In this document: in pieces, positions 1 to 64,000 of the stretch
Layout of the letters: the number at the start of each line of letters is the position of its first letter
How positions within the stretch are numbered: position 1 is the stretch's first letter
Notes under the pieces: model-generated
Told to the model about the DNA's origin: nothing
Seen by the model: the letters and a program-made list of their open reading frames with translations, nothing else
Databases searched by the model: none
Position numbers and translations under genes: made by a program
Assembly: GCA_018064245.1 (NCBI GenBank)
Contig: JAGHVO010000036.1
Coordinates: 1-64,000, forward strand
Length of the DNA stretch: 64,000 bases
Reading direction: 5' to 3'
DNA from: Candidatus Colimorpha pelethequi
GTDB lineage: Bacteria; Bacteroidota; Bacteroidia; Bacteroidales; P3

Positions 1-199
1 TTACAACACTTGTCTTTTGCTTTCCCGACGCCACCTTGCAAGCGCATTTTCTTTTAGTTAAAACAATCTTAAAATCTCAGTTTGTTTTTTTCGATTAAAC
101 AATAAAAGAAAATCAAACGACGTTATTAGGGAATATTTTTATTATTAAAGATTTTGTTTCTAACTTTTTTTTTTGAATTATTTGAAAACATATAACAAT

Positions 200-1195
200 A
201 TGAACGAAACTGTCAACATTCAAGAGCTCAACGCACGCATAGCACAGGAAAGCGCTTTTGCAGAGGCTCTGAGCAACGAGATTCGCAAAAACATCGTAGG
301 ACAAAAACACATGGTTGAAAGTCTGCTGATAGGACTGCTCAGCAACGGACACATTTTGTTGGAAGGCGTTCCTGGTTTGGCCAAGACAATGACAATCACC
401 ACCCTCGCCAAAGCCATCGACGCCAAGTTCAGCCGCATACAGTTCACCCCCGACTTGCTTCCCGCCGACCTTATCGGCACCATGATCTACAGCCAGAAGA
501 ACGAACGTTTTGACGTCAAGAAGGGTCCCATCTTCTCGAACTTGATTCTTGCGGATGAAATCAACCGTGCTCCGGCAAAGGTCCAGAGTGCACTGCTCGA
601 AGCCATGCAGGAACGACAAGTGACCATCGGCGAAAGCACCTTCAAGTTGGAAGAGCCTTTCTTGGTAATGGCTACGCAAAACCCCATTGAACAGGAGGGA
701 ACCTATCCCCTGCCCGAGGCACAGGTGGACCGTTTCATGCTCAAGGTGGTCATCAGCTATCCTACCCGCGAAGAAGAGCGTCAAATCCTTCACCAGCAGA
801 TGTGCGGCGGTTTCACGACACAGCAGCCCATCTTGAAACCCGAAGACATCCTTCACGCACGCGCATTGGTTCGTGAAGTCTATATGGACGAAAAGATTGA
901 GAACTACATCACCGACATTATTTTCGCAACCCGTTTCCCAGGGCAGTACGGTCTCGATAAATTGAACGGAATGATCAGCTACGGCGCATCTCCCCGTGGA
1001 AGCATCAACCTCGCAGCAGCCGCCAAGGCTTACGCATTCCTTCATCGAAGAGGATACGTCATTCCCGAAGACGTGCGCGCCATCGCCATGGATGTGCTCC
1101 GCCACCGCGTGGGTCTCACCTACGAAGCCGAAGCCGAGAACATCACCAGCGAAGAACTGGTCAACGAAATCCTCAACAGAGTGGATGTGCCCTAA
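200..1195 (+). CDS. MoxR-family AAA ATPase (Bat operon)
   Basis: ORF with GHILLEGVPGLAKT Walker A and ATQNPIEQEGTYPLPEAQ MoxR signature; ATG at 200; followed by DUF58 and vWA genes. Confidence 0.93.
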   Translation: MNETVNIQELNARIAQESAFAEALSNEIRKNIVGQKHMVESLLIGLLSNGHILLEGVPGLAKTMTITTLAKAIDAKFSRIQFTPDLLPADLIGTMIYSQKNERFDVKKGPIFSNLILADEINRAPAKVQSALLEAMQERQVTIGESTFKLEEPFLVMATQNPIEQEGTYPLPEAQVDRFMLKVVISYPTREEERQILHQQMCGGFTTQQPILKPEDILHARALVREVYMDEKIENYITDIIFATRFPGQYGLDKLNGMISYGASPRGSINLAAAAKAYAFLHRRGYVIPEDVRAIAMDVLRHRVGLTYEAEAENITSEELVNEILNRVDVP

Positions 1196-1257
1196 TAGTG
1201 ACCAGAGAACAGGAATTAATGATTTGTGACTTGTGACTAACGAAAACGAAAACGAAA

Positions 1258-2124
1258 GTGGAACAAGATAGCGAAATCATAAAAAAGGTTCGAAAAATCG
1301 AGATAAAGGCCAGAGGGCTCTCCCGACAGCTTTTTTCGGGTGAATACCATAGCGCTTTCAAAGGGAGGGGTATGGCTTTCAGCGAAGTGCGTGAATATCA
1401 ATACGGCGACGACGTGCGCAGCATTGACTGGAACGTGACGGCACGACTGAATCACCCTTACGTCAAGATTTTCGAAGAAGAGCGAGAACTTACCGTTATG
1501 TTGTTGGTGGACACCAGCGGCAGTAACCATTTCGGCACAAACCACCAGTTCAAGGAAGAGCTGGTTGCCGAAGTGGCCGCCACCATTGCTTTCAGTGCCA
1601 TCCAAAACAACGACAAAGTGGGCGTAATCTTCTTCAGCGACCATATCGAGAAATTCATTCCTCCCAAGAAGGGTCGCACTCATATCCTACGCATCATCCG
1701 CGAGCTCATCACTTTCCAGCCCGAAAGCAACGGCACCAACCTAACCGAGGCGTTGCGATACTTCACCAACGTCATCAAGAAACGCTGTACGGCATTTCTG
1801 CTCAGCGACTTCTACGACGAGAACTATAGCGATGCGTTGAAGATTGCCGCCAACAAGCACGATCTCGTGGCGGTGCGCATCACCGACGAGAAGGAACAGC
1901 AGTTGCCCAACCTCGGACTGGCAAAGTTCTACGATCCCGAAAGCGGACAGACCATCTGGGTGGACACCGCAAGCAAGCAAACGCGCGACGAGTTCGCCAA
2001 CGCCTACGAACAACACCGCAAACGTACCGACGAAACACTGAAAAAATACGGCATCGACCAAACAGAGCTCTACACGGGCGAAGATTTCGTAAAACCGCTG
2101 ATGAAATTGTTCAGGATGCGATGA
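1258..2124 (+). CDS. DUF58 domain protein (Bat operon)
   Basis: GTG start; REYQYGDDVRSIDWNVTAR DUF58 motif and vWA-like DTSGS. Confidence 0.9.
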   Translation: MEQDSEIIKKVRKIEIKARGLSRQLFSGEYHSAFKGRGMAFSEVREYQYGDDVRSIDWNVTARLNHPYVKIFEEERELTVMLLVDTSGSNHFGTNHQFKEELVAEVAATIAFSAIQNNDKVGVIFFSDHIEKFIPPKKGRTHILRIIRELITFQPESNGTNLTEALRYFTNVIKKRCTAFLLSDFYDENYSDALKIAANKHDLVAVRITDEKEQQLPNLGLAKFYDPESGQTIWVDTASKQTRDEFANAYEQHRKRTDETLKKYGIDQTELYTGEDFVKPLMKLFRMR

Positions 2125-2155
2125 CCATTGACTATTAAATGAGGTTCGAACTATC

Positions 2156-3040
2156 ATGAAAAGAATACTTTTATGCATCATCGTCTTGTGTGGCGTGAGC
2201 GGGTTGAGCGCACAGAATTTCTCGCTCGACCGCGACAGCATACTCATCGGCGACCAAGTCACGCTGAGTGTCTATGGGCCGAACTTCCCCACTCTTGACG
2301 AGCTCAACCAAGGCAACATCGTTGCGCTGCAACAATGGCTGGATACCACCAACGAGAACAACAAGCAGATAATCGTACAAAAAACCACCCTCACTTGCTT
2401 TGAAATAGGCTTGCACTGGCTCAAATTGGGAAATGATTCCATTCAGCTGACAGTCAACGACGTGCCCAACGTAGATACCACCAAGGCCGACATCCGCGAC
2501 ATCAGTCCCATTATGAAAGAGCCCTACACTTTCTGGGAAATCTTCCGTTGGATATTGCTCGCCATCGTTGTAGCAGCGCTGATTTTCGGCATCTGCTATA
2601 TCGTTAAACGCAAAAAAGCCAACCAACCCATCATCTCCATTCCCAAGGCTCCGCCACTACCCGCCGACCAAAAAGCGTTGAACGATTTGGAAGCTTTGCG
2701 GTTGAAACAGTTATGGCAACAAGGTCGCATCAAGGAATACCACACCGAGCTCACCGACATCGTGCGCAACTATCTGGAGAAACGCTACGGCATCGCCTCT
2801 ACCGAGATGACCAGCGACCAGACCATCGAGCAGTTCAACAACGTTCATCGCAACACTACGGACAGCAACGCTTCCGCACTGCTTGCCGACATTCTGCAGA
2901 CCGCCGACATGGTCAAGTTCGCCAAATCGGAGCCTTTGCCCTACGAGCACGACCGCTCCATGAACAACGCTACCGAATTTATACGCAAAGCCGAAGCCGA
3001 CAAGTCCGCAACCGAGGCTGGAAAGGAGGAACAAGCATGA
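2156..3040 (+). CDS. Membrane protein of Bat operon (BatD-like/DUF4381-like)
   Basis: Signal peptide, single TM segment, position between DUF58 and BatA; stop overlaps next ATG (ATGA). Confidence 0.7.
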   Translation: MKRILLCIIVLCGVSGLSAQNFSLDRDSILIGDQVTLSVYGPNFPTLDELNQGNIVALQQWLDTTNENNKQIIVQKTTLTCFEIGLHWLKLGNDSIQLTVNDVPNVDTTKADIRDISPIMKEPYTFWEIFRWILLAIVVAALIFGICYIVKRKKANQPIISIPKAPPLPADQKALNDLEALRLKQLWQQGRIKEYHTELTDIVRNYLEKRYGIASTEMTSDQTIEQFNNVHRNTTDSNASALLADILQTADMVKFAKSEPLPYEHDRSMNNATEFIRKAEADKSATEAGKEEQA

Positions 3041-4035
3041 GCGATTACACATTTGCAAGACCCTGGATGCTGTGGCTGCTGGTTGTAGTGCCACTGCTTA
3101 TCGTATGGTACATTCTGCGCTACCGCAAACAGAAACCCGCCCTGCAATTCTCCAATATTGGGCTTTTCAAGAACGCCCACAAGACCTTCCGCCAACGTGC
3201 CTATCCATTGTTGGTAGCATTGCGACTCATCACAATCTCCGCCGTCATCGTCGCGCTGGCTCGTCCTCAACGGATGCTCAGCCGACAAGAAATGAAGGTG
3301 GAAGGCATCGACATCGTGATGGCCATGGATGTCAGCGGCAGTATGCTCGCCGAAGACTTCAAGCCCAACCGACTGGAAGCGGCGAAGAAAGTGGCAGCAA
3401 ATTTCATCGACGGCAGGAAGAACGACCGTATGGGTCTCGTTGTCTTTGCCGGCGAAGCCTTCACGCAAGTTCCCCTCACCATAGACCACAAAGTGCTGTT
3501 GGACCAACTTTCGAACCTCAAGACCGGTTTGTTGAAAGACGGCACCGCCCTTGGCGACGGACTCGCCACAGCCATCAACCGCATCAAGGACAGCGAAGCC
3601 AAGAGCAAAGTCATCATTTTGCTCACCGATGGCATCAACAACCAAGGATCTGTTGACCCTCAGAGTGCCGCCGAAATCGCAGCACTGTACGACATCCGTC
3701 TCTACACCATTGGCGTGGGCACCATGGGACTCGCCCCCTACCCTTTCCGCGACCCATTTGGACACATCCGCTACCAAAACATCGACGTGGAAATTGACGA
3801 GCCCTTGCTGACACAAATGGCAAAATCAACCAAAGACGGACAATATTTTCGCGCAACCAACAAGAAATCACTTGAATCCATCTTCGACGAGATTGATCAG
3901 ATGGAAAAAAGCAAAATCGACGTTACGCAATACGCCCAACAGAAAGACGAATACCTGCCTTTCCTGCTCATTGCGCTCTGCTCCCTGCTTCTGGAATTCA
4001 TACTCGGCCTTTTCTATTTCCGCAGTACACCCTAA
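3037..4035 (+). CDS. batA: BatA, vWA-domain membrane protein
   Basis: MDVSGSMLAEDFKPNRLEAAK MIDAS motif; N- and C-terminal TM segments; true start 3037 inside longer listed ORF. Confidence 0.88.
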   Translation: MSDYTFARPWMLWLLVVVPLLIVWYILRYRKQKPALQFSNIGLFKNAHKTFRQRAYPLLVALRLITISAVIVALARPQRMLSRQEMKVEGIDIVMAMDVSGSMLAEDFKPNRLEAAKKVAANFIDGRKNDRMGLVVFAGEAFTQVPLTIDHKVLLDQLSNLKTGLLKDGTALGDGLATAINRIKDSEAKSKVIILLTDGINNQGSVDPQSAAEIAALYDIRLYTIGVGTMGLAPYPFRDPFGHIRYQNIDVEIDEPLLTQMAKSTKDGQYFRATNKKSLESIFDEIDQMEKSKIDVTQYAQQKDEYLPFLLIALCSLLLEFILGLFYFRSTP

Positions 4036-4088
4036 AAGGTTCCACCCATCTCCTCTATTTACCATTCACCATTCACTATTCACCTAAA

Positions 4089-5147
4089 ATGATTCATTTT
4101 CAACATCCTGATTTATTATATTTGTTGCTTTTGTTGCCCTTGTTTTTGGCTGTATGGATTTGGATGCAACACAAAGGGAAACAAAGGTTGGCACAATTCG
4201 CCGACAAATCGATGTTCGGGCGACTCATTCCTGACGCTTCTTCGTGGCGTCCTACTTTGAAATTCTGTCTATTGCTTGCCGCGTTGGGTTGCATCATTCT
4301 CGCCATCGCCAATCCCCAAATGGGAAGCAAACTGGTGAAAGGCGAACACATCGGTGGCGACGTGGCGATATGTCTCGACGTCTCTAACAGTATGATGGCG
4401 GAAGACATTCAGCCCAACCGTCTGGAGCGCAGCAAGAAAGTAGTATCAAACCTTATGAGCCAAATGGCGGGCGACCGCATTTCGCTTGTGGTTTTTGCTG
4501 GCAGCAGTTACATTCAAATGCCACTCACCAACGACTACAGCGCCGTAAAACTTTTCCTCGACCAGATTGACTGCGAGATGATTGCCACTCAAGGTACCGC
4601 CATCGGCGACGCCATTGAGAAAGCCATGTCAACCTTTGGCTACGACGACCCCGACCGCGAATGGGAGAAGAACAAAAGCCGCGCCATCATTGTCATCTCC
4701 GATGGCGAGAACCATGAAGACGACGCCGAAGCCGCCGCCGCAACAGCCGCCGAAGAGGGCATTTTGGTGTGCACCATAGGCATGGGACTTCCCGAAGGAG
4801 CACCCATACCATCCTATCGCGGAGGCCAACGTGTAGGTTACAAAAAGGACATGACAGGCAACACCGTGACCACACAGCTCAACGAGCAGATGTTGGAAGG
4901 TATCGCCCATGCAGGCAAAGGCATCTACGTGCGTGCCGGCAACGTGAACGCCGACCTTCAGAAAGTGCTCGACCAGATTGACAAACTGGAGAAAAGCCAC
5001 TACGACGACGCAATGTTCTCGGAATACGAGAGCCGCTATCAGTATCCGCTTACGGCAGCATTCATTCTGCTAGTGGCAGAATTGCTCATTTTTGAGCGCA
5101 AGAATCGAAAAATCAATTGGGAAAAGATAATTGGAGCAAAAAAATGA
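4089..5147 (+). CDS. batB: BatB, vWA-domain membrane protein
   Basis: LDVSNSMMAEDIQPNRLERSK; TM flanks; paralogous to BatA and adjacent. Confidence 0.88.
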   Translation: MIHFQHPDLLYLLLLLPLFLAVWIWMQHKGKQRLAQFADKSMFGRLIPDASSWRPTLKFCLLLAALGCIILAIANPQMGSKLVKGEHIGGDVAICLDVSNSMMAEDIQPNRLERSKKVVSNLMSQMAGDRISLVVFAGSSYIQMPLTNDYSAVKLFLDQIDCEMIATQGTAIGDAIEKAMSTFGYDDPDREWEKNKSRAIIVISDGENHEDDAEAAAATAAEEGILVCTIGMGLPEGAPIPSYRGGQRVGYKKDMTGNTVTTQLNEQMLEGIAHAGKGIYVRAGNVNADLQKVLDQIDKLEKSHYDDAMFSEYESRYQYPLTAAFILLVAELLIFERKNRKINWEKIIGAKK

Positions 5148-5962
5148 AACGACATATTCTTTTTTTAATGATGACATGTACTTTCCTCGCGCTGGCAGCG
5201 CAGGAAAGCACTATTCGCAGCAACATCCGCAGCGGCAACCGAGAATACAACAAGGAACGCTACGAAAACGCCGAGACCAAATATCGCAAGGCGTTGGAGC
5301 AAGACAGCACCTACTACCGCGGACAATACAACCTCGGAAATACGCTCTACAAGCAGAAACACTATGAGGAAGCTGCCACACACTACCAAAAAGCCATCGA
5401 AAATCCTAAAATGGACAAAAAACAGCGTCGCGACTGCTTTCACAATCTAGGCAATAGCTACTTGCAAGCAGGGTTGAAAGACCGTCAAAACGGGATGCAG
5501 AACTTTCAGCAAGCCGTCAACAGTTACCAAGAGGCGATGAAACTCGACCCGAAGAACGAAGACACACGCTACAACCTCTCCTACGCAAAAAAACTACTGG
5601 CACAAGCACAACAACAGCAACAAAACCAGCAAAATCAGAACGGTGGCGGGCAACAAAACCAAGACCAACAGAACAAGGATCAGCAAGGTCAAGGACAACA
5701 GAATCAAGACCAGAACAAAGACCAGCAAAACAAGGGGCAACAAAACAAAGACCAACAGAATCAAAACCAACAAAATAAGAATCAACAGAATCAAAACCAG
5801 CAGCAAAAACAGAACCAACAACAGCAGCAAGCTCAAAAGCAAAAGAAAGAAGATGCTGAACGTTTGTTGGAAGCCGTTCGCAACAACGAGAAAAACACAA
5901 TGAAAGACCAAAACAAGAAAGTCGCCGTTGGCCAAGCTGGAAGAATAGAAAAGGATTGGTAG
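5144..5962 (+). CDS. batC: BatC, TPR protein with Q/N-rich C-terminal tract
   Basis: Signal peptide + TPRs (YYRGQYNLGNTLYKQKHYEEAATHYQKAI); long QQNQ/KDQQ low-complexity region; ATGA overlap with batB. Confidence 0.85.
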   Translation: MKRHILFLMMTCTFLALAAQESTIRSNIRSGNREYNKERYENAETKYRKALEQDSTYYRGQYNLGNTLYKQKHYEEAATHYQKAIENPKMDKKQRRDCFHNLGNSYLQAGLKDRQNGMQNFQQAVNSYQEAMKLDPKNEDTRYNLSYAKKLLAQAQQQQQNQQNQNGGGQQNQDQQNKDQQGQGQQNQDQNKDQQNKGQQNKDQQNQNQQNKNQQNQNQQQKQNQQQQQAQKQKKEDAERLLEAVRNNEKNTMKDQNKKVAVGQAGRIEKDW

Positions 5963-6037
5963 CCATCAAAATCCACGTTCCACTTATAACACTCAACTCT
6001 TAATTCTTAACCCAAAACTCTTAACTGCCAAAGAAAG

Positions 6038-8614
6038 ATGTCTTTATCCAAAACAATGTATAAAAGAATTGTCGTTCTCGCACTTAGCCTCTTGTATTCA
6101 TTTGCCATCTTCGCACAAGAGATTTCCGTTCAGGCGCCCTCTGTAGTAGCCGTAGGACAACGGTTTCAAGTCACCTTCGAGGTCAATGGCAACGCCAAAG
6201 ACTTTCGTGCACCCACCTTCAAAGGTCTGAGCGTCTTGAGCGGTCCCAACCGCTCATCCTCTACCAGTATGAGCATCATCAACGGGAATGTTTCTCGCAG
6301 CGTCAGCAACGGATTCAGCTACGTGATCGGAGCCGATGTGGAAGGCACCTTCACCATTGGTCCTGCCAGTTGTACCGTTGACGGCAAGAAGATCAGCAGC
6401 AACAGTTTCACCATCAAGGTGGAAAAAGGAAATCCTCAGCAACAGCAACAAGCGCAGCAGCAACGTGGATGGGGCGCACAATCACAACAGCAACAACCAC
6501 AACAGCAACAAGCCACCGAGATTGACGGCAAATCACTCTTCGCCCGCGCCAGCATCAACAAAAGCAATCCCTATCAAGGAGAGCAAGTTATCATCACCTA
6601 CAAAATCTACACTCGCGTACCCATCAGTCAGTTTCAAATCGACAAACTGCCCGGCAACAAAGGTTTCTGGGCAGAAGACTTGAGTGAAGGCCGCGAAATC
6701 AAACAATACGAAGAGACCCTCAACGGAATGACCTACCAAGTGGCGGAGATTCGCCGTGGAGCCCTTTTCGCCCAGGAAAGCGGCAAGCTTACGATCTCGC
6801 CGCTCGACCTTGACGTTCTTGCCATGGTACAACGTCAACGCAGACGGTCCAACAGTATCTGGGACCTCTTCGACGACGCCTTCTTCAATCCCACACAAGC
6901 CGTTGAGAAGCACCTGCGCACCAACACGCTCAACGTCAATGTACGTCCGCTTCCATCGGCTCCTGACAACTATTGTGGCGGTGTAGGCAACTTTGACGTC
7001 AAGGGCGACGTGGACACACGCACCGTCAAGGCCAACGAAGCCATTACCTACCATGTGACCATCAGCGGTTCGGGCAACTTGATGCTCATCAACGAACCCA
7101 CAACTGATTTTCCATCCACCTTCGAGGTCTATGACCCACAGGTCAACGACAAAATAAACCGCAACGATGGCGGCGTGAGCGGCAGCCGCACCTTTGAATG
7201 GATTGTCATTCCCCGCAGCCAAGGCGACTACGAGATTCCCGCGTTCAATTTTGTCTATTTCGACCCGCAAAAAGGTTCTTACGTCACCAAGCAGGTGCCC
7301 GCAATCCCGCTCCACGTCGAGAAAGGCGACCCCAACGCAATGAAAAACGTGAGCAGCAACCAGAGCGACGTCAAACTGCTCAACTCCGACATCAACTATG
7401 TCAAGAGCAACACCTCGTTGCAACGCAAAGACGCGACATCGGTTCCCTTCTGGTTCTGGAGTGCTTTGGCGGCAATTATCCTCGCCACAATTGTGGCAAT
7501 GGTCATCGGTCTCAAGAAACAGCAGGCACAACAAGACATCGCCGGCACCCGTCTGCGCCGCGCCACCAAAGAGGCTCGCAGACGTCTCAAGAATGCCGAA
7601 AAACATCTGCGCAGCGGCGACGACAACAAGTTCTACGAAGAGATTTACAAAGCCATCTGGGGCTGCCTCTCCGACAAGTTCAACATCAACCTTGCCCAAC
7701 TTTCATCCGACACCGTGCGACAGAACCTCGAAGAGAAGCAAGTTTCCCAAGAACAGCAAGCACAAATCCTGCAAACCCTCGAAGATGTCGATTTCGCCCG
7801 TTTCGCCCCAGGCGACAGTAGCAAAAAGAAACAAGGCATCTACGACAAAGCCCTCAACATGATACGCAACCTTTCCTTCATTCTCATCCTCTGTCTGTCG
7901 GCATCCACAATATGCGCACAACCTACGGCAAAGATGCAACAGGCCTACAAAGCCTATACCGCCAACAACTACCAGCAGGCGATAGCCGACTACGAATCCA
8001 TCCTTTCCGAAGGCTACCAATCCGCCACACTTTACTACAACCTCGGCAACTGCTACTACCGCCAAATGGAGATGGGAAGAGCCATTCTCAACTACGAACG
8101 CGCACTCACCATCAATCCATCCGACAAGGAAGCACGCGAAAATCTGGATCTCTGCAACTCCAAAATCCAAGACAAGATTTCTTCCCTTCCCAGTTTCTTC
8201 CTAACCCGATGGTTCAAAGTCATCCAACACTGGTTTTCTCCCACGGGATGGCTCATCGCCGTACTTTTGTTCACGGCATTGTTGTGCGGAATTGTCGTGG
8301 TGTTCGTTCTCAGCAAAGATTACAAAACACGCAAGATTATGCTTGCCTCCAGCCTTGTGGCGTTGATACTGCTCATTTTCTCCATCACCAGCAGCATCTC
8401 CAGCATCCACAAACGCGACAACCACAATCACGCCATCGTAATGATGCCAGCTGCAGCAGTAAAGAGTTCGCCAGAGAACAGCAGTGTTGACAAGTTCCTT
8501 TTGCACGAAGGCACCAAAGTGACCATTGAAGAAAGCGTAGGAGATTGGTACAAAATCGCCCTCGCCGACGGCAACAAAGGCTGGATATACAACTCCGACG
8601 TAGAAAAAATCTAA
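6038..8614 (+). CDS. BatD-BatE fusion (oxygen-tolerance BatD domain + TPR + SH3-like domain)
   Basis: N-terminal signal peptide + BatD-like region + TM, then internal signal-peptide-like MIRNLSFILILCLSASTICAQ, TPR, two TM, SH3 (VTIEESVGDWYKIALADGNKGWI). Confidence 0.82.
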   Translation: MSLSKTMYKRIVVLALSLLYSFAIFAQEISVQAPSVVAVGQRFQVTFEVNGNAKDFRAPTFKGLSVLSGPNRSSSTSMSIINGNVSRSVSNGFSYVIGADVEGTFTIGPASCTVDGKKISSNSFTIKVEKGNPQQQQQAQQQRGWGAQSQQQQPQQQQATEIDGKSLFARASINKSNPYQGEQVIITYKIYTRVPISQFQIDKLPGNKGFWAEDLSEGREIKQYEETLNGMTYQVAEIRRGALFAQESGKLTISPLDLDVLAMVQRQRRRSNSIWDLFDDAFFNPTQAVEKHLRTNTLNVNVRPLPSAPDNYCGGVGNFDVKGDVDTRTVKANEAITYHVTISGSGNLMLINEPTTDFPSTFEVYDPQVNDKINRNDGGVSGSRTFEWIVIPRSQGDYEIPAFNFVYFDPQKGSYVTKQVPAIPLHVEKGDPNAMKNVSSNQSDVKLLNSDINYVKSNTSLQRKDATSVPFWFWSALAAIILATIVAMVIGLKKQQAQQDIAGTRLRRATKEARRRLKNAEKHLRSGDDNKFYEEIYKAIWGCLSDKFNINLAQLSSDTVRQNLEEKQVSQEQQAQILQTLEDVDFARFAPGDSSKKKQGIYDKALNMIRNLSFILILCLSASTICAQPTAKMQQAYKAYTANNYQQAIADYESILSEGYQSATLYYNLGNCYYRQMEMGRAILNYERALTINPSDKEARENLDLCNSKIQDKISSLPSFFLTRWFKVIQHWFSPTGWLIAVLLFTALLCGIVVVFVLSKDYKTRKIMLASSLVALILLIFSITSSISSIHKRDNHNHAIVMMPAAAVKSSPENSSVDKFLLHEGTKVTIEESVGDWYKIALADGNKGWIYNSDVEKI

Positions 8615-8680
8615 TACTCCCGTAGATTAGTGATTAGCGAACTGCGGGCTGACAATAGAAATCTTCTAATCTCCAAATTA

Positions 8681-9145
8681 ATGTCAAAGTCAATTCTTAA
8701 TTCTCTCACCGTGTCCCATATTGCATCACATCCCGGAATAGTAGAACAAGTAACCGCGCCCGCAAGCAAAAGCCGCCGTGGCAGCGTATTTGTAAAGATA
8801 GAAGTCATCAGTGCCTGCGCAACCTGCCACAGCCACAGCAGCTGCACCTTCGCCGAGAAGAAAGACAAAGTGGTGGAAGTGGAGACCGATGCATGGCAAG
8901 ACTACGCCGTGGGAGACAACGTAACGGTAAGCATTGATGAAGGACTCGGTCTGAAAGCGGTCTTTTTGGCATACGTACTGCCCTCGTTGCTGCTACTCAC
9001 CACATTTCTCGTTCTCTATTTTACAATTGGCGAGCTCTGGTCCGCACTCGGTACATTGCTCTGCGTCGGGCTGTATTGGTACGTCCTACTGAAATGTCGA
9101 AACCGCCTTCAAAAGCAGTTTACATTCACCCTCACCAAAGACTGA
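8681..9145 (+). CDS. RseC/MucC-family (SoxR-reducing) membrane protein
   Basis: HPGIVEQV... CATCHSHSSC cysteine cluster, two TM helices. Confidence 0.75.
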   Translation: MSKSILNSLTVSHIASHPGIVEQVTAPASKSRRGSVFVKIEVISACATCHSHSSCTFAEKKDKVVEVETDAWQDYAVGDNVTVSIDEGLGLKAVFLAYVLPSLLLLTTFLVLYFTIGELWSALGTLLCVGLYWYVLLKCRNRLQKQFTFTLTKD

Positions 9146-9221
9146 GTCAAAGCCCTATCACCAGAAAGAAGTGCATTCCCATTGCAAGTAACCAACCATT
9201 AACCTTTTTGACAAAAATAGA

Positions 9222-9250
9222 GGGGCGCCGAACGGCGCCCCTAATTATTT
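9222..9250. terminator. Bidirectional-type hairpin terminator
   Basis: GGGGCGCCGAACGGCGCCCC perfect stem flanked by A/T-rich tract, between convergent genes. Confidence 0.8.
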
Positions 9251-9265
9251 TATCATCCATAAATC

Positions 9266-10720
9266 CTATTTCAGTGCCTTGAGGATGGCGAGCGTCTGGT
9301 TCCAGAACATCTCAACGGTTTTGATTTCGATACGCTCGTCGGGGCTGTGGACGCCACGCAAGGTAGGACCGTAGGAAATCATGTCCATCTTGGGATACTT
9401 CTCCCCTATCAAGCCACACTCCAAACCGGCATGGATAGCGCGCACGACGGGGTCTTTGCCATAAAGTTTTTTATAGACATCCACACCAACCTTCAGCACG
9501 CGACTGTTGGGGTTGGGAGTCCAACCAGGATAGCCGTCGCCATGGCTTACATGTGCGCCAATCATGCGGAAAGTTGCCTCAATCTTCTGCGCTGCGGCAT
9601 ACTTGGCGCTCTCTACCGAGCTGCGCTGACTGGTGGCGATATGAATCTGCTTGCCATCCATCTTGACGGAAGCAAGGTTCGTAGAAGTCTCAACGAAATT
9701 GGGTATCTCGCGGCTCATTGCCAACACGCCGTGGGCGCAAGCGTAGAGTGCGTCCAAGAGGTTATACTGAGTCTGACGGTCGATGAGACATTCAGGCTGG
9801 TCGATAGGCTGGAGTTCGATTTGCAGACCAGGTTCGGTGGAGCGGAACTCGAATTTGATCTTCTCGGCGAAGTCCTTCACCATAGCGCAAAAACGGGCGT
9901 CATATTCCTCAGCCACTACGATGTCGGCCCAAGCCTCTCGGGCGATGGCATTTCTCAAGTTGCCACCATCAATACGAGCCATTCCGATTTTGCAGTCCTG
10001 CGTACCATTCCAAAGGATACGGGTAAGCATCTTGTTGGCGCAGCCAAGGCCCTTGTTGATGTCGTCGCCGCTATGGCCGCCTTTCAGGCCATATACACGT
10101 ACGCGATAGGACTTTTCGCCAGCGGGAACAGGACGGGTGGTATAGTCGATAGCCACCGTGGTGTCGATACCGCCGGCGCAACCGATGCAGTATTCGCCCT
10201 CGTCTTCGTCGTCGAAATTGAGGAGAATCTCGCTCTTCAGCCAGTCGGTAGCCAAGCCGTTGGCGCCCGTCAGACCCGTTTCCTCATCAACGGTGAACAA
10301 AGCCTCCAGCGGGCCATGTTCCAGGGAGTTGTCGGCGAGAATAGCCAAAATGGCGGCAACACCAATACCATCGTCAGCGCCCAGCGTAGTGCCGTCGGCG
10401 GTAAGCCACTCACCATCGAGAATCGGCTGGATGCCATCCTTCAGGAAATCAAACACCTTGTCGCCGTTTTTTTCGCACACCATATCCATGTGAGCCTGAA
10501 GGCAGACGCCAGCGGATTTTTCATAGCCCTTGCTGGCAGGTTTGCGGATAAGCACGTTGCCCAAGCTATCGCTCAAGGTCTCAAGACCGAGGTCCTTGCC
10601 GAATTTTTGCAGATAGGCAGAGACCTTCTCTTCATGCTTGGAAGGACGTGGAATCTGCATGATTTCATCAAAATAGCGCCATACATTGGCAGGTTTTAGG
10701 TTTTCAAAAACGTTTTGCAT
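9266..10720 (-). CDS. pepD: Aminoacyl-histidine dipeptidase (PepD family)
   Basis: LQAHMDMVCEKNGD, GADDGIGVAAILAIL, DEETGLTGA motifs. Confidence 0.92.
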   Translation of the reverse strand: MQNVFENLKPANVWRYFDEIMQIPRPSKHEEKVSAYLQKFGKDLGLETLSDSLGNVLIRKPASKGYEKSAGVCLQAHMDMVCEKNGDKVFDFLKDGIQPILDGEWLTADGTTLGADDGIGVAAILAILADNSLEHGPLEALFTVDEETGLTGANGLATDWLKSEILLNFDDEDEGEYCIGCAGGIDTTVAIDYTTRPVPAGEKSYRVRVYGLKGGHSGDDINKGLGCANKMLTRILWNGTQDCKIGMARIDGGNLRNAIAREAWADIVVAEEYDARFCAMVKDFAEKIKFEFRSTEPGLQIELQPIDQPECLIDRQTQYNLLDALYACAHGVLAMSREIPNFVETSTNLASVKMDGKQIHIATSQRSSVESAKYAAAQKIEATFRMIGAHVSHGDGYPGWTPNPNSRVLKVGVDVYKKLYGKDPVVRAIHAGLECGLIGEKYPKMDMISYGPTLRGVHSPDERIEIKTVEMFWNQTLAILKALK

Positions 10721-10750
10721 AAAATATTATTTTTAGTTCATTACATAATT

Positions 10751-10876
10751 CTTCAAATCTCCAATAGTGAATTGTGAATAGGAAGATTCCCTTCAAATCT
10801 CCAAATCAACAAATCTTCAAATCAACAAATCTCCAAATCTTCTAATCTTCAAATCTTCAAATCTTCAAATCTTCAA
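10751..10876 (-). repeat. Composite intergenic repeat, copy 1 (inverse orientation)
   Basis: Tandem AAATCTTC/AAATCAAC units, core TAGGAAGATTCCCTTC, TAGTGAATTGTGAATAGG arm. Confidence 0.7.
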
Positions 10877-12465
10877 TACACGCAATAAACTGTCTTCTTG
10901 ACGAATTGCTTCTTGCCGTCAAGACCGAAGGCCTCAACCACAACGACATAGGCACCTTGATGGATACGGACGCCATTATCATCGGTGCCATCCCAAGACA
11001 CACTGCCATGGCTGCCCAAGGTTGCATTACGCAAAAGATGACGACAGATACGTCCATGCTCGTCATAGATGGTCACATTCGCCATGAGGTCGGCGTCAGT
11101 CAGCTCGTAGGTCATATCGCACAAATCGTTATAACCATCGCCATCTGGAGAAAAAAGTTCTGGTTCAAAATGAAAATCATCCTGCAAAAACAGGAATTCC
11201 TTGCTTTGGGAGTTTGCGAATGTCGGCGTGCCGTATCCAGCCGTAGAAGCTGCCGAATACCAATTGCCCTGAGCGGACGCACTCACATCAAAAGCACGAC
11301 GTTCCAACGCAACCCCTTCGGGATCTTTAATCAGACGGCTATGCATCGACTCATCATAGTCGAAACGATCCATCACCGAAGAGTCTCGCCACACCACCAT
11401 CACCGTTCCCGACGCATCGTTATAGGAAGGCATCGATGGAACCTGTACCAACTTGGACGGATAGCGCACCTGATAGTTTGCGCGCACCCAAGCGGCATCG
11501 GTAGTAAACACCACATAGTCGTGAGGAGCAACTATATAGGAAGTATCCGAAGCGTACAATTTTGAGATTTCGTCGTTTTTCATCTGAGCCAAATAGATGT
11601 CCTTTAAATGCGCAGAATCGTCGCTGTGGTTGTATAATTCCACATAATCCACGCCACCTGCGGGAGGATTGAAAAGGATTTCGCTGACCAACAAATTGCC
11701 CGACTTCACCCATACGGTATCATCAACCTGCGGAGGTTCTTCCACGTCAGAAGAGGACTTTATCACAATGTCGTCGATATAAAACTTCGTGGCATTGGAG
11801 GAAGTGTAGATGCAACAAAAGCCTGCATATTTGGCACGAGCGAAAGCACTGTCGGTACCATAAACAACAGAACCGACAAACGCATAGTCGGGAGCCTCGC
11901 CGCCGACGCTGTCAATCCACAGGTTCCACGTTCCTCCTGGAATGCGTTGCACCCTCACACGCAACTGATTAACAGACTTATTCAACAGGTCGTCGCCGGA
12001 CTTCAGAAACGCCGTATCCGTGGCTTCCGTAGCAGCATGGTCCTCGCACAACGACACAGCCTTCTCCGAACCTCCAATCTTTACGCAAAGCGCCTCCGTA
12101 GCAAACTGCGTAAAACACGAAGAATCGCCATAAAGATAAAACCGAAAATGGTTTTGATTGGAGGGTTTGAAGGAGAGTTTCACCCAAAAAGACCATTCCA
12201 CAGTATCGGCAGCGATAAAATCGTGTCGCACATACAATTTGGAAACACCTTGAACGGTGTCGTACAATTGCAAGGCAGGCTTCATAGCAGCGGGAACCGC
12301 CGAAGATGTTGTGGTACGGAAATTACCCAAATCGCCCAACCATGTTGGATTCACCGACAAATCCCCATCGGAAAAATCCTCACGAACCTGTCCGAAAGAA
12401 ACCTTTCCCATTGATAGAAGGCACATCAGCAAGACGAATCCTATACTTTGCAGTTTCCAATTCAT
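10873..12465 (-). CDS. Secreted lamin-tail-domain protein with gliding/FlgD-like C-terminal region
   Basis: Start MNWKLQSIGFVLLMCLLSMGKVSFGQ; VSEILFNPPAGGVDYVELYN lamin-tail-like; FSPDGDGYNDLCDMTYEL C-terminal. Confidence 0.75.
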   Translation of the reverse strand: MNWKLQSIGFVLLMCLLSMGKVSFGQVREDFSDGDLSVNPTWLGDLGNFRTTTSSAVPAAMKPALQLYDTVQGVSKLYVRHDFIAADTVEWSFWVKLSFKPSNQNHFRFYLYGDSSCFTQFATEALCVKIGGSEKAVSLCEDHAATEATDTAFLKSGDDLLNKSVNQLRVRVQRIPGGTWNLWIDSVGGEAPDYAFVGSVVYGTDSAFARAKYAGFCCIYTSSNATKFYIDDIVIKSSSDVEEPPQVDDTVWVKSGNLLVSEILFNPPAGGVDYVELYNHSDDSAHLKDIYLAQMKNDEISKLYASDTSYIVAPHDYVVFTTDAAWVRANYQVRYPSKLVQVPSMPSYNDASGTVMVVWRDSSVMDRFDYDESMHSRLIKDPEGVALERRAFDVSASAQGNWYSAASTAGYGTPTFANSQSKEFLFLQDDFHFEPELFSPDGDGYNDLCDMTYELTDADLMANVTIYDEHGRICRHLLRNATLGSHGSVSWDGTDDNGVRIHQGAYVVVVEAFGLDGKKQFVKKTVYCVY

Positions 12466-12712
12466 AACCGCAAAGATACGAAAAAAAATACAAACAATCA
12501 CAAAACGTCGCTTTCGCGGTAAGAGGTTTTCGCACACATTGTCCTATCTATTACTTCCTATCACAAAATCTTAACAATAATTGTTTGTAAAGAAATTTTA
12601 ACATCCCTGTTTTTTGAATAAAAAATAGTAACTTTGCATTTTGTTAGAATACGTACACTACAAAAACTCATCACTGCTACATAAAGCTTAAAACTCAAAA
12701 CTTAGAACTCCA

Positions 12713-13702
12713 ATGATAGGACTACTTGGAAGCGGCACTTGGGCGACAGCCATCGTAAGTGTGCTACTCGAAGACAAGAAAAGAGAAATCAACTGGTGGG
12801 TGCGCGAGCCAGAAATCATCGAAGGCATCCGCAACGAACACTGCAATCCCGTTTATCTCAGCGAAACCGAACTCGACCCCAACAGACTACACATCAGCGC
12901 CGACATCAACGAGATTGTTGCGCAATCCGATGAAATATTTGTTGTCGTTCCATCAGTATTCATCCACAAAGCACTCTCGCAGTGCGACCCCGAAATGCTC
13001 CGCACCAAGGCGTTTTGCTCAGCCGTCAAAGGCATCATTCCCGAGACCAACGAGATTGTGACAGACTATCTCCACAACGCCTATGGCATTGACTACAACA
13101 ACCTTTGCATCGTCAGCGGGCCATCGCACGCCGAAGAAGTAGGACGTCGCAAGATGACCTTTCTTACCGTTGCGTCGTCCAACAACCAACTGGTGGAGTC
13201 TATACGCGGAAAACTGGAATGCAAATATATCCGCACCACCGCTTCAAACGACATCCAAGGCATCCAGTATGCCACCGCAATGAAGAACATCTATGCCGTT
13301 GCCTCGGGTATTTTCTACGGTCTTGGCTACGGCGACAACATGGTTGCCGTACTCACCGCCAATGCACTGAAAGAGATGGAGTCGTTTGTGCGCACGATGG
13401 TGCCTGACAGCGATCGAAGCATTACCGACCTTGCCTACCTCGGAGACTTGCTGGTAACGGCCTATTCTCAGTTCAGCCGCAACCGCACTTTCGGCTATCT
13501 TATCGGCTATGGTCGCAGCGTTGCTGCCGCCCAGTTGGAGATGAAAATGGTTGCAGAAGGTTACTATGCCGTCAAGTGTATCGAACAGATGCGAAAAACC
13601 GCTCATGTTCCAATGCCCATCGAGCAGGCCGTCTATCAAATTCTCCACGAACACGGCATTCCCAGCAAAGTGATGAAACGTGTGATTGATAGCCTTCAAT
13701 GA
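12713..13702 (+). CDS. gpsA: NAD(P)H-dependent glycerol-3-phosphate dehydrogenase
   Basis: GLLGSGTWATAI N-terminus; VSGPSHAEEV; ATAMKNIYAVASGI. Confidence 0.93.
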   Translation: MIGLLGSGTWATAIVSVLLEDKKREINWWVREPEIIEGIRNEHCNPVYLSETELDPNRLHISADINEIVAQSDEIFVVVPSVFIHKALSQCDPEMLRTKAFCSAVKGIIPETNEIVTDYLHNAYGIDYNNLCIVSGPSHAEEVGRRKMTFLTVASSNNQLVESIRGKLECKYIRTTASNDIQGIQYATAMKNIYAVASGIFYGLGYGDNMVAVLTANALKEMESFVRTMVPDSDRSITDLAYLGDLLVTAYSQFSRNRTFGYLIGYGRSVAAAQLEMKMVAEGYYAVKCIEQMRKTAHVPMPIEQAVYQILHEHGIPSKVMKRVIDSLQ

Positions 13703-13788
13703 CAAAAGTTTGATGTCTTAATCGTTATATTTTAAGCATTTGAAACGTAATCATCAATTATCAATTGCCAATTGTCAATTATTTTTCG

Positions 13789-13796
13789 TATCTTTG
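13789..13796 (+). promoter_or_regulatory. Bacteroidota -7 promoter box TATCTTTG
   Basis: Matches TAnnTTTG upstream of ferredoxin ORF. Confidence 0.65.
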
Positions 13797-13827
13797 CAAA
13801 CGTTATTAACCTTAAAAACTAAATACA

Positions 13828-13995
13828 ATGGCTTACAAAATCACTGACGTATGCGCTGCTTGCGGTACTTGTATCGACGAATGCCCCGTTGGAGCTATCT
13901 CCGAAGGCGACATCTACAAAATCGATGCTGACAAATGCGCTAGCTGCGGTACTTGCGCAGACGTTTGCCCCACTGGTGCAATCGTTGAAGCTTAA
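13828..13995 (+). CDS. 2x[4Fe-4S] ferredoxin (55 aa; absent from ORF track)
   Basis: MAYKITDVCAACGTCIDECPVGAISEGDIYKIDADKCASCGTCADVCPTGAIVEA, two CxxCxxCxxxCP motifs. Confidence 0.95.
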   Translation: MAYKITDVCAACGTCIDECPVGAISEGDIYKIDADKCASCGTCADVCPTGAIVEA

Positions 13996-14014
13996 TCGCT
14001 GATTAGATTTATCA

Positions 14015-14046
14015 AAAAAGAGGATGTCCTGGGACATCCTCTTTTT
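14015..14046. terminator. Hairpin terminator
   Basis: AAAGAGGATGTCC-TG-GGACATCCTCTTTTT. Confidence 0.85.
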
Positions 14047-14099
14047 ATTTTGTCTCAAAATTTAGCGACCAAAAACGTTTCCAACTTCCCAGTCACTAA

Positions 14100-15128
14100 T
14101 CACTGATTCTCGTAATGCTGGATTTCATCGTGGAAGAATTCCAGTTGCACGCCAGCCTGACGGAAGAGTTCCTCACTCTCGGCACCGCTATGGTATTTGC
14201 GCTCACAAACCACGCGTTTGATGCCGCAATTGATGATGAGCATAGCACAAGTACGACAAGGAGTCATACGGCAATAGAGCGTGGCGCCTTCCAGGGCGAT
14301 GCCCCTGCGGGCAGCCTGGCAGATGGCATTTTGTTCGGCATGGACAGTACGCACACAATGGTTGCTGATGGAGCCGTCCTCCTCGATGGTTTTGCGGAAC
14401 AAATGTCCCACTTCGTCGCAATGAGGCAAGCCTGCGGGCGATCCTACATAACCCGTAACTAACAACTGTCGATCCTTCACGATAACGCAGCCGCTACGTC
14501 CACGGTCGCACGTGGCGCGACGGGAAGCCGCATTAGCCAATTCCATAAAATACTCATCCCACGAAGGACGATGATATGTGATCTGTTTCAACACCTCTTC
14601 CACCTGCTTGTGCAAATCCTCAATGCTGCCGCCATTGTCGAATCGGAAATCGGCCTGCTCGATGCAGACCCTCAGATTCTGCTTGTTGGGGTCATCAGAG
14701 GTCATCTCACGTTGCTCGTTAGCAATGAATGTCTCGTACGACACATGGTCGGTTTCCGAACCACGCAGCACGGCACGCTCGTAGCGTACCTTGGGGTCGG
14801 CATCTACGGCAAAGAGGTAGAAATTGGGCTTGCCACGCAAAGCGGCAATCTCACCAGGGGTACGCACACTCTCAATGATGCAGTTGCAGCCAGAAGCCTG
14901 TGCCTGCGCATAGAGTTGCTCTACGATGTAGGAAGGACTATGCTGCGCACGCAAGTCATTGCCAACTTCGGTCATACTGTCGCGGTTGACGGGCATATTG
15001 CGGCGCTTGATTTCTTCGGTAATAAAACTACGCACAGAATAATGGACAAAGCCCTTGTTCTGTACAAGATAATCCACTATGGTACCTTTTCCCGCGCCAA
15101 GCGTACCCGTAATGCCGATGGTAATCAT
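14100..15128 (-). CDS. P-loop kinase-like domain fused to dCMP/cytidine deaminase domain
   Basis: N-term GITGTLGAGKGT P-loop; C-term VHAEQNAICQAARRG ... CRMTPCRTCAMLIINCGI (HAE, PCxxC). Confidence 0.9.
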   Translation of the reverse strand: MITIGITGTLGAGKGTIVDYLVQNKGFVHYSVRSFITEEIKRRNMPVNRDSMTEVGNDLRAQHSPSYIVEQLYAQAQASGCNCIIESVRTPGEIAALRGKPNFYLFAVDADPKVRYERAVLRGSETDHVSYETFIANEQREMTSDDPNKQNLRVCIEQADFRFDNGGSIEDLHKQVEEVLKQITYHRPSWDEYFMELANAASRRATCDRGRSGCVIVKDRQLLVTGYVGSPAGLPHCDEVGHLFRKTIEEDGSISNHCVRTVHAEQNAICQAARRGIALEGATLYCRMTPCRTCAMLIINCGIKRVVCERKYHSGAESEELFRQAGVQLEFFHDEIQHYENQ

Positions 15129-15197
15129 AAGAGTTTTAAGTTTTAAGTATTTAAGTTTTAAGCCATCCCCTAATCACTAATCACCAGTCACTATTCA

Positions 15198-15704
15198 CTA
15201 AACCTTGAACTTATAGCTAAGCTGTGAGAGTTCTTCGTTGGCCTTGACAATCTTTTTCTTGAGACCTTGTTTGTAGGCCGTCAGTTTCTGCATCAACGCT
15301 TCGTCACCCAAAGCCATCATCTGCATGGCAAGAATAGCGGCATTCTGTGCGCCATTGATGGCAACCGTTGCCACGGGAATTCCCGGAGGCATTTGCATGA
15401 TGGCGAAAGTGGCATCGAGACCTTCGAGAACACTACCCTTGATGGGCACACCAATGACAGGAAGCGGAGTTTCGGCGGCAATCACGCCAGGCAGAGCGGC
15501 AGCCATTCCGGCACCAGCGATGATGACCTTGATGCCACGCGACTGTGCGTTGCGGGCAAAATCCGACACCTCAGCAGGTGTACGATGAGCAGAGAGGGCG
15601 TTCACCTCGAAAGGAATCTCCATTTCTTCAAAGAACTGACAAGCCTTCTCCATAACGGGCAGATCAGAAGTGCTGCCCATAATGATACTTACTAATGGAG
15701 TCAT
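15198..15704 (-). CDS. purE: 5-(carboxyamino)imidazole ribonucleotide mutase
   Basis: IMGSTSDLPVM, SAHRTP, GAGMAAALPGVIAAETPLPVIGVP. Confidence 0.95.
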   Translation of the reverse strand: MTPLVSIIMGSTSDLPVMEKACQFFEEMEIPFEVNALSAHRTPAEVSDFARNAQSRGIKVIIAGAGMAAALPGVIAAETPLPVIGVPIKGSVLEGLDATFAIMQMPPGIPVATVAINGAQNAAILAMQMMALGDEALMQKLTAYKQGLKKKIVKANEELSQLSYKFKV

Positions 15705-15715
15705 ATTGTTGTTTC

Positions 15716-15790
15716 AAGTTTTAAGTTTTGAGTTTTAAGCTTGCAAATCCTATGTTTCAAGTTTTAAGCTTCAAGTATTAGGTTTTAGTT
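15716..15790. repeat. Degenerate GTTTTAAG-type intergenic repeat
   Basis: caagttttaagttttgagttttaagc...caagttttaagcttcaagtattaggttttag. Confidence 0.55.
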
Positions 15791-15823
15791 GCTTTTGCTT
15801 AGACCATTTGTTCCCGCCTCTGA

Positions 15824-17053
15824 CTAAAACACCAGTGCCAACAGCACAAACAGCCAGTGGGCAGAAATACCAGCAATAAGGCCGCCGATTGTGTGCGCTC
15901 CGATAGCCTTGCCAATGAGTTTTCGATAGCCCAGCGAGTCGAGCATGGCGGTATGGGTGCTCAAAAAACCGCTCCAGCACATACCCATAGCGGTGAACAC
16001 TGCAATGGCGTTGTTGTCGATGATGCCTTCTGCGATAAAGCGCGGCACCAGACCGATGGCGGCACCCACTGCGCCCAAAGCGGTGATGGGGAACGAAATC
16101 AAGGCGCCATTCTTGAATCCAAAGAGCCAGTCGAAGATAAACTGTACCTTTTCGGCAAGCCAAGTGATTACGGGCACACCCTCATAGGCGACACCCATAT
16201 ATTGACCATTCTCTCCCGAAGGCCCGAAAGTGAGCATCATCACGATTGTAGAGATACAAAGCACGCCGGGAATGATGGCAAAACCGATGCCCACGCCATC
16301 CTTGCCACCGTCGAGCAGAGAGTTGAGGAAACGCATAAACACGCTGCCTTCGCTCTTGAAAGAAATCTGTTGTTCGTCGCCCGAAGCCTCACAAACAGCA
16401 ACGTCCAATTCAGGATATGCCTTGAGTGTGAAACGCTGCATCAGACGCGTAGAAACAATGCTTCCGATACAGGCGCCAACCAAACCAACCAAAGCGCCTT
16501 TGCCGAAACCGAGTCCCGTCATGAAAGCTATCACCACGAGTCCCATACCAAAGGCCGTACCAAAATTGGTAAGCGAAACCAATTGGTATTTCTTAAAATA
16601 ACGCGCGAAATTCTTGTCCTGAGCCAAGGAAATGATGGCAGGATTGTCGCTCAGAAACGTCATTACCGCACCCAATGCAGCCACACCGGGGAGGTTGTAA
16701 AGCGGCTTCATCAAGACACGCAGGATATTTTCCATCAGTCTCACTACGCCGAACTCCGTAAGCAACTTGCTGATAGCACCCATCAGCACGCAAATTGCCA
16801 TGATGTAAAACACCGTTTCAAGCAACAGATGATAGGCTGTCTGCATGAAAGTGTTCAGCATATTGGGCAGAGTCATTTTCCAAGCAAGCACGCCAAAGAA
16901 CCCCAAGAAGCAGACCAAGAAAACGATTGCCTCAAAGGACCGCTTGTGGGTGAACTTGATAGGATTCTTCAAATGGAACAGACTCTCGACACGAGAGAAG
17001 AGTTTTTCCACTATCTTAGAATAGGAATGGGTAAAAATCGGTCTGGTTTTCAT
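15824..17053 (-). CDS. Nucleoside recognition (Gate)-domain membrane protein
   Basis: Multi-TM, NPAIISLAQD, FGTAFGMGLVV, CWSGFLSTHTAMLDSLG. Confidence 0.65.
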   Translation of the reverse strand: MKTRPIFTHSYSKIVEKLFSRVESLFHLKNPIKFTHKRSFEAIVFLVCFLGFFGVLAWKMTLPNMLNTFMQTAYHLLLETVFYIMAICVLMGAISKLLTEFGVVRLMENILRVLMKPLYNLPGVAALGAVMTFLSDNPAIISLAQDKNFARYFKKYQLVSLTNFGTAFGMGLVVIAFMTGLGFGKGALVGLVGACIGSIVSTRLMQRFTLKAYPELDVAVCEASGDEQQISFKSEGSVFMRFLNSLLDGGKDGVGIGFAIIPGVLCISTIVMMLTFGPSGENGQYMGVAYEGVPVITWLAEKVQFIFDWLFGFKNGALISFPITALGAVGAAIGLVPRFIAEGIIDNNAIAVFTAMGMCWSGFLSTHTAMLDSLGYRKLIGKAIGAHTIGGLIAGISAHWLFVLLALVF

Positions 17054-17088
17054 AATCAGGATTATTGTCTAAACTCTATTCTTTTGCA

Positions 17089-18204
17089 TCAATGTTTTTT
17101 CAACATTTTCAACACATTGATATCCCATGTAACGCCCACATTGACTTTGAGATCGACATCGGTATAGGCATTATCGGTAGTGGCGGCATGGCGAGTTTCG
17201 AAATTTGCCACAAAAGCATGGAAACGAACATCGCGACAGACGGCAGGACGATACTCTACACCAGCGCCATAGAAACCGTAGATTTGTCCAGGCTGAGCCA
17301 GACAGTCCCAAGGTGTAGCGCCGTGGATATAAGCGTCCCACTCATCATCGTCAAGATTTTGCTCGTAGCCACCCTTTACAAAAAGTGTAAGATTGTTGTT
17401 GGGATGGATGGCCAGACGTGAAATCACCGCCCAGTTGGCGTCGAGCTGCGAGGTTGATGAGGCGCGATGCATCAAATCGAGATACATATCCCACTTGTCA
17501 TATACCAATTTGCTGCCCAACGCGATGTTGCTCATAAAAGTTCCGGGGTCTCTCTCCACCATTCCGATAGAATAGAGGGTATGGAAATGGCCCATGTGAC
17601 CCATCCAATACAAGTTATAGGTCAACAGACTGTTGGGACTATAAGGCGTGTCGTGGTGATGATAGGGAGCATTGGCCACCTGAAACATCAGCAGATGCTT
17701 GTTGTCCTTGGAATGGTAGGCTGCGGAAGCCGCAAGTTGGAAGCAGTAGTATTGATCCCAGTAGTAGCCGTTGAAAAACACATCGATAGGAGGTGCGTCG
17801 TATTCAAAGCCACCCACAGCCAAAGCGTCCTTTCCCAAACGAAACGACCAGCGATCGTTCATCTTGTAGTTGAGATAGAGGAAATCGGTGTTGTCGAAAA
17901 ACCTAACATGGCCCGCATTGGCGACAATACGTTGGCGATAATAGTAAGTAAATCCGCCACCTAAATCGCCACCCATGTGGATGTTGAAATATTTGCCTAC
18001 GAAGCCATAAGGATTCTCATCATTGACATCAAAACCCGAAGCGACAGGGGTCTGCGTATGAAGATGATTGAATTCAAAGTCGGCACGCGCTTCGAGACGT
18101 AACACATTGAGGAAGTCGGTCGCAGAAGACTGAGCATTAGTCTGATTAACAGCGACAAGCAATGCGCCCAGCATTGCCACGGAAAGTAGTCTTTTTGTTT
18201 TCAA
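17089..18204 (-). CDS. Outer-membrane beta-barrel/porin-like protein (alginate-export-like)
   Basis: Signal peptide KTKRLLSVAMLGALLVAVNQTNAQ and aromatic beta-strand repeats; probable TTG start at 18204 downstream of TATCTTTG box. Confidence 0.6.
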   Translation of the reverse strand: MKTKRLLSVAMLGALLVAVNQTNAQSSATDFLNVLRLEARADFEFNHLHTQTPVASGFDVNDENPYGFVGKYFNIHMGGDLGGGFTYYYRQRIVANAGHVRFFDNTDFLYLNYKMNDRWSFRLGKDALAVGGFEYDAPPIDVFFNGYYWDQYYCFQLAASAAYHSKDNKHLLMFQVANAPYHHHDTPYSPNSLLTYNLYWMGHMGHFHTLYSIGMVERDPGTFMSNIALGSKLVYDKWDMYLDLMHRASSTSQLDANWAVISRLAIHPNNNLTLFVKGGYEQNLDDDEWDAYIHGATPWDCLAQPGQIYGFYGAGVEYRPAVCRDVRFHAFVANFETRHAATTDNAYTDVDLKVNVGVTWDINVLKMLKKH

Positions 18205-18378
18205 AACGTTATAGTTTTCTTTATATAATAATGAACTTGCAAAGATACGAAAATAGTGCGACTTATGAATCAACAATTTGATTTTAGACCGAAGATACTT
18301 TCAAGAATTGCATTCAGCGACCGAAAACCGCAAATGCCAGCCACACAAAATCATCATTCTACATGCACAAAACGCCAT

Positions 18379-20541
18379 TCAATTATTTTGCATCAAGAAC
18401 ACCAACGCGCCGTTGTTCCGCAAGTCTTTGCAAGGAAGATTACGTTCTTGGCACAAGTTGAGCAACCCATTCATTTTCCACGGTTTGCCGCCGCATCCGA
18501 TTGCAACCGTATCGCACGAAACAGTTTTCAATATCCGCCGCATGTCATAAGTCCCGCAATCTCCAACAACCAAGTAATTGACTTGCAGCATCTCGTCATC
18601 ACGAATCCAATAGTCTTTATTAGCATTTCCTATCATCAATATCTTGGTATCCGAGAACGAAAGCTCGCCCCTATCCATTGAAAAATCAGCATTTCGCAGC
18701 ACCGTATCCAGTCCACACACATACGTCCGCTGGACTTTATTATGCAACAGCAAGCCCTCCCTTTGATAACTCAGCGCGTCGGGGGCGCCACGCAATGGAG
18801 CATCCACAAACAAAACGCTCTCCTTACCAAGAAACACCTCCACAGCCGGCACGGGCGCGTCGGCATAGACGACCAATTGTCTGTTACGCTCGCAACGGGT
18901 GTCAACCATTGTTGCATAAACCACCATACCCAACAACGCAACGAACGACATCGCACACCACTGCACTTTTCGCGTACGCACCAGCAGAATCGTAAACATT
19001 ACAAAAACAGCACACAACAACGCCAACGGGACATCGCAATAGATGTTTTCAATCATAGCTCCCGGAAGTCCCGACACCCATTTCGTCACAAAATCCACAC
19101 AAAACAACAAGGCAGACACTACTTTCGCGCAGATCGTACCTATAATACCCCAATGCAATGTCATCACCACCAGCAAAATACCCACCAACAACAATCCCGC
19201 AAAAGGAACTATAAGAATGTTTGCAATCAAAAAATAGATGGGAAACTGATGGAAATAGTATAGCAACAACGGCAAAAGAACAAACTGGGCAGACATCGAA
19301 AGGCAGACCAATTCCCACACTCCATCGAGACAGCTGGCGAACATCCGCCCGATTCTGTTTTTCTGAAAAACGGCGTTAGGCTGCAGCAATGTGTACAATG
19401 GCCGACACAACAACATTATGCCCAACACTGCAACGAACGACAGTTGGAAACTAACATTAAACAAGCACCAAGGTTCCACGCACACCAAAATCAATGCCGC
19501 AAAAGCCAATGCGTTCAAGTTATTGCCCAGACGGCCGATGCTGTTTCCAATCACATATATGCTGAACATCACGCCAGCGCGCACCGCCGCAGGCGACAAG
19601 CCTGAAACACAAACAAAAGCCCATGTGCCAGCCAATTGCAGCAACACACGCAAAAGATTCCACCATCGAGTGCGCGGAACAAAAAACAGACAAGCGCCAA
19701 TCATGGCGGTCACCAAACCGACATGCAGGCCCGAAACACAGAGCAAATGCATGATACCTGCATCGCGGAACTGCGCCTCCATTCCCTCGTCCACATCATG
19801 CTTCCAGCCCAACAGCATCGCTTCCGCAAAGCCTTTATAGGAATCATTCAGTTCGGATTGACGAAGACGATCGACAAGGGTGCTTTGCGACTGCTTACAC
19901 CAGCCAATCAGCCCGTGCGATTGGTTATCATAAACCTCGTAGGCACCCGTCTTGAGATAAGCCGTCGCAACTATTCCTTTTCTATACAAAAACTTACGAT
20001 AATCAAACTGACAGGGATTCAACGCCCCATTCGGAGCCGCGAGCGTCAACTCGGCTTCCAAGCAATCACCATAACGCAACCTACGAGACAACGAGTCCTT
20101 TGCCACATACAGCATCAACTTTCCAGAGGTTTCGCGCCAGCCACCGCCATCGTTGCACTGTTCCAATTCCGCCACAACGCCCATTGTCTTGGCTTTCTCT
20201 TGCGGCGTATCTACAATTCTCAATTTTCCAGACAATTGTGAACCCGTAGGATGGAATTTGGCATAATGATTTTCGGCGACGTATGGATTGTTTACATAAA
20301 CCAACAGCACACCCAACGCACAAAACATCATCATTGTTGCGCACGACATAATAACACGATACCTGCGTCGCAACATCGGTTCCAACAGACACACAACCAG
20401 AAGCAAGAGCATCAAACCCGCCACCGCCACACACAACGGCAAAGAAATCGCAAATTCAGAAGCCAGCCACACGCCCAACATGAGCGGCAGTACCAGCTTC
20501 AACAATGGCGCAGTGGGAAATTGAGAATTGATTTTTGACAA
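18379..20541 (-). CDS. comEC: ComEC/Rec2-family competence protein
   Basis: MHLLCVSGLHVGLV, LSPAAVRAGVMFSIY, multi-TM ComEC architecture. Confidence 0.9.
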   Translation of the reverse strand: MSKINSQFPTAPLLKLVLPLMLGVWLASEFAISLPLCVAVAGLMLLLLVVCLLEPMLRRRYRVIMSCATMMMFCALGVLLVYVNNPYVAENHYAKFHPTGSQLSGKLRIVDTPQEKAKTMGVVAELEQCNDGGGWRETSGKLMLYVAKDSLSRRLRYGDCLEAELTLAAPNGALNPCQFDYRKFLYRKGIVATAYLKTGAYEVYDNQSHGLIGWCKQSQSTLVDRLRQSELNDSYKGFAEAMLLGWKHDVDEGMEAQFRDAGIMHLLCVSGLHVGLVTAMIGACLFFVPRTRWWNLLRVLLQLAGTWAFVCVSGLSPAAVRAGVMFSIYVIGNSIGRLGNNLNALAFAALILVCVEPWCLFNVSFQLSFVAVLGIMLLCRPLYTLLQPNAVFQKNRIGRMFASCLDGVWELVCLSMSAQFVLLPLLLYYFHQFPIYFLIANILIVPFAGLLLVGILLVVMTLHWGIIGTICAKVVSALLFCVDFVTKWVSGLPGAMIENIYCDVPLALLCAVFVMFTILLVRTRKVQWCAMSFVALLGMVVYATMVDTRCERNRQLVVYADAPVPAVEVFLGKESVLFVDAPLRGAPDALSYQREGLLLHNKVQRTYVCGLDTVLRNADFSMDRGELSFSDTKILMIGNANKDYWIRDDEMLQVNYLVVGDCGTYDMRRILKTVSCDTVAIGCGGKPWKMNGLLNLCQERNLPCKDLRNNGALVFLMQNN

Positions 20542-20557
20542 TTGTATAGTCTATTCA

Positions 20558-21616
20558 CTAATCCTGAGGCAATTGAATCTCCTTAAAACGGCGCTGACGC
20601 TGTTGCCAACGTTCACGGGCATACTGTTGCATGTCGCTCACCTCGTCGCTTTCATCGATGATTTCCAATCCGAAAATCGTCTCAATAATGTCTTCCAAGG
20701 TCAAAATGCCTTGGAACGAACCATATTCATCTATAATCAAGGCAATCTGTTCCTTACGTTTCAGGAGCGATTCCCAAATCTCGCTGATGGACTGCTCGTC
20801 GCGATAGAACTCGATGTCGCGCTTGATTTCGCCCAATGTCTCGTCGAACTTATCCTCAGCCAGATCCTCCAAAGCCTCGCTTCGAAGGATGTAACCCGTA
20901 ATAAACTCAGGCGACTCCTGATAAACCGGAATACGGGAAAAATGCGAAAAAGTAGGATCTTTGTAGAACTCCTTGAGCGTCATCTTCTCGCTGGCGATGG
21001 CCGCCACCACGCGCGGCGTCATCACGTCGTATGCCTTGATATTATCCAACTTAATGACATTCTGGATAATCTTGTTCTCATCCTCGTCAATCACACCTTC
21101 GTCCTCACCCACGTCTGCCATGGCGGCGACTTCCTCACGGCTCACCGCAGCCTCGTCATCCTTTTTGGCAAAAATGCGTGTAATCAACTGCACCAAAAGC
21201 ACCAAAGGATACATCACAAAAATAAAGCAACGGATCATGAAAGTGGTAAAGCCCATCAAGTTCTTCCAATAAGTGGTGCCGATGGTCTTGGGAATGATTT
21301 CGGTGAAAACAAGTATCAAGATGGTCATAATTGCGGACACCAAGCCGAACCATTCCGAGCCCCACAGCGCAGTAGCTTCCTTGCCCACGCCGGCGGCGCC
21401 GATGGTATGGGCGATGGTGTTGATGGAGAGAATGGCGGCGATGGCCTGCGCATTGTCCTGCTTGTAGCGTTTGAAGCGTGTGGCGGGTTTGTAGCCATCC
21501 TCTTCACGCATAGAGATATAGGATATGGGGGTCGAAAGAAGTACCGCTTCCAGGATTGAGCAGATGAACGAGAACGTCAATGCCCCCAACAAATAGGCAA
21601 GTAGTTTGATTAACAT
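20558..21616 (-). CDS. CNNM/CorC-type hemolysin-family membrane protein with CBS domains
   Basis: DUF21-like TM part + MTPRVV...IPVYQESPEFITGYI...IDEYGSFQGILTLEDIIE CBS motifs. Confidence 0.88.
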   Translation of the reverse strand: MLIKLLAYLLGALTFSFICSILEAVLLSTPISYISMREEDGYKPATRFKRYKQDNAQAIAAILSINTIAHTIGAAGVGKEATALWGSEWFGLVSAIMTILILVFTEIIPKTIGTTYWKNLMGFTTFMIRCFIFVMYPLVLLVQLITRIFAKKDDEAAVSREEVAAMADVGEDEGVIDEDENKIIQNVIKLDNIKAYDVMTPRVVAAIASEKMTLKEFYKDPTFSHFSRIPVYQESPEFITGYILRSEALEDLAEDKFDETLGEIKRDIEFYRDEQSISEIWESLLKRKEQIALIIDEYGSFQGILTLEDIIETIFGLEIIDESDEVSDMQQYARERWQQRQRRFKEIQLPQD

Positions 21617-21790
21617 GTCAAGATTTAAATATTTTGCAAAGATACGCATAAAAAGTGAATAATTGCAAAACGACATGTTCCGCTTGTTCCTCCAGACAAA
21701 AGAAACACATTTTTGTACTATAAATAGATTATGCAAAGCCAAAATCCAACCAATTTACATCTATTGGCAACACAATTCATAATATTTTCG

Positions 21791-21798
21791 TAACTTTG
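21791..21798 (+). promoter_or_regulatory. -7 promoter box TAACTTTG
   Basis: TAnnTTTG match 22 nt upstream of ATG of OM protein. Confidence 0.6.
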
Positions 21799-21820
21799 CA
21801 AAATCAAAAAACATGCAATT

Positions 21821-22525
21821 ATGAAAAAGAACAATAGCATCAAAAAGTTAGCCGCCATTTTGCTCCTTGCCACCTTTGCCACTGCAAGTCATGCGCAGCT
21901 GACACATTCCTTCTATTTGAACGGTACATTGCCCACAGGCCAGTTCAACGACAAAATCCACATCAATGATGCACTCCTTCCTATGGGAAGAGAGCAGATC
22001 GGACAAAACGCAAATGTGGGCCTGGGAGCAACCTACCGCATCGGATACCGTTTCGACATCGGTTACGGTGAAGTGACACCTTTCGCAGAAGGTTCTTTCT
22101 TCTGGAATCGTATCAAGGTAAGTTCTCGCGACATTTACGACGACAACCGTTGCACCTACCCCCATTACTTCAACATTCCCATCAGCATTGGCATCAACTA
22201 TCGCTATCCCGTCACCAACTTGATCACCCCTTACGCTGAAATCGCCATGGGCTACGACCTGTTTTCGATTACTCCCGAAGGATGGAAAGACAAAACCGGC
22301 CTTCCTTACTATCGCTACAAAGCAGGCAACTCCCTCTGCTGGCAGATTGGCGCAGGTACTCACCTGGGCGACTATGTGAGCGTTGGACTTACCTACTACG
22401 GATTGGGCAAGCACATGATTGACTACAACATCAAGCACAGCCAAGGTCTTCCCGCCGACCCCAACGCCACTACGGAACACCGTCGCATCGGACTTCTTGC
22501 GCTCCGCATCGGTTTTCACCTTTAA
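21821..22525 (+). CDS. Outer membrane beta-barrel protein
   Basis: Signal peptide, GLGATYRIGYRFDIGYGEVTPFAEGSFFW, terminal LRIGFHL. Confidence 0.75.
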   Translation: MKKNNSIKKLAAILLLATFATASHAQLTHSFYLNGTLPTGQFNDKIHINDALLPMGREQIGQNANVGLGATYRIGYRFDIGYGEVTPFAEGSFFWNRIKVSSRDIYDDNRCTYPHYFNIPISIGINYRYPVTNLITPYAEIAMGYDLFSITPEGWKDKTGLPYYRYKAGNSLCWQIGAGTHLGDYVSVGLTYYGLGKHMIDYNIKHSQGLPADPNATTEHRRIGLLALRIGFHL

Positions 22526-22577
22526 TAAGTGAAAAACAAGAATAATGAATTAATATTATAAAGTTTATAAAAGTCGA

Positions 22578-22604
22578 GGGCGGGATTTCGTTGAAATCCC
22601 GCCC
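22578..22604. terminator. Hairpin terminator
   Basis: GGGCGGGATTTC-GTT-GAAATCCCGCCC perfect 12-bp stem between convergent genes. Confidence 0.85.
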
Positions 22605-22628
22605 CGTCGTTTTATATCAAGTCATCGA

Positions 22629-23903
22629 TTAGTCAATCTTGTCGAATCCCAAGAAAGGACGCAGCACTTCGGGCATGATAATGCCGTCGGGTGTCTGATT
22701 GTTCTCTAGCAATGCGGCCACGATACGAGGCAAAGCCAGAGCGCTGCCATTCAAGGTATGCGCCAGCTTCATCTTGCCGTCGGCGTCCTTGAAACGCAGT
22801 TTCATTCGGTTGGCCTGGAAAGTCTCGAAATTGGAAACGGAACTTACCTCAAGCCATTTCTGCTGGGCAGCGCTCCAAACCTCGAAATCGAATGTCATTG
22901 CGGAAGTAAAACTGATATCGCCGCCACAGAGTTTCAGAATATGGTACGGCAAGCCCAATTTGTCGAGCAAACCACCAACATGCTTCTTCATTTCCTCCAA
23001 CTGGTCGTAGGAACGATCAGGGTGTTCAACGACAACAATCTCCACTTTGGAAAATTCATGCAAACGATTCAATCCGCGCACGTCCTTGCCATAACTGCCA
23101 GCCTCACGGCGAAAACACTCGGAATAGCCCACGTGCTTGATGGGGAATTGGTCGGCGCTGACAATAACATTACGATAAATATTAGTGATAGGCACCTCAG
23201 CGGTAGGAATCATGTAAAAACCGTCCAAAGGAACCGCATACATCTGTCCTTCCTTGTCGGGAAGCTGACCCGTGCCCAAGCCACTCGCCTCATTCACCAT
23301 CAAAGGAGGCTGTATCTCCACGAAGCCAGCGTTGGCAGCCTCGTTGAGGAAGAAATTGATGAGCGCGCGCTGCAAACGAGCTCCCTTGCCTTTATAAACG
23401 GGGAAACCTGCACCAGTAATCTTGTTGCCGAGTTCGAAGTCAACAATGTCATATTTTGCACACAAATCCCAGTGGGGCAAGGCATCGGGGCCCAGATTCG
23501 GCTTAACGCCAAACTCGCCGACAACCACATTGTCAGCCTCGCTCTTGCCTCTCGGAACAGTGATATGCGGAGCGTTGGGCAAGGAAATCAATTTGGCATT
23601 CAACTCATTCTCTACAGCGGACTGCTGTTCCGAAAGTTCTTTTTCCTCGGTCTTCAGCTGCGTAGTACGCACTTTCTTTTCTTCTGCTTCGTCACGCTTG
23701 CCTTGCTTAAACAGCATGCCAATCTCTTTGGCGATGGCGTTCTGCTCGGCCTTGACGGCGTCGGCACGCTGCTGCAAACTGCGACGCTGTTCATCCAGTT
23801 TCAAAATTTCATCAATGCGAGCCTCTACATTTTGTACATTCTTGATTTTCAATCGTTCAATAATGTCAGAGGTATTTTCTTTGATTTGTTGTAATTGTAA
23901 CAT
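22629..23903 (-). CDS. serS: Seryl-tRNA synthetase
   Basis: MLQLQQIKENTSDIIERLKIKN; PTAEVPITNIYR; CFRREAGSYGKDVRGLNRLHEFSKVE. Confidence 0.96.
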   Translation of the reverse strand: MLQLQQIKENTSDIIERLKIKNVQNVEARIDEILKLDEQRRSLQQRADAVKAEQNAIAKEIGMLFKQGKRDEAEEKKVRTTQLKTEEKELSEQQSAVENELNAKLISLPNAPHITVPRGKSEADNVVVGEFGVKPNLGPDALPHWDLCAKYDIVDFELGNKITGAGFPVYKGKGARLQRALINFFLNEAANAGFVEIQPPLMVNEASGLGTGQLPDKEGQMYAVPLDGFYMIPTAEVPITNIYRNVIVSADQFPIKHVGYSECFRREAGSYGKDVRGLNRLHEFSKVEIVVVEHPDRSYDQLEEMKKHVGGLLDKLGLPYHILKLCGGDISFTSAMTFDFEVWSAAQQKWLEVSSVSNFETFQANRMKLRFKDADGKMKLAHTLNGSALALPRIVAALLENNQTPDGIIMPEVLRPFLGFDKID

Positions 23904-24004
23904 CTTTATAGTATTTGAAACTGCAAAAATACGCAATAATTTTCAAATATCCACCCGTTGAGGCGCACAACTTACGCACACTTTTCAATTATTCGCACAA
24001 AAAA

Positions 24005-24028
24005 AGAGGTTGAAGAAATCCAACCTCT
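24005..24028. terminator. Hairpin terminator
   Basis: AGAGGTTG-aagaaatc-CAACCTCT followed by T-rich. Confidence 0.75.
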
Positions 24029-24051
24029 TTTTAAGTTCTTGTGAAAAGAAT

Positions 24052-24336
24052 TTATTTCACACCTTCTTTTACCATTGCCATGAATTCCTTGCAAGGTTTG
24101 AAAGCGGGAATGTTGTGTGCGGGAACAACAACAGCGGTGTTCTTGGTGATGTTACGACCGGTCTTTTCAGCGCGGTGCTTGATGATGAAGCTACCAAAGC
24201 CTCTCAAGAAAACCTCGTTACCTTCAGCCATGTTGTCCTTAACGGTGGACATAAATTCCTCGATAACAGCCATTACAGCCACTCTTTCGATACCAGTCTT
24301 AATGCTGATTTCATTTACGATTTCTGCCTTTGTCAT
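24052..24336 (-). CDS. HU/IHF-family DNA-binding protein
   Basis: MTKAEIVNEISIKTGIERVAVMAVIEEFMSTVKDNMAEGNEVFLRGFGSFIIKHRAEKTGRN. Confidence 0.93.
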   Translation of the reverse strand: MTKAEIVNEISIKTGIERVAVMAVIEEFMSTVKDNMAEGNEVFLRGFGSFIIKHRAEKTGRNITKNTAVVVPAHNIPAFKPCKEFMAMVKEGVK

Positions 24337-24711
24337 GATTGTATTGTTTTTTTTGATATGATTATTAATGTTTTTGAGTTTGCAAAAATACAAAAAAAAT
24401 TTCATCCGCAAAGTTTTTTTTAGTCTAAATGACTATTTTTTTTGATTTTATGGTTTTTATTAACATTATAAATACAATTTTGTGAATTTTCACCCTCTAA
24501 ATACGCCCCCAATTCCATTCTCAATCCATTTCCATGAAGCATTCGAAAACCTAATTGAGGATATTTCATTCAATGGACGAACGAATTAGAAGTTGCTTTG
24601 GAATTTTTCAAGCCATTATTAAAGCCACGGATTTTTTTTAGGGAAAACAATTGACTATAAGAAACGTTTCAATCAAGCACCTGTATGAACCGTCGTTTCT
24701 CACAAAAAAAT

Positions 24712-24736
24712 AAGCGCTCAAAAATCTTGAGCGCTT
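24712..24736 (-). terminator. Terminator downstream of tRNA-Leu
   Basis: AAGCGCTCAA-aaatc-TTGAGCGCTT. Confidence 0.7.
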
Positions 24737-24740
24737 TTGT

Positions 24741-24823
24741 ACCCGGGGCCGGGGTCGAACCGGCACGAGTGTTACCTCATCGGTTTTTGAGACCGACGCG
24801 TCTACCTATTCCGCCACCTGGGC
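24741..24823 (-). tRNA. tRNA-Leu (anticodon CAA)
   Basis: GCCCAGGTGGCGGAATAGGTAGACGCG...TCGGT CTCAAAA ACCGA...GCCGGTTCGACCCCGGC CCCGGGT cloverleaf. Confidence 0.93.
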
Positions 24824-24951
24824 AAGGATTTCTTCTCTTGAAATCGGTTGCAAAATTACACACTTTTTTCCATTCGGCAAAATTTTTTTTCAAAGATGCT
24901 GTTTTTCGAAAAATAAATCGTAATTTTGCAAACTCAAAAACAATATAAAAA

Positions 24952-25944
24952 ATGGCACAAAAATCTGATAAAGTCTTTATCTTTGCAGGACGCGCAACAG
25001 AGAATCTCGCCCGCAGAGTTGCTGAAATTTACGGTATTCCTCTGGGAAACTCCACCGTATTTCAATATGCTGATGGTGAATTTCAACCCTCTTTCGAAGA
25101 AACCATTCGTGGTGGCATTGTGTTCATCATCCAATCCACAATTCCTCCCACCGACAATCTTTTCGAGTTGTTGATGATGGTTGACGCCGCAAAACGCGCT
25201 TCCGCGCAAAAGATCATCGCCGTAATTCCTTATTATGGATTCGCACGTCAGGACCGCAAAGACAAGCCGCATGTGCCCATCGCATCACGCCTTATCGCCG
25301 ACATGCTTACCACTGCTGGCGTGAACCGCATCATCACCATGGACCTCCACGCAGACCAGATTCAAGGTTTCTTCAACATTCCCGTTGACCACCTTTTCGG
25401 TTCCTCTCTGTTCATGCCTTACATCCGCGAAAAATTCGACAGCGAAGACGTAATGTTCGCCAGTCCCGACATGGGCGGCAGCAAACGCGCCGGCATGTAC
25501 GCAAAGACCTTGAACAACAGTTTCGTAATCTGCTACAAGCACCGCAACAAGCCCAACGAGATTGGGGAAATGCGCCTCATCGGCGACGTGGAGGGCAAGC
25601 ACGTCATTCTTTTGGACGATATCATCGACACTGGTACGACTATCTGTAAAGCCGCCGAAATCATCAAGCAGAGCGGTGCAAAGAGCGTTCGCGCCATGAT
25701 TACCCACCCCGTATTGAGTGGCAACGCTATCGAGAAAATCGAGAACTCCTGCCTCGAAGAACTCGTTGTTACCGACACAATTCCTCTGAAGCGCGAATCT
25801 TCCAAGATTCACGTTCTCTCCTGCGACTGGCTCTTCGCCGAGGCAATCCGTCGCGTAGTCAACTACGACTCGCTCGACAACCTCTACGAGACCACCATCC
25901 GCCACAAAGGCGTTATCCGCAGAATGAACGAGGACATCAAATAA
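24952..25944 (+). CDS. prs: Ribose-phosphate pyrophosphokinase
   Basis: YADGEFQPSFEETIRGG, MDLHADQIQGFFNIPVDHL, HVILLDDIIDTGTTICKAAE. Confidence 0.96.
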   Translation: MAQKSDKVFIFAGRATENLARRVAEIYGIPLGNSTVFQYADGEFQPSFEETIRGGIVFIIQSTIPPTDNLFELLMMVDAAKRASAQKIIAVIPYYGFARQDRKDKPHVPIASRLIADMLTTAGVNRIITMDLHADQIQGFFNIPVDHLFGSSLFMPYIREKFDSEDVMFASPDMGGSKRAGMYAKTLNNSFVICYKHRNKPNEIGEMRLIGDVEGKHVILLDDIIDTGTTICKAAEIIKQSGAKSVRAMITHPVLSGNAIEKIENSCLEELVVTDTIPLKRESSKIHVLSCDWLFAEAIRRVVNYDSLDNLYETTIRHKGVIRRMNEDIK

Positions 25945-25988
25945 GACCTTTAATTAACCTTTTTATAAAACAATTCAATTAAACAATC

Positions 25989-26576
25989 ATGAGAATAGTA
26001 TCATTGAGCGGTTCTCTCAGAGAGAACGTAGGGAAAAAAGATGCTAAGGCTCTGCGTCGCGAAGACAAAGTTCCTTGTGTAATGTACGGCAAAGGCGAAC
26101 AGAAAATGTTTGGCGTTCCCCAGACCCAGTTCCAGAAAATCCTGTTCAACCCCGAACCTTGCTATGTAGAAATCGACATCAACGGCGAGAAACATCAGGC
26201 TATGATGAAGGACATCCAGTTCCACCCCGTTACCGATATCGTTTATCACGCTGACTTCTACGAACTGAGCGACGACAAAGCTATCGTTATGTCTATCCCC
26301 GTTCACACCACTGGTACTTCCAAGGGTGTTATGAAGGGTGGAAAACTCGTTTACAAACAGAAACGTCTCAACATCAAGGCTGTTCCCGCTAACATGCCCA
26401 GCGAAATTTTGGTTGACGTCACCAATCTCGAAATTGGCCAGCGCGTAAAGGCTCAAGACCTCGCTTCTGAAGCCTACACCATTCTGAACCCCAAGTCCAG
26501 CGAAGTCATCAGCATCATCAGCACCCGTGCCGCTGTTGCCGACACCGCTGCTGAAGGCGAAGCTGCCGCTGAATAA
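25989..26576 (+). CDS. rplY: 50S ribosomal protein L25/general stress protein Ctc
   Basis: GKKDAKALRREDKVPCVMYGKGE; DIQFHPVTDIVYHADFYE. Confidence 0.93.
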   Translation: MRIVSLSGSLRENVGKKDAKALRREDKVPCVMYGKGEQKMFGVPQTQFQKILFNPEPCYVEIDINGEKHQAMMKDIQFHPVTDIVYHADFYELSDDKAIVMSIPVHTTGTSKGVMKGGKLVYKQKRLNIKAVPANMPSEILVDVTNLEIGQRVKAQDLASEAYTILNPKSSEVISIISTRAAVADTAAEGEAAAE

Positions 26577-26602
26577 TCTCAAACTCGAGATAAAGCAAAA
26601 AA

Positions 26603-26632
26603 AAGAAGTGTCGACTCGACACTTCTTTTTTT
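26603..26632. terminator. Hairpin terminator
   Basis: AAGAAGTGTCGA-c-TCGACACTTCTTTTTTT. Confidence 0.85.
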
Positions 26633-26644
26633 ATGTACTATAAC

Positions 26645-26695
26645 GATTGGAAGATTAGAAGATTTGAAGGGTTCTATTCCTAATCACTAGTCACC
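26645..26695 (+). repeat. Composite intergenic repeat, copy 2
   Basis: gattggaagattagaagatttGAAGGGTTCTATTCCTAATCACTAGTCACC. Confidence 0.7.
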
Positions 26696-26706
26696 ATTTT
26701 TGTGTT

Positions 26707-27585
26707 TTAATCTTGTTCGTAGCCGAACTGACGGAGCGCCTTGTCGCTGTTGCGCCAGTCCTTCAGGACCTTGACGTGAAGTTGCAAGAAACATTTTTTG
26801 TGCGTAAATTCCTCTATGTCCTTACGCGCCTCAATGCCCACTTTTTTGAGTGACTTGCCTTGATAGCCAATCAAGATGGCCTTCTGCGACTCTCGTTCCA
26901 CAAAAATCAATGCGGAGATGTTGTCAATGCCATCCTTTTCCTCATAGCTTTCCACTGCAACCTCACAACTGTAAGGAATTTCCTTTTGGTAGTACAGCAA
27001 GATTTTCTCGCGTATAATCTCGCTCACAAAGAAACGCATCGAACGGTCGGTGAGTTCGTCTTTGGGAAAATACGGAGGATTTTCCGGCAAGAAATGCATG
27101 ATGCTGTCGAAGATAGTGTCGATGTTGAAACGTTCCGTGGCAGAACAGGGAACTACCACCGCTCTGGGAATCTGATTTTTCCAATAAGCCACCTTGTCCA
27201 AGATAGCCTGTTGGTTGGAAAGGTCAATCTTGTTGATAACCAATATGACCGGGACATCGCTCTCAATAATCCGATGCAGCACTTCCTGATTTTTGAAGGT
27301 CTCCCCTATCTCCGTCACCAACAAAAAAAGATCCGCGTCTTGCAAGGCCGTATTCACAAAACCCATCATGCTCTCGTGGAGCTTGTAGTGCGGATTGACG
27401 ATGCCTGGGGTATCGGTATAGACAATCTGGAAATCTTCGCCGTTCACAATACCCATTATGCGGTGACGCGTAGTCTGCGCCTTGCTGGTAATGATAGAAA
27501 GGTTTTCGCCCACAAGGGCGTTCATCAACGTTGACTTGCCCACGTTGGGGTTTCCAATAATGTTTACGAATCCTGCCTTGTGCAT
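26707..27585 (-). CDS. era: GTPase Era
   Basis: GNPNVGKSTLMN, DTPGIVNPHYKLHESM, NKID, KH domain tail. Confidence 0.95.
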   Translation of the reverse strand: MHKAGFVNIIGNPNVGKSTLMNALVGENLSIITSKAQTTRHRIMGIVNGEDFQIVYTDTPGIVNPHYKLHESMMGFVNTALQDADLFLLVTEIGETFKNQEVLHRIIESDVPVILVINKIDLSNQQAILDKVAYWKNQIPRAVVVPCSATERFNIDTIFDSIMHFLPENPPYFPKDELTDRSMRFFVSEIIREKILLYYQKEIPYSCEVAVESYEEKDGIDNISALIFVERESQKAILIGYQGKSLKKVGIEARKDIEEFTHKKCFLQLHVKVLKDWRNSDKALRQFGYEQD

Positions 27586-27596
27586 ATTACTGAAGA

Positions 27597-28379
27597 CTAA
27601 AAGTATTCGATGGTACGTTCGGTGATGTACTCGGCATTAGCCATGCCGCCATCTTCGGAATATTCAGTCTTCTGCACCCAGTTGCCATTGTCGTCGTAGC
27701 GATAGCGATAGATGGTGATAAACACCTCTGGTTCTTCTTCGGTATAATCGTAGCGCATCAGCGTCACAGGCTGGCGATGGTCGTCGTATTCGTAACGAAG
27801 TTCCTGCATTTTCTTTTTCTCGCGGTCGTAGACAACGACTTTCAACACGGTACCATCGGCATTGTAGGTGTAAACCTCACGTCTATAGACATTGTTTTCG
27901 GGATCGTTGAGGCTGCGATGGCTTACGCGGCCAGCGCCGTCGTATTTGTACAACGTACGACATTCAACTTGACGCTCAGCGTCTTCCACATAGCTTTCCA
28001 CGAGGTAGAAATTGGGATCGTAGATGTAATAGGTGCGACCTATCACATTTTCATCGCCATCGACAATCTGTTCCAAAGTTGTCTGTCCAAAGGCATCACG
28101 TTTGTAGCGGGAACGGAACATCACATCCTCTTCGGCAACGGAGAAATAGACCATTCCACGACGCTCGCCCTTGGCGCTATAGGTAGTCTGGGTTTTTTCC
28201 AGCAAATCGCCACGTTGCACATTGTCATCGTCGGAAACCGCCTCATACATGTTGGAGCTGACTTGGCGCACACGGCCCACAAAACCATCACGACGCACGT
28301 CGGTGACACGGTTCTGAGCGCAAATATCATTGATTCCAGCGACTAAAAGCAGCGAAAGGAAAAGTGTTCTTATCTTCAT
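27597..28379 (-). CDS. Secreted protein with YD/RHS-like strand repeats
   Basis: MKIRTLFLSLLLVAGINDICAQ signal peptide; YKYDGAGRVSHRS, YTYNADGTVLKVV, YRYDDNGNWVQKTEY. Confidence 0.6.
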   Translation of the reverse strand: MKIRTLFLSLLLVAGINDICAQNRVTDVRRDGFVGRVRQVSSNMYEAVSDDDNVQRGDLLEKTQTTYSAKGERRGMVYFSVAEEDVMFRSRYKRDAFGQTTLEQIVDGDENVIGRTYYIYDPNFYLVESYVEDAERQVECRTLYKYDGAGRVSHRSLNDPENNVYRREVYTYNADGTVLKVVVYDREKKKMQELRYEYDDHRQPVTLMRYDYTEEEPEVFITIYRYRYDDNGNWVQKTEYSEDGGMANAEYITERTIEYF

Positions 28380-28502
28380 AATGGTAGTTGTCATTTGTAT
28401 TACAAAACTTTATAAAATAACGAAGAAATCGCATATTTATTTCATTATGCAAAAGTACAAAAAAAAATTGTATTTTTGCAATTATTATTCTACGAATTTC
28501 TA

Positions 28503-29999
28503 ATGGAACTTACTATTCTTGTTTGTTTTGCAATATACACCCTGCTGTTGTTCGTCGTAATGTGGGCTTCTTCACGCAAAAGTGCCAACAACGACGCCTT
28601 CTTCAGAGGTCAGCGCAAATCGCCTTGGCCAGTGGTTGCATACGGTATGATAGGAGCATCCCTATCGGGCGTAACTTTCATGTCGGTGCCTGGCGGAGTT
28701 TATAGCAGCGGCTTCACATATCTTCCTTTAGTATTCGGATATGTAATAGGTTACGCCGTCATCGCCTTCGTTTTGCTGCCACTCTACTATCGACTCAACC
28801 TCACCTCAATCTACTCCTATCTCGAGCAACGGTTCGGAACTTCGTCGGAAAAGACAGGTGCGTTGTTTTTCATCATTTCCCGCCTCCTGGGATCGGCGCT
28901 GCGCATGTACCTCGTAGTGTTTGTACTGTACGAGTTCGTGTTCCGCGCGTGGGGCATTCCTTTCTGGGTTCCCGCGGTGGTCTTCATCGCCATCATCTTG
29001 CTCTACACCTTCCGCGGCGGACTCAAAACCGTGGTCTGGACCGACACCTTGCAGACCACATTTCTCCTTTTGGCAGCCATCGCCACGGTAGTAGCCATCT
29101 TAAACAAGCTCGACATCTCGTTGATTGACTTACTCAAACAATCGTCTGACGCCGGATTCACAAAGGTTTTTGAAACCGATGTCCACGCCCCGAAATACTA
29201 TTGGAAACAGATTCTCAGTGGAGCTTTCATCACCATTACAATGACAGGGCTCGACCAAGACATGATGCAGAAAAACCTCACTTGCAAGTCGCTGCGTGAC
29301 GCTCAGAAAAACGTACTGACCTCCAGTTTGTTGTTTGTGGTCGTCAATGTGCTGTTCCTCGCTTTGGGAGCCGCATTGATAGCATATGCTTCCGACACTG
29401 GATTTGCATTGCCCGTCAACGATGCCGGCATTGTGGTGGGCGACAAGATTTTCCCATCCATCGCCTTCTCGCTGAGTTCCTTTACCGCCGTGGTTTTCGT
29501 GCTGGGCATGGTCGCCGCAGGCTACTCCAGCGCTGACGGAACCCTTACGGCTCTCACCACCACTTTCTGCTACGACTTCTTAGGATTCGACCGCAAAGAA
29601 CATTCCGAAAACGAAGAGCGCCGCCAACTTCGCACCCGTCGCTGGGTACATATCTCTTTCGCATGCGTCTACCTGCTCATTATCATCGCATTCCGACCAT
29701 TCCACAACCAGTCACTCATCGACACGCTTTTCGACATTGCCGGCTTCACCTACGGACCGTTGCTAGGTCTCTACACCTTCGGGCTCTTCTCCAAACGAAC
29801 CGTGCGAGACCGTTGGGTGCCAGTCATCGCAGTCATCAGTCCCATCGTATGCTATATTCTCAAACTCAACTCAGTGGAATGGTTCAACGGCTACAAATTC
29901 GGATTTGAGATATTGTTGTTCAACGGTTTGCTCACCTATATTGGTTTGCTGATTGCCAGCAAGAAACGACAAGAAAAAGAAAAGAAAAATGAAGCATAA
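28503..29999 (+). CDS. Sodium:solute symporter family transporter
   Basis: ~13 TM; GVTFMSVPGGVYSSGFTYLPLVFGYVIGY; GLDQDMMQKNL. Confidence 0.9.
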   Translation: MELTILVCFAIYTLLLFVVMWASSRKSANNDAFFRGQRKSPWPVVAYGMIGASLSGVTFMSVPGGVYSSGFTYLPLVFGYVIGYAVIAFVLLPLYYRLNLTSIYSYLEQRFGTSSEKTGALFFIISRLLGSALRMYLVVFVLYEFVFRAWGIPFWVPAVVFIAIILLYTFRGGLKTVVWTDTLQTTFLLLAAIATVVAILNKLDISLIDLLKQSSDAGFTKVFETDVHAPKYYWKQILSGAFITITMTGLDQDMMQKNLTCKSLRDAQKNVLTSSLLFVVVNVLFLALGAALIAYASDTGFALPVNDAGIVVGDKIFPSIAFSLSSFTAVVFVLGMVAAGYSSADGTLTALTTTFCYDFLGFDRKEHSENEERRQLRTRRWVHISFACVYLLIIIAFRPFHNQSLIDTLFDIAGFTYGPLLGLYTFGLFSKRTVRDRWVPVIAVISPIVCYILKLNSVEWFNGYKFGFEILLFNGLLTYIGLLIASKKRQEKEKKNEA

Positions 30000-31116
30000 T
30001 TCCCATATCGTCAGACCGACATTCATCCTTTTTGCCAGTTGCATGCTCCTTTCGGGATGTTTTGGCAAATACGCAGTCTATTCAGCCAAGACGCAACCGC
30101 CGAGCAACGTAAAAGGCGGCATGCTCTACGCCTTGCCACGCACCGAAATCTGCATCGACGTACAGTTTGCCTATCGTGACACCTCGGGGATTCCCTTTGC
30201 CGAGTTTGCCGAAGAGATGCTCGCCTACGACAATTCCAAGGCCCGCTACACCATTGAAGGCATCACCCTCTCCACCCGTATCAAGGCCGACCCCGACCGA
30301 TACTATTTTGTCAATCCCAAAGGAGTAACGCTTCAGATCGACCAACGCAACCTGCTCAGATCCATCGGAATGGACGAATCCGAATGCATTCCTTCCGTCA
30401 ATTCGCAACACAAAGACATTCCCAACAATAATAACCAAACAACCTCCTACAACCTCTACGACCGCACCGACACATTCTACGTTCGTGGCGACCGACCAGG
30501 GCATCCCACCTTGGCTTCTTCTCGCAAAGACTCGCGCAGTCTGCGTCAACGCGCAGAAGACGCCGCAGAACGCATTGGAAATCTGCAAGAACGAAGGCTC
30601 CAACTGCTTGAAGGCGAAAGTGACGAACATTATTCCGCCGAAACCCTGCAACTCATGCTCCAACAAATCGACCGACAAGAAGCCACACTGACACAACAAT
30701 TCATCGGCAAGCAAACCACCGAAACCGTGCGATTCGTGGTGGAGCCCAAAGACGAGAAAAACCTAATTGACAACCAAACCATTGTGGTGTTCTACTACTC
30801 CCCTGCCAAGGGTATCACAGATTCCACCGACACCGAAGCCGTGGCAGTCAGCTGCAACATTCGCTGCATCGACAACATGAAAAACGCCACACGTTTCATC
30901 CGTTATCGCTTGGAACACAACAAAAATCCCGACAAGAGCCGCTTGTTTAAATACCGCCGTTCCGAAATGGCAGACGTAATAGTCTATTCCGACCTATTTC
31001 GCTACCAGCAGCAACTGCCAGTGGCACAATTCGGTCCAATCATCGAACTACCCAAAGGCAAGTTCAAAGCACGTTTCGACGAAAAAACGGGAGACTTGAT
31101 TTACTTCAGCAACTAA
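29989..31116 (+). CDS. DUF4831-family lipoprotein
   Basis: Lipobox LLSGC; overlaps symporter 3' end by 11 nt. Confidence 0.65.
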   Translation: MKHNSHIVRPTFILFASCMLLSGCFGKYAVYSAKTQPPSNVKGGMLYALPRTEICIDVQFAYRDTSGIPFAEFAEEMLAYDNSKARYTIEGITLSTRIKADPDRYYFVNPKGVTLQIDQRNLLRSIGMDESECIPSVNSQHKDIPNNNNQTTSYNLYDRTDTFYVRGDRPGHPTLASSRKDSRSLRQRAEDAAERIGNLQERRLQLLEGESDEHYSAETLQLMLQQIDRQEATLTQQFIGKQTTETVRFVVEPKDEKNLIDNQTIVVFYYSPAKGITDSTDTEAVAVSCNIRCIDNMKNATRFIRYRLEHNKNPDKSRLFKYRRSEMADVIVYSDLFRYQQQLPVAQFGPIIELPKGKFKARFDEKTGDLIYFSN

Positions 31117-31121
31117 AGAGA

Positions 31122-31216
31122 TGTTGAACTGTTGATTTGAAGGGGTGTTGATTTGTTGATTTGAAGATTGGAAGGATTCTATTCCTAATCACTATTCACA
31201 TTTCGCTATTCACTAT
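31122..31216 (+). repeat. Composite intergenic repeat, copy 3
   Basis: gatgttgaactgttgatttg...GGAAGGATTCTATTCCTAATCACTATTCAC...cgctattcacta. Confidence 0.7.
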
Positions 31217-31222
31217 TGAAAA

Positions 31223-32008
31223 ATGAACTTTTTCACAACCATAATGGGCAGCGGAGCTGCCATTCCAACTCTTGCTCGACATTGTAGCGCACAATCTGTC
31301 AACATCAACGGTTTCAGGATGTTGCTCGACTGCGGCGAAGGCACGCAGAACCAACTTCGCGCCTACCATCAAAAGCTACAATCCTTCAGTCTTGTCTGCA
31401 TCTCGCACCTTCACGGCGACCATTTGTTCGGACTGCCCGGACTACTGTCCACGATGCACCTCTGTGGTCGCACCGAACCCATAGACGTCGTCGGCCCCAA
31501 AGGCCTCAAAGCCATCCTTGAGCCCATCTTTTTGTTTTCCAACACCATATTGAACTACGAACTGCGTATCACCGAGTTGGAAGGAAACGACTATCGACAA
31601 GTTTTCGAGGAACGACGCTGCAAGGTTTTCGCATTTCCCTTACGTCACTCCGTACCCACCTACGGCTATGTGATTGAAGAGATTCCGCGTAGCGCCAACA
31701 GCGCTCCTCGTCGCTATGCCTACTGCTGCGACACCGCCTATGACGAAACAATCCTGCCCTACATACAGAACGTCAACCTTTTGTGCATGGAAAGCACGTT
31801 CGCAAACGATTTCCAAGCCGTGGCAGACGAGAAGTTGCATTGCACAGCCGCCCAAGCCGCCACTTTGGCACAGAAAGCCAACGCCAAGCAACTGCTGCTG
31901 ACCCATTTCAGCGCCCGCTACAAAGAACTCGACACCCTCATGGCAGAAGCCCAAGCCATCTTCCCTGCAGCCATCGCCGCCCACGACGGCGAACGGTATG
32001 GAATCTGA
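31223..32008 (+). CDS. rnz: Ribonuclease Z
   Basis: LDCGEGTQNQLR, ISHLHGDHLFGLPGLL, THFSARY. Confidence 0.94.
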   Translation: MNFFTTIMGSGAAIPTLARHCSAQSVNINGFRMLLDCGEGTQNQLRAYHQKLQSFSLVCISHLHGDHLFGLPGLLSTMHLCGRTEPIDVVGPKGLKAILEPIFLFSNTILNYELRITELEGNDYRQVFEERRCKVFAFPLRHSVPTYGYVIEEIPRSANSAPRRYAYCCDTAYDETILPYIQNVNLLCMESTFANDFQAVADEKLHCTAAQAATLAQKANAKQLLLTHFSARYKELDTLMAEAQAIFPAAIAAHDGERYGI

Positions 32009-32242
32009 TATCGGAACGAGAAGACCACCGAGATTCAATCTCGGAATTAGCGACAAACTTCAGCATCCACACCGAATCAAAACAACAAGAACCAGAAACC
32101 TTTTAAGAAGTCAAAGTTCTTGCTTATTTTTTATATTGAATTCTCAATTATTTTTTGTATATTTGCACTTTTCACGGACTATGTCCGCGAAAGGTAATCA
32201 TTTGGATTAAAACTTAATACTTTGAACTTAAAACTTTAATAT

Positions 32243-35200
32243 ATGTCAAACTTTTTAATGAAGCTTTTCGGCAACAAGTCACAGCGCGACCTCAAAGAGG
32301 TTCAGCCCTACTTGGATGCCGCACTCGCCATCTACCCTTCTATCCAAGCATTAGACAACGACCAACTGCGTGCCAAGACCATTGAATTCAAAGAGCGTAT
32401 CCGCAAAGAAGTTGAATCTGAAGAGACCGAACTGGCGCAGTTGCGCAGCCGTATCGAAGAAGAATACGACATGTCCGTCGAGGAAAAAGAGGAAATCTAC
32501 AAGCGCATCGATTCCTTGGAATCCACCTCTTACGACAAGACCCAGAAAGTACTGAACGACATCCTGCCCGAAGCCTTCGCCGTGGTGAAGGAGACCGCCC
32601 GCCGCTTTGCAGAAAACGAAGAGGTTGTCGTGACTGCTACAGACCACGACCGCGACCTTAGCGCTACGCGCGAAAGCGTCCGCATCGAAGGCGACAAGGC
32701 CTACTACCGCAACACCTGGATGGCTGGTGGCAACATGGTTAAGTGGGACATGGTTCACTATGACGTGCAGCTCATTGGTGGCGTGGTGCTTCACAGCGGA
32801 AAAATCGCCGAGATGGCTACAGGTGAAGGAAAGACCCTTGTAGCAACGCTGCCAGTCTATCTGAACGCACTTTCAGGCAAGGGTGTACACGTTGTTACAG
32901 TGAACGACTATTTGGCAAAACGTGACTCCGAATGGATGGGTATGCTGTTCGAGTTCCACGGCTTGAAAGTTGACTGTATTGACAAACACGAACCCCATAG
33001 TGACGAGCGCAAAGCCGCCTACAACGCCGATATCACCTATGGTACCAACAACGAATTTGGTTTCGACTATTTGCGCGACAACATGAGCCGCAATCCCGAC
33101 GAGCTGGTACAGCGCGGACACAACTACGCCATCGTCGATGAGGTCGATTCCGTGTTGATTGACGATGCTCGTACCCCTCTGATCATCTCCGGTCCTACCG
33201 GCAAGGGTGACGATGAGCAGGAATTCAACCGTTTCAAGCCTGTCATCGAAAAACTCTACGGCGTGCAGCGCACCATGGTAACACAGATTTTGGCCGACGC
33301 CAAGAAAGCCCTCGCCGAAAATCCCGACCCAAAACCAGAAGACGAAGGCGCCAAACTGTTGCTCCGCGCCTATCGTGGCTTGCCCAAAAACAAGGCACTC
33401 ATCAAGTTCCTGTCCGAGACCGGCATCAAGACAATCCTTCAGAAGACTGAGAACTTCTACATGCAGGAACAGAACAAATACATGCACATCATCGACGATG
33501 AGCTGTATTTCGTGATTGACGAAAAGAACCGTCAGGTGGAACTCACCGACAAAGGCATGGACTTCCTCGCCGATATGGGCGAAGACCGCAAGTTCTACCA
33601 GCTGCCCGACATTGGAGCCGAAATCGCAGAGCTTGAGCACGATGCCAGCCTCTCCGCCGACGAGAAAGCCGCCAAGAAAGAAGAGATCTACAACAACTAC
33701 GCAATCCAGTCCGACCGCGTCCACACTGTCGATCAGCTGCTGAAAGCCTACACCCTTTTCGAGCGCGACGTTGACTACATCCTCACCGAGGACAACCAAG
33801 TGAAGATTGTAGATGAGCAGACCGGCCGTATCATGGAAGGCCGCCGTTGGAGCGACGGATTGCACCAAGCCGTAGAAGCCAAGGAAAACGCAAAGGTAGA
33901 AGCCGCCACGCAGACCTACGCCACCATCACTTTGCAGAACTATTTCCGCATGTACAAGAAGTTGGCGGGTATGACGGGTACGGCAGAAACCGAGGCTGGC
34001 GAGTTCTGGAACATCTACAAGCTCGACGTAGTGGTCATCCCCACCAACCGTCCTATTGCGCGCGACGACATGAACGACATGATCTACAAGACCAAACGCG
34101 AGAAATTCAAAGCCGTAATTGACGAAATCGAACGTTTGATTGGAGAAGGACGTCCCGTATTGGTAGGTACAACCTCCGTCGAGACCTCCGAATTGCTCAG
34201 CAAGATGCTGAAGATGAAGCGCATTCCTCACAATGTCTTGAACGCCAAGTTGCATAAGAAAGAGGCCGACATCGTTGCCGAGGCTGGTGAAGCCGGCAAG
34301 GTGACCATCGCCACCAACATGGCAGGTCGTGGTACCGATATCAAGCTGAAAGGCAACGTAAAAGAAGCCGGTGGCTTGGCAATCATCGGCACCGAGCGTC
34401 ACGAAAGCCGCCGCGTTGACCGCCAGTTGCGTGGTCGTGCCGGTCGTCAGGGCGACCCTGGTTCATCTCTGTTCTTCGTATCCTTGGAAGACGACCTGAT
34501 GAGACTTTTCGGTTCCGAACGTATCGCAAATATCATGGACCGAATGGGTTTGCAAGAAGGCGAAGTCATCCAGCACTCAATGATTACCAAGCAAATCGAG
34601 AAAGCGCAGAAAAAGGTGGAAGAGAACAACTTCGGTATGCGTAAACGTCTGCTGGAATACGACGACGTGATGAACAACCAACGTACGGTCATCTACAACA
34701 AGCGTCGCAACGCCTTGTATGGCGACCGCCTCTCGATAGACATCAGCAACATGTTCTACGACACCTGCGAACTGATCTACAACGATGCCTACCAGAACAA
34801 CGACTACGAAGGTTTCAAGATGGAGATGATTCGCGTGTTTGCCTGCGAGGTTCCATTCACCGAGAAAGAGCTCTTCAATAGCCGTTCCAACGACATGATC
34901 AAGAAGCTCTACGACATGACCTACAACGCCTTCAAGGAACGTATGCAACGTATGGCAGAGCTGGCATATCCTTTCATCAAGAACATCTACGAAAACACCC
35001 GCTACGAGAATGTGGCATTCCCCATCACCGACGGACGCAAGACTATGAATGTTGTGGTGCCCGTAAAGAAGGCCTACAACTCAATGGGACGTGAGATTGA
35101 ACTGAGCATCGAGAAGAACATCACCCTCGCCATCATCGACGATTTGTGGAAAGAGCACTTGCGCGAACTGGACGACCTGAAGACGAGCGTACAAAACGCC

Positions 35201-35536
35201 GCCTACGAGCAGAAAGACCCGCTATTGATCTACAAGTTCGAGAGCTTCAACCTCTTTGAGAAGATGTTGCTTGAAATCAACCGCGAAATCTCCTCGTTCT
35301 TGAGCCGTGCCTCACTGCCCGTGAAGCAAGACAGCGACGTACGCGAAGCCCATCAGCCCCAAAGCGACGACCGCAAACTGACCACCAGCCGTCAGGAAGA
35401 GGTGGCAAGCCAGCGCACCGCTCCTCGCGAGAAACCGCAACCCGTACATGTTGAGAAGAAAGTCGGCAGAAACGATCCCTGTCCTTGCGGTTCTGGCAAG
35501 AAATACAAGAACTGTCACGGCAGAGACTTGGAATAA
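32243..35536 (+). CDS. secA: Preprotein translocase subunit SecA
   Basis: [41 protein letters not shown]-terminal zinc motif [14 protein letters not shown]. Confidence 0.98.
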
Positions 35537-35560
35537 TCAAAACGACCTTCGATTCAAACA

Positions 35561-35586
35561 AAAGGATGTCATAAGACATCCTTTTT
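35561..35586. terminator. Hairpin terminator
   Basis: AAAGGATGTC-ATAA-GACATCCTTTTTT. Confidence 0.85.
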
Positions 35587-36150
35587 TCATTCATATCTAC
35601 CCTTGTACTCATACTTGGCCTTAGCGGTGAAAAGGCTGATGAAATCGGACTTGGCGGCAGTATAGCCGTCACGGTCGTGCTCATACTTTTTCCAAAGCTG
35701 AAGTTTGAGTGTTTCGTATGCTTTGGCGATGTCGGCATGATCCAACAGATAATCACGGAAGTAGAGCTCGTCATGATCACCCTGATGGCAGAGATGAAGA
35801 TGAAACACCCGCTCGACAAATCCATTTTCAGTGTAACCTTTGTTGAAAGAGCGTCTGCTTGCCGTCTGGCTCATGCAAAGGTATCCACACTGCTCAATTT
35901 GTTCTTGGACAAGGTCGAAGTCGGCATACTGCGGCACCTCCAGCAAAATGTCGATAATAGGTTTCGCCCAGATGGTCGGAACGGCAGTGCTACCGATATG
36001 GCTGATACGCTCAAGCTGCGGCAAAGCTTTTTGCAGCCGTTCAGCCTCCTCGTCATACCAATCCTTCCAGCAAGGGCGATGAGGAGTCAAAAAGATGGGA
36101 AAGAGTTGCCAAAGTTCCTCCAAAGACATATCAGCAAGGTTCTTATTCAT
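35587..36150 (-). CDS. GrpB/UPF0157 nucleotidyltransferase-like protein
   Basis: ISHIGSTAVPTIWAKPIIDILLEV. Confidence 0.88.
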   Translation of the reverse strand: MNKNLADMSLEELWQLFPIFLTPHRPCWKDWYDEEAERLQKALPQLERISHIGSTAVPTIWAKPIIDILLEVPQYADFDLVQEQIEQCGYLCMSQTASRRSFNKGYTENGFVERVFHLHLCHQGDHDELYFRDYLLDHADIAKAYETLKLQLWKKYEHDRDGYTAAKSDFISLFTAKAKYEYKGRYE

Positions 36151-36694
36151 TGGGGGCGGAACAGATTTTTGAAAGGTATGTAGGAAATGGATAATCCTGA
36201 AAAAGAGCCTTATAATCCTCAAGTCGGAAAGATTCACGACTATTGAGGATAATGTAATTGGCGACACCATCAATGGTGGAATGAATCAGACCCGTGTCTC
36301 GCAAACCATTGCGAAGATAGAAATTCATACGGCGGACACGCATCTCCTTGTTGTCACAGGCATCGTAGATGCTTTCTATCAAAATCGCCAAATCTTTTCC
36401 CGAATAGCGTTCTTTAAGAGATTGCAAGATCGAAGCGCCATAACCATTGTTGCGCAGTTTTGGTTTGACCGCAAAATAGAGTAGCAGCGCAACATTCTCA
36501 CGAACAATCAAATAAGTAAGCCCAACAAACTTTCTTCCTTCATAAAATACAAGATACTCCGCCCTACCCTTTCGGGCGGCAGCATGGATTTCACGCAAAG
36601 AATGACGTTCAATCTTTGGAAAAGCAGAAAGATAAAGTCTGTCAGCCTTGATGGCGGAACAAGAAAAGAGACAACGAATAGGATGAATTGTCAT
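36143..36694 (-). CDS. GNAT-family acetyltransferase
   Basis: YFAVKPKLRNNGYGASILQSL; RMNFYLRNGLRDTG. Confidence 0.8.
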   Translation of the reverse strand: MTIHPIRCLFSCSAIKADRLYLSAFPKIERHSLREIHAAARKGRAEYLVFYEGRKFVGLTYLIVRENVALLLYFAVKPKLRNNGYGASILQSLKERYSGKDLAILIESIYDACDNKEMRVRRMNFYLRNGLRDTGLIHSTIDGVANYIILNSRESFRLEDYKALFQDYPFPTYLSKICSAPNE

Positions 36695-36744
36695 AAAAAA
36701 CGATTTTTCTTTTGCAAAGATACGTTTTTTTGGCAATTAAAATC

Positions 36745-36820
36745 AACAATTTATCAATTCAACAAATCAACATTTTATAAAAATCAACAATTCAACAATT
36801 CAACAATTCAACATTTTTTC
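36745..36820. repeat. Degenerate TCAACAATT tandem intergenic repeat
   Basis: atcaattcaacaaatcaaca...atcaacaattcaacaattcaacaattcaaca. Confidence 0.6.
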
Positions 36821-36821
36821 G

Positions 36822-36829
36822 TACCTTTG
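36822..36829 (+). promoter_or_regulatory. -7 promoter box TACCTTTG for cobalamin riboswitch transcript
   Basis: TAnnTTTG just upstream of riboswitch. Confidence 0.65.
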
Positions 36830-36835
36830 CAAACG

Positions 36836-37000
36836 AATTCGGTCACCGAAAGGTGCTAAGAGGGAATGCCGTGAAATTCGGCAACAGTCCCGCTGCTGTA
36901 AGCTCAAACGCTGCAAAGCATCCTTTTCATCAGGCCACTATACGGCGCCACAGTCGTACGGGAAGGCGGAAAGGAGATGAGCAAGTCAGAAGACCTGCCA
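36836..37000 (+). ncRNA. Cobalamin (AdoCbl) riboswitch
   Basis: GGTGCTAAGAGGGAATGCCGTGAAATTCGGCAACAGTCCCGCTGCTGTAA and B12-box-like AAGTCAGAAGACCTGCC upstream of TonB receptor. Confidence 0.95.
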
Positions 37001-37037
37001 ATTCTTAACAATGAATCGTTCTCGAGGAAAGGACATC

Positions 37038-39164
37038 ATGCAGAAAAACTCATTTACATATAATATTAACCTTGACGTTGACGTTGACCTTGACGTTGAC
37101 CTTGACCTTAACCTTGACTTTGACCATTCTCGGTTCTCGGTTCTCAAATTCTTACTTCTTCTCTTTCTTTTGTGCGACTGTTCCGCTTGGGCTCAACAGA
37201 CCGACACCCTGAAACGCACCACGCTTGAGGAGGTAAGGATTTCGGAAAACAAGGCGCCCTCGGAGCAGAAGTCCATCACCCCGACGCAAGTGGTCTCCGC
37301 GGAAAAAATCGAGCAATTGGGAGCCTTGCAAGTGAGCGACGTGCTGAAACACATTGCCGGAGTAACGCTGAAGGACTACGGCGGCGTGGGAGGCGTGAAG
37401 ACCGTCTCTGCACGTGGCTTGGGCAGCCAATTCTCCACACTGACCATTGACGGCGTGGCGGTAAGCGACGCCCAAAACGGACAGATAGACCTGAGTCGAT
37501 ACACGACAGGCGAAAGCGCCTACATCAGTTTTTGCAACGGACAACAAGACAACCTCCTACAGACGGCTCGGAGTTTCGCCGCCGGCAACGTAGTGAACAT
37601 GGAAACCCACGCACCTCAATTCTTCCTTGCCGAAAAGACAAACCTATCGGTAGGCATCGATTGCGGCTCCTTCGGGCTCCTCTCTCCCCACCTACAGTTG
37701 GAACGCAAAGTCAACGACAAACTCTCCTTGTCCCTCTTCGCAAACTACCTTCAGTCAAAAGGAGACTATCCCTTCACCATACACTACACCAACAACCAAA
37801 ACGACAGCAGCAGTCTGGCTCGCCGAGAGCACTCCGAGACCAAGATGCTGACCACCGACTTGAATCTTTTCTACACCATCAACTCCCGACAAAGACTCTC
37901 GGCAAAAATACATTGGATGAAATCCGACCTCAACCTGCCAGGACCCGTGATTTTCTACACACAGAAAGCGTCCGAATCATCCACTTCAGACATCCTTTTC
38001 GTGCAGACAAAATACGGCTGGAAGTCGAAAAGCAAGAAATGGGAATTGAGCGCCGTGGGAAAATACCAGCAAACCGCCGACACCTACACCGACACCCTCA
38101 GTCACCTCTTCAACAGCTACTTTCAACAAGAAGGGTATCTTTCCAGGACATTGCTGTTCCACGCGTCCAAACACCTCAATTTCAGCTTTGCCAACGACGG
38201 AGCACTGAACACGCTTCACAGCAACAAAACCGACAACAACGAGGTAACGCGCTGGACCACACTGCATGTTTTGGCAGCCAACGCACAATGGAACCGCTTG
38301 ACGCTAAGCGGAAACGTCCTCCTAAACAACACCCATGAGCAAAACCTTAACCTTGACCATGATCTTAACCATTGGATAAAGGGTTCCCCCTATTTCGGAA
38401 TCAACCTCTTGGCATTTCAGCGCAACGACTCCCTCCTGCTTAATAGCCACTCGCTACGGCTACGCTATTTCTTCAAGGAAAACTACCGCATTCCCAACTT
38501 CAGCGAGCTCTATTTTTCTGAATACCACGACGAACTGCGCCCAGAAAAAGCCCTGCAACACAACATAGGACTGACCTACAACGCCTATCGGGACAGCCTG
38601 TGGAATCTCGGTGGCGTGAATGCCTTGCTGACCGTCGACGGATACTACAACCGCGTAAGCGACAAAATCATAGCCATACCGACCCGCAGCATGTTCCTAT
38701 GGACAATGATGAACCTCGGCAACGTAAATATCTTGGGAGTTGACACAAAAGCCGACATACAATTCTCCTGCGGGAATTGGGAAACCACACTGACGGGGAC
38801 TTATAGTTACCAACATGCAATAGACAAAACCAACTCCGAAGACAAGACCTACGGACACCAAATCGCCTACACCCCACGGCATTCAGGATCGCTATCATGC
38901 TATGTTGCAAACCCATACTTGGATTTTGGTTACAATGCCACATTTGTGGGCCTGCGATACAGCGGCAATCAAAACATCCCCAAAAACGCACTTTCCGCCT
39001 ATGTTGATCAAGGCATCGTGGTGGCACATACCTTCGACCTAAAACAGGGCGAGTTGAAACTCAGAGCGCAAATGCTCAACCTCCTTGACGTACAATACGA
39101 AATCGTGAAGAACTACCCAATGATGGGAAGGAACTTCAGGATATCCGTTAGCTGGGAGCTATGA
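37038..39164 (+). CDS. btuB: BtuB-like TonB-dependent cobalamin receptor
   Basis: Riboswitch-controlled; plug domain KHIAGVTLKDYGGVGGVKTVSARGLGSQFSTLTIDGVAV; alternative start 37011. Confidence 0.9.
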   Translation: MQKNSFTYNINLDVDVDLDVDLDLNLDFDHSRFSVLKFLLLLFLLCDCSAWAQQTDTLKRTTLEEVRISENKAPSEQKSITPTQVVSAEKIEQLGALQVSDVLKHIAGVTLKDYGGVGGVKTVSARGLGSQFSTLTIDGVAVSDAQNGQIDLSRYTTGESAYISFCNGQQDNLLQTARSFAAGNVVNMETHAPQFFLAEKTNLSVGIDCGSFGLLSPHLQLERKVNDKLSLSLFANYLQSKGDYPFTIHYTNNQNDSSSLARREHSETKMLTTDLNLFYTINSRQRLSAKIHWMKSDLNLPGPVIFYTQKASESSTSDILFVQTKYGWKSKSKKWELSAVGKYQQTADTYTDTLSHLFNSYFQQEGYLSRTLLFHASKHLNFSFANDGALNTLHSNKTDNNEVTRWTTLHVLAANAQWNRLTLSGNVLLNNTHEQNLNLDHDLNHWIKGSPYFGINLLAFQRNDSLLLNSHSLRLRYFFKENYRIPNFSELYFSEYHDELRPEKALQHNIGLTYNAYRDSLWNLGGVNALLTVDGYYNRVSDKIIAIPTRSMFLWTMMNLGNVNILGVDTKADIQFSCGNWETTLTGTYSYQHAIDKTNSEDKTYGHQIAYTPRHSGSLSCYVANPYLDFGYNATFVGLRYSGNQNIPKNALSAYVDQGIVVAHTFDLKQGELKLRAQMLNLLDVQYEIVKNYPMMGRNFRISVSWEL
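37071..37124 (+). repeat. In-frame (YTTGAC)n hexamer repeat, 9 units
   Basis: cttgac gttgac gttgac cttgac gttgac cttgac cttaac cttgac tttgac. Confidence 0.9.
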
Positions 39165-39240
39165 CGAAAAGAAAACTTTGACCTTGACAATTCTCAACCC
39201 TTCAAATCCACAAATCTTCTAATCTTTAAATCATTATTTT

Positions 39241-40287
39241 ATGAAAAAAATCATTATCGCAATCTTTGCCATCGCATTATTCAATGCTTGTCAAAAAGAG
39301 GTAGAACCCATTCAACCCATCAGCGACGCAAGCACCTTCGACACCTGGATTCTGAACGAAGGCGGATGGGGCAACAACGACGCCGAGCTGAGCAAGCTGA
39401 ACAGCCAGACCGGCAAGATCAGCAACGACGTATTTGCATCTCAAAACGGTCGTGGACTCGGCGACGTGGCGCAAGACATCATACAATACGGCAGCAAACT
39501 TTATGTCACGGTGTGGAACTCCAACACTATTGAAGTAGTGGACCCCAAAACAGGAAAATCCATCAAGCAAATCCCCATGGGCCAGCGCGGTCCGCGCCAC
39601 CTGCTCGGTCACGAGGGCAAGGTGTATGTAACCTGCTACGACAAAACGGTGGTCCGAATCGACACCACCACGCTCACACTCGACGCAGCAGCATGCACCT
39701 TGAGCGGCATGCAACCCGAAACGCTCTGTCAGCTGAACGGCAAGATCTACGTTGCCAACAGCTGGGAATACCAAGGCGGAAACCCAGTATATGACAACAC
39801 CCTGTCCGTAGTCGATCTTGCCACTTTCCGTGAAGAGAAGAAAATCCAGGTAGGCACCAACCCCACCATCGTAGCACCTATAGACGACAATCACATTCTA
39901 CTTACCGGCCAAGGAAGCGACGGGGAGAACACCTTGATGGTGCTCGACCTCAGCGCCGAGACAATGCAATCGCTCGGAGTGAAGGCTACGGGATGCGACC
40001 TGTACCAAAACAAATGCTATAGCTATTACCAAAACTGGACCACGGGAGAGACCCAGCTGCAATGCACCAATCTCAGCACCATGGAGACCACACCTATCAG
40101 TCTCGCCGAAGCGCACCTCACCTCCCCCTACGGCATCAAGGTCAACCCAACAACAGGCAACATCCTCATCACCGACGCCCTCGACTATATGAGCAATGGC
40201 GACGTGGCATGCATCACCCCCACAGGAAAACTCCTCTGGAAAAGCGAGACATCGGTAGGACCCTCCAAAATCGTGTTTGTGAAATAG
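39241..40287 (+). CDS. BtuG-like surface lipoprotein (DUF5074/beta-propeller)
   Basis: Lipobox LFNAC; WILNEGGWGNNDAELSKLN; VVDPKTGKSIKQIPMG; next to btuB under B12 riboswitch. Confidence 0.82.
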   Translation: MKKIIIAIFAIALFNACQKEVEPIQPISDASTFDTWILNEGGWGNNDAELSKLNSQTGKISNDVFASQNGRGLGDVAQDIIQYGSKLYVTVWNSNTIEVVDPKTGKSIKQIPMGQRGPRHLLGHEGKVYVTCYDKTVVRIDTTTLTLDAAACTLSGMQPETLCQLNGKIYVANSWEYQGGNPVYDNTLSVVDLATFREEKKIQVGTNPTIVAPIDDNHILLTGQGSDGENTLMVLDLSAETMQSLGVKATGCDLYQNKCYSYYQNWTTGETQLQCTNLSTMETTPISLAEAHLTSPYGIKVNPTTGNILITDALDYMSNGDVACITPTGKLLWKSETSVGPSKIVFVK

Positions 40288-40320
40288 CACCACACCCATT
40301 CGCTATTCACTAAAAATTCG

Positions 40321-40328
40321 TACCTTTG
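40321..40328 (+). promoter_or_regulatory. -7 promoter box TACCTTTG, 4 nt before ATG
   Basis: TACCTTTG-CAGC-ATG. Confidence 0.6.
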
Positions 40329-40332
40329 CAGC

Positions 40333-40743
40333 ATGCAATTCAAACTCACCTATACAGAAGTAGAGAACTTAATCTCTCAAAAGACAGGCAAAAAGCTGCC
40401 TCTCATCTATGGCGGACCTCACACAGTGCGCATCAGTTATGAAGTGAACGTGCTTTTCAAGACCACCAGCGTGGGGCTTGACATCACGGTGGAGGGGATA
40501 CGCGGGTCGGACATTTTCCTCTCCTACGGAGGAGGAATGGCAATAGATATGATGGTGAAGACGGCATTGAGTCGCGTGCAAGGGCAACCCGGTGCAGATA
40601 TGTTGGAGCAACTGGACAACAGTCGCCTGGTGCTTCATTTGGGCAAAAACCCTCAGCTTGGACTGCTCTTCGAACATCTTGTATTACAAGACATCCACTT
40701 CGACGAGCAGTCTATCATGATTGATTTCGTACCCAGACCTTGA
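40333..40743 (+). CDS. Conserved-looking hypothetical protein (136 aa)
   Basis: Intact ORF with own promoter box. Confidence 0.7.
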   Translation: MQFKLTYTEVENLISQKTGKKLPLIYGGPHTVRISYEVNVLFKTTSVGLDITVEGIRGSDIFLSYGGGMAIDMMVKTALSRVQGQPGADMLEQLDNSRLVLHLGKNPQLGLLFEHLVLQDIHFDEQSIMIDFVPRP

Positions 40744-40762
40744 CCTTGACTTTGACCTTGAC
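40739..40762 (+). repeat. (YTTGAC)n repeat, 4 units, spanning stop codon
   Basis: cttgac cttgac tttgac cttgac then taattctc. Confidence 0.7.
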
Positions 40763-40768
40763 TAATTC

Positions 40769-41242
40769 TCAAGCATTGTGATATTTTTCACCCTTGAGGA
40801 TGGTAAAACCACGGTAAAGCTGTTCCACAAAAAACAAGCGCACCATCTGGTGGTTGAAAGTCATCTGGGAAAGTGAGATTTTATCGGTCGCAGCCTTATA
40901 AACGGAGGGTGCGAAACCGAAAGCGCCGCCCACCACAAAAGTAAGGTTGCGGACACCTGCATTCATCTGTTTTTGAAGATATTCCGAAAAACCTACGGAG
41001 GTAAATTCTTTCCCGTGCTCGTCCAAAAGCACCACTCTGTCTGCACCTTCCAGATGCTTGAGAATCTGAACACCCTCTTTTTCCTTGACCTCCTCGGGAC
41101 TAAGTCGGGCAGCATCTTTCAATGCGGGAATTACAACCAATTCAAAATTGACATAGTGCTTGAGCCGTTTTACATAGTCGTCAATACCCGTCTGAATATA
41201 AGGGATATCGGTCTTGGAAACTACGAGGAGACGAAGAATCAT
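40769..41242 (-). CDS. rlmH: 23S rRNA pseudouridine(1915)-N3-methyltransferase RlmH
   Basis: LLDEHGKEFTSVGFSEYLQ; FVVGGAFGF; LSQMTFNHQMVRLFFVEQLYRGFTILKGEKYH. Confidence 0.95.
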   Translation of the reverse strand: MILRLLVVSKTDIPYIQTGIDDYVKRLKHYVNFELVVIPALKDAARLSPEEVKEKEGVQILKHLEGADRVVLLDEHGKEFTSVGFSEYLQKQMNAGVRNLTFVVGGAFGFAPSVYKAATDKISLSQMTFNHQMVRLFFVEQLYRGFTILKGEKYHNA

Positions 41243-41265
41243 GGCTGCGAGTTATGAGTTATGAA

Positions 41266-42255
41266 TTACGAATCAAAAAGTTCTCTGCCCAATGAAGCGT
41301 CTGCAGAAAGGATAATGAATGGCGCAAAACGGATAGCGTCAATCCGATTGAGCAGTTTGGCGATCCAACGTTTGAAAAGCCAATGATGGGTATTGTACCA
41401 GCCATTCTCGACACCAAGAGCATATCCATATTGCTGCAGCAAATCCTTGTAGTCCGAAATAGGCAAAATACGTTCCGTCCAACTACCCGTGCGCGGGTCA
41501 CAAGTATTAAAATCATCCCCTAACAAATTGGGGACATCGCTTTTCACTGCAGCGAGAATGTCAGCATAGACCAAGCCTCTCGTGTCGTGCGCCCATCGTT
41601 GCGCTATCGACTCATCCATTTCCGGGAAAGCGCTGAGAATATACTCATACCTGAGCGTGAAAAAGTTGGGATTTTCGGAAGAGCCAATCTCGTCGTCACG
41701 CATAGCCTTGCGTAATTTGCGACAAACATGACGATTGCAAGGATTGGAGGCCGTGGTAAAAAGCAGCAACGGTGCTTGCTGACCCATCGAAGCCAAGTCT
41801 CCAAAAAAAGAATCCAGACAATAAACATGCTCAATCACATCCATGCCAGCAACGGCATCTGGATATTCACCCTGAGCTTGCATCCACTTTTTCAACGACT
41901 TGGAATCGCCCGTAAGGATTACGTCAGGGCCAATGCCAACCGCGTCGGCAAGTACCGAGACAGTCTTTGCTGCGGCAGGATTGACATCAATATAGACCAC
42001 CTGTCGCCACCCCATTTGTTTGGCGACAATGCTCAAAATGCCGTGGCCACCACCATAGTCCACCAAAGTAGCCTCTTCAACAGGTTTGGACAAACGGCTC
42101 TCCAAAAACAGCAAACAATGCTGATAGATATCAAGATAATAGTCCAAAACAGGAAGCATCCTTTTCAGATAGTCACGCTGATAGGCGTCCAACGGAGAGC
42201 CTTGGGCGACGATCTTCGAGCAATGAGTTTGGAGTTGTTGAACTAAACCATCCAT
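41266..42255 (-). CDS. Class I SAM-dependent methyltransferase
   Basis: LVDYGGGHGILSIVAKQMG motif I; AGMDVIEHVY. Confidence 0.75.
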   Translation of the reverse strand: MDGLVQQLQTHCSKIVAQGSPLDAYQRDYLKRMLPVLDYYLDIYQHCLLFLESRLSKPVEEATLVDYGGGHGILSIVAKQMGWRQVVYIDVNPAAAKTVSVLADAVGIGPDVILTGDSKSLKKWMQAQGEYPDAVAGMDVIEHVYCLDSFFGDLASMGQQAPLLLFTTASNPCNRHVCRKLRKAMRDDEIGSSENPNFFTLRYEYILSAFPEMDESIAQRWAHDTRGLVYADILAAVKSDVPNLLGDDFNTCDPRTGSWTERILPISDYKDLLQQYGYALGVENGWYNTHHWLFKRWIAKLLNRIDAIRFAPFIILSADASLGRELFDS

Positions 42256-43223
42256 TTTGATATACTGAAATATGATTTCTGGACGGCGCCAAAGGAACGA
42301 TAGAAATAGCCGATATCCTTATCCATGCTTCCTTCAAAATCAAACGATTGCGTTTTGCCCGAAAGTTCTTGGACAAGTGTCCAAAAAAGACATTCCGAAA
42401 CACCCCTCAACTGGCATTCTGGACTCAAGGCACCCAACAAAGCATAGGCGCAACGATCGTCAAAAGGTGCAAAAGTGGCACCTGCCAACCTTCCTTCTTC
42501 ATCTGCGAGGCCCAACAACAAACCCTGTCCACGCTGAATAGCCGTGCGGCAAACCCGTTCAATCAAATCCTTCGAGAGCACATCTTTTTCCCCTTTGGAT
42601 TTCCAGTAGCGATGGTGCAATTGGGCGAATTCGGTTGGGGAAATATCCACCCTATGTAGCAAAGGCATAGTCTTCTCTACCATCTTCTGCCGGTCTTTGC
42701 GACGAAATTCGGCAAAAACCGCTTCGGGATTGGAAATATCCTCAATACGATAGGTATAGCGGGTAGTTTGGCGAAATCCACGCCAATAGTACGGAAGCCA
42801 ATTGGTAAACTCGGGAGCGCAATTCTGCTGATAATAAGTCAAATGCAGATGTTTCAAACCGTCCAACAATTGTTCCATCACCTCCTCCTCGAAATGCGCA
42901 CGCTTCAAAGCATCCATATTGCGATGAGGATAGCGGAACCACGGACCGTTATACTGGGTCAACTGAGGCTGCAAAACATAGCGGAACCCCAATTTTGAAC
43001 CGATAAGATAAGGCAAAGCACCCGTAACAGCCCCTTGCTTGTCGTAGGCAAAAAGCACATCCCACCGCTTGCCCTCGCAAACCGTTTCCATCCACCAATA
43101 TTGCAGAAACAGAGGGATATTCGAGCCCTCTGTTTCGCATAGTTTTTTATAATCGAGAATGGACAAGGGAGGATGAGTGTTGAATGGAGCGGAAACACGA
43201 TAAATCAAGTTTCCACGATGCAC
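42243..43223 (-). CDS. GNAT/FemAB-like N-acyltransferase
   Basis: GNAT_6/BioF2-like tail: AGATFAPFDDRCAYALLGALSPECQLRGVSECLFWTLVQ. Confidence 0.65.
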   Translation of the reverse strand: MHRGNLIYRVSAPFNTHPPLSILDYKKLCETEGSNIPLFLQYWWMETVCEGKRWDVLFAYDKQGAVTGALPYLIGSKLGFRYVLQPQLTQYNGPWFRYPHRNMDALKRAHFEEEVMEQLLDGLKHLHLTYYQQNCAPEFTNWLPYYWRGFRQTTRYTYRIEDISNPEAVFAEFRRKDRQKMVEKTMPLLHRVDISPTEFAQLHHRYWKSKGEKDVLSKDLIERVCRTAIQRGQGLLLGLADEEGRLAGATFAPFDDRCAYALLGALSPECQLRGVSECLFWTLVQELSGKTQSFDFEGSMDKDIGYFYRSFGAVQKSYFSISKWMV

Positions 43224-43229
43224 TATATT

Positions 43230-44156
43230 TTACTGAATCGTGATACTGACGCGATTGTTGGCAATGCGACCTTCGTAGGTATTGTTGTCGCCCAACGGAT
43301 CTGCCTCACCTTTGGCCTCAACCTCAATACGATACTCGGGAACGCCACGACGTATCAAAGCCTTTTTGATCTCCACGGCGCGCTGACGAGAAACGCCCAG
43401 ATTGTAGGCGGAAGTACCCACATTGTCGCTATAACCCGTAAGCAAAACTTCGAAACGATCGTTTTCCTTGAGATATTTGGCAAGATCGTCAAGCAATGAG
43501 TTGTAGGAATCCACAATGGTAGCATCGTTGGGGAAGAACTTCACGTTGTTGAAAGTCTTGGCACCTTCGGCGGCACTGGGGAAAAGGTTGACTTTTTTGG
43601 TTCCAAAATAGAGGACAAAACCAACCTGAATCAAATCAGGCAAAGTTTCCTCCATAGTAAAATATTCCGAACCTTTCCAATAGCGGTAATCGACTTGAGC
43701 CACATTGAGTTGCATTTTATTACGCATCTCCTCGGCAGTGGCCCAATCCTGAAAAATCTGCAATGATTTCAAAGCCTCCTCGCGACCTTTTTCCTCAAGC
43801 ATGGCACGCAAATCAGCATCTTTGATATCCGGATTGACAGCAAAGACGGCACAGATGCGCATAGGAGAACGAGAAACAGTTGTAAGATAATTAATTACTG
43901 GTTGAAAACTCTCCCAATTAGGGTGACGTACTGTTGAAAGTGAATCAATCTTTCTATAGTCAAAATCACAGAAATAGATATGCTTAGCGTCGAAAGTGAC
44001 GAACTTCCAAACAGAGTCGTAGTCAAGTTGGCGCACCTTATGTTTGCCTTCGATGAAAGGAGAAACCTCCTTTTTGTTCTTTTTTGAAGTCTGCGCCTGC
44101 AAAGAGAAAGAAGGAGCAATCAAGCAGATGGCCAAAAGCAAAAGAATCTTTTTCAT
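43230..44156 (-). CDS. OmpA-family protein
   Basis: FEVLLTGYSDNVGTSAYNLGVSRQRAVEIKKALIRRGV OmpA C-domain. Confidence 0.9.
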   Translation of the reverse strand: MKKILLLLAICLIAPSFSLQAQTSKKNKKEVSPFIEGKHKVRQLDYDSVWKFVTFDAKHIYFCDFDYRKIDSLSTVRHPNWESFQPVINYLTTVSRSPMRICAVFAVNPDIKDADLRAMLEEKGREEALKSLQIFQDWATAEEMRNKMQLNVAQVDYRYWKGSEYFTMEETLPDLIQVGFVLYFGTKKVNLFPSAAEGAKTFNNVKFFPNDATIVDSYNSLLDDLAKYLKENDRFEVLLTGYSDNVGTSAYNLGVSRQRAVEIKKALIRRGVPEYRIEVEAKGEADPLGDNNTYEGRIANNRVSITIQ

Positions 44157-44192
44157 TTATATAGTTTTGAAATTTAAGTATTCGTATTTAAA

Positions 44193-44891
44193 TCATTTAT
44201 TGTCAGGATCAAGCAAAGTACCGTTTTCGCAACAAACCACACGCGACTGGTACTTGTCAATCATCATGAAGTCGTGAGTGGAGACCAACATTGTGGTATT
44301 GGAATTCTTGTTCAGATCCACCAACAAGCCAATGATTTCGGAGGAGGTGATGGGGTCAAGATTTCCCGTAGGTTCGTCAGCAAGAATAAGTTCGGGATTG
44401 TTGATAAGCGCACGCGCAATACCCACACGCTGCTGTTCTCCTTCCGAAAGGCGGTGCGGATATACGGACATCTTGTCTTTCATTCCCACCAGCTCAAGCG
44501 TTTTCATTATTTGAGCGTCGATTTCCTTGCGTTTCCATCCCGTAGCACGCAACACAAAATACAGATTGTCATATACATTGCGATCAGGAAGCAGACGGGC
44601 GTTTTGGAATACGATACCCAGCTTGCGACGCAACTTTGGAATCTCACGACGTTTGAGATGTTGCAGATCGAAGCCACATACCGAGGCCTCGCCATCATCC
44701 ACGGGAACGTCTCCATAAAGCATTCTCAACAACGAAGTCTTTCCCGCGCCACTCTTGCCGATGAGATAGACAAACTCGCCTCTACGCACCGAAAGATTGA
44801 CATGGGAGAGCAGCACTCCATCCTCATGGCAGACTGAAACATTCTTTAAAGAGATAACAGATTCGTGTATATCTTGATCCATTTTTATCAT
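44193..44891 (-). CDS. ftsE: FtsE-like cell-division ABC ATPase
   Basis: [51 protein letters not shown]. Confidence 0.85.
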
Positions 44892-44991
44892 CAATTTTGT
44901 AATGTAACGACAATGCGTTGTTTTTATTGTGCAGAGATGACAATTTGTGAGTTTTTGCCAACACAATGGAAGTTTTTCCTTTGCGATCAGT

Positions 44992-46461
44992 TCATCTCAG
45001 GCCGAAATCCTTCCAAAACGCGCGCGAAAACAGAATCAGCACCGTAAGACACTCCAGACGGCCCATCAGCATCACAAACGAGCACACAAACTTGGCGCTA
45101 ACCGTAAAACCCATATAGCTGCCAAATCCACCCGACAAGCCCAATCCCGGACCATAGCCAGTAATGCAACCCACCGTTGCGCCGATCGACTCGGTAGCAT
45201 TTATTCCACAGAGCATCAGCACCATAACGCTGAAGAAAAGAACGGCAAAATAGACAAAAGTCGTAACCATCACGTTCTTTACCAAATCCTCCGAGACAGG
45301 TTTGCCATTCAGGCGGACAGGATTAACCGCATGAGGATGCAGACGGTCGCTCAACGTGGTGCGCACATTGCGCATCAAAATCATCACACGCATTATTTTC
45401 AAGCCACCCGTGGTAGAACCCGCCATGCCGCCGCAGAGAGAGAGCAGCACAAAAAGAAACGCCAAAGGAGTCCACCACAAAGTAGTGTCGGCAGCCAAAG
45501 ACCCCGTGGTTGTCAGCATACTAATAGATTGCAGCACGCCGCACTGCAACGCCTCCGACCACGAATCGCCCATACGGAAATGCAACACACACGACGAGAA
45601 CAAGGAAACCGACACGCACAAAAACAGATAGAAGGAGAACTGTTCCAACTTACCTTTAAGACGTTTCCACTTGAGCGTGAAGAAAGAATAAACAAGTGCA
45701 AAGTTGATGCCACTGCAAAACATCGTCAACGCCAACAAATACTGCTGCGCCGAAGTCAGCGACGCCGCGCTGTCGTTGTAGATGGAGAACCCACCCGACG
45801 AGATGTTGGCAAAAACAAGATTGACGGCGTCCCAAAACTGCATTCCCGACAGCAGAAACGCCACCACGAAAAAGGTTGTCAGCAACAGATACACCCACAA
45901 CATGCGTCGAATTGTCGCGCCCATCGAGGTGGCAGTCTTTCCCGTATTGTCAGCCCCAGAGGCCTCAGCAGTGTAAAGTGAATATTTATTGATACCCAAA
46001 GAAGGTGTAATAGCAAGCACCAAAAGAATGATTCCAAAACCGCCGACCCACTGCATTACGCTTCGCCAAAACAGCAACGAAGCCGGCAGCGACTCTACCT
46101 GCGGGAATATCGTGGCACCTGTAGAAGTAAGGCCCGACATCGACTCGAAAAAAGCGTCTGCAAATCCCAATTCAGGGACCAATACCAAGAAAGGAATCGA
46201 CCCGAAAAGAGCCAGCACAATCCACAACAGCACAACCATGACGAAAGGCGTACGGCGGTCGGTGACCGAGGATTTGTCGAAAAGCACCACCAGCAGCGCT
46301 CCGCAACACAACGTAAAGCATCCCGTAACCAGCACCGAAAGTGCCGTACCATCAGAGAAATGCAACGCCGGAATCAGGCTCAGCAACATGGCACAGCCTT
46401 CCGCAATCAGCGGAACGCCCAAAAACCTTAGTATCGCTTTCCAATTCAACATTTCCGACAA
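44992..46461 (-). CDS. trkH: TrkH-family K+ uptake membrane protein (copy 2)
   Basis: MSGLTSTGATIF selectivity-filter-like; multi-TM. Confidence 0.9.
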   Translation of the reverse strand: MSEMLNWKAILRFLGVPLIAEGCAMLLSLIPALHFSDGTALSVLVTGCFTLCCGALLVVLFDKSSVTDRRTPFVMVVLLWIVLALFGSIPFLVLVPELGFADAFFESMSGLTSTGATIFPQVESLPASLLFWRSVMQWVGGFGIILLVLAITPSLGINKYSLYTAEASGADNTGKTATSMGATIRRMLWVYLLLTTFFVVAFLLSGMQFWDAVNLVFANISSGGFSIYNDSAASLTSAQQYLLALTMFCSGINFALVYSFFTLKWKRLKGKLEQFSFYLFLCVSVSLFSSCVLHFRMGDSWSEALQCGVLQSISMLTTTGSLAADTTLWWTPLAFLFVLLSLCGGMAGSTTGGLKIMRVMILMRNVRTTLSDRLHPHAVNPVRLNGKPVSEDLVKNVMVTTFVYFAVLFFSVMVLMLCGINATESIGATVGCITGYGPGLGLSGGFGSYMGFTVSAKFVCSFVMLMGRLECLTVLILFSRAFWKDFGLR

Positions 46462-46474
46462 ATAGCATTATTAA

Positions 46475-47968
46475 TTACCTAAAATTCAACTCCCGTTTCA
46501 ATCTATAATACGAAGGCGAGACAAGCGCCAACAAAGCGAAAATCTCTATTCTACCAGCCAACATCAGCACAACCAGTGTCCACTTTGAAAAATCGGACAA
46601 CATCGCATAGTCGATGGTCATTCCCAAATTGTTCATCATTGGAGACGGTCCGATGTTGCCCATGTTGGAAACAGCAAAGCAGACGGCATCGGGAATGTTC
46701 TCTCCACCCAAGGTAAGCAAAAATGCGCCTCCCGCAAAGAAACACAGATACAAGAAAATGAACGCAAAAACCTTTTTGATGTATGCCAGAGGGATACGTT
46801 CGCCGTCAACAACCACCGAAAACACAGCATTGGGATGCATAATCTTGGAGAAATAATTCCGCACATAGCGAACACCAATCATCACACGTTTCAGTTTCAA
46901 GCCGCTACCAGTCGATCCCGAACAGGCGCCGACAATCATCAATACAAACGTGATGCCTGAGACCAAGAACGACCAATGTTCGGGACGATTGATGAAAAAG
47001 CCGCAGGTGGAAACCGTTGACGCCAAATGGAAAAACGAATAGCAGAAAGACTCTGCGCCATTGCCGGCAGCCACCAACGCCACGGTAGCGACTACCACGG
47101 AAATTCCAAAAACGAGCAAATAATACTTAAACTCATCACCCCGTACAGCGCGCCATCGAAAAGTAAGGATATTGTACAGCAGCGCCATGTTCATACCCGA
47201 AAACAGCATGAAAAAGGCAACCACAAACAAAGTCATTCCCGACATCGAAGTCAATCCATTGGAAGACGTCATAAATCCGCCCGTAGATATAGTACTGAAC
47301 GACAAGCAGAAAGAGTTCAGCAATCCATTTCCGCTCAGCAACAACAACACCGTCATCAGCGCTGTCATCAGCACATACACGCGCAACATCCTATTCACGC
47401 TTTCAGCCAGGCGAGGATGCAACTTGGGCTGCATGGCACCCGAAAACTCAGCATCATACAAATGGCGAGACCCCACTTTCAATTTGCGGAACGCCACTAC
47501 AACAATAAGCATAAATCCCAGTCCGCCAATCCATTGCGTAATGCTGCGCCACAATAGCAATCCTGCTGGAAGCTGCTCGGGAGTAGATATTACCGAAGAG
47601 CCCGTGGTGGTAAAACCGCTAAACGACTCAAAAGCGGCATCGGTAAAACCGCGCGCCACGCCTGTCAAAAGATAGGGAATCGAAGCGACCAGCGGAACCA
47701 CGATCCACACCATAGCAGTAATCCAGAAACTATTCCTCCCCTGCACGTCGTAATCGGCCTGCGACCCCAGAACATTGCGAAGCAAGTAGCCCAGCAACAC
47801 GAACAACAAGAACGAGGCGAACATGGCGCGCCAAGTTCCGTCGAGCGAAACCAACGAAACCAAAAGCGGAGGCAACATCGCCCCAGCAAGCACAAGAAAC
47901 ACAATGCCCAAAATGCGGGCATACAGTCTCAACGGTGCCATCTGTGCTATGTGTCCCACTTTCAACAT
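46475..47968 (-). CDS. trkH: TrkH-family K+ uptake membrane protein (copy 1)
   Basis: FSGFTTTGSSVI; FSTISTGGFMT; multi-TM. Confidence 0.9.
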   Translation of the reverse strand: MLKVGHIAQMAPLRLYARILGIVFLVLAGAMLPPLLVSLVSLDGTWRAMFASFLLFVLLGYLLRNVLGSQADYDVQGRNSFWITAMVWIVVPLVASIPYLLTGVARGFTDAAFESFSGFTTTGSSVISTPEQLPAGLLLWRSITQWIGGLGFMLIVVVAFRKLKVGSRHLYDAEFSGAMQPKLHPRLAESVNRMLRVYVLMTALMTVLLLLSGNGLLNSFCLSFSTISTGGFMTSSNGLTSMSGMTLFVVAFFMLFSGMNMALLYNILTFRWRAVRGDEFKYYLLVFGISVVVATVALVAAGNGAESFCYSFFHLASTVSTCGFFINRPEHWSFLVSGITFVLMIVGACSGSTGSGLKLKRVMIGVRYVRNYFSKIMHPNAVFSVVVDGERIPLAYIKKVFAFIFLYLCFFAGGAFLLTLGGENIPDAVCFAVSNMGNIGPSPMMNNLGMTIDYAMLSDFSKWTLVVLMLAGRIEIFALLALVSPSYYRLKRELNFR

Positions 47969-47974
47969 CTTCCC

Positions 47975-49315
47975 TTATTCAAACAATCTTGCCACGCGCG
48001 ACATTACCGAAGGCAAAGCGAAAACGACAACCTTGTCGTTGGCTTTGAGTTGCGTATCTCGGGCAGGAAGAATAGTATCTCTGCCTCGTATGATACCGCC
48101 AACCATAGCGCCTTCGGGAAGGTTGATATCCGCCAACACCGAACGCGTAGCCGGCGCACGTTTTCCAACTATAAACTCAATCAATTCCGCATTGGTACCG
48201 CTGAGCCACTTGCTCGAAACGGTGTCGCCCTTGACGATAAAACGAGCGATATAAGATGCCGTGATAAGCTTTTTGTTGATGATGGTATCAATGCCGATGT
48301 CTTGGGAAAGATTGATAAATCCCGTATTCTCGACCAAAGCGATCGTACGACGGACACCCAATTTTTTAGCGTTCAAACAAGTGAGCACATTTGTTTCCGA
48401 CGAATTAGTCACCGACACAAAAGCGTCAGTATTCATCAAGCCCTCCTGCTTCAGCATCTCAATGTCCGTAGCGTCGCCATGCACCACCAATGTACCGGAA
48501 AGCACCGTACTCAAATCCTCGCAACGTTTCAGGTTTTCCTCCACCAAGGTAACCTTTTTTTCTTTCTGAAGCGTCAAAGCGGCATATCGACCTATGCGGC
48601 CACCGCCGGCAATCATCACGTTCTTGATGGCCACCTCGCGCTTTCCCGTAACCTCCTTGATGACATCCAGTTGATTAGGCTTGCTAATCACATAGGCAAG
48701 GTCGCCGGCATGGAACACGAAATCGCTATGCGGGATATAGGTCTCGCCCGAACGCAACACGGCGACGACTCGCGCCTGCATGGTGCGATAGACATGCGTC
48801 AAATCCTCCACGCTCTTACCCACCACGGGAGAGCCATCTTCGAGGCGCAGCAGATACATGGTGAGCAGTCCGCCCGAGAAATCGAAAAACTCCGTAGCAA
48901 CAGTATGGTTCAACAGATTCGTAATCTCCTTTGCGGCAATACGTTCCGGGCACACAAGCTCATCCACGCCCAAATCTCGAAACATGTCGCGATGGTTGGG
49001 TTGCAGCAGTTCTGCATTGGTAATACGCGCCACCGTGCGTTTCGCCTTCAATTTCTTGGCAAGAATGCAAGTAATCAAATTGATGGATTCGTCGTGCAAG
49101 ACCGACAGAAACAAGTCGCAGTTGGCCACATCGGCATCTTTCAGCACCTGTGGCGAAGTCGAATCCCCCGCAATAGTCAGCAAGTCGGTTTCCGACTCAA
49201 GTCGCTGCAGCAATTCCGAATGAGGATCCACCACCGTAATACTATGATCCAGCTCCGTCAACGATTTAGCAAGGTGAAACCCCACTTCGCCATCTCCAGC
49301 AATGATGATATTCAT
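47975..49315 (-). CDS. trkA: Trk system K+ regulator TrkA
   Basis: MNIIIAGDGEVGFHLAKSL; second RCK GGGRIGRYAAL. Confidence 0.95.
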   Translation of the reverse strand: MNIIIAGDGEVGFHLAKSLTELDHSITVVDPHSELLQRLESETDLLTIAGDSTSPQVLKDADVANCDLFLSVLHDESINLITCILAKKLKAKRTVARITNAELLQPNHRDMFRDLGVDELVCPERIAAKEITNLLNHTVATEFFDFSGGLLTMYLLRLEDGSPVVGKSVEDLTHVYRTMQARVVAVLRSGETYIPHSDFVFHAGDLAYVISKPNQLDVIKEVTGKREVAIKNVMIAGGGRIGRYAALTLQKEKKVTLVEENLKRCEDLSTVLSGTLVVHGDATDIEMLKQEGLMNTDAFVSVTNSSETNVLTCLNAKKLGVRRTIALVENTGFINLSQDIGIDTIINKKLITASYIARFIVKGDTVSSKWLSGTNAELIEFIVGKRAPATRSVLADINLPEGAMVGGIIRGRDTILPARDTQLKANDKVVVFALPSVMSRVARLFE

Positions 49316-49434
49316 TTATTTTAAGTTAAGAGTTTTAATATTTGATAATTAACGACCAATGCGTAAAACAATTTTCCAACACTTCAAATCATTCTGATTT
49401 ATCCTTTTATCGTAACGTTGATATTCGAGTTATA

Positions 49435-49575
49435 TTTCCTGTTGATAATACACTTTGTAGAATTTGCCTCTTTCGTCCTTGCCCTGCTCCACGTTCTCAC
49501 GGTTGCCGTCGATGATAATTTGGATTTTCTTGTCCAAACGGATGACGCGCTTGTAGATTGCTCGACCTTGTTCTT
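49435..49575 (-). pseudogene. Gene relic encoding AIYKRVIRLDKKIQIIIDGNRENVEQGKDERGKFYKVYYQQEI*
   Basis: In-frame peptide shares YKRVIRL(D/N)KKIQ at DNA level with the 52251-52475 ORF. Confidence 0.55.
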
Positions 49576-49576
49576 A

Positions 49577-49891
49577 TTAGTCTTGTTTGTCAATAACTTG
49601 TATATATTTTTGATTCCTGCTGTTAGGTTTTTCCCGAACTGTCATTTTCACCAATCCATATTCTATCAAGGTATCAATGTACATCCGTTTATATCCTCCT
49701 CGATTGCTTTGCCGGAATAGTTGCAATAATTCCTTTAGAGATTTTGGAGTACTTAATGATATATATGTTTTTGCCAATAGTTCAATATCCAACGACTTAT
49801 CTTGTGACACATCTTGTAACATACATTTCTTAACAAACTCTATATCAAACAAATTAACTTGTAACATATCTTGTGACACAACTTGAGACAT
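49577..49891 (-). pseudogene. C-terminal remnant of AlbA_2/RecG-like ATP-binding protein (winged helix)
   Basis: Linker-like SQVVSQDMLQV repeats then KSLKELLQLFRQSNRGGYKRMYIDTLIEYGLVKMTVREKPNSRNQKYI. Confidence 0.5.
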
Positions 49892-50026
49892 AACTTGTCC
49901 TACAAATTTAGGATGACAAGGAATATCAATTAAGAAGTAACTTGAGTCTTGTAATAAACGGATGCCAAGGTGTAAAAACTGGGGGATGAATACACCTGTT
50001 GTAAATACTAATTACTGATGGTATTA

Positions 50027-50710
50027 CTAAATTGACTTTAGTTTTTCAACCCATTCAGCAAAATGCTTACATGATTTACTCAAACAATCCATGCCAATTT
50101 CGTGAGCAATCATAGACCCAATGGCTGGTTTGTTGTTCGCATAATCAGGGAAAACTTTAATAATTCTTTTTGATGGAGCTGTATCTACTCCGTCATTAAT
50201 TAATTCAGGATTACCTTTCTCTTCGACAATACTTTTTAATATATCTATTCCTTTTTGATTTCCAATATATTCTATTTCAAATTTTTGAGGATAAGTAAAT
50301 AATAATGTCTCAAATTCATGTAACTGAATGTATGGAATGAAACGGTAATCGTTAATGTCATCCGCAAAAGCTTGTTCCAATATTTTTACTTTTGTATAGG
50401 GATCAACTTGTTTTTTTGCGATACAAAAACCTGGAAAATCATTGGGTAGTGCATATAAATCAAACATGGAAGAAAAACGAACATCATTGTTATTCTGTTC
50501 TTCTTTTAACCATTGGATAATATCATTTTTTGCTTTGGCATAATTTATCATGCCGCCACGGTACTTAATGTCTTGACGGTGTTTGTCCTTGCTAGTGAGG
50601 ACACAACGTACGTCAGTAGAGATATTATAATCGCCTAAAAATTCCGTTAGGGTCTTCTTGACGAAGGCTTCTTCAGTCTGGCCTTCTGCTATGATGTGCA
50701 AACGTTTCAT
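50027..50710 (-). CDS. DUF4276-like (TOPRIM-type) protein
   Basis: MKRLHIIAEGQTEEAFVKKTL; IQLHEFETLLF; overlaps upstream ATPase by 4 nt. Confidence 0.8.
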   Translation of the reverse strand: MKRLHIIAEGQTEEAFVKKTLTEFLGDYNISTDVRCVLTSKDKHRQDIKYRGGMINYAKAKNDIIQWLKEEQNNNDVRFSSMFDLYALPNDFPGFCIAKKQVDPYTKVKILEQAFADDINDYRFIPYIQLHEFETLLFTYPQKFEIEYIGNQKGIDILKSIVEEKGNPELINDGVDTAPSKRIIKVFPDYANNKPAIGSMIAHEIGMDCLSKSCKHFAEWVEKLKSI

Positions 50711-51843
50711 GGACGACCTCCTATCACATTCTTATCCCACAATTCGCTCGTAGTATAGTCTTTTAGCCAATCTTGTAATCCCATTTCATCCAATTTTTTG
50801 AAAGTGGAGGTTTTTTCTCGATTGTTACGTTCGACAACAACAATTTTATCGGCCGAAAACTCATCAATCAATCGAGGAGACTGGGTGGCAACAATAATTT
50901 GAGCAGTATTGCTGGCTTTTTTTATCATTCCAGCCAAAATATCTATTGCAGTAGGGTGAAGTCCTAATTCCGGTTCATCCAAAACAATGATGGGAGGCAT
51001 TGTGTCTTCTGGTTGAAGAAGCAATGTCGCCAACGCCATAAAACGCAATGTGCCATCGGATATCTGATGTGCTCCAAAAATATTATTATTTCCTTTTTCT
51101 CTCCAATCCAAATCTATAAAATATTCATTTTGTATCGAAGGCAACATGACAAAATCATCAAACTGGGGGAAAACTTGTTGTATATAACGGATTATTCGAG
51201 CATAATATGGTTCACCACCTTTTTTTGTCTTGATACCATATAAAAAAGCGGCAAGATTTCCTGCGTCAGAACGTAACATCCTATTATTCGCAATATTGGT
51301 ATGTTGTTTTATTTCCGATTTACTACTCGTATCATGGAATTGAAAATACTGACATCCTTTTAATAAAGAAAGGACAAATTGAACCATGTTTTTGTAAGGT
51401 TTTCCCACCATTGATTGCTCAATCAATTGGGATTCCTTTCTTCCAACATCCATAGTAATAACAAACGGATCTTTGAACTTTTCTCTATTCAAAATACTCA
51501 AAGTTTCTTCTGTGTAAATGAGAATATCTCCAGCAGCATGTGTTAAACGGAAAGAATACTCATCCTTACTCTGTTTATCCGAGAAAGTCAACTTCGCAAA
51601 CATCGATTGAGTTTGTTTTGATCCATAGTGTAAAAACGAATTAGCAAACCCATGTTCTGCTACATATCTCTGAAGAGAACCCGTTATGGCAAATCCAAGC
51701 ATGTGAAAAAAGGAAATGATATTACTTTTCCCAACGCCATTGGCTCCTATCAATACCGTAACATCATCATTGATAGGTATTTTTTGTTCACCATCAATGG
51801 ATTTATAACCAGATAGACTTATTTCGTTCAATTTTAATTTCAT
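50707..51843 (-). CDS. AAA_21/AAA_15-type ABC-like ATPase
   Basis: VLIGANGVGKSNIISFF Walker A; PPIIVLDEPELGLHP Walker B; AQIIVATQSPRLID. Confidence 0.9.
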   Translation of the reverse strand: MKLKLNEISLSGYKSIDGEQKIPINDDVTVLIGANGVGKSNIISFFHMLGFAITGSLQRYVAEHGFANSFLHYGSKQTQSMFAKLTFSDKQSKDEYSFRLTHAAGDILIYTEETLSILNREKFKDPFVITMDVGRKESQLIEQSMVGKPYKNMVQFVLSLLKGCQYFQFHDTSSKSEIKQHTNIANNRMLRSDAGNLAAFLYGIKTKKGGEPYYARIIRYIQQVFPQFDDFVMLPSIQNEYFIDLDWREKGNNNIFGAHQISDGTLRFMALATLLLQPEDTMPPIIVLDEPELGLHPTAIDILAGMIKKASNTAQIIVATQSPRLIDEFSADKIVVVERNNREKTSTFKKLDEMGLQDWLKDYTTSELWDKNVIGGRP

Positions 51844-52250
51844 ATCTTATTTTTTTGCAAAAATACTAAAAAACTTTTATTTCATAACCAATGCATTTAA
51901 TCCCCACAAATAATCCTTTACTTTTGGTAGTTATCCAAGCTTCTATGGCAATAGGAAATGAGACTACGACAATTGTCGCATCACTGGTGCGACAATTTGG
52001 CTGACTGGATTGTTTTCTTCCATTTTCAATAAATACATCTTGCAAAGTACGCTTTTTTTTAGATGTTATTCCGCCGAGATGGTTGACGGTGAATCTATCT
52101 CGGTGGTCGATTCCCTGCGGTGTTAATGGAGATTTCACCGCATCTATCGCATTGAAAAAAACATCTTAAAGGAAGGATTGAAATCGAGCATTTCATTTGG
52201 TTAGAATAAAAACGAGGCAAGGTATTTGATTAAAAAACTGTAAATTATAA

Positions 52251-52475
52251 TTATCCTAAGTATCCAAACACACTTTGCAACGCTTCAAAATACTGTTTGT
52301 TTTTAAGGAGAACATCTTTTCTTAACATTTGGATTTTCTTGTTCAAACGGATGACGCGCTTGTAGCCAGCAATATCGAGCACCGAGAAGAACCACTGGCT
52401 CTTTTCCTCGTCCCAGACAGCCCGCACTTCGCGGTCGTTGTAAAAACGGATGGAGGTTTTCATCTCAATTAACAA
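52251..52475 (-). pseudogene. Chimeric/truncated Bro-N-like gene relic
   Basis: MKTSIRFYNDREVRAVWDEEKSQWFFSVLDIA (Bro-N-like start) joined to GYKRVIRLNKKIQ. Confidence 0.55.
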
Positions 52476-52708
52476 TTTATAATGTACAATAGTCTGCTTC
52501 GCAAAAATAATGATTTATTCATTTCCTCGGGCATGCGCAGTTGAGCCATTGCGTCACTTGTTGCTCTACGGGTTTCAGTTCGGAAAGTTTGGACATATTT
52601 ATCGTTTTTATTTTAATCTGATTCTTTCCAATGTTTTAGAGATTGGAGAGAATTCTCTGTGTAGTCAATTTAAAATGGACATGGTACAATTGATTATGAT
52701 ACTATAAT

Positions 52709-52770
52709 TTTCCTCGTCCCCAATGGCACGCACTTCGTGGTCGTTGTAAAAGAGGATGGAGGTCTTCATT
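52709..52770 (-). pseudogene. Second Bro-N-like 5' gene fragment
   Basis: DNA near-identical to 52396-52462; encodes MKTSILFYNDHEVRAIGDEE. Confidence 0.55.
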
Positions 52771-52779
52771 TCAAAAAAA

Positions 52780-53460
52780 TTACGGAATTAACATTGTCCT
52801 ATCAATACCATCTACTGCTCGAACAAATTCATAAATAAAAATAGTTGTATCAACAACATCTTGATGACTTATTGGATACCTCTTTTGATTTATTGAATCC
52901 CAATCAGCTTCATGAGCAATTCTGTTTCTTTGATCTATTACAAGTTTCAATTTTGTATCAAAATCAGAATTTGTTATTGAATATCCATTATTATTTATTT
53001 CACTAACAATATCTTGGATTTTATGAGTGTTAGTCCATATATAACTTAATGCATCTGCTATTTTGTCTTGTTGTTGAAATGATAGTGATTTAAAAATTCC
53101 ACTAAAATATGTATAAAGAAACTCTGATATTTCTGTTTCGTATTCAATCTGATTTATTGTAGCAGTTGCTCTTTTATTTTCAATATCTACAAAATTGACA
53201 ACATTTTCTAAATTCATTGTAGCATTGTTCCATTTTTTAGTTCGTGTTCTTCTTTGAAAGTAAGCTTCAACTATTCCATCTTTTACTAATTTATGAAAAT
53301 AATTATCCATTGCACTTATAACGGTTATTATTTCCATCCTTAATATGTCACTCAAACTATCTTGTAGTAAAGGATTTGTGTTTAATGTAGCAATATAAAA
53401 AGTATCTACTAATTTTACATCGTTGATGTTACAACAAAAAATATTAAAAGCATTACTCAT
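52780..53460 (-). CDS. HEPN-domain (RiboL-PSP-HEPN-like) putative ribonuclease
   Basis: VIDQRNRIAHEADW contains Rx4H HEPN motif; overlaps ParA-like gene by 8 nt. Confidence 0.7.
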   Translation of the reverse strand: MSNAFNIFCCNINDVKLVDTFYIATLNTNPLLQDSLSDILRMEIITVISAMDNYFHKLVKDGIVEAYFQRRTRTKKWNNATMNLENVVNFVDIENKRATATINQIEYETEISEFLYTYFSGIFKSLSFQQQDKIADALSYIWTNTHKIQDIVSEINNNGYSITNSDFDTKLKLVIDQRNRIAHEADWDSINQKRYPISHQDVVDTTIFIYEFVRAVDGIDRTMLIP

Positions 53461-54466
53461 ATAGGAGAATTATCGTATTACATATATTGATAAAGGCATT
53501 TTGGAAATCAGAAAGAGTAGACATTAAATTTTCTTTTATTACTCCAGAATTCGGTATATCAGCTTCAGTTAAAGCAACAACTGGAATACTTAATTGTTGA
53601 CTAGTTTGTCCCAGTGATGCGAAATCTTTTATTTCTGCTAGGCAATAGTCATTTGTGTATTTTTCAACATCAAAAGTCATATTGTATTTTTGAATTTCTG
53701 GGACTAACTTATTTTTAGTAATTTCTTTGATTTCATGAATATTATCTTTATATGGACCTGCTGCTTTGCCATTCCTAATATTAAATCTTTGAATTATTGT
53801 TCCAATAAATTGTGGTAAATGAGCAGGAAAAGAATATGCAGCATTTGTAAAATTACTAATGTTATTATTTTTCCATTTTGCCCAAGAAGGAAGAATGTAA
53901 CTCAAACTGTTTAATGCCATTTTACAAAACAAATCTGGATTTGTTGGAATAATAAATCCGTCACTGATTAAAAACATAACTTGATTGATAGAACCTAATC
54001 CCGGATTGACATCAATAAACACATAGTCAATTTCATATTTTTGGATGGTTTTTTCTATCAATTCATTGAATGAACCTGGTAGATTCTGTAAACTTGACAG
54101 AGACATAGATGCTGTTAAGGCAAATGTGAGTTGAGCTTCCAATTCGGATAAATTCATATGGCCTGCCAGCAAGTATAAATTTGAATTACGAGAATGATTC
54201 TTGCAATCTACAGCTTTAATCGGATTCGGACTTCCTTGAAATGCTGGATCAACACCATTTTTTATATTTTGGTTTTGCGTATCCGGTTCATCATAAAATC
54301 TGTCAAAATCTGTTCCTAAAAAGAATGATGTCAAATTACATTGAGGGTCGGCATCAACTAGTAAAACTCTTTTCCCCATTTCAGCCAGTTTCCAGCCAAT
54401 ATTGTAAGTTGAAGTTGTTTTACTGACCCCACCTTTGTGGTTGAATAATAAAATTTTTTTTGCCAT
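53453..54466 (-). CDS. ParA/AAA_31-family P-loop ATPase
   Basis: LLFNHKGGVSKTTSTYNIGWKLAEMGKRVLLVDADPQCNLTSFFLG deviant Walker A; YVFIDVNPGLGSINQ. Confidence 0.88.
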   Translation of the reverse strand: MAKKILLFNHKGGVSKTTSTYNIGWKLAEMGKRVLLVDADPQCNLTSFFLGTDFDRFYDEPDTQNQNIKNGVDPAFQGSPNPIKAVDCKNHSRNSNLYLLAGHMNLSELEAQLTFALTASMSLSSLQNLPGSFNELIEKTIQKYEIDYVFIDVNPGLGSINQVMFLISDGFIIPTNPDLFCKMALNSLSYILPSWAKWKNNNISNFTNAAYSFPAHLPQFIGTIIQRFNIRNGKAAGPYKDNIHEIKEITKNKLVPEIQKYNMTFDVEKYTNDYCLAEIKDFASLGQTSQQLSIPVVALTEADIPNSGVIKENLMSTLSDFQNAFINICNTIILLYE

Positions 54467-54468
54467 AA

Positions 54469-54585
54469 TTAAATCGTTAAGTTATACTTTATCTTTATTA
54501 TCTTTTTTTTCACCCTCACTCTCCCCGTCAGCAACTGCTGCATCAGCGACTTGTTGAGAAATCGAGTGCGGTTGATTTTCTTGTT
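54469..54585 (-). pseudogene. Relic of HsdS C-terminus
   Basis: In-frame NKKINRTRFLNKSLMQQLLTGRVRVKKKII resembles HsdS terminal LMQQLLTGKVRV. Confidence 0.6.
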
Positions 54586-54616
54586 TTACCTATAGTCGTT
54601 TCACTAATGTTTTAAA

Positions 54617-57058
54617 TTATTCCCCAATTCTTTCCACATACCTTTTCAGCATCTCCATTTCCTTGCGCTTCATATAGTTTTCCATGAAAACATAGTCTGG
54701 CTCGCCTTCAGAATTTATGGGGAGCATGATGCTTTGACGCTTCATGCGTTCTCCGTTAAACTTATAGCCATATTGATATTTCACTTTTTGCTGAAGAATT
54801 GCTGACTTTATAAAAAGGTAAACAAACTTGTTATCAGCAAAATTTTTCAAATGCAAGCGTTTTACATCATCAGAAAAAACAGCTTCATACGGATGATAAA
54901 AGTTTTCGACGACACTTCCATTGTAATTTACGCCCAAAACATTTCTATCCAATGATTCATTTGTATTTGAAACAAATTCAGTAATCCCATTATTAGAATC
55001 TGTTGAGCCAATAAACGGACGATTTCCATTTTTCTGATTATCCTTAGTCAAACGGACACCTGAATTTACCGAAAAGACATCTTCAATACAGAAAGTTTTC
55101 CATTCCTTGTTATCCAACGATTCAACTTTCGGCAATTCACCAATTCGTTCCCTTTTTTCTGAATTATCAAACAAATACCCGCGTCCGTGGGCAATCATGT
55201 TAAACTCAAAAGTGAGGTAGTCGGCCATTGTCTTTTCAAAATCAGCCTCGGTCGGAATGTCCTCGTTGAAATAATAGAATGAATGTAGCCATTCATCATC
55301 AGCTTCAACGGTGGAAGTCACCATGAAGTCGTTGGTGGTATGCCTGCCCATCAGCCAACAGTCCAATAAGAGTTTCTTGCGTTCCTTGGCTTGCTCGGTC
55401 GGCAGCAGCCCCAAATGCGGAAACACCACAAAGCCGTCGTCCTTAAAGTTTATGAACTTGCTGTACTTGTTTTTTGGGTGCGGACGGTGTGCGGTGAAAA
55501 CGGCAATCACGGGATTTGTGCCAACGCCGTAGAAAGTCTGAGGATTCAAGGTAATCACGCCTTCCAAAGTATGGTTTTCCAGAATATAGCGTTTGTCGAT
55601 TTTGTCTTCCTTGGTTTTGCCTACCATAGTGCTTTGTGGCACAATCACCACGCAACGCGCGCCATCAGCCAACGAATCAAGCAAATGGCAGATGAATTTC
55701 AATTCAGCAAGTTCGGCTGTCGTCTTGCTTTTGCCTTGCGAATAAGGCGGATTCATGAAACCGACGGTAAAGTTTTTCTTTCGCAATTCCTCGGCTGGCT
55801 GTTTCAGAAAATCGGCACAAATCAGATTGCTTTTTCCATCGCCGCGCAAAATCATGTTGGTTGTGGCAATCGAAAACATATCGTCGCGTAACTCTATGCC
55901 ATGCAAACGCTCTTTCTTCACGGTACGCTGTTCGGTACGGCTCGCATTTTTCAGCATCCGGTGCATGGCCGAAATTAGGAAACCGCCCGTGCCGCAACAT
56001 GGGTCAAACACATTGTCGGTCGGTTTCAAATCGGCCAAATCGACAAAAAGCTCCGTAATGTGTTTCGGTGTCAGCACAACGCCCAATGTCTGTCCGTCGC
56101 CGCCGCTGTAACGGATAAACTCGCCATAGAAACGTCCCAAGACATCTTCAGGCGAATTGTTGCAAATGGCGGTGAGGATATTAGAATAAAGATATTCAGC
56201 AAAATAACGCAATGGCGACTTGCCTAATTTGGGACTGAACTCCGACAAATGCGGACGATTTTTTATCAGTCGGAACTGGTCGAGAACCTTTTCCTTTTTC
56301 ACTTGCGGCTGAACGTGAACGCTGTCCATGTGTTTTGAAAGGGCATCAAAAATCTTGTCGCCGTCGGTTTCTCCAGTTTCCTGCGAAGCGGTCAGTTGTT
56401 CCGTATCAAAATGCTGTTCCTGCAAGGCAAGCAAGATGGCAGAGACCACCAAAGGCTTTTCCGAATCGCCCAACTGTCCGTAATTGCGCAAATCCTCATG
56501 CAATTGTCCGGCACGTTTCAGAATCACTTCCAATTCCGCCTGTTCCACAGTCTTGCTGCCCAAGACCTCGGTGCGATAATAATTGGTGATTTTTTCAGCC
56601 GTAAAGTTCTCAAAACTCTTGACTTTTTTGAGAATCTGATAGCCGTTTTCGCTCACGAAAATCGGACGGATGATGATTCTTTCATCCTGCGTCCCCGAAC
56701 AGCCAAAGGCAAACACTTTTTTGAAATGCGTCTTTTCGATGATATTCAGGGCATAATGCAAGGCACCGTTTTCAGCGTAGTTGGTCACGCTCGATGTGTC
56801 CATCAGAAGCGTGTCCTCTCTTTCGTTCATGTATTTTGCCTGCTTCGTCTGGTCGGCCTTATCCTCGATGACGATGATAAACTCGCCAGATTGAGCGACA
56901 AATTCAGGAAATCCTGTTTTGCCCGTTCCGCGTTTCGAGGAGGTCTTGAGGGCTTCGTTGATTTCCTCAATCTGGCTGCCATTCATTGTAAAATCGAGGC
57001 CGGCGTTTGTGAGCAATTGCGCCACAATGAAATCGGTTTTCTTCTCGTAGTCAGTCAT
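54617..57058 (-). CDS. Single-chain N6-adenine methyltransferase with nuclease-like N-terminus and TRD-like C-terminus (BcgI/type IIG-like RM enzyme)
   Basis: FPEFVAQSGEFIIVIEDKAD (possible PD-(D/E)XK); FDPCCGTGGFL; VGFMNPPYSQGKS (NPPY); C-terminal WKTFCIEDVFSVNSG... TRD-like. Confidence 0.82.
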   Translation of the reverse strand: MTDYEKKTDFIVAQLLTNAGLDFTMNGSQIEEINEALKTSSKRGTGKTGFPEFVAQSGEFIIVIEDKADQTKQAKYMNEREDTLLMDTSSVTNYAENGALHYALNIIEKTHFKKVFAFGCSGTQDERIIIRPIFVSENGYQILKKVKSFENFTAEKITNYYRTEVLGSKTVEQAELEVILKRAGQLHEDLRNYGQLGDSEKPLVVSAILLALQEQHFDTEQLTASQETGETDGDKIFDALSKHMDSVHVQPQVKKEKVLDQFRLIKNRPHLSEFSPKLGKSPLRYFAEYLYSNILTAICNNSPEDVLGRFYGEFIRYSGGDGQTLGVVLTPKHITELFVDLADLKPTDNVFDPCCGTGGFLISAMHRMLKNASRTEQRTVKKERLHGIELRDDMFSIATTNMILRGDGKSNLICADFLKQPAEELRKKNFTVGFMNPPYSQGKSKTTAELAELKFICHLLDSLADGARCVVIVPQSTMVGKTKEDKIDKRYILENHTLEGVITLNPQTFYGVGTNPVIAVFTAHRPHPKNKYSKFINFKDDGFVVFPHLGLLPTEQAKERKKLLLDCWLMGRHTTNDFMVTSTVEADDEWLHSFYYFNEDIPTEADFEKTMADYLTFEFNMIAHGRGYLFDNSEKRERIGELPKVESLDNKEWKTFCIEDVFSVNSGVRLTKDNQKNGNRPFIGSTDSNNGITEFVSNTNESLDRNVLGVNYNGSVVENFYHPYEAVFSDDVKRLHLKNFADNKFVYLFIKSAILQQKVKYQYGYKFNGERMKRQSIMLPINSEGEPDYVFMENYMKRKEMEMLKRYVERIGE

Positions 57059-57370
57059 TTTTATCTTATTATTCGCATTTCTATTTTATGGAAACAAAAA
57101 TAGTATTTCCCCTCCAATTGTGTATCTTTTATTTAAGTTTACTTTTCCACAAATTCATCTCATTCGTTGCTCATTTTCAAGAATGCCTTTCAAAAAATGT
57201 TTTTGTTCAGTTGATTATTTTGACCTATAGGTAATTATAACATTTCTTCCAATTGGATTTATCTATATTGAGCGTGGGGGGCATTATGTTGCTTTGGGTC
57301 GTTTTATTTTTGCAAAAATAGCGTTTTTTCAAGTAAGATTTTCGGTGGTTATTTCTCCTCAATATTTTGC

Positions 57371-57625
57371 TTAATCAAAAAAAACCTCAAGCACTTTCTT
57401 ATCAGTCAGTTGCAGCAAGTATGAAAAAAGTTTTCCCACCAGCTCATTGGGTGATGTCTGAAATTCGTCCGACAGTGTCGGACGATATCCAATCAACCAG
57501 TTTCGCAACGTAGCCATCTTATTGACTGCATTTAATGCCCGCGATTGTGCTTCACTGTGCAGTTGTCTTATGCTGTCTGTCAGTGTTTTGAAATCCAGTA
57601 TATTATGAGACAAATTGTTCTCCAT
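57371..57625 (-). pseudogene. Truncated DUF1016 (YhcG-like nuclease) N-terminal relic
   Basis: LTDSIRQLHSEAQSRALNAVNKMATLRNWLIGY resembles DUF1016 N-terminus; only 84 aa. Confidence 0.5.
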
Positions 57626-57638
57626 CGTTTACTCCTCT

Positions 57639-57824
57639 TTAGTTCTTCACCAAAATGCCATTTTTTGATATGTTTGGCGATTTTAATGATATAAAATCAT
57701 AATATTCAGAAAATTGCAATGGCAAAATATTGACTTCCGCATAACGTCCTGTCAGCAGAACAGATTTTCCACTCACGAGTGGAAAATGTCTGGAAAGAAA
57801 AGCACTCAATTTTTGGAAAGCCAT
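57639..57824 (-). pseudogene. AAA_14/DUF4143-like ATPase fragment
   Basis: VLLTGRYAEVNILPLQFSEYYDFI resembles LSGRYVEI..LPLSFxEY motif. Confidence 0.45.
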
Positions 57825-57882
57825 TGCCAGTCATTAATTTGAAAGATTTTAGGTTCTTTGCTTCGTTTTCAATTATTTTTCG

Positions 57883-57890
57883 TAACTTTG
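57883..57890 (+). promoter_or_regulatory. -7 promoter box TAACTTTG
   Basis: TAnnTTTG upstream of nitroreductase. Confidence 0.6.
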
Positions 57891-57915
57891 CAGATTGCAA
57901 AAATACAAAAAAACT

Positions 57916-58671
57916 ATGGATACGATTAAACAAATTAACAACCATCGCTCAATACGCCGATTTCAAGACCGTGCCATAGAACCCGCATTACTTGACGAAA
58001 TTCTCACCTGTGGCCTTCGCGCGTCGAACACAGGAAACATGCAAATATACAGCATTATTGTCACACAAGAGCCCAAGCTACGCAAAAAGCTATCCGATTT
58101 GCACTTTGGGCAAGGAGCCTCGGCGCCTTTGCATCTTACCGTATGCGTGGACATCAACCGATACCACCATTGGTGCCGTATGCGTGGCTGCGACGAGCCT
58201 TACGACAACCTTTTGTGGCTGCTGAGCGGCACCGTCGATGCCTCACTCTGCGCCCAAAACATCTGCATTGCCGCCGAATCGAAAGGGTTGGGAATCTGCT
58301 ATCTGGGAACTGTTCTATACAATACCGAAGCCATCGCAAAACTGCTGAACATACCCCAAGGCGTAGTTCCCGTGATTTCCATTGCCATGGGCTATCCCGA
58401 CGAACAGCCTGCGTTAAGTGAACGGTTGGAGCTTGAGGGAATTGTCCACAATGAGACCTACCACGACTACAGCGACGATGACATTGACCGCATACATCAA
58501 GTTCGCGAGGAGTTTCCGTTCAACCAAGAAATGGTACGCCAGAACGGGACCCGCAACCTGGCGGAAATCTTCACCAAAATACGCTATCCAAAGAAAGACA
58601 ACATCGCCATTTCCAAATCGCTCTACGATTTTATCCAAAATAATTTTTGTAAAATCAACCCCAATCACTAG
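57916..58671 (+). CDS. Nitroreductase-family protein
   Basis: NHRSIRRFQDRAIEPALLDEILTCGLRASNTGNMQ; GLGICYLGTV. Confidence 0.9.
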   Translation: MDTIKQINNHRSIRRFQDRAIEPALLDEILTCGLRASNTGNMQIYSIIVTQEPKLRKKLSDLHFGQGASAPLHLTVCVDINRYHHWCRMRGCDEPYDNLLWLLSGTVDASLCAQNICIAAESKGLGICYLGTVLYNTEAIAKLLNIPQGVVPVISIAMGYPDEQPALSERLELEGIVHNETYHDYSDDDIDRIHQVREEFPFNQEMVRQNGTRNLAEIFTKIRYPKKDNIAISKSLYDFIQNNFCKINPNH

Positions 58672-58694
58672 TAACTAATCACTAGTACACAATT

Positions 58695-60554
58695 ATGACC
58701 ATAGAGATTACACGCACATTCGACCTACTCGACCACCTTGTGAACAATTTCCCCAAGGAGGACATCTTGGCTGGCAAAGTAGATAAAGAATGGGTAAAAT
58801 ACAGTTCCCAGGATTATTACAAATACGCACATTACCTCGCCTATGGCTTTGTAGATATGGGCTGGATACCTGGCGACAAAATCATCACCCTGTCGAACAA
58901 CTGCCCTGAGTGGAATTTTGTGGATATGGCACTTGCCATGTCGGGCATCATCCATGTGCCTGTATATCCGACACTTTCCACCGACAATTACTTGCATATC
59001 TTCACCCACAGCGAGGCCAAGGCTATTTTTGTGAGCAGCAACCTCTTGCTGCGCCGCATCACCCCCGCCTTGCAGAAGATGGAGAATCCTCCTCAAATTT
59101 TCACCCTCGCCCCAATCGAAGGACAGCGTTCTGTGCTTGAGATTCTCCGATCTGGAATCGCCACGCGAGAGCACAACTTGCCCATCATTGAGGAGCGCAA
59201 AGCCAACATCAAACCAGACGACTGGGTGACGCTCATCTACACCTCAGGGACCACGGGCGACCCCAAAGGCGTAATGCTCTCACACCGCAACCTCTGCAGC
59301 AATTTCCTCGCCCACGCCAAGGTGGACATCATGGACTCGAACTGCAGGGTGCTCAGTTTTCTGCCGCTCAACCACATGTACGAGCGTAGCATGAACTACC
59401 ACTTCCAATATCTCGGAATCAGCATTTACTATGCCGAAAGCATGGGCACCATCGCCCAAAACCTCGCCGAGATACACGCCCACGGATTCTGTGCCGTACC
59501 GCGTGTGCTGGAAATGTTCTACGACAAGCTCTATGCCGCCGGCAAGGACCTCAAGGGCATCAAAAAGAAAATCTATTTCCGTGCATTCAAGCATGGCGCA
59601 CGATACGACTACACACTCATCAAACGTGTCTCTATCTGGTTCCAACTCAAGCAACTTTTCTACGACAGATTGGTTTACCGTCATTGGCGGGAACGCTTCG
59701 GAGGCAACCGACTGACTGTCATTAGTGGCAGCAGCGGCATCCAAGAGCGCATGATACGTCTTTTCTCGGCGGCAGGCATCAACATCTACGAGGGCTACGG
59801 ACTTTCGGAGACCTCCCCTGTCATTGCCGTCAACAACCCCCACGACGGATATGTCCGTTTGGGAACCGTAGGTCCAGTATTGAAAGGCGTTGAGGTGAAA
59901 TTTGCCGAAGACGGCGAAATACTCACCAAAGGTCCGCACGTAATGCTCGGATACTACAAAGATCCCGAATATACAGCCCAAGTCATCGACTCCGAAGGCT
60001 GGCTCCACACGGGCGATGTCGGCGTTTTCGTAGGCGGCAGATATCTCAAGATTACCGACCGCAAGAAAGACATTTTCAAGCTCTCCGCCGGGAAATATGT
60101 CGCTCCGCAAATCATTGAGAACAAGTTGCGAGAGTCGGAATACATCGACCAAGTCATGGTTGTTGGCGCCAACGAGAAATATGCCGCAGCCATCATCTCG
60201 CCGAACTTCAACACGCTGCACTACTGGGCTTTGAAATACCACCTGCACTATCGCGACAACGCACAGTTGCTCGCCCTGCCGCAGACGGTTGAGAAATTCA
60301 AGAAAGTGATAGAAGAGCTGAACAAGAATTTCGCGGCGCACGAACAAATCAAAGCATTCCGCGTAGTGACCGAAGAGTGGACCACAGCGAACGGACTGCT
60401 CTCTCCCACGCTGAAAATCAAGCGCGGACCGCTGACAACCAAGTATAAAGACCTTATCGCAGAGATTTACGGAAAAGAAGAACTGCACGGCGGATTCCTC
60501 AGTGCCTTCCGTCAGGTAGAACTGCCCTCGATGCCGTGGAGAAAGAATAGCTAA
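58695..60554 (+). CDS. Long-chain acyl-CoA synthetase (AMP-binding)
   Basis: LIYTSGTTGDPKGVMLSHRN; YEGYGLSETSPVI; GWLHTGDVG; DRKKDIFKLSAGKYVAPQ. Confidence 0.95.
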   Translation: MTIEITRTFDLLDHLVNNFPKEDILAGKVDKEWVKYSSQDYYKYAHYLAYGFVDMGWIPGDKIITLSNNCPEWNFVDMALAMSGIIHVPVYPTLSTDNYLHIFTHSEAKAIFVSSNLLLRRITPALQKMENPPQIFTLAPIEGQRSVLEILRSGIATREHNLPIIEERKANIKPDDWVTLIYTSGTTGDPKGVMLSHRNLCSNFLAHAKVDIMDSNCRVLSFLPLNHMYERSMNYHFQYLGISIYYAESMGTIAQNLAEIHAHGFCAVPRVLEMFYDKLYAAGKDLKGIKKKIYFRAFKHGARYDYTLIKRVSIWFQLKQLFYDRLVYRHWRERFGGNRLTVISGSSGIQERMIRLFSAAGINIYEGYGLSETSPVIAVNNPHDGYVRLGTVGPVLKGVEVKFAEDGEILTKGPHVMLGYYKDPEYTAQVIDSEGWLHTGDVGVFVGGRYLKITDRKKDIFKLSAGKYVAPQIIENKLRESEYIDQVMVVGANEKYAAAIISPNFNTLHYWALKYHLHYRDNAQLLALPQTVEKFKKVIEELNKNFAAHEQIKAFRVVTEEWTTANGLLSPTLKIKRGPLTTKYKDLIAEIYGKEELHGGFLSAFRQVELPSMPWRKNS

Positions 60555-60667
60555 GTGTTGAGTATTAAGTATTAAGCATTAAGCATTAAGGATCAAATAG
60601 TTGAACCTTACAAACTCCTAATTTTCTAATCTTCCAATCCCCAAATCAGCGATTCAACGATCTCCAA

Positions 60668-61666
60668 TCACTGATTCCTTATCTTATTGCCGAGGATAAA
60701 GCCGAAAATACCCGTCAGGATGATGCCGATGGTCGTTTGGACCACATTCAGCATATCCACAAAGGGAGAGACGTTGCAAATCACCTCCGAGTCCATTCCC
60801 GCCATATTCTTGAGGCTGACGGCAAGCGCTTCGCCATACTCCAGCAATGAAACATTAGAGCAGAACAGCCAAGCGAAAAGAAATACGGTAACGACGTAAG
60901 TAACAACCATTTTCGTCATACTCTCGCCATAGCCGAAGAGCAAATCGGACATTGAATTGGTGAAGATATGCCACACATTCTTCATCTTTCGCTTAAACGG
61001 CACACTATCGTCGAACAATTCGGCAATCATACGCCTACATTCCATTTTTCGACCCTTGACATAGGCCCAGTTGCCGTCGGAAATAAAGCCGCGACCAGTC
61101 CACAACGCGTTGAAATTCTTATAGATTTCCTCCGCTTCGCCCCATCTGTGACTCAAAGCCTCGTCGGGGCTCCATGCCGACTGCGTATTGGAGTCGTTGG
61201 TACGCTCACAAAGGCAATGGTTGTGCCACTCAACCAAGAAGATACGCCAAGCCTTCAAGTCTTGTTGAATAAGTCGCCCATCAACAATATTCTCACGTTT
61301 TATGAATGCCGAATCGCCGAAATAAGTCTTGTTGAGGCTGCAGTTTCGGACTTGGGAATGGTTGAAGAGAATGATTCCATCGAAGAAAGTACGGTAAAAG
61401 TCACAGTTTTCGATAGCCGCATCCTCGAAGGTTCCGTTTTCGATGGTAGCATACCTGAAATCCGTCCAACTCAACTTAGCGCCGCGAAAACGGCATCCAG
61501 AAACGGTAGCCTTCTTAAAGGAAGAAGACCTGATGTCGGCCTTGTCGAAATTACACGACACAAGTTCCGTTTCGGAAAAATCATATCCGTCAAGGATTTT
61601 CCCCGAAAAATCCTTGTTCTCAAGCCGCTGACCCTTAAAAATTTTCTCATCCATAGTTGAAGTCAC
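60668..61666 (-). CDS. Pentapeptide-repeat protein with C-terminal TM/ion-channel-like region
   Basis: CNFDKADIRSSSFKKATVSGCRFRGAKLSWTDFRYATIENGTF; two TM helices, ending GIFGFILGNKIRNQ. Confidence 0.8.
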   Translation of the reverse strand: MTSTMDEKIFKGQRLENKDFSGKILDGYDFSETELVSCNFDKADIRSSSFKKATVSGCRFRGAKLSWTDFRYATIENGTFEDAAIENCDFYRTFFDGIILFNHSQVRNCSLNKTYFGDSAFIKRENIVDGRLIQQDLKAWRIFLVEWHNHCLCERTNDSNTQSAWSPDEALSHRWGEAEEIYKNFNALWTGRGFISDGNWAYVKGRKMECRRMIAELFDDSVPFKRKMKNVWHIFTNSMSDLLFGYGESMTKMVVTYVVTVFLFAWLFCSNVSLLEYGEALAVSLKNMAGMDSEVICNVSPFVDMLNVVQTTIGIILTGIFGFILGNKIRNQ

Positions 61667-61668
61667 TT

Positions 61669-62313
61669 TTAGTCAAACATTACACGAGGATTCATTGTCG
61701 AAGGACTGCGCCACTGGATGCCATGTTTGGCGAGCACAGCCTTCTTGGTGCTCCAGTAAGAAAAACAGAAACCCATTCCTTTAGGTTCATTCTTAAGCAC
61801 ACGGTCGCATTCCAATTCCACCTCATAGATGCAGCGTTCCCAAGCTTCTGACCTCTCGACAGGATCGAACTTGAGCGAAACGCCATACATTCTGCACCAT
61901 TCCTCCATAGAAATTTCAGGATTGAGATAATCCAGCGTTTTCTTGATCTTTTTCTCGTGGATTTCAGCAGAATAGCACCTCTCGAAAGTTTCAGGGGCGC
62001 CTTTATATCCGTCAATATCCATATCTTCAGCAAGATCCTCGTCACTGATAAGCGAGAACAATTCCCGCTGATACTCCATCACTTCCTTGAAAAAACGAGC
62101 GCAATTCCTTTCAGGCATACAGTCCATCATCTTGCCAAGCAGAACGATACGCGTATAAGGAGTCAATTCCCCCTTGACACGCAACGGAAGTTCATCCTTC
62201 ATCAAGGCGAAAGCCTCATGTCCCAACGGGATGTTCTTCCAAAAGGCATTGTAGCTGTCGCTGTTTTCAACCATTTGGGAAAAAATCTTTCCAAGTTTCT
62301 TCAAATTATCCAT
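61669..62313 (-). CDS. Hypothetical protein
   Basis: Intact ORF starting MDNLKKLGKIFSQMVENSD. Confidence 0.6.
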   Translation of the reverse strand: MDNLKKLGKIFSQMVENSDSYNAFWKNIPLGHEAFALMKDELPLRVKGELTPYTRIVLLGKMMDCMPERNCARFFKEVMEYQRELFSLISDEDLAEDMDIDGYKGAPETFERCYSAEIHEKKIKKTLDYLNPEISMEEWCRMYGVSLKFDPVERSEAWERCIYEVELECDRVLKNEPKGMGFCFSYWSTKKAVLAKHGIQWRSPSTMNPRVMFD

Positions 62314-62373
62314 ATTTGTGAATGATGTATTGCTGATTTGAAATCCGTTGTATGGAATTTTCAAGTATGATTT

Positions 62374-63012
62374 TCAGCATGAATAGAGACATCCGACAGT
62401 CTGATGCCAGTCTCGTCCAAGCAACTGTGATTTGCGCAAGAGCAAAAAGAGCATGCCACAATCATAGAAACGAAGGTTCCAATCGTCGTTCTCGTCCACC
62501 TGAAGCAAAGAGACATAGTCATCGTCGTATTCTTCATTAATATCAATTATATATGGTCTTCCCAAGAGTTTGAACCCCTCGTCGCAAGCTCCGCAAAGTT
62601 CAAAATCCAGTTTTTCGGCTGGCATGAAAACCGATTCTCCACTATCATCCCAAAACATCTCGTACGGTTCAAGGTGCTCGCACGATGGGCTATACATCAC
62701 ACGCACGTTCTCGGAAGGCCATTCACCCATCGGAGTGTGCAGCGGACAGTTCAAACCCAGAAAGTAATCCACAGCGGCGAAAAAGTAGAGCATTCCCTCG
62801 TGCGGAAGCAGTCCGTCGGAATCAAGAGCCGCAATGTCCTGACAGCGAATTTGACAGAGGAACGTAAGCGGTTCGTCCCATTCGTCACCATCTTCCCGAC
62901 AATGAACAACAGGATACGGCGACCCTTGGGGCAAGTCGGGCGCGCCCCACCACTTGCTCTGGCCTGTCAGTGAGTCGGAAGTATTTGAAAATATCAGTTT
63001 TATTGAATACAT
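62374..63012 (-). CDS. DUF1963-like protein
   Basis: SKWWGAPDLPQGSPYP ... EPLTFLCQIRCQDIAALDSDGLLPHEGMLYFF. Confidence 0.8.
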   Translation of the reverse strand: MYSIKLIFSNTSDSLTGQSKWWGAPDLPQGSPYPVVHCREDGDEWDEPLTFLCQIRCQDIAALDSDGLLPHEGMLYFFAAVDYFLGLNCPLHTPMGEWPSENVRVMYSPSCEHLEPYEMFWDDSGESVFMPAEKLDFELCGACDEGFKLLGRPYIIDINEEYDDDYVSLLQVDENDDWNLRFYDCGMLFLLLRKSQLLGRDWHQTVGCLYSC

Positions 63013-63120
63013 TGTGTTGTTGAACTGTTGATTTGTTGATTTGTTGATTTGAAGATTGGGAGATTGGGAGATTGGGAGATTGTGAAGGGTACTTTCCTAA
63101 TCACTAGTCACTAATCACTA
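63012..63120 (+). repeat. Composite intergenic repeat, copy 4
   Basis: gttgttgaactgttgatttgttgatttgttgatttgaagattgggagattgggagattgggagattgtGAAGGGTACTTTCCTAATCACTAGTCACTAATCACTA. Confidence 0.75.
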
Positions 63121-63159
63121 TTTAAGGGTTAAATTCTTTTACCTTTAAACTTTTCAATT

Positions 63160-63942
63160 TCAAGCCCATGCGTCGAAACGACCGTCATCATCGGGTTCAT
63201 CGGGACAAGGGGCAAACCCAGTGCCACCCACAACAGCTGCAATAACACTGACATTGTCCCTTGAACCATTTTTCATCGCCCAGTTGGCCAAATCTTCTGC
63301 GGGAGTTTCAGAATTCATCAAGTAATACTCAAGATAATCGCCATTTGCGACATCACTCAATCCGTCAGAACAAATAAGTATGATGTCACCATCTTGCAAG
63401 CGATCGGTTATTTCAGCAACGGCGAGCGTCGTGTAAACTCCGCCTCCAACACAATTGGTTAAAAAACCGTTTTCGTCTTCATCATCAACAGAGAGTTGTT
63501 CTATGATGCCGTCACGGAAAAGATACGTCCTGCTATCGCCTGCATTGATCAGCCAAACCTTGCCACCAAGCCAGACTACCCCCGTAAGCGTGCATCCCAT
63601 CATACGAAACTGGCCTTCATCCTTAGCCACAGCGTTGATTTTAGAACTGATAGAACGAACCGAACGGGTTATGCCTTCAACAAAATCTTCCGCGCTGATG
63701 TCATTCTTGGAAAAACAATCACGCAGATGTTCCAACGTCATTGAACTAGCGACTTCGCCTTTCTCGTGACCACCCATACCGTCAGCGATAAGGAGATAAA
63801 AAGCCGCATCGCCACCAAACTCAACATCAGTTGAAAGTTTTTCGTCGCGAAGCATTACTCCGCCAATGGTAACAATATCTTCGTTTTTCACGCGAACACA
63901 TCCACGATCGCAGATAGCATTAATATTCAGTTTCGTAGCCAT
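63160..63942 (-). CDS. PP2C-family protein phosphatase
   Basis: CDRGCVRVKNEDI; LLIADGMGGHEKGEVAS; LINAGDSRTYLFRDG; LICSDGLSDV. Confidence 0.93.
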   Translation of the reverse strand: MATKLNINAICDRGCVRVKNEDIVTIGGVMLRDEKLSTDVEFGGDAAFYLLIADGMGGHEKGEVASSMTLEHLRDCFSKNDISAEDFVEGITRSVRSISSKINAVAKDEGQFRMMGCTLTGVVWLGGKVWLINAGDSRTYLFRDGIIEQLSVDDEDENGFLTNCVGGGVYTTLAVAEITDRLQDGDIILICSDGLSDVANGDYLEYYLMNSETPAEDLANWAMKNGSRDNVSVIAAVVGGTGFAPCPDEPDDDGRFDAWA

Positions 63943-64000
63943 CGGTTTATAGTTCCATTCTTCAGTTTTGAGAAATCACTAATACTCCTCCGAGCGCGAT

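Follow-up and report, generated by a model that had tools for sequence, protein, structure and literature searches.

An overlapping ATPase-HEPN gene pair in an AT-rich island

The locus considered here raises the question of whether a ParA-like ATPase gene and the HEPN gene that it overlaps, both located in a 64,000-nucleotide stretch of Candidatus Colimorpha pelethequi DNA (the window), are unrelated neighbours or the two halves of one functional module and, in the latter case, what the ATPase does to its partner. An earlier note on this DNA had described a 337-aa ParA-like protein containing KGGVSKTT and DADPQCNLTSF, encoded by a gene that overlaps by 8 nt that of a 226-aa protein containing RNRIAH. 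Both reading frames and all three motifs were found as described; the strand, which that note did not state, is the minus strand for both genes. The features of the pair are the following:

53453-54466, minus strand: gene 1 of the module, ParA/Soj-like (AAA_31) ATPase, 337 aa; Pfam AAA_31, 2.8e-29
52780-53460, minus strand: gene 2 of the module, HEPN (RiboL-PSP-type) protein, 226 aa; PF18735
53453-53460, minus strand: overlap of the two reading frames, 8 nt (gap of -8)
54413-54436, minus strand: P-loop KGGVSKTT of the ATPase (residues 11-18), read from the sequence, with Ser for the usual Gly of KGGVGKT
52912-52929, minus strand: RNRIAH, the Rx4H motif (R178 to H183) of the HEPN protein, invariant in 24/24 homologues

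The pair lies inside an 8.6-kb AT-rich insertion (49.3–57.9 kb) with chromosomal genes on both sides, and the G+C content around it (26-40%, compared with ~50% in the flanks) bears out the AT-rich setting noticed previously. The insertion and its borders contain the following elements:

Ends at 49315: left flank, TrkA-like gene (named by reading of the sequence)
49577-49891: relic-like short ORF with a Fic-like C-terminal winged-helix domain (Pfam)
50027-51843: HEC-01A/B-like pair (AAA_21 ATPase and DUF4276), a PADLOC candidate defence system
54617-57058: type IIG restriction-modification gene (Pfam and PADLOC scans)
57371-57625: relic-like short ORF that reads like the start of a putative DUF1016-type protein
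57895 onward: right flank, nitroreductase-like/acyl-CoA-ligase pair (named by reading of the sequence)

In two congeneric relatives the flanks nearly touch: 127 bp separate trkA from the nitroreductase gene in G708, and 143 bp separate it from the ligase gene in G698; a third relative (G697) has 762 bp at the same position. An 8.5-kb stretch found there in G701 was considered as a further island and discarded, as most of it appears to be housekeeping (fatty-acid synthesis) genes. A profile of the window ParA family detected no ParA of this type in 60 related genomes, the best other score being 82 bits compared with 461.6 bits for the window protein. The AT-richness, the near-touching flanks in relatives, the defence genes and the absence of the ParA from 60 relatives therefore indicate that the stretch was most likely acquired horizontally as an island of the defence type and is not the partition locus of a plasmid.

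The 226-aa protein belongs to the RiboL-PSP-type HEPN family

The window HEPN protein matched the Pfam family PF18735 (HEPN_RiboL-PSP), and not PF18737, with an E-value of 1.5e-5 and 25.4 bits, which is below the Pfam cut-off of 28.4. This sub-threshold call is secured because PF18735 was matched by all 24 aligned homologues (best value 1.5e-17) and because R178 and H183 of the Rx4H motif are invariant in every one of them. Residues R41, D52, H56, I181 and D186 are likewise invariant in the alignment of the 24 homologues. Two plasmid-derived rows were left out of the alignment prepared for structure modelling. The AlphaFold2 model of the protein was all-helical with a mean pLDDT of 95.1; neither a Foldseek search with the model against PDB and BFVD nor a phmmer search with the sequence against PDB sequences returned a significant match. 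Hence, the previous identification of the 226-aa protein as HEPN holds at the level of family membership and the Rx4H motif, and the confident helical fold had no significant structural counterpart in the Foldseek search. PF18737 (MAE_28990/MAE_18760-like) was tried as the true family and dismissed, with weak matches in 4/24 relatives (best 4.9e-4), and no ParA was found beside any of the 14 places that carry PF18737 in the phylum sample.

Some features of the two proteins could be taken as signs that the pair formerly worked and is now drifting in this genome. The near-invariant W148 is replaced in the window HEPN, the window ParA belongs to the more divergent members of its clade (tip length of 0.78 compared with about 0.3-0.4 for several neighbours), and other genes of the island look like relics. 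However, both reading frames, the Rx4H motif and the P-loop signature are intact and the gene overlap has been kept, and we consider decay of the pair quite improbable.

The window ATPase is not a partition ParA

The AlphaFold2 model of the window ParA was also confident (mean pLDDT of 95.1) and matched ParA/Soj structures, the best being 3pg5 (DIP2308 of Corynebacterium diphtheriae). This uncharacterised protein is also the only PDB sequence that the ParA profile matched over its full length (E=1.1e-38). Its P-loop has Ser in place of the usual Gly, and the window protein is a putative ATPase by homology. The Pfam scan gave no match to an HTH domain in the 337-aa protein. The possibility that a unique C-terminal extension marks the family was weighed and abandoned, as the C-terminal motif resembles that of an ordinary Soj and the protein is only longer.

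The AAA_31 homology and the presence of Soj/ParA proteins among the nearest solved structures would be expected if the protein were a genuine DNA-partition ATPase next to an unrelated HEPN gene. Nevertheless, the gene adjoining parA encodes the HEPN protein rather than ParB, and the Pfam scan found no ParB among the neighbours of the pair, in line with what had been noted before. The profile of its own family gave the window ParA 461.6 bits but only 76.5 bits to the other ParA of the same genome, and 22 ordinary chromosomal ParAs fell on one side of a branch with support of 100 (in a quick tree with a small outgroup, to which a long-branch warning applies), so that neither bit scores nor tree group the window protein with chromosomal Soj/ParA. 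Together with the recurrence of an adjoining HEPN gene in 24 non-redundant cases (see below) and the absence of this ParA from complete related genomes, these data contradict a partition locus, a reading that we reject as having next to no probability.

The ParA-HEPN pair recurs in phages, prophages and plasmids

Viral contigs and sampled genomes were surveyed for relatives of the window ParA by alignment-based scans, because a single-sequence scan of genome contigs gave one locus only. The survey yielded 207 relatives that formed 134 clusters at 90% identity, figures that derive from viral-contig predictions and best-scoring matches and are not unbiased frequencies. A HEPN gene was located directly downstream of parA in 24 non-redundant clusters (90% identity), which include phage Pf1, prophages, plasmids and another genome. 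The distance between the two genes in these 24 pairs ranged from -38 to +23 nt, with six pairs at -8, and the pairs adjoin phage structural, secretin or integrase genes. Accessory genes of prophages are usually found at such sites. A tblastn search with the HEPN protein detected its gene on plasmids of Burkholderia (13 in all, from B. arboris and B. glumae) and in the filamentous phages Pf1 and WX-TY (the latter a Pseudomonas phage), with parA just upstream in every case; in the phylum sample it was present in one of 395 other genomes, again with parA upstream. The divergence of the ParA proteins was correlated with that of their HEPN partners (Mantel r=0.848; 0/5000 permutations as high), although correlated distances are expected from joint inheritance as well as from co-adaptation.

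The co-occurrence of the two genes in other genomes, on which their linkage had been made to depend, was thus established by the neighbourhood survey. Since the 24 non-redundant pairs share the same gene order, the pairing exceeds chance, and the window genes constitute a real, recurrent two-gene module.

Two of these loci showed peculiarities. The ParA of Pf1 is annotated as 'Orf317, similar to Soj'. No annotation exists for the HEPN gene behind it, an ORF of 175 aa (408-935 of locus L008, minus strand), shorter than its relatives, that overlaps Orf317 at the left end of the prophage. On the B. glumae plasmid NZ_CP035903.1, the HEPN match (31493-31876) covers 63% of the query, and the toxin is apparently truncated next to an intact-looking ParA.

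Other enzymes occupy the HEPN position behind related ParAs

Inspection of the genes directly downstream of the ParAs revealed three main families, i.e., HEPN (24 clusters), SIR2_2 (20 clusters) and RelA/SpoT-type synthetases (18 clusters), and in almost every case of these three types parA and the partner gene either overlap or lie very close together. The catalytic residues N117, D119 and H159 are conserved in all 20 SIR2 partners, and R62, K64, K72, D100, G103, R105, E181, Q183 and R185 in 17/17 RelA-type partners. The ParA-SIR2 and ParA-RelA divergences were also correlated (r=0.833 and r=0.847, respectively; 0/5000 permutations as high in either case). When the partner label was mapped on a tree of 125 ParAs, 11 changes were required, compared with 62.6 after shuffling; the SIR2-type ParAs form one clade, 17 of the 18 RelA-type ParAs group in another with the remaining one elsewhere, and the HEPN-type ParAs are compatible with a single origin. 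Each toxin is therefore largely confined to one ParA clade. The P-loop sequence is KGGVSKT in 23/24 HEPN-type ParAs and KGGVGKT in 20/20 SIR2-type ParAs, and the Ser is also present in both cyclase-type and in many solo ParAs; it may be speculated that this residue slows ATP turnover and makes the protein a switch rather than a motor.

Rare partners were observed as well. Cyclase-like proteins, DUF4062 proteins and members of an unnamed family occurred twice each, and a Corynebacterium protein of 288 aa with a motif similar to Rx4H occurred once. The cyclase-like proteins (L017:3992-4702 and L100:1617-2300), recognised by our own reading of a FLDILG...FSDS-type sequence and with no Pfam match, are encoded by the overlapping next gene of their ParA and are possibly signal-making partners. 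The unnamed family, encoded at L042:5026-5958 (310 aa) and L033:2078-2593 (171 aa) and also with no Pfam match, is a possible further toxin type.

Taken together, these data place the window pair as a single branch within a larger group of ParA modules, others of which have SIR2 or RelA/SpoT enzymes in the HEPN position. This exchangeable position for the toxin, behind a single lineage of ParAs, is a more interesting result than the pair alone.

Close relatives of the predicted toxins lie behind parA, and many ParAs stand alone

To describe the linkage from the toxin side, matches to each partner were inspected for an upstream parA. It was found at 19/19 SIR2 matches and at 21/21 close RelA matches with enough upstream DNA (E<=2e-47), whereas more distant RelA relatives (E>=4e-31) lacked it. 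With HEPN, parA was upstream of 16/22 matches, and the other six were among the most distant ones (5e-8 to 5e-5). Conversely, 56 of the 125 ParAs had no recognisable partner, and no HEPN fragments were found behind nine solo ParAs that were inspected. A toxin that depends on its partner and a partner able to live alone constitute the pattern expected of a toxin and its antitoxin or restrainer. As in type II toxin-antitoxin systems, the genes form a two-gene operon, the proposed antitoxin comes first and close toxin relatives were not found without ParA.

In P22-like and lambdoid prophages, some solo ParAs follow CI/S24-type repressors in the same orientation, with no toxin gene behind (loci L011 of Salmonella phage SE1, L016 of E. 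coli, L055, L073, L084 and L096), and such a repressor-linked locus was present in at least 109 of 5,426 complete E. coli genomes. These proteins are possibly lysogen-expressed antitoxins, anti-defence or exclusion genes. The solo ParAs show that ParA has some role without a linked toxin, which counts against the module reading.

A restrained HEPN toxin as the proposed mechanism

The conserved active sites, the recurrence, the gene order and overlap, the matched divergence, the dependence pattern seen from both sides and the carriage on phages, plasmids and a chromosomal island are the observed part of the module reading. On this basis we propose, as a fairly likely explanation, that ParA and HEPN work as one functional module, part of the wider three-toxin ParA set, in which the ATPase holds a HEPN endoribonuclease inactive until a trigger releases it. 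ParA would be made first and bind the HEPN protein, keeping it inactive through nucleotide-dependent binding; a trigger, most likely phage infection or loss of the ATPase or of the element, would break this hold, and the freed HEPN RNase would then cleave RNA and growth would stop. Family knowledge suggests the toxicity and RNase activity of HEPN, its neutralisation by ParA and the infection trigger. The asymmetry in dependence and the gene order would fit ParA as an antitoxin or sensor that restrains a dormancy or abortive-infection toxin. The idea, already put forward in the earlier note, that the ATPase senses or restrains the HEPN effector thus remains the best reading of the co-occurrence, the Rx4H motif and the dependence pattern, with defence and toxicity as its presumed components.

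The same arrangement might instead serve the maintenance of the element, the pair killing cells that lose a prophage, plasmid or island, with any phage defence being incidental. The presence of pairs on plasmids, filamentous phages and prophages, the antitoxin-first order and the failure to find close toxin relatives without ParA all agree with such an addiction system. Nevertheless, the window pair resides in a chromosomal island beside other defence genes (type IIG and HEC-01-like), which gain little from addiction, and the occurrence of SIR2 and alarmone-synthetase enzymes with ATPases of this lineage is reminiscent of effectors that infection triggers; we regard addiction as rather unlikely. 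It could also be argued that ParA is an activator, i.e., that HEPN does no harm by itself until ParA in its ATP-bound form, on recognising a phage product or a DNA state, switches it on. Many two-gene defence systems operate in that manner, AAA_31 ATPases are known to change conformation with nucleotide and can bind DNA, and a large ATPase stands in the place of a small antitoxin. However, the gene order, the need of the toxin for ParA and the abundance of solo ParAs fit a restrainer better, and an activating role appears unlikely.

Extending the restrainer reading to the whole family, ParA might serve phages and islands as a safety catch of general use that also senses infection and to which different lethal outputs can be attached (HEPN RNase, SIR2 NADase, RelA/SpoT-type synthetase and perhaps cyclase-like and other enzymes), the solo ParAs acting as trans-antitoxins or anti-defence proteins that shield prophage or host. 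We advance this broader proposal tentatively, as a possibility that may well not hold in full.

Relation to known systems

The module resembles HEPN-MNT (HepT-MntA, type VII TA) in being a two-gene module with the regulator gene first and the HEPN RNase second, and differs from it in the partner, which is an AAA_31 ParA ATPase instead of an MNT nucleotidyltransferase, so that AMPylation is not expected. ThsA, Lamassu LmuA and toxic small alarmone synthetases contain the same effector domains (SIR2, RelA/SpoT-type) as the alternative ParA partners; to our knowledge, the known SIR2 and RelA/SpoT defence effectors are paired with other sensors or antitoxins and never with a ParA ATPase. Within the ParA family itself, Pf1 Orf317 shares 51% identity with the window protein and has the HEPN gene right behind it, and gp23 of Salmonella phage SE1 (annotated as similar to Soj/ParA; 35.5% identity) represents a phage that carries ParA alone; the database records give both proteins only a regulatory or partition-like role. 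As for defence-system models, PADLOC-DB 2.0 contained none that matched the HEPN protein, and the ParA matched only 39 residues, corresponding to the P-loop, of PDC-M28B; no model covered both proteins.

The view that the pair was an unrecognised system did not hold. A 'less common gene dyad' of a MAE_18760-family HEPN and a ParA/Soj-like ATPase, with the ATPase as proposed antitoxin and the RNase as toxin, was already predicted in 2013 (Anantharaman et al. 2013, PMC3710099), and the idea of a ParA-HEPN pair is therefore not new. In the window, too, a ParA/Soj ATPase gene lies directly upstream of a HEPN gene; the 2013 HEPN belongs to the MAE_18760 family, an assignment judged here through the PF18737 profile rather than the MAE_18760 protein itself, whereas the window HEPN is of the Ribo L-PSP type (PF18735, 24/24). 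The parts of PMC3710099 drawn on here list the Ribo L-PSP-type HEPN separately, in an operon with ParB, and make no mention of SIR2 or RelA partners of ParA. Judging from its sequence, the window module would be a variant of the predicted kind with a HEPN family that differs from that of the 2013 dyad. Apart from the 2013 prediction, the open-access literature searched, as distinct from subscription journals and preprints, yielded no report in which ParA is paired with any of HEPN, SIR2 and RelA, a faint indication that the SIR2 and RelA versions have not been reported previously.

Significance

ParA proteins are textbook cargo-positioning ATPases. That related ParAs are coupled with three toxic enzymes of unrelated kinds, mostly in prophages and in Pf1, a phage studied for a long time, points towards a second use of this fold, as a modular regulator in immunity or in toxin-antitoxin systems. 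The module is widespread, barely described and borne by phages and islands, which suggests a common design of a safety catch plus a toxin. These results also provide a testable role for an unannotated gene of Pf1 and for the 'ParA-like partition protein' of P22-like Salmonella phages, and they raise the question of whether one ParA can restrain the toxin of another.
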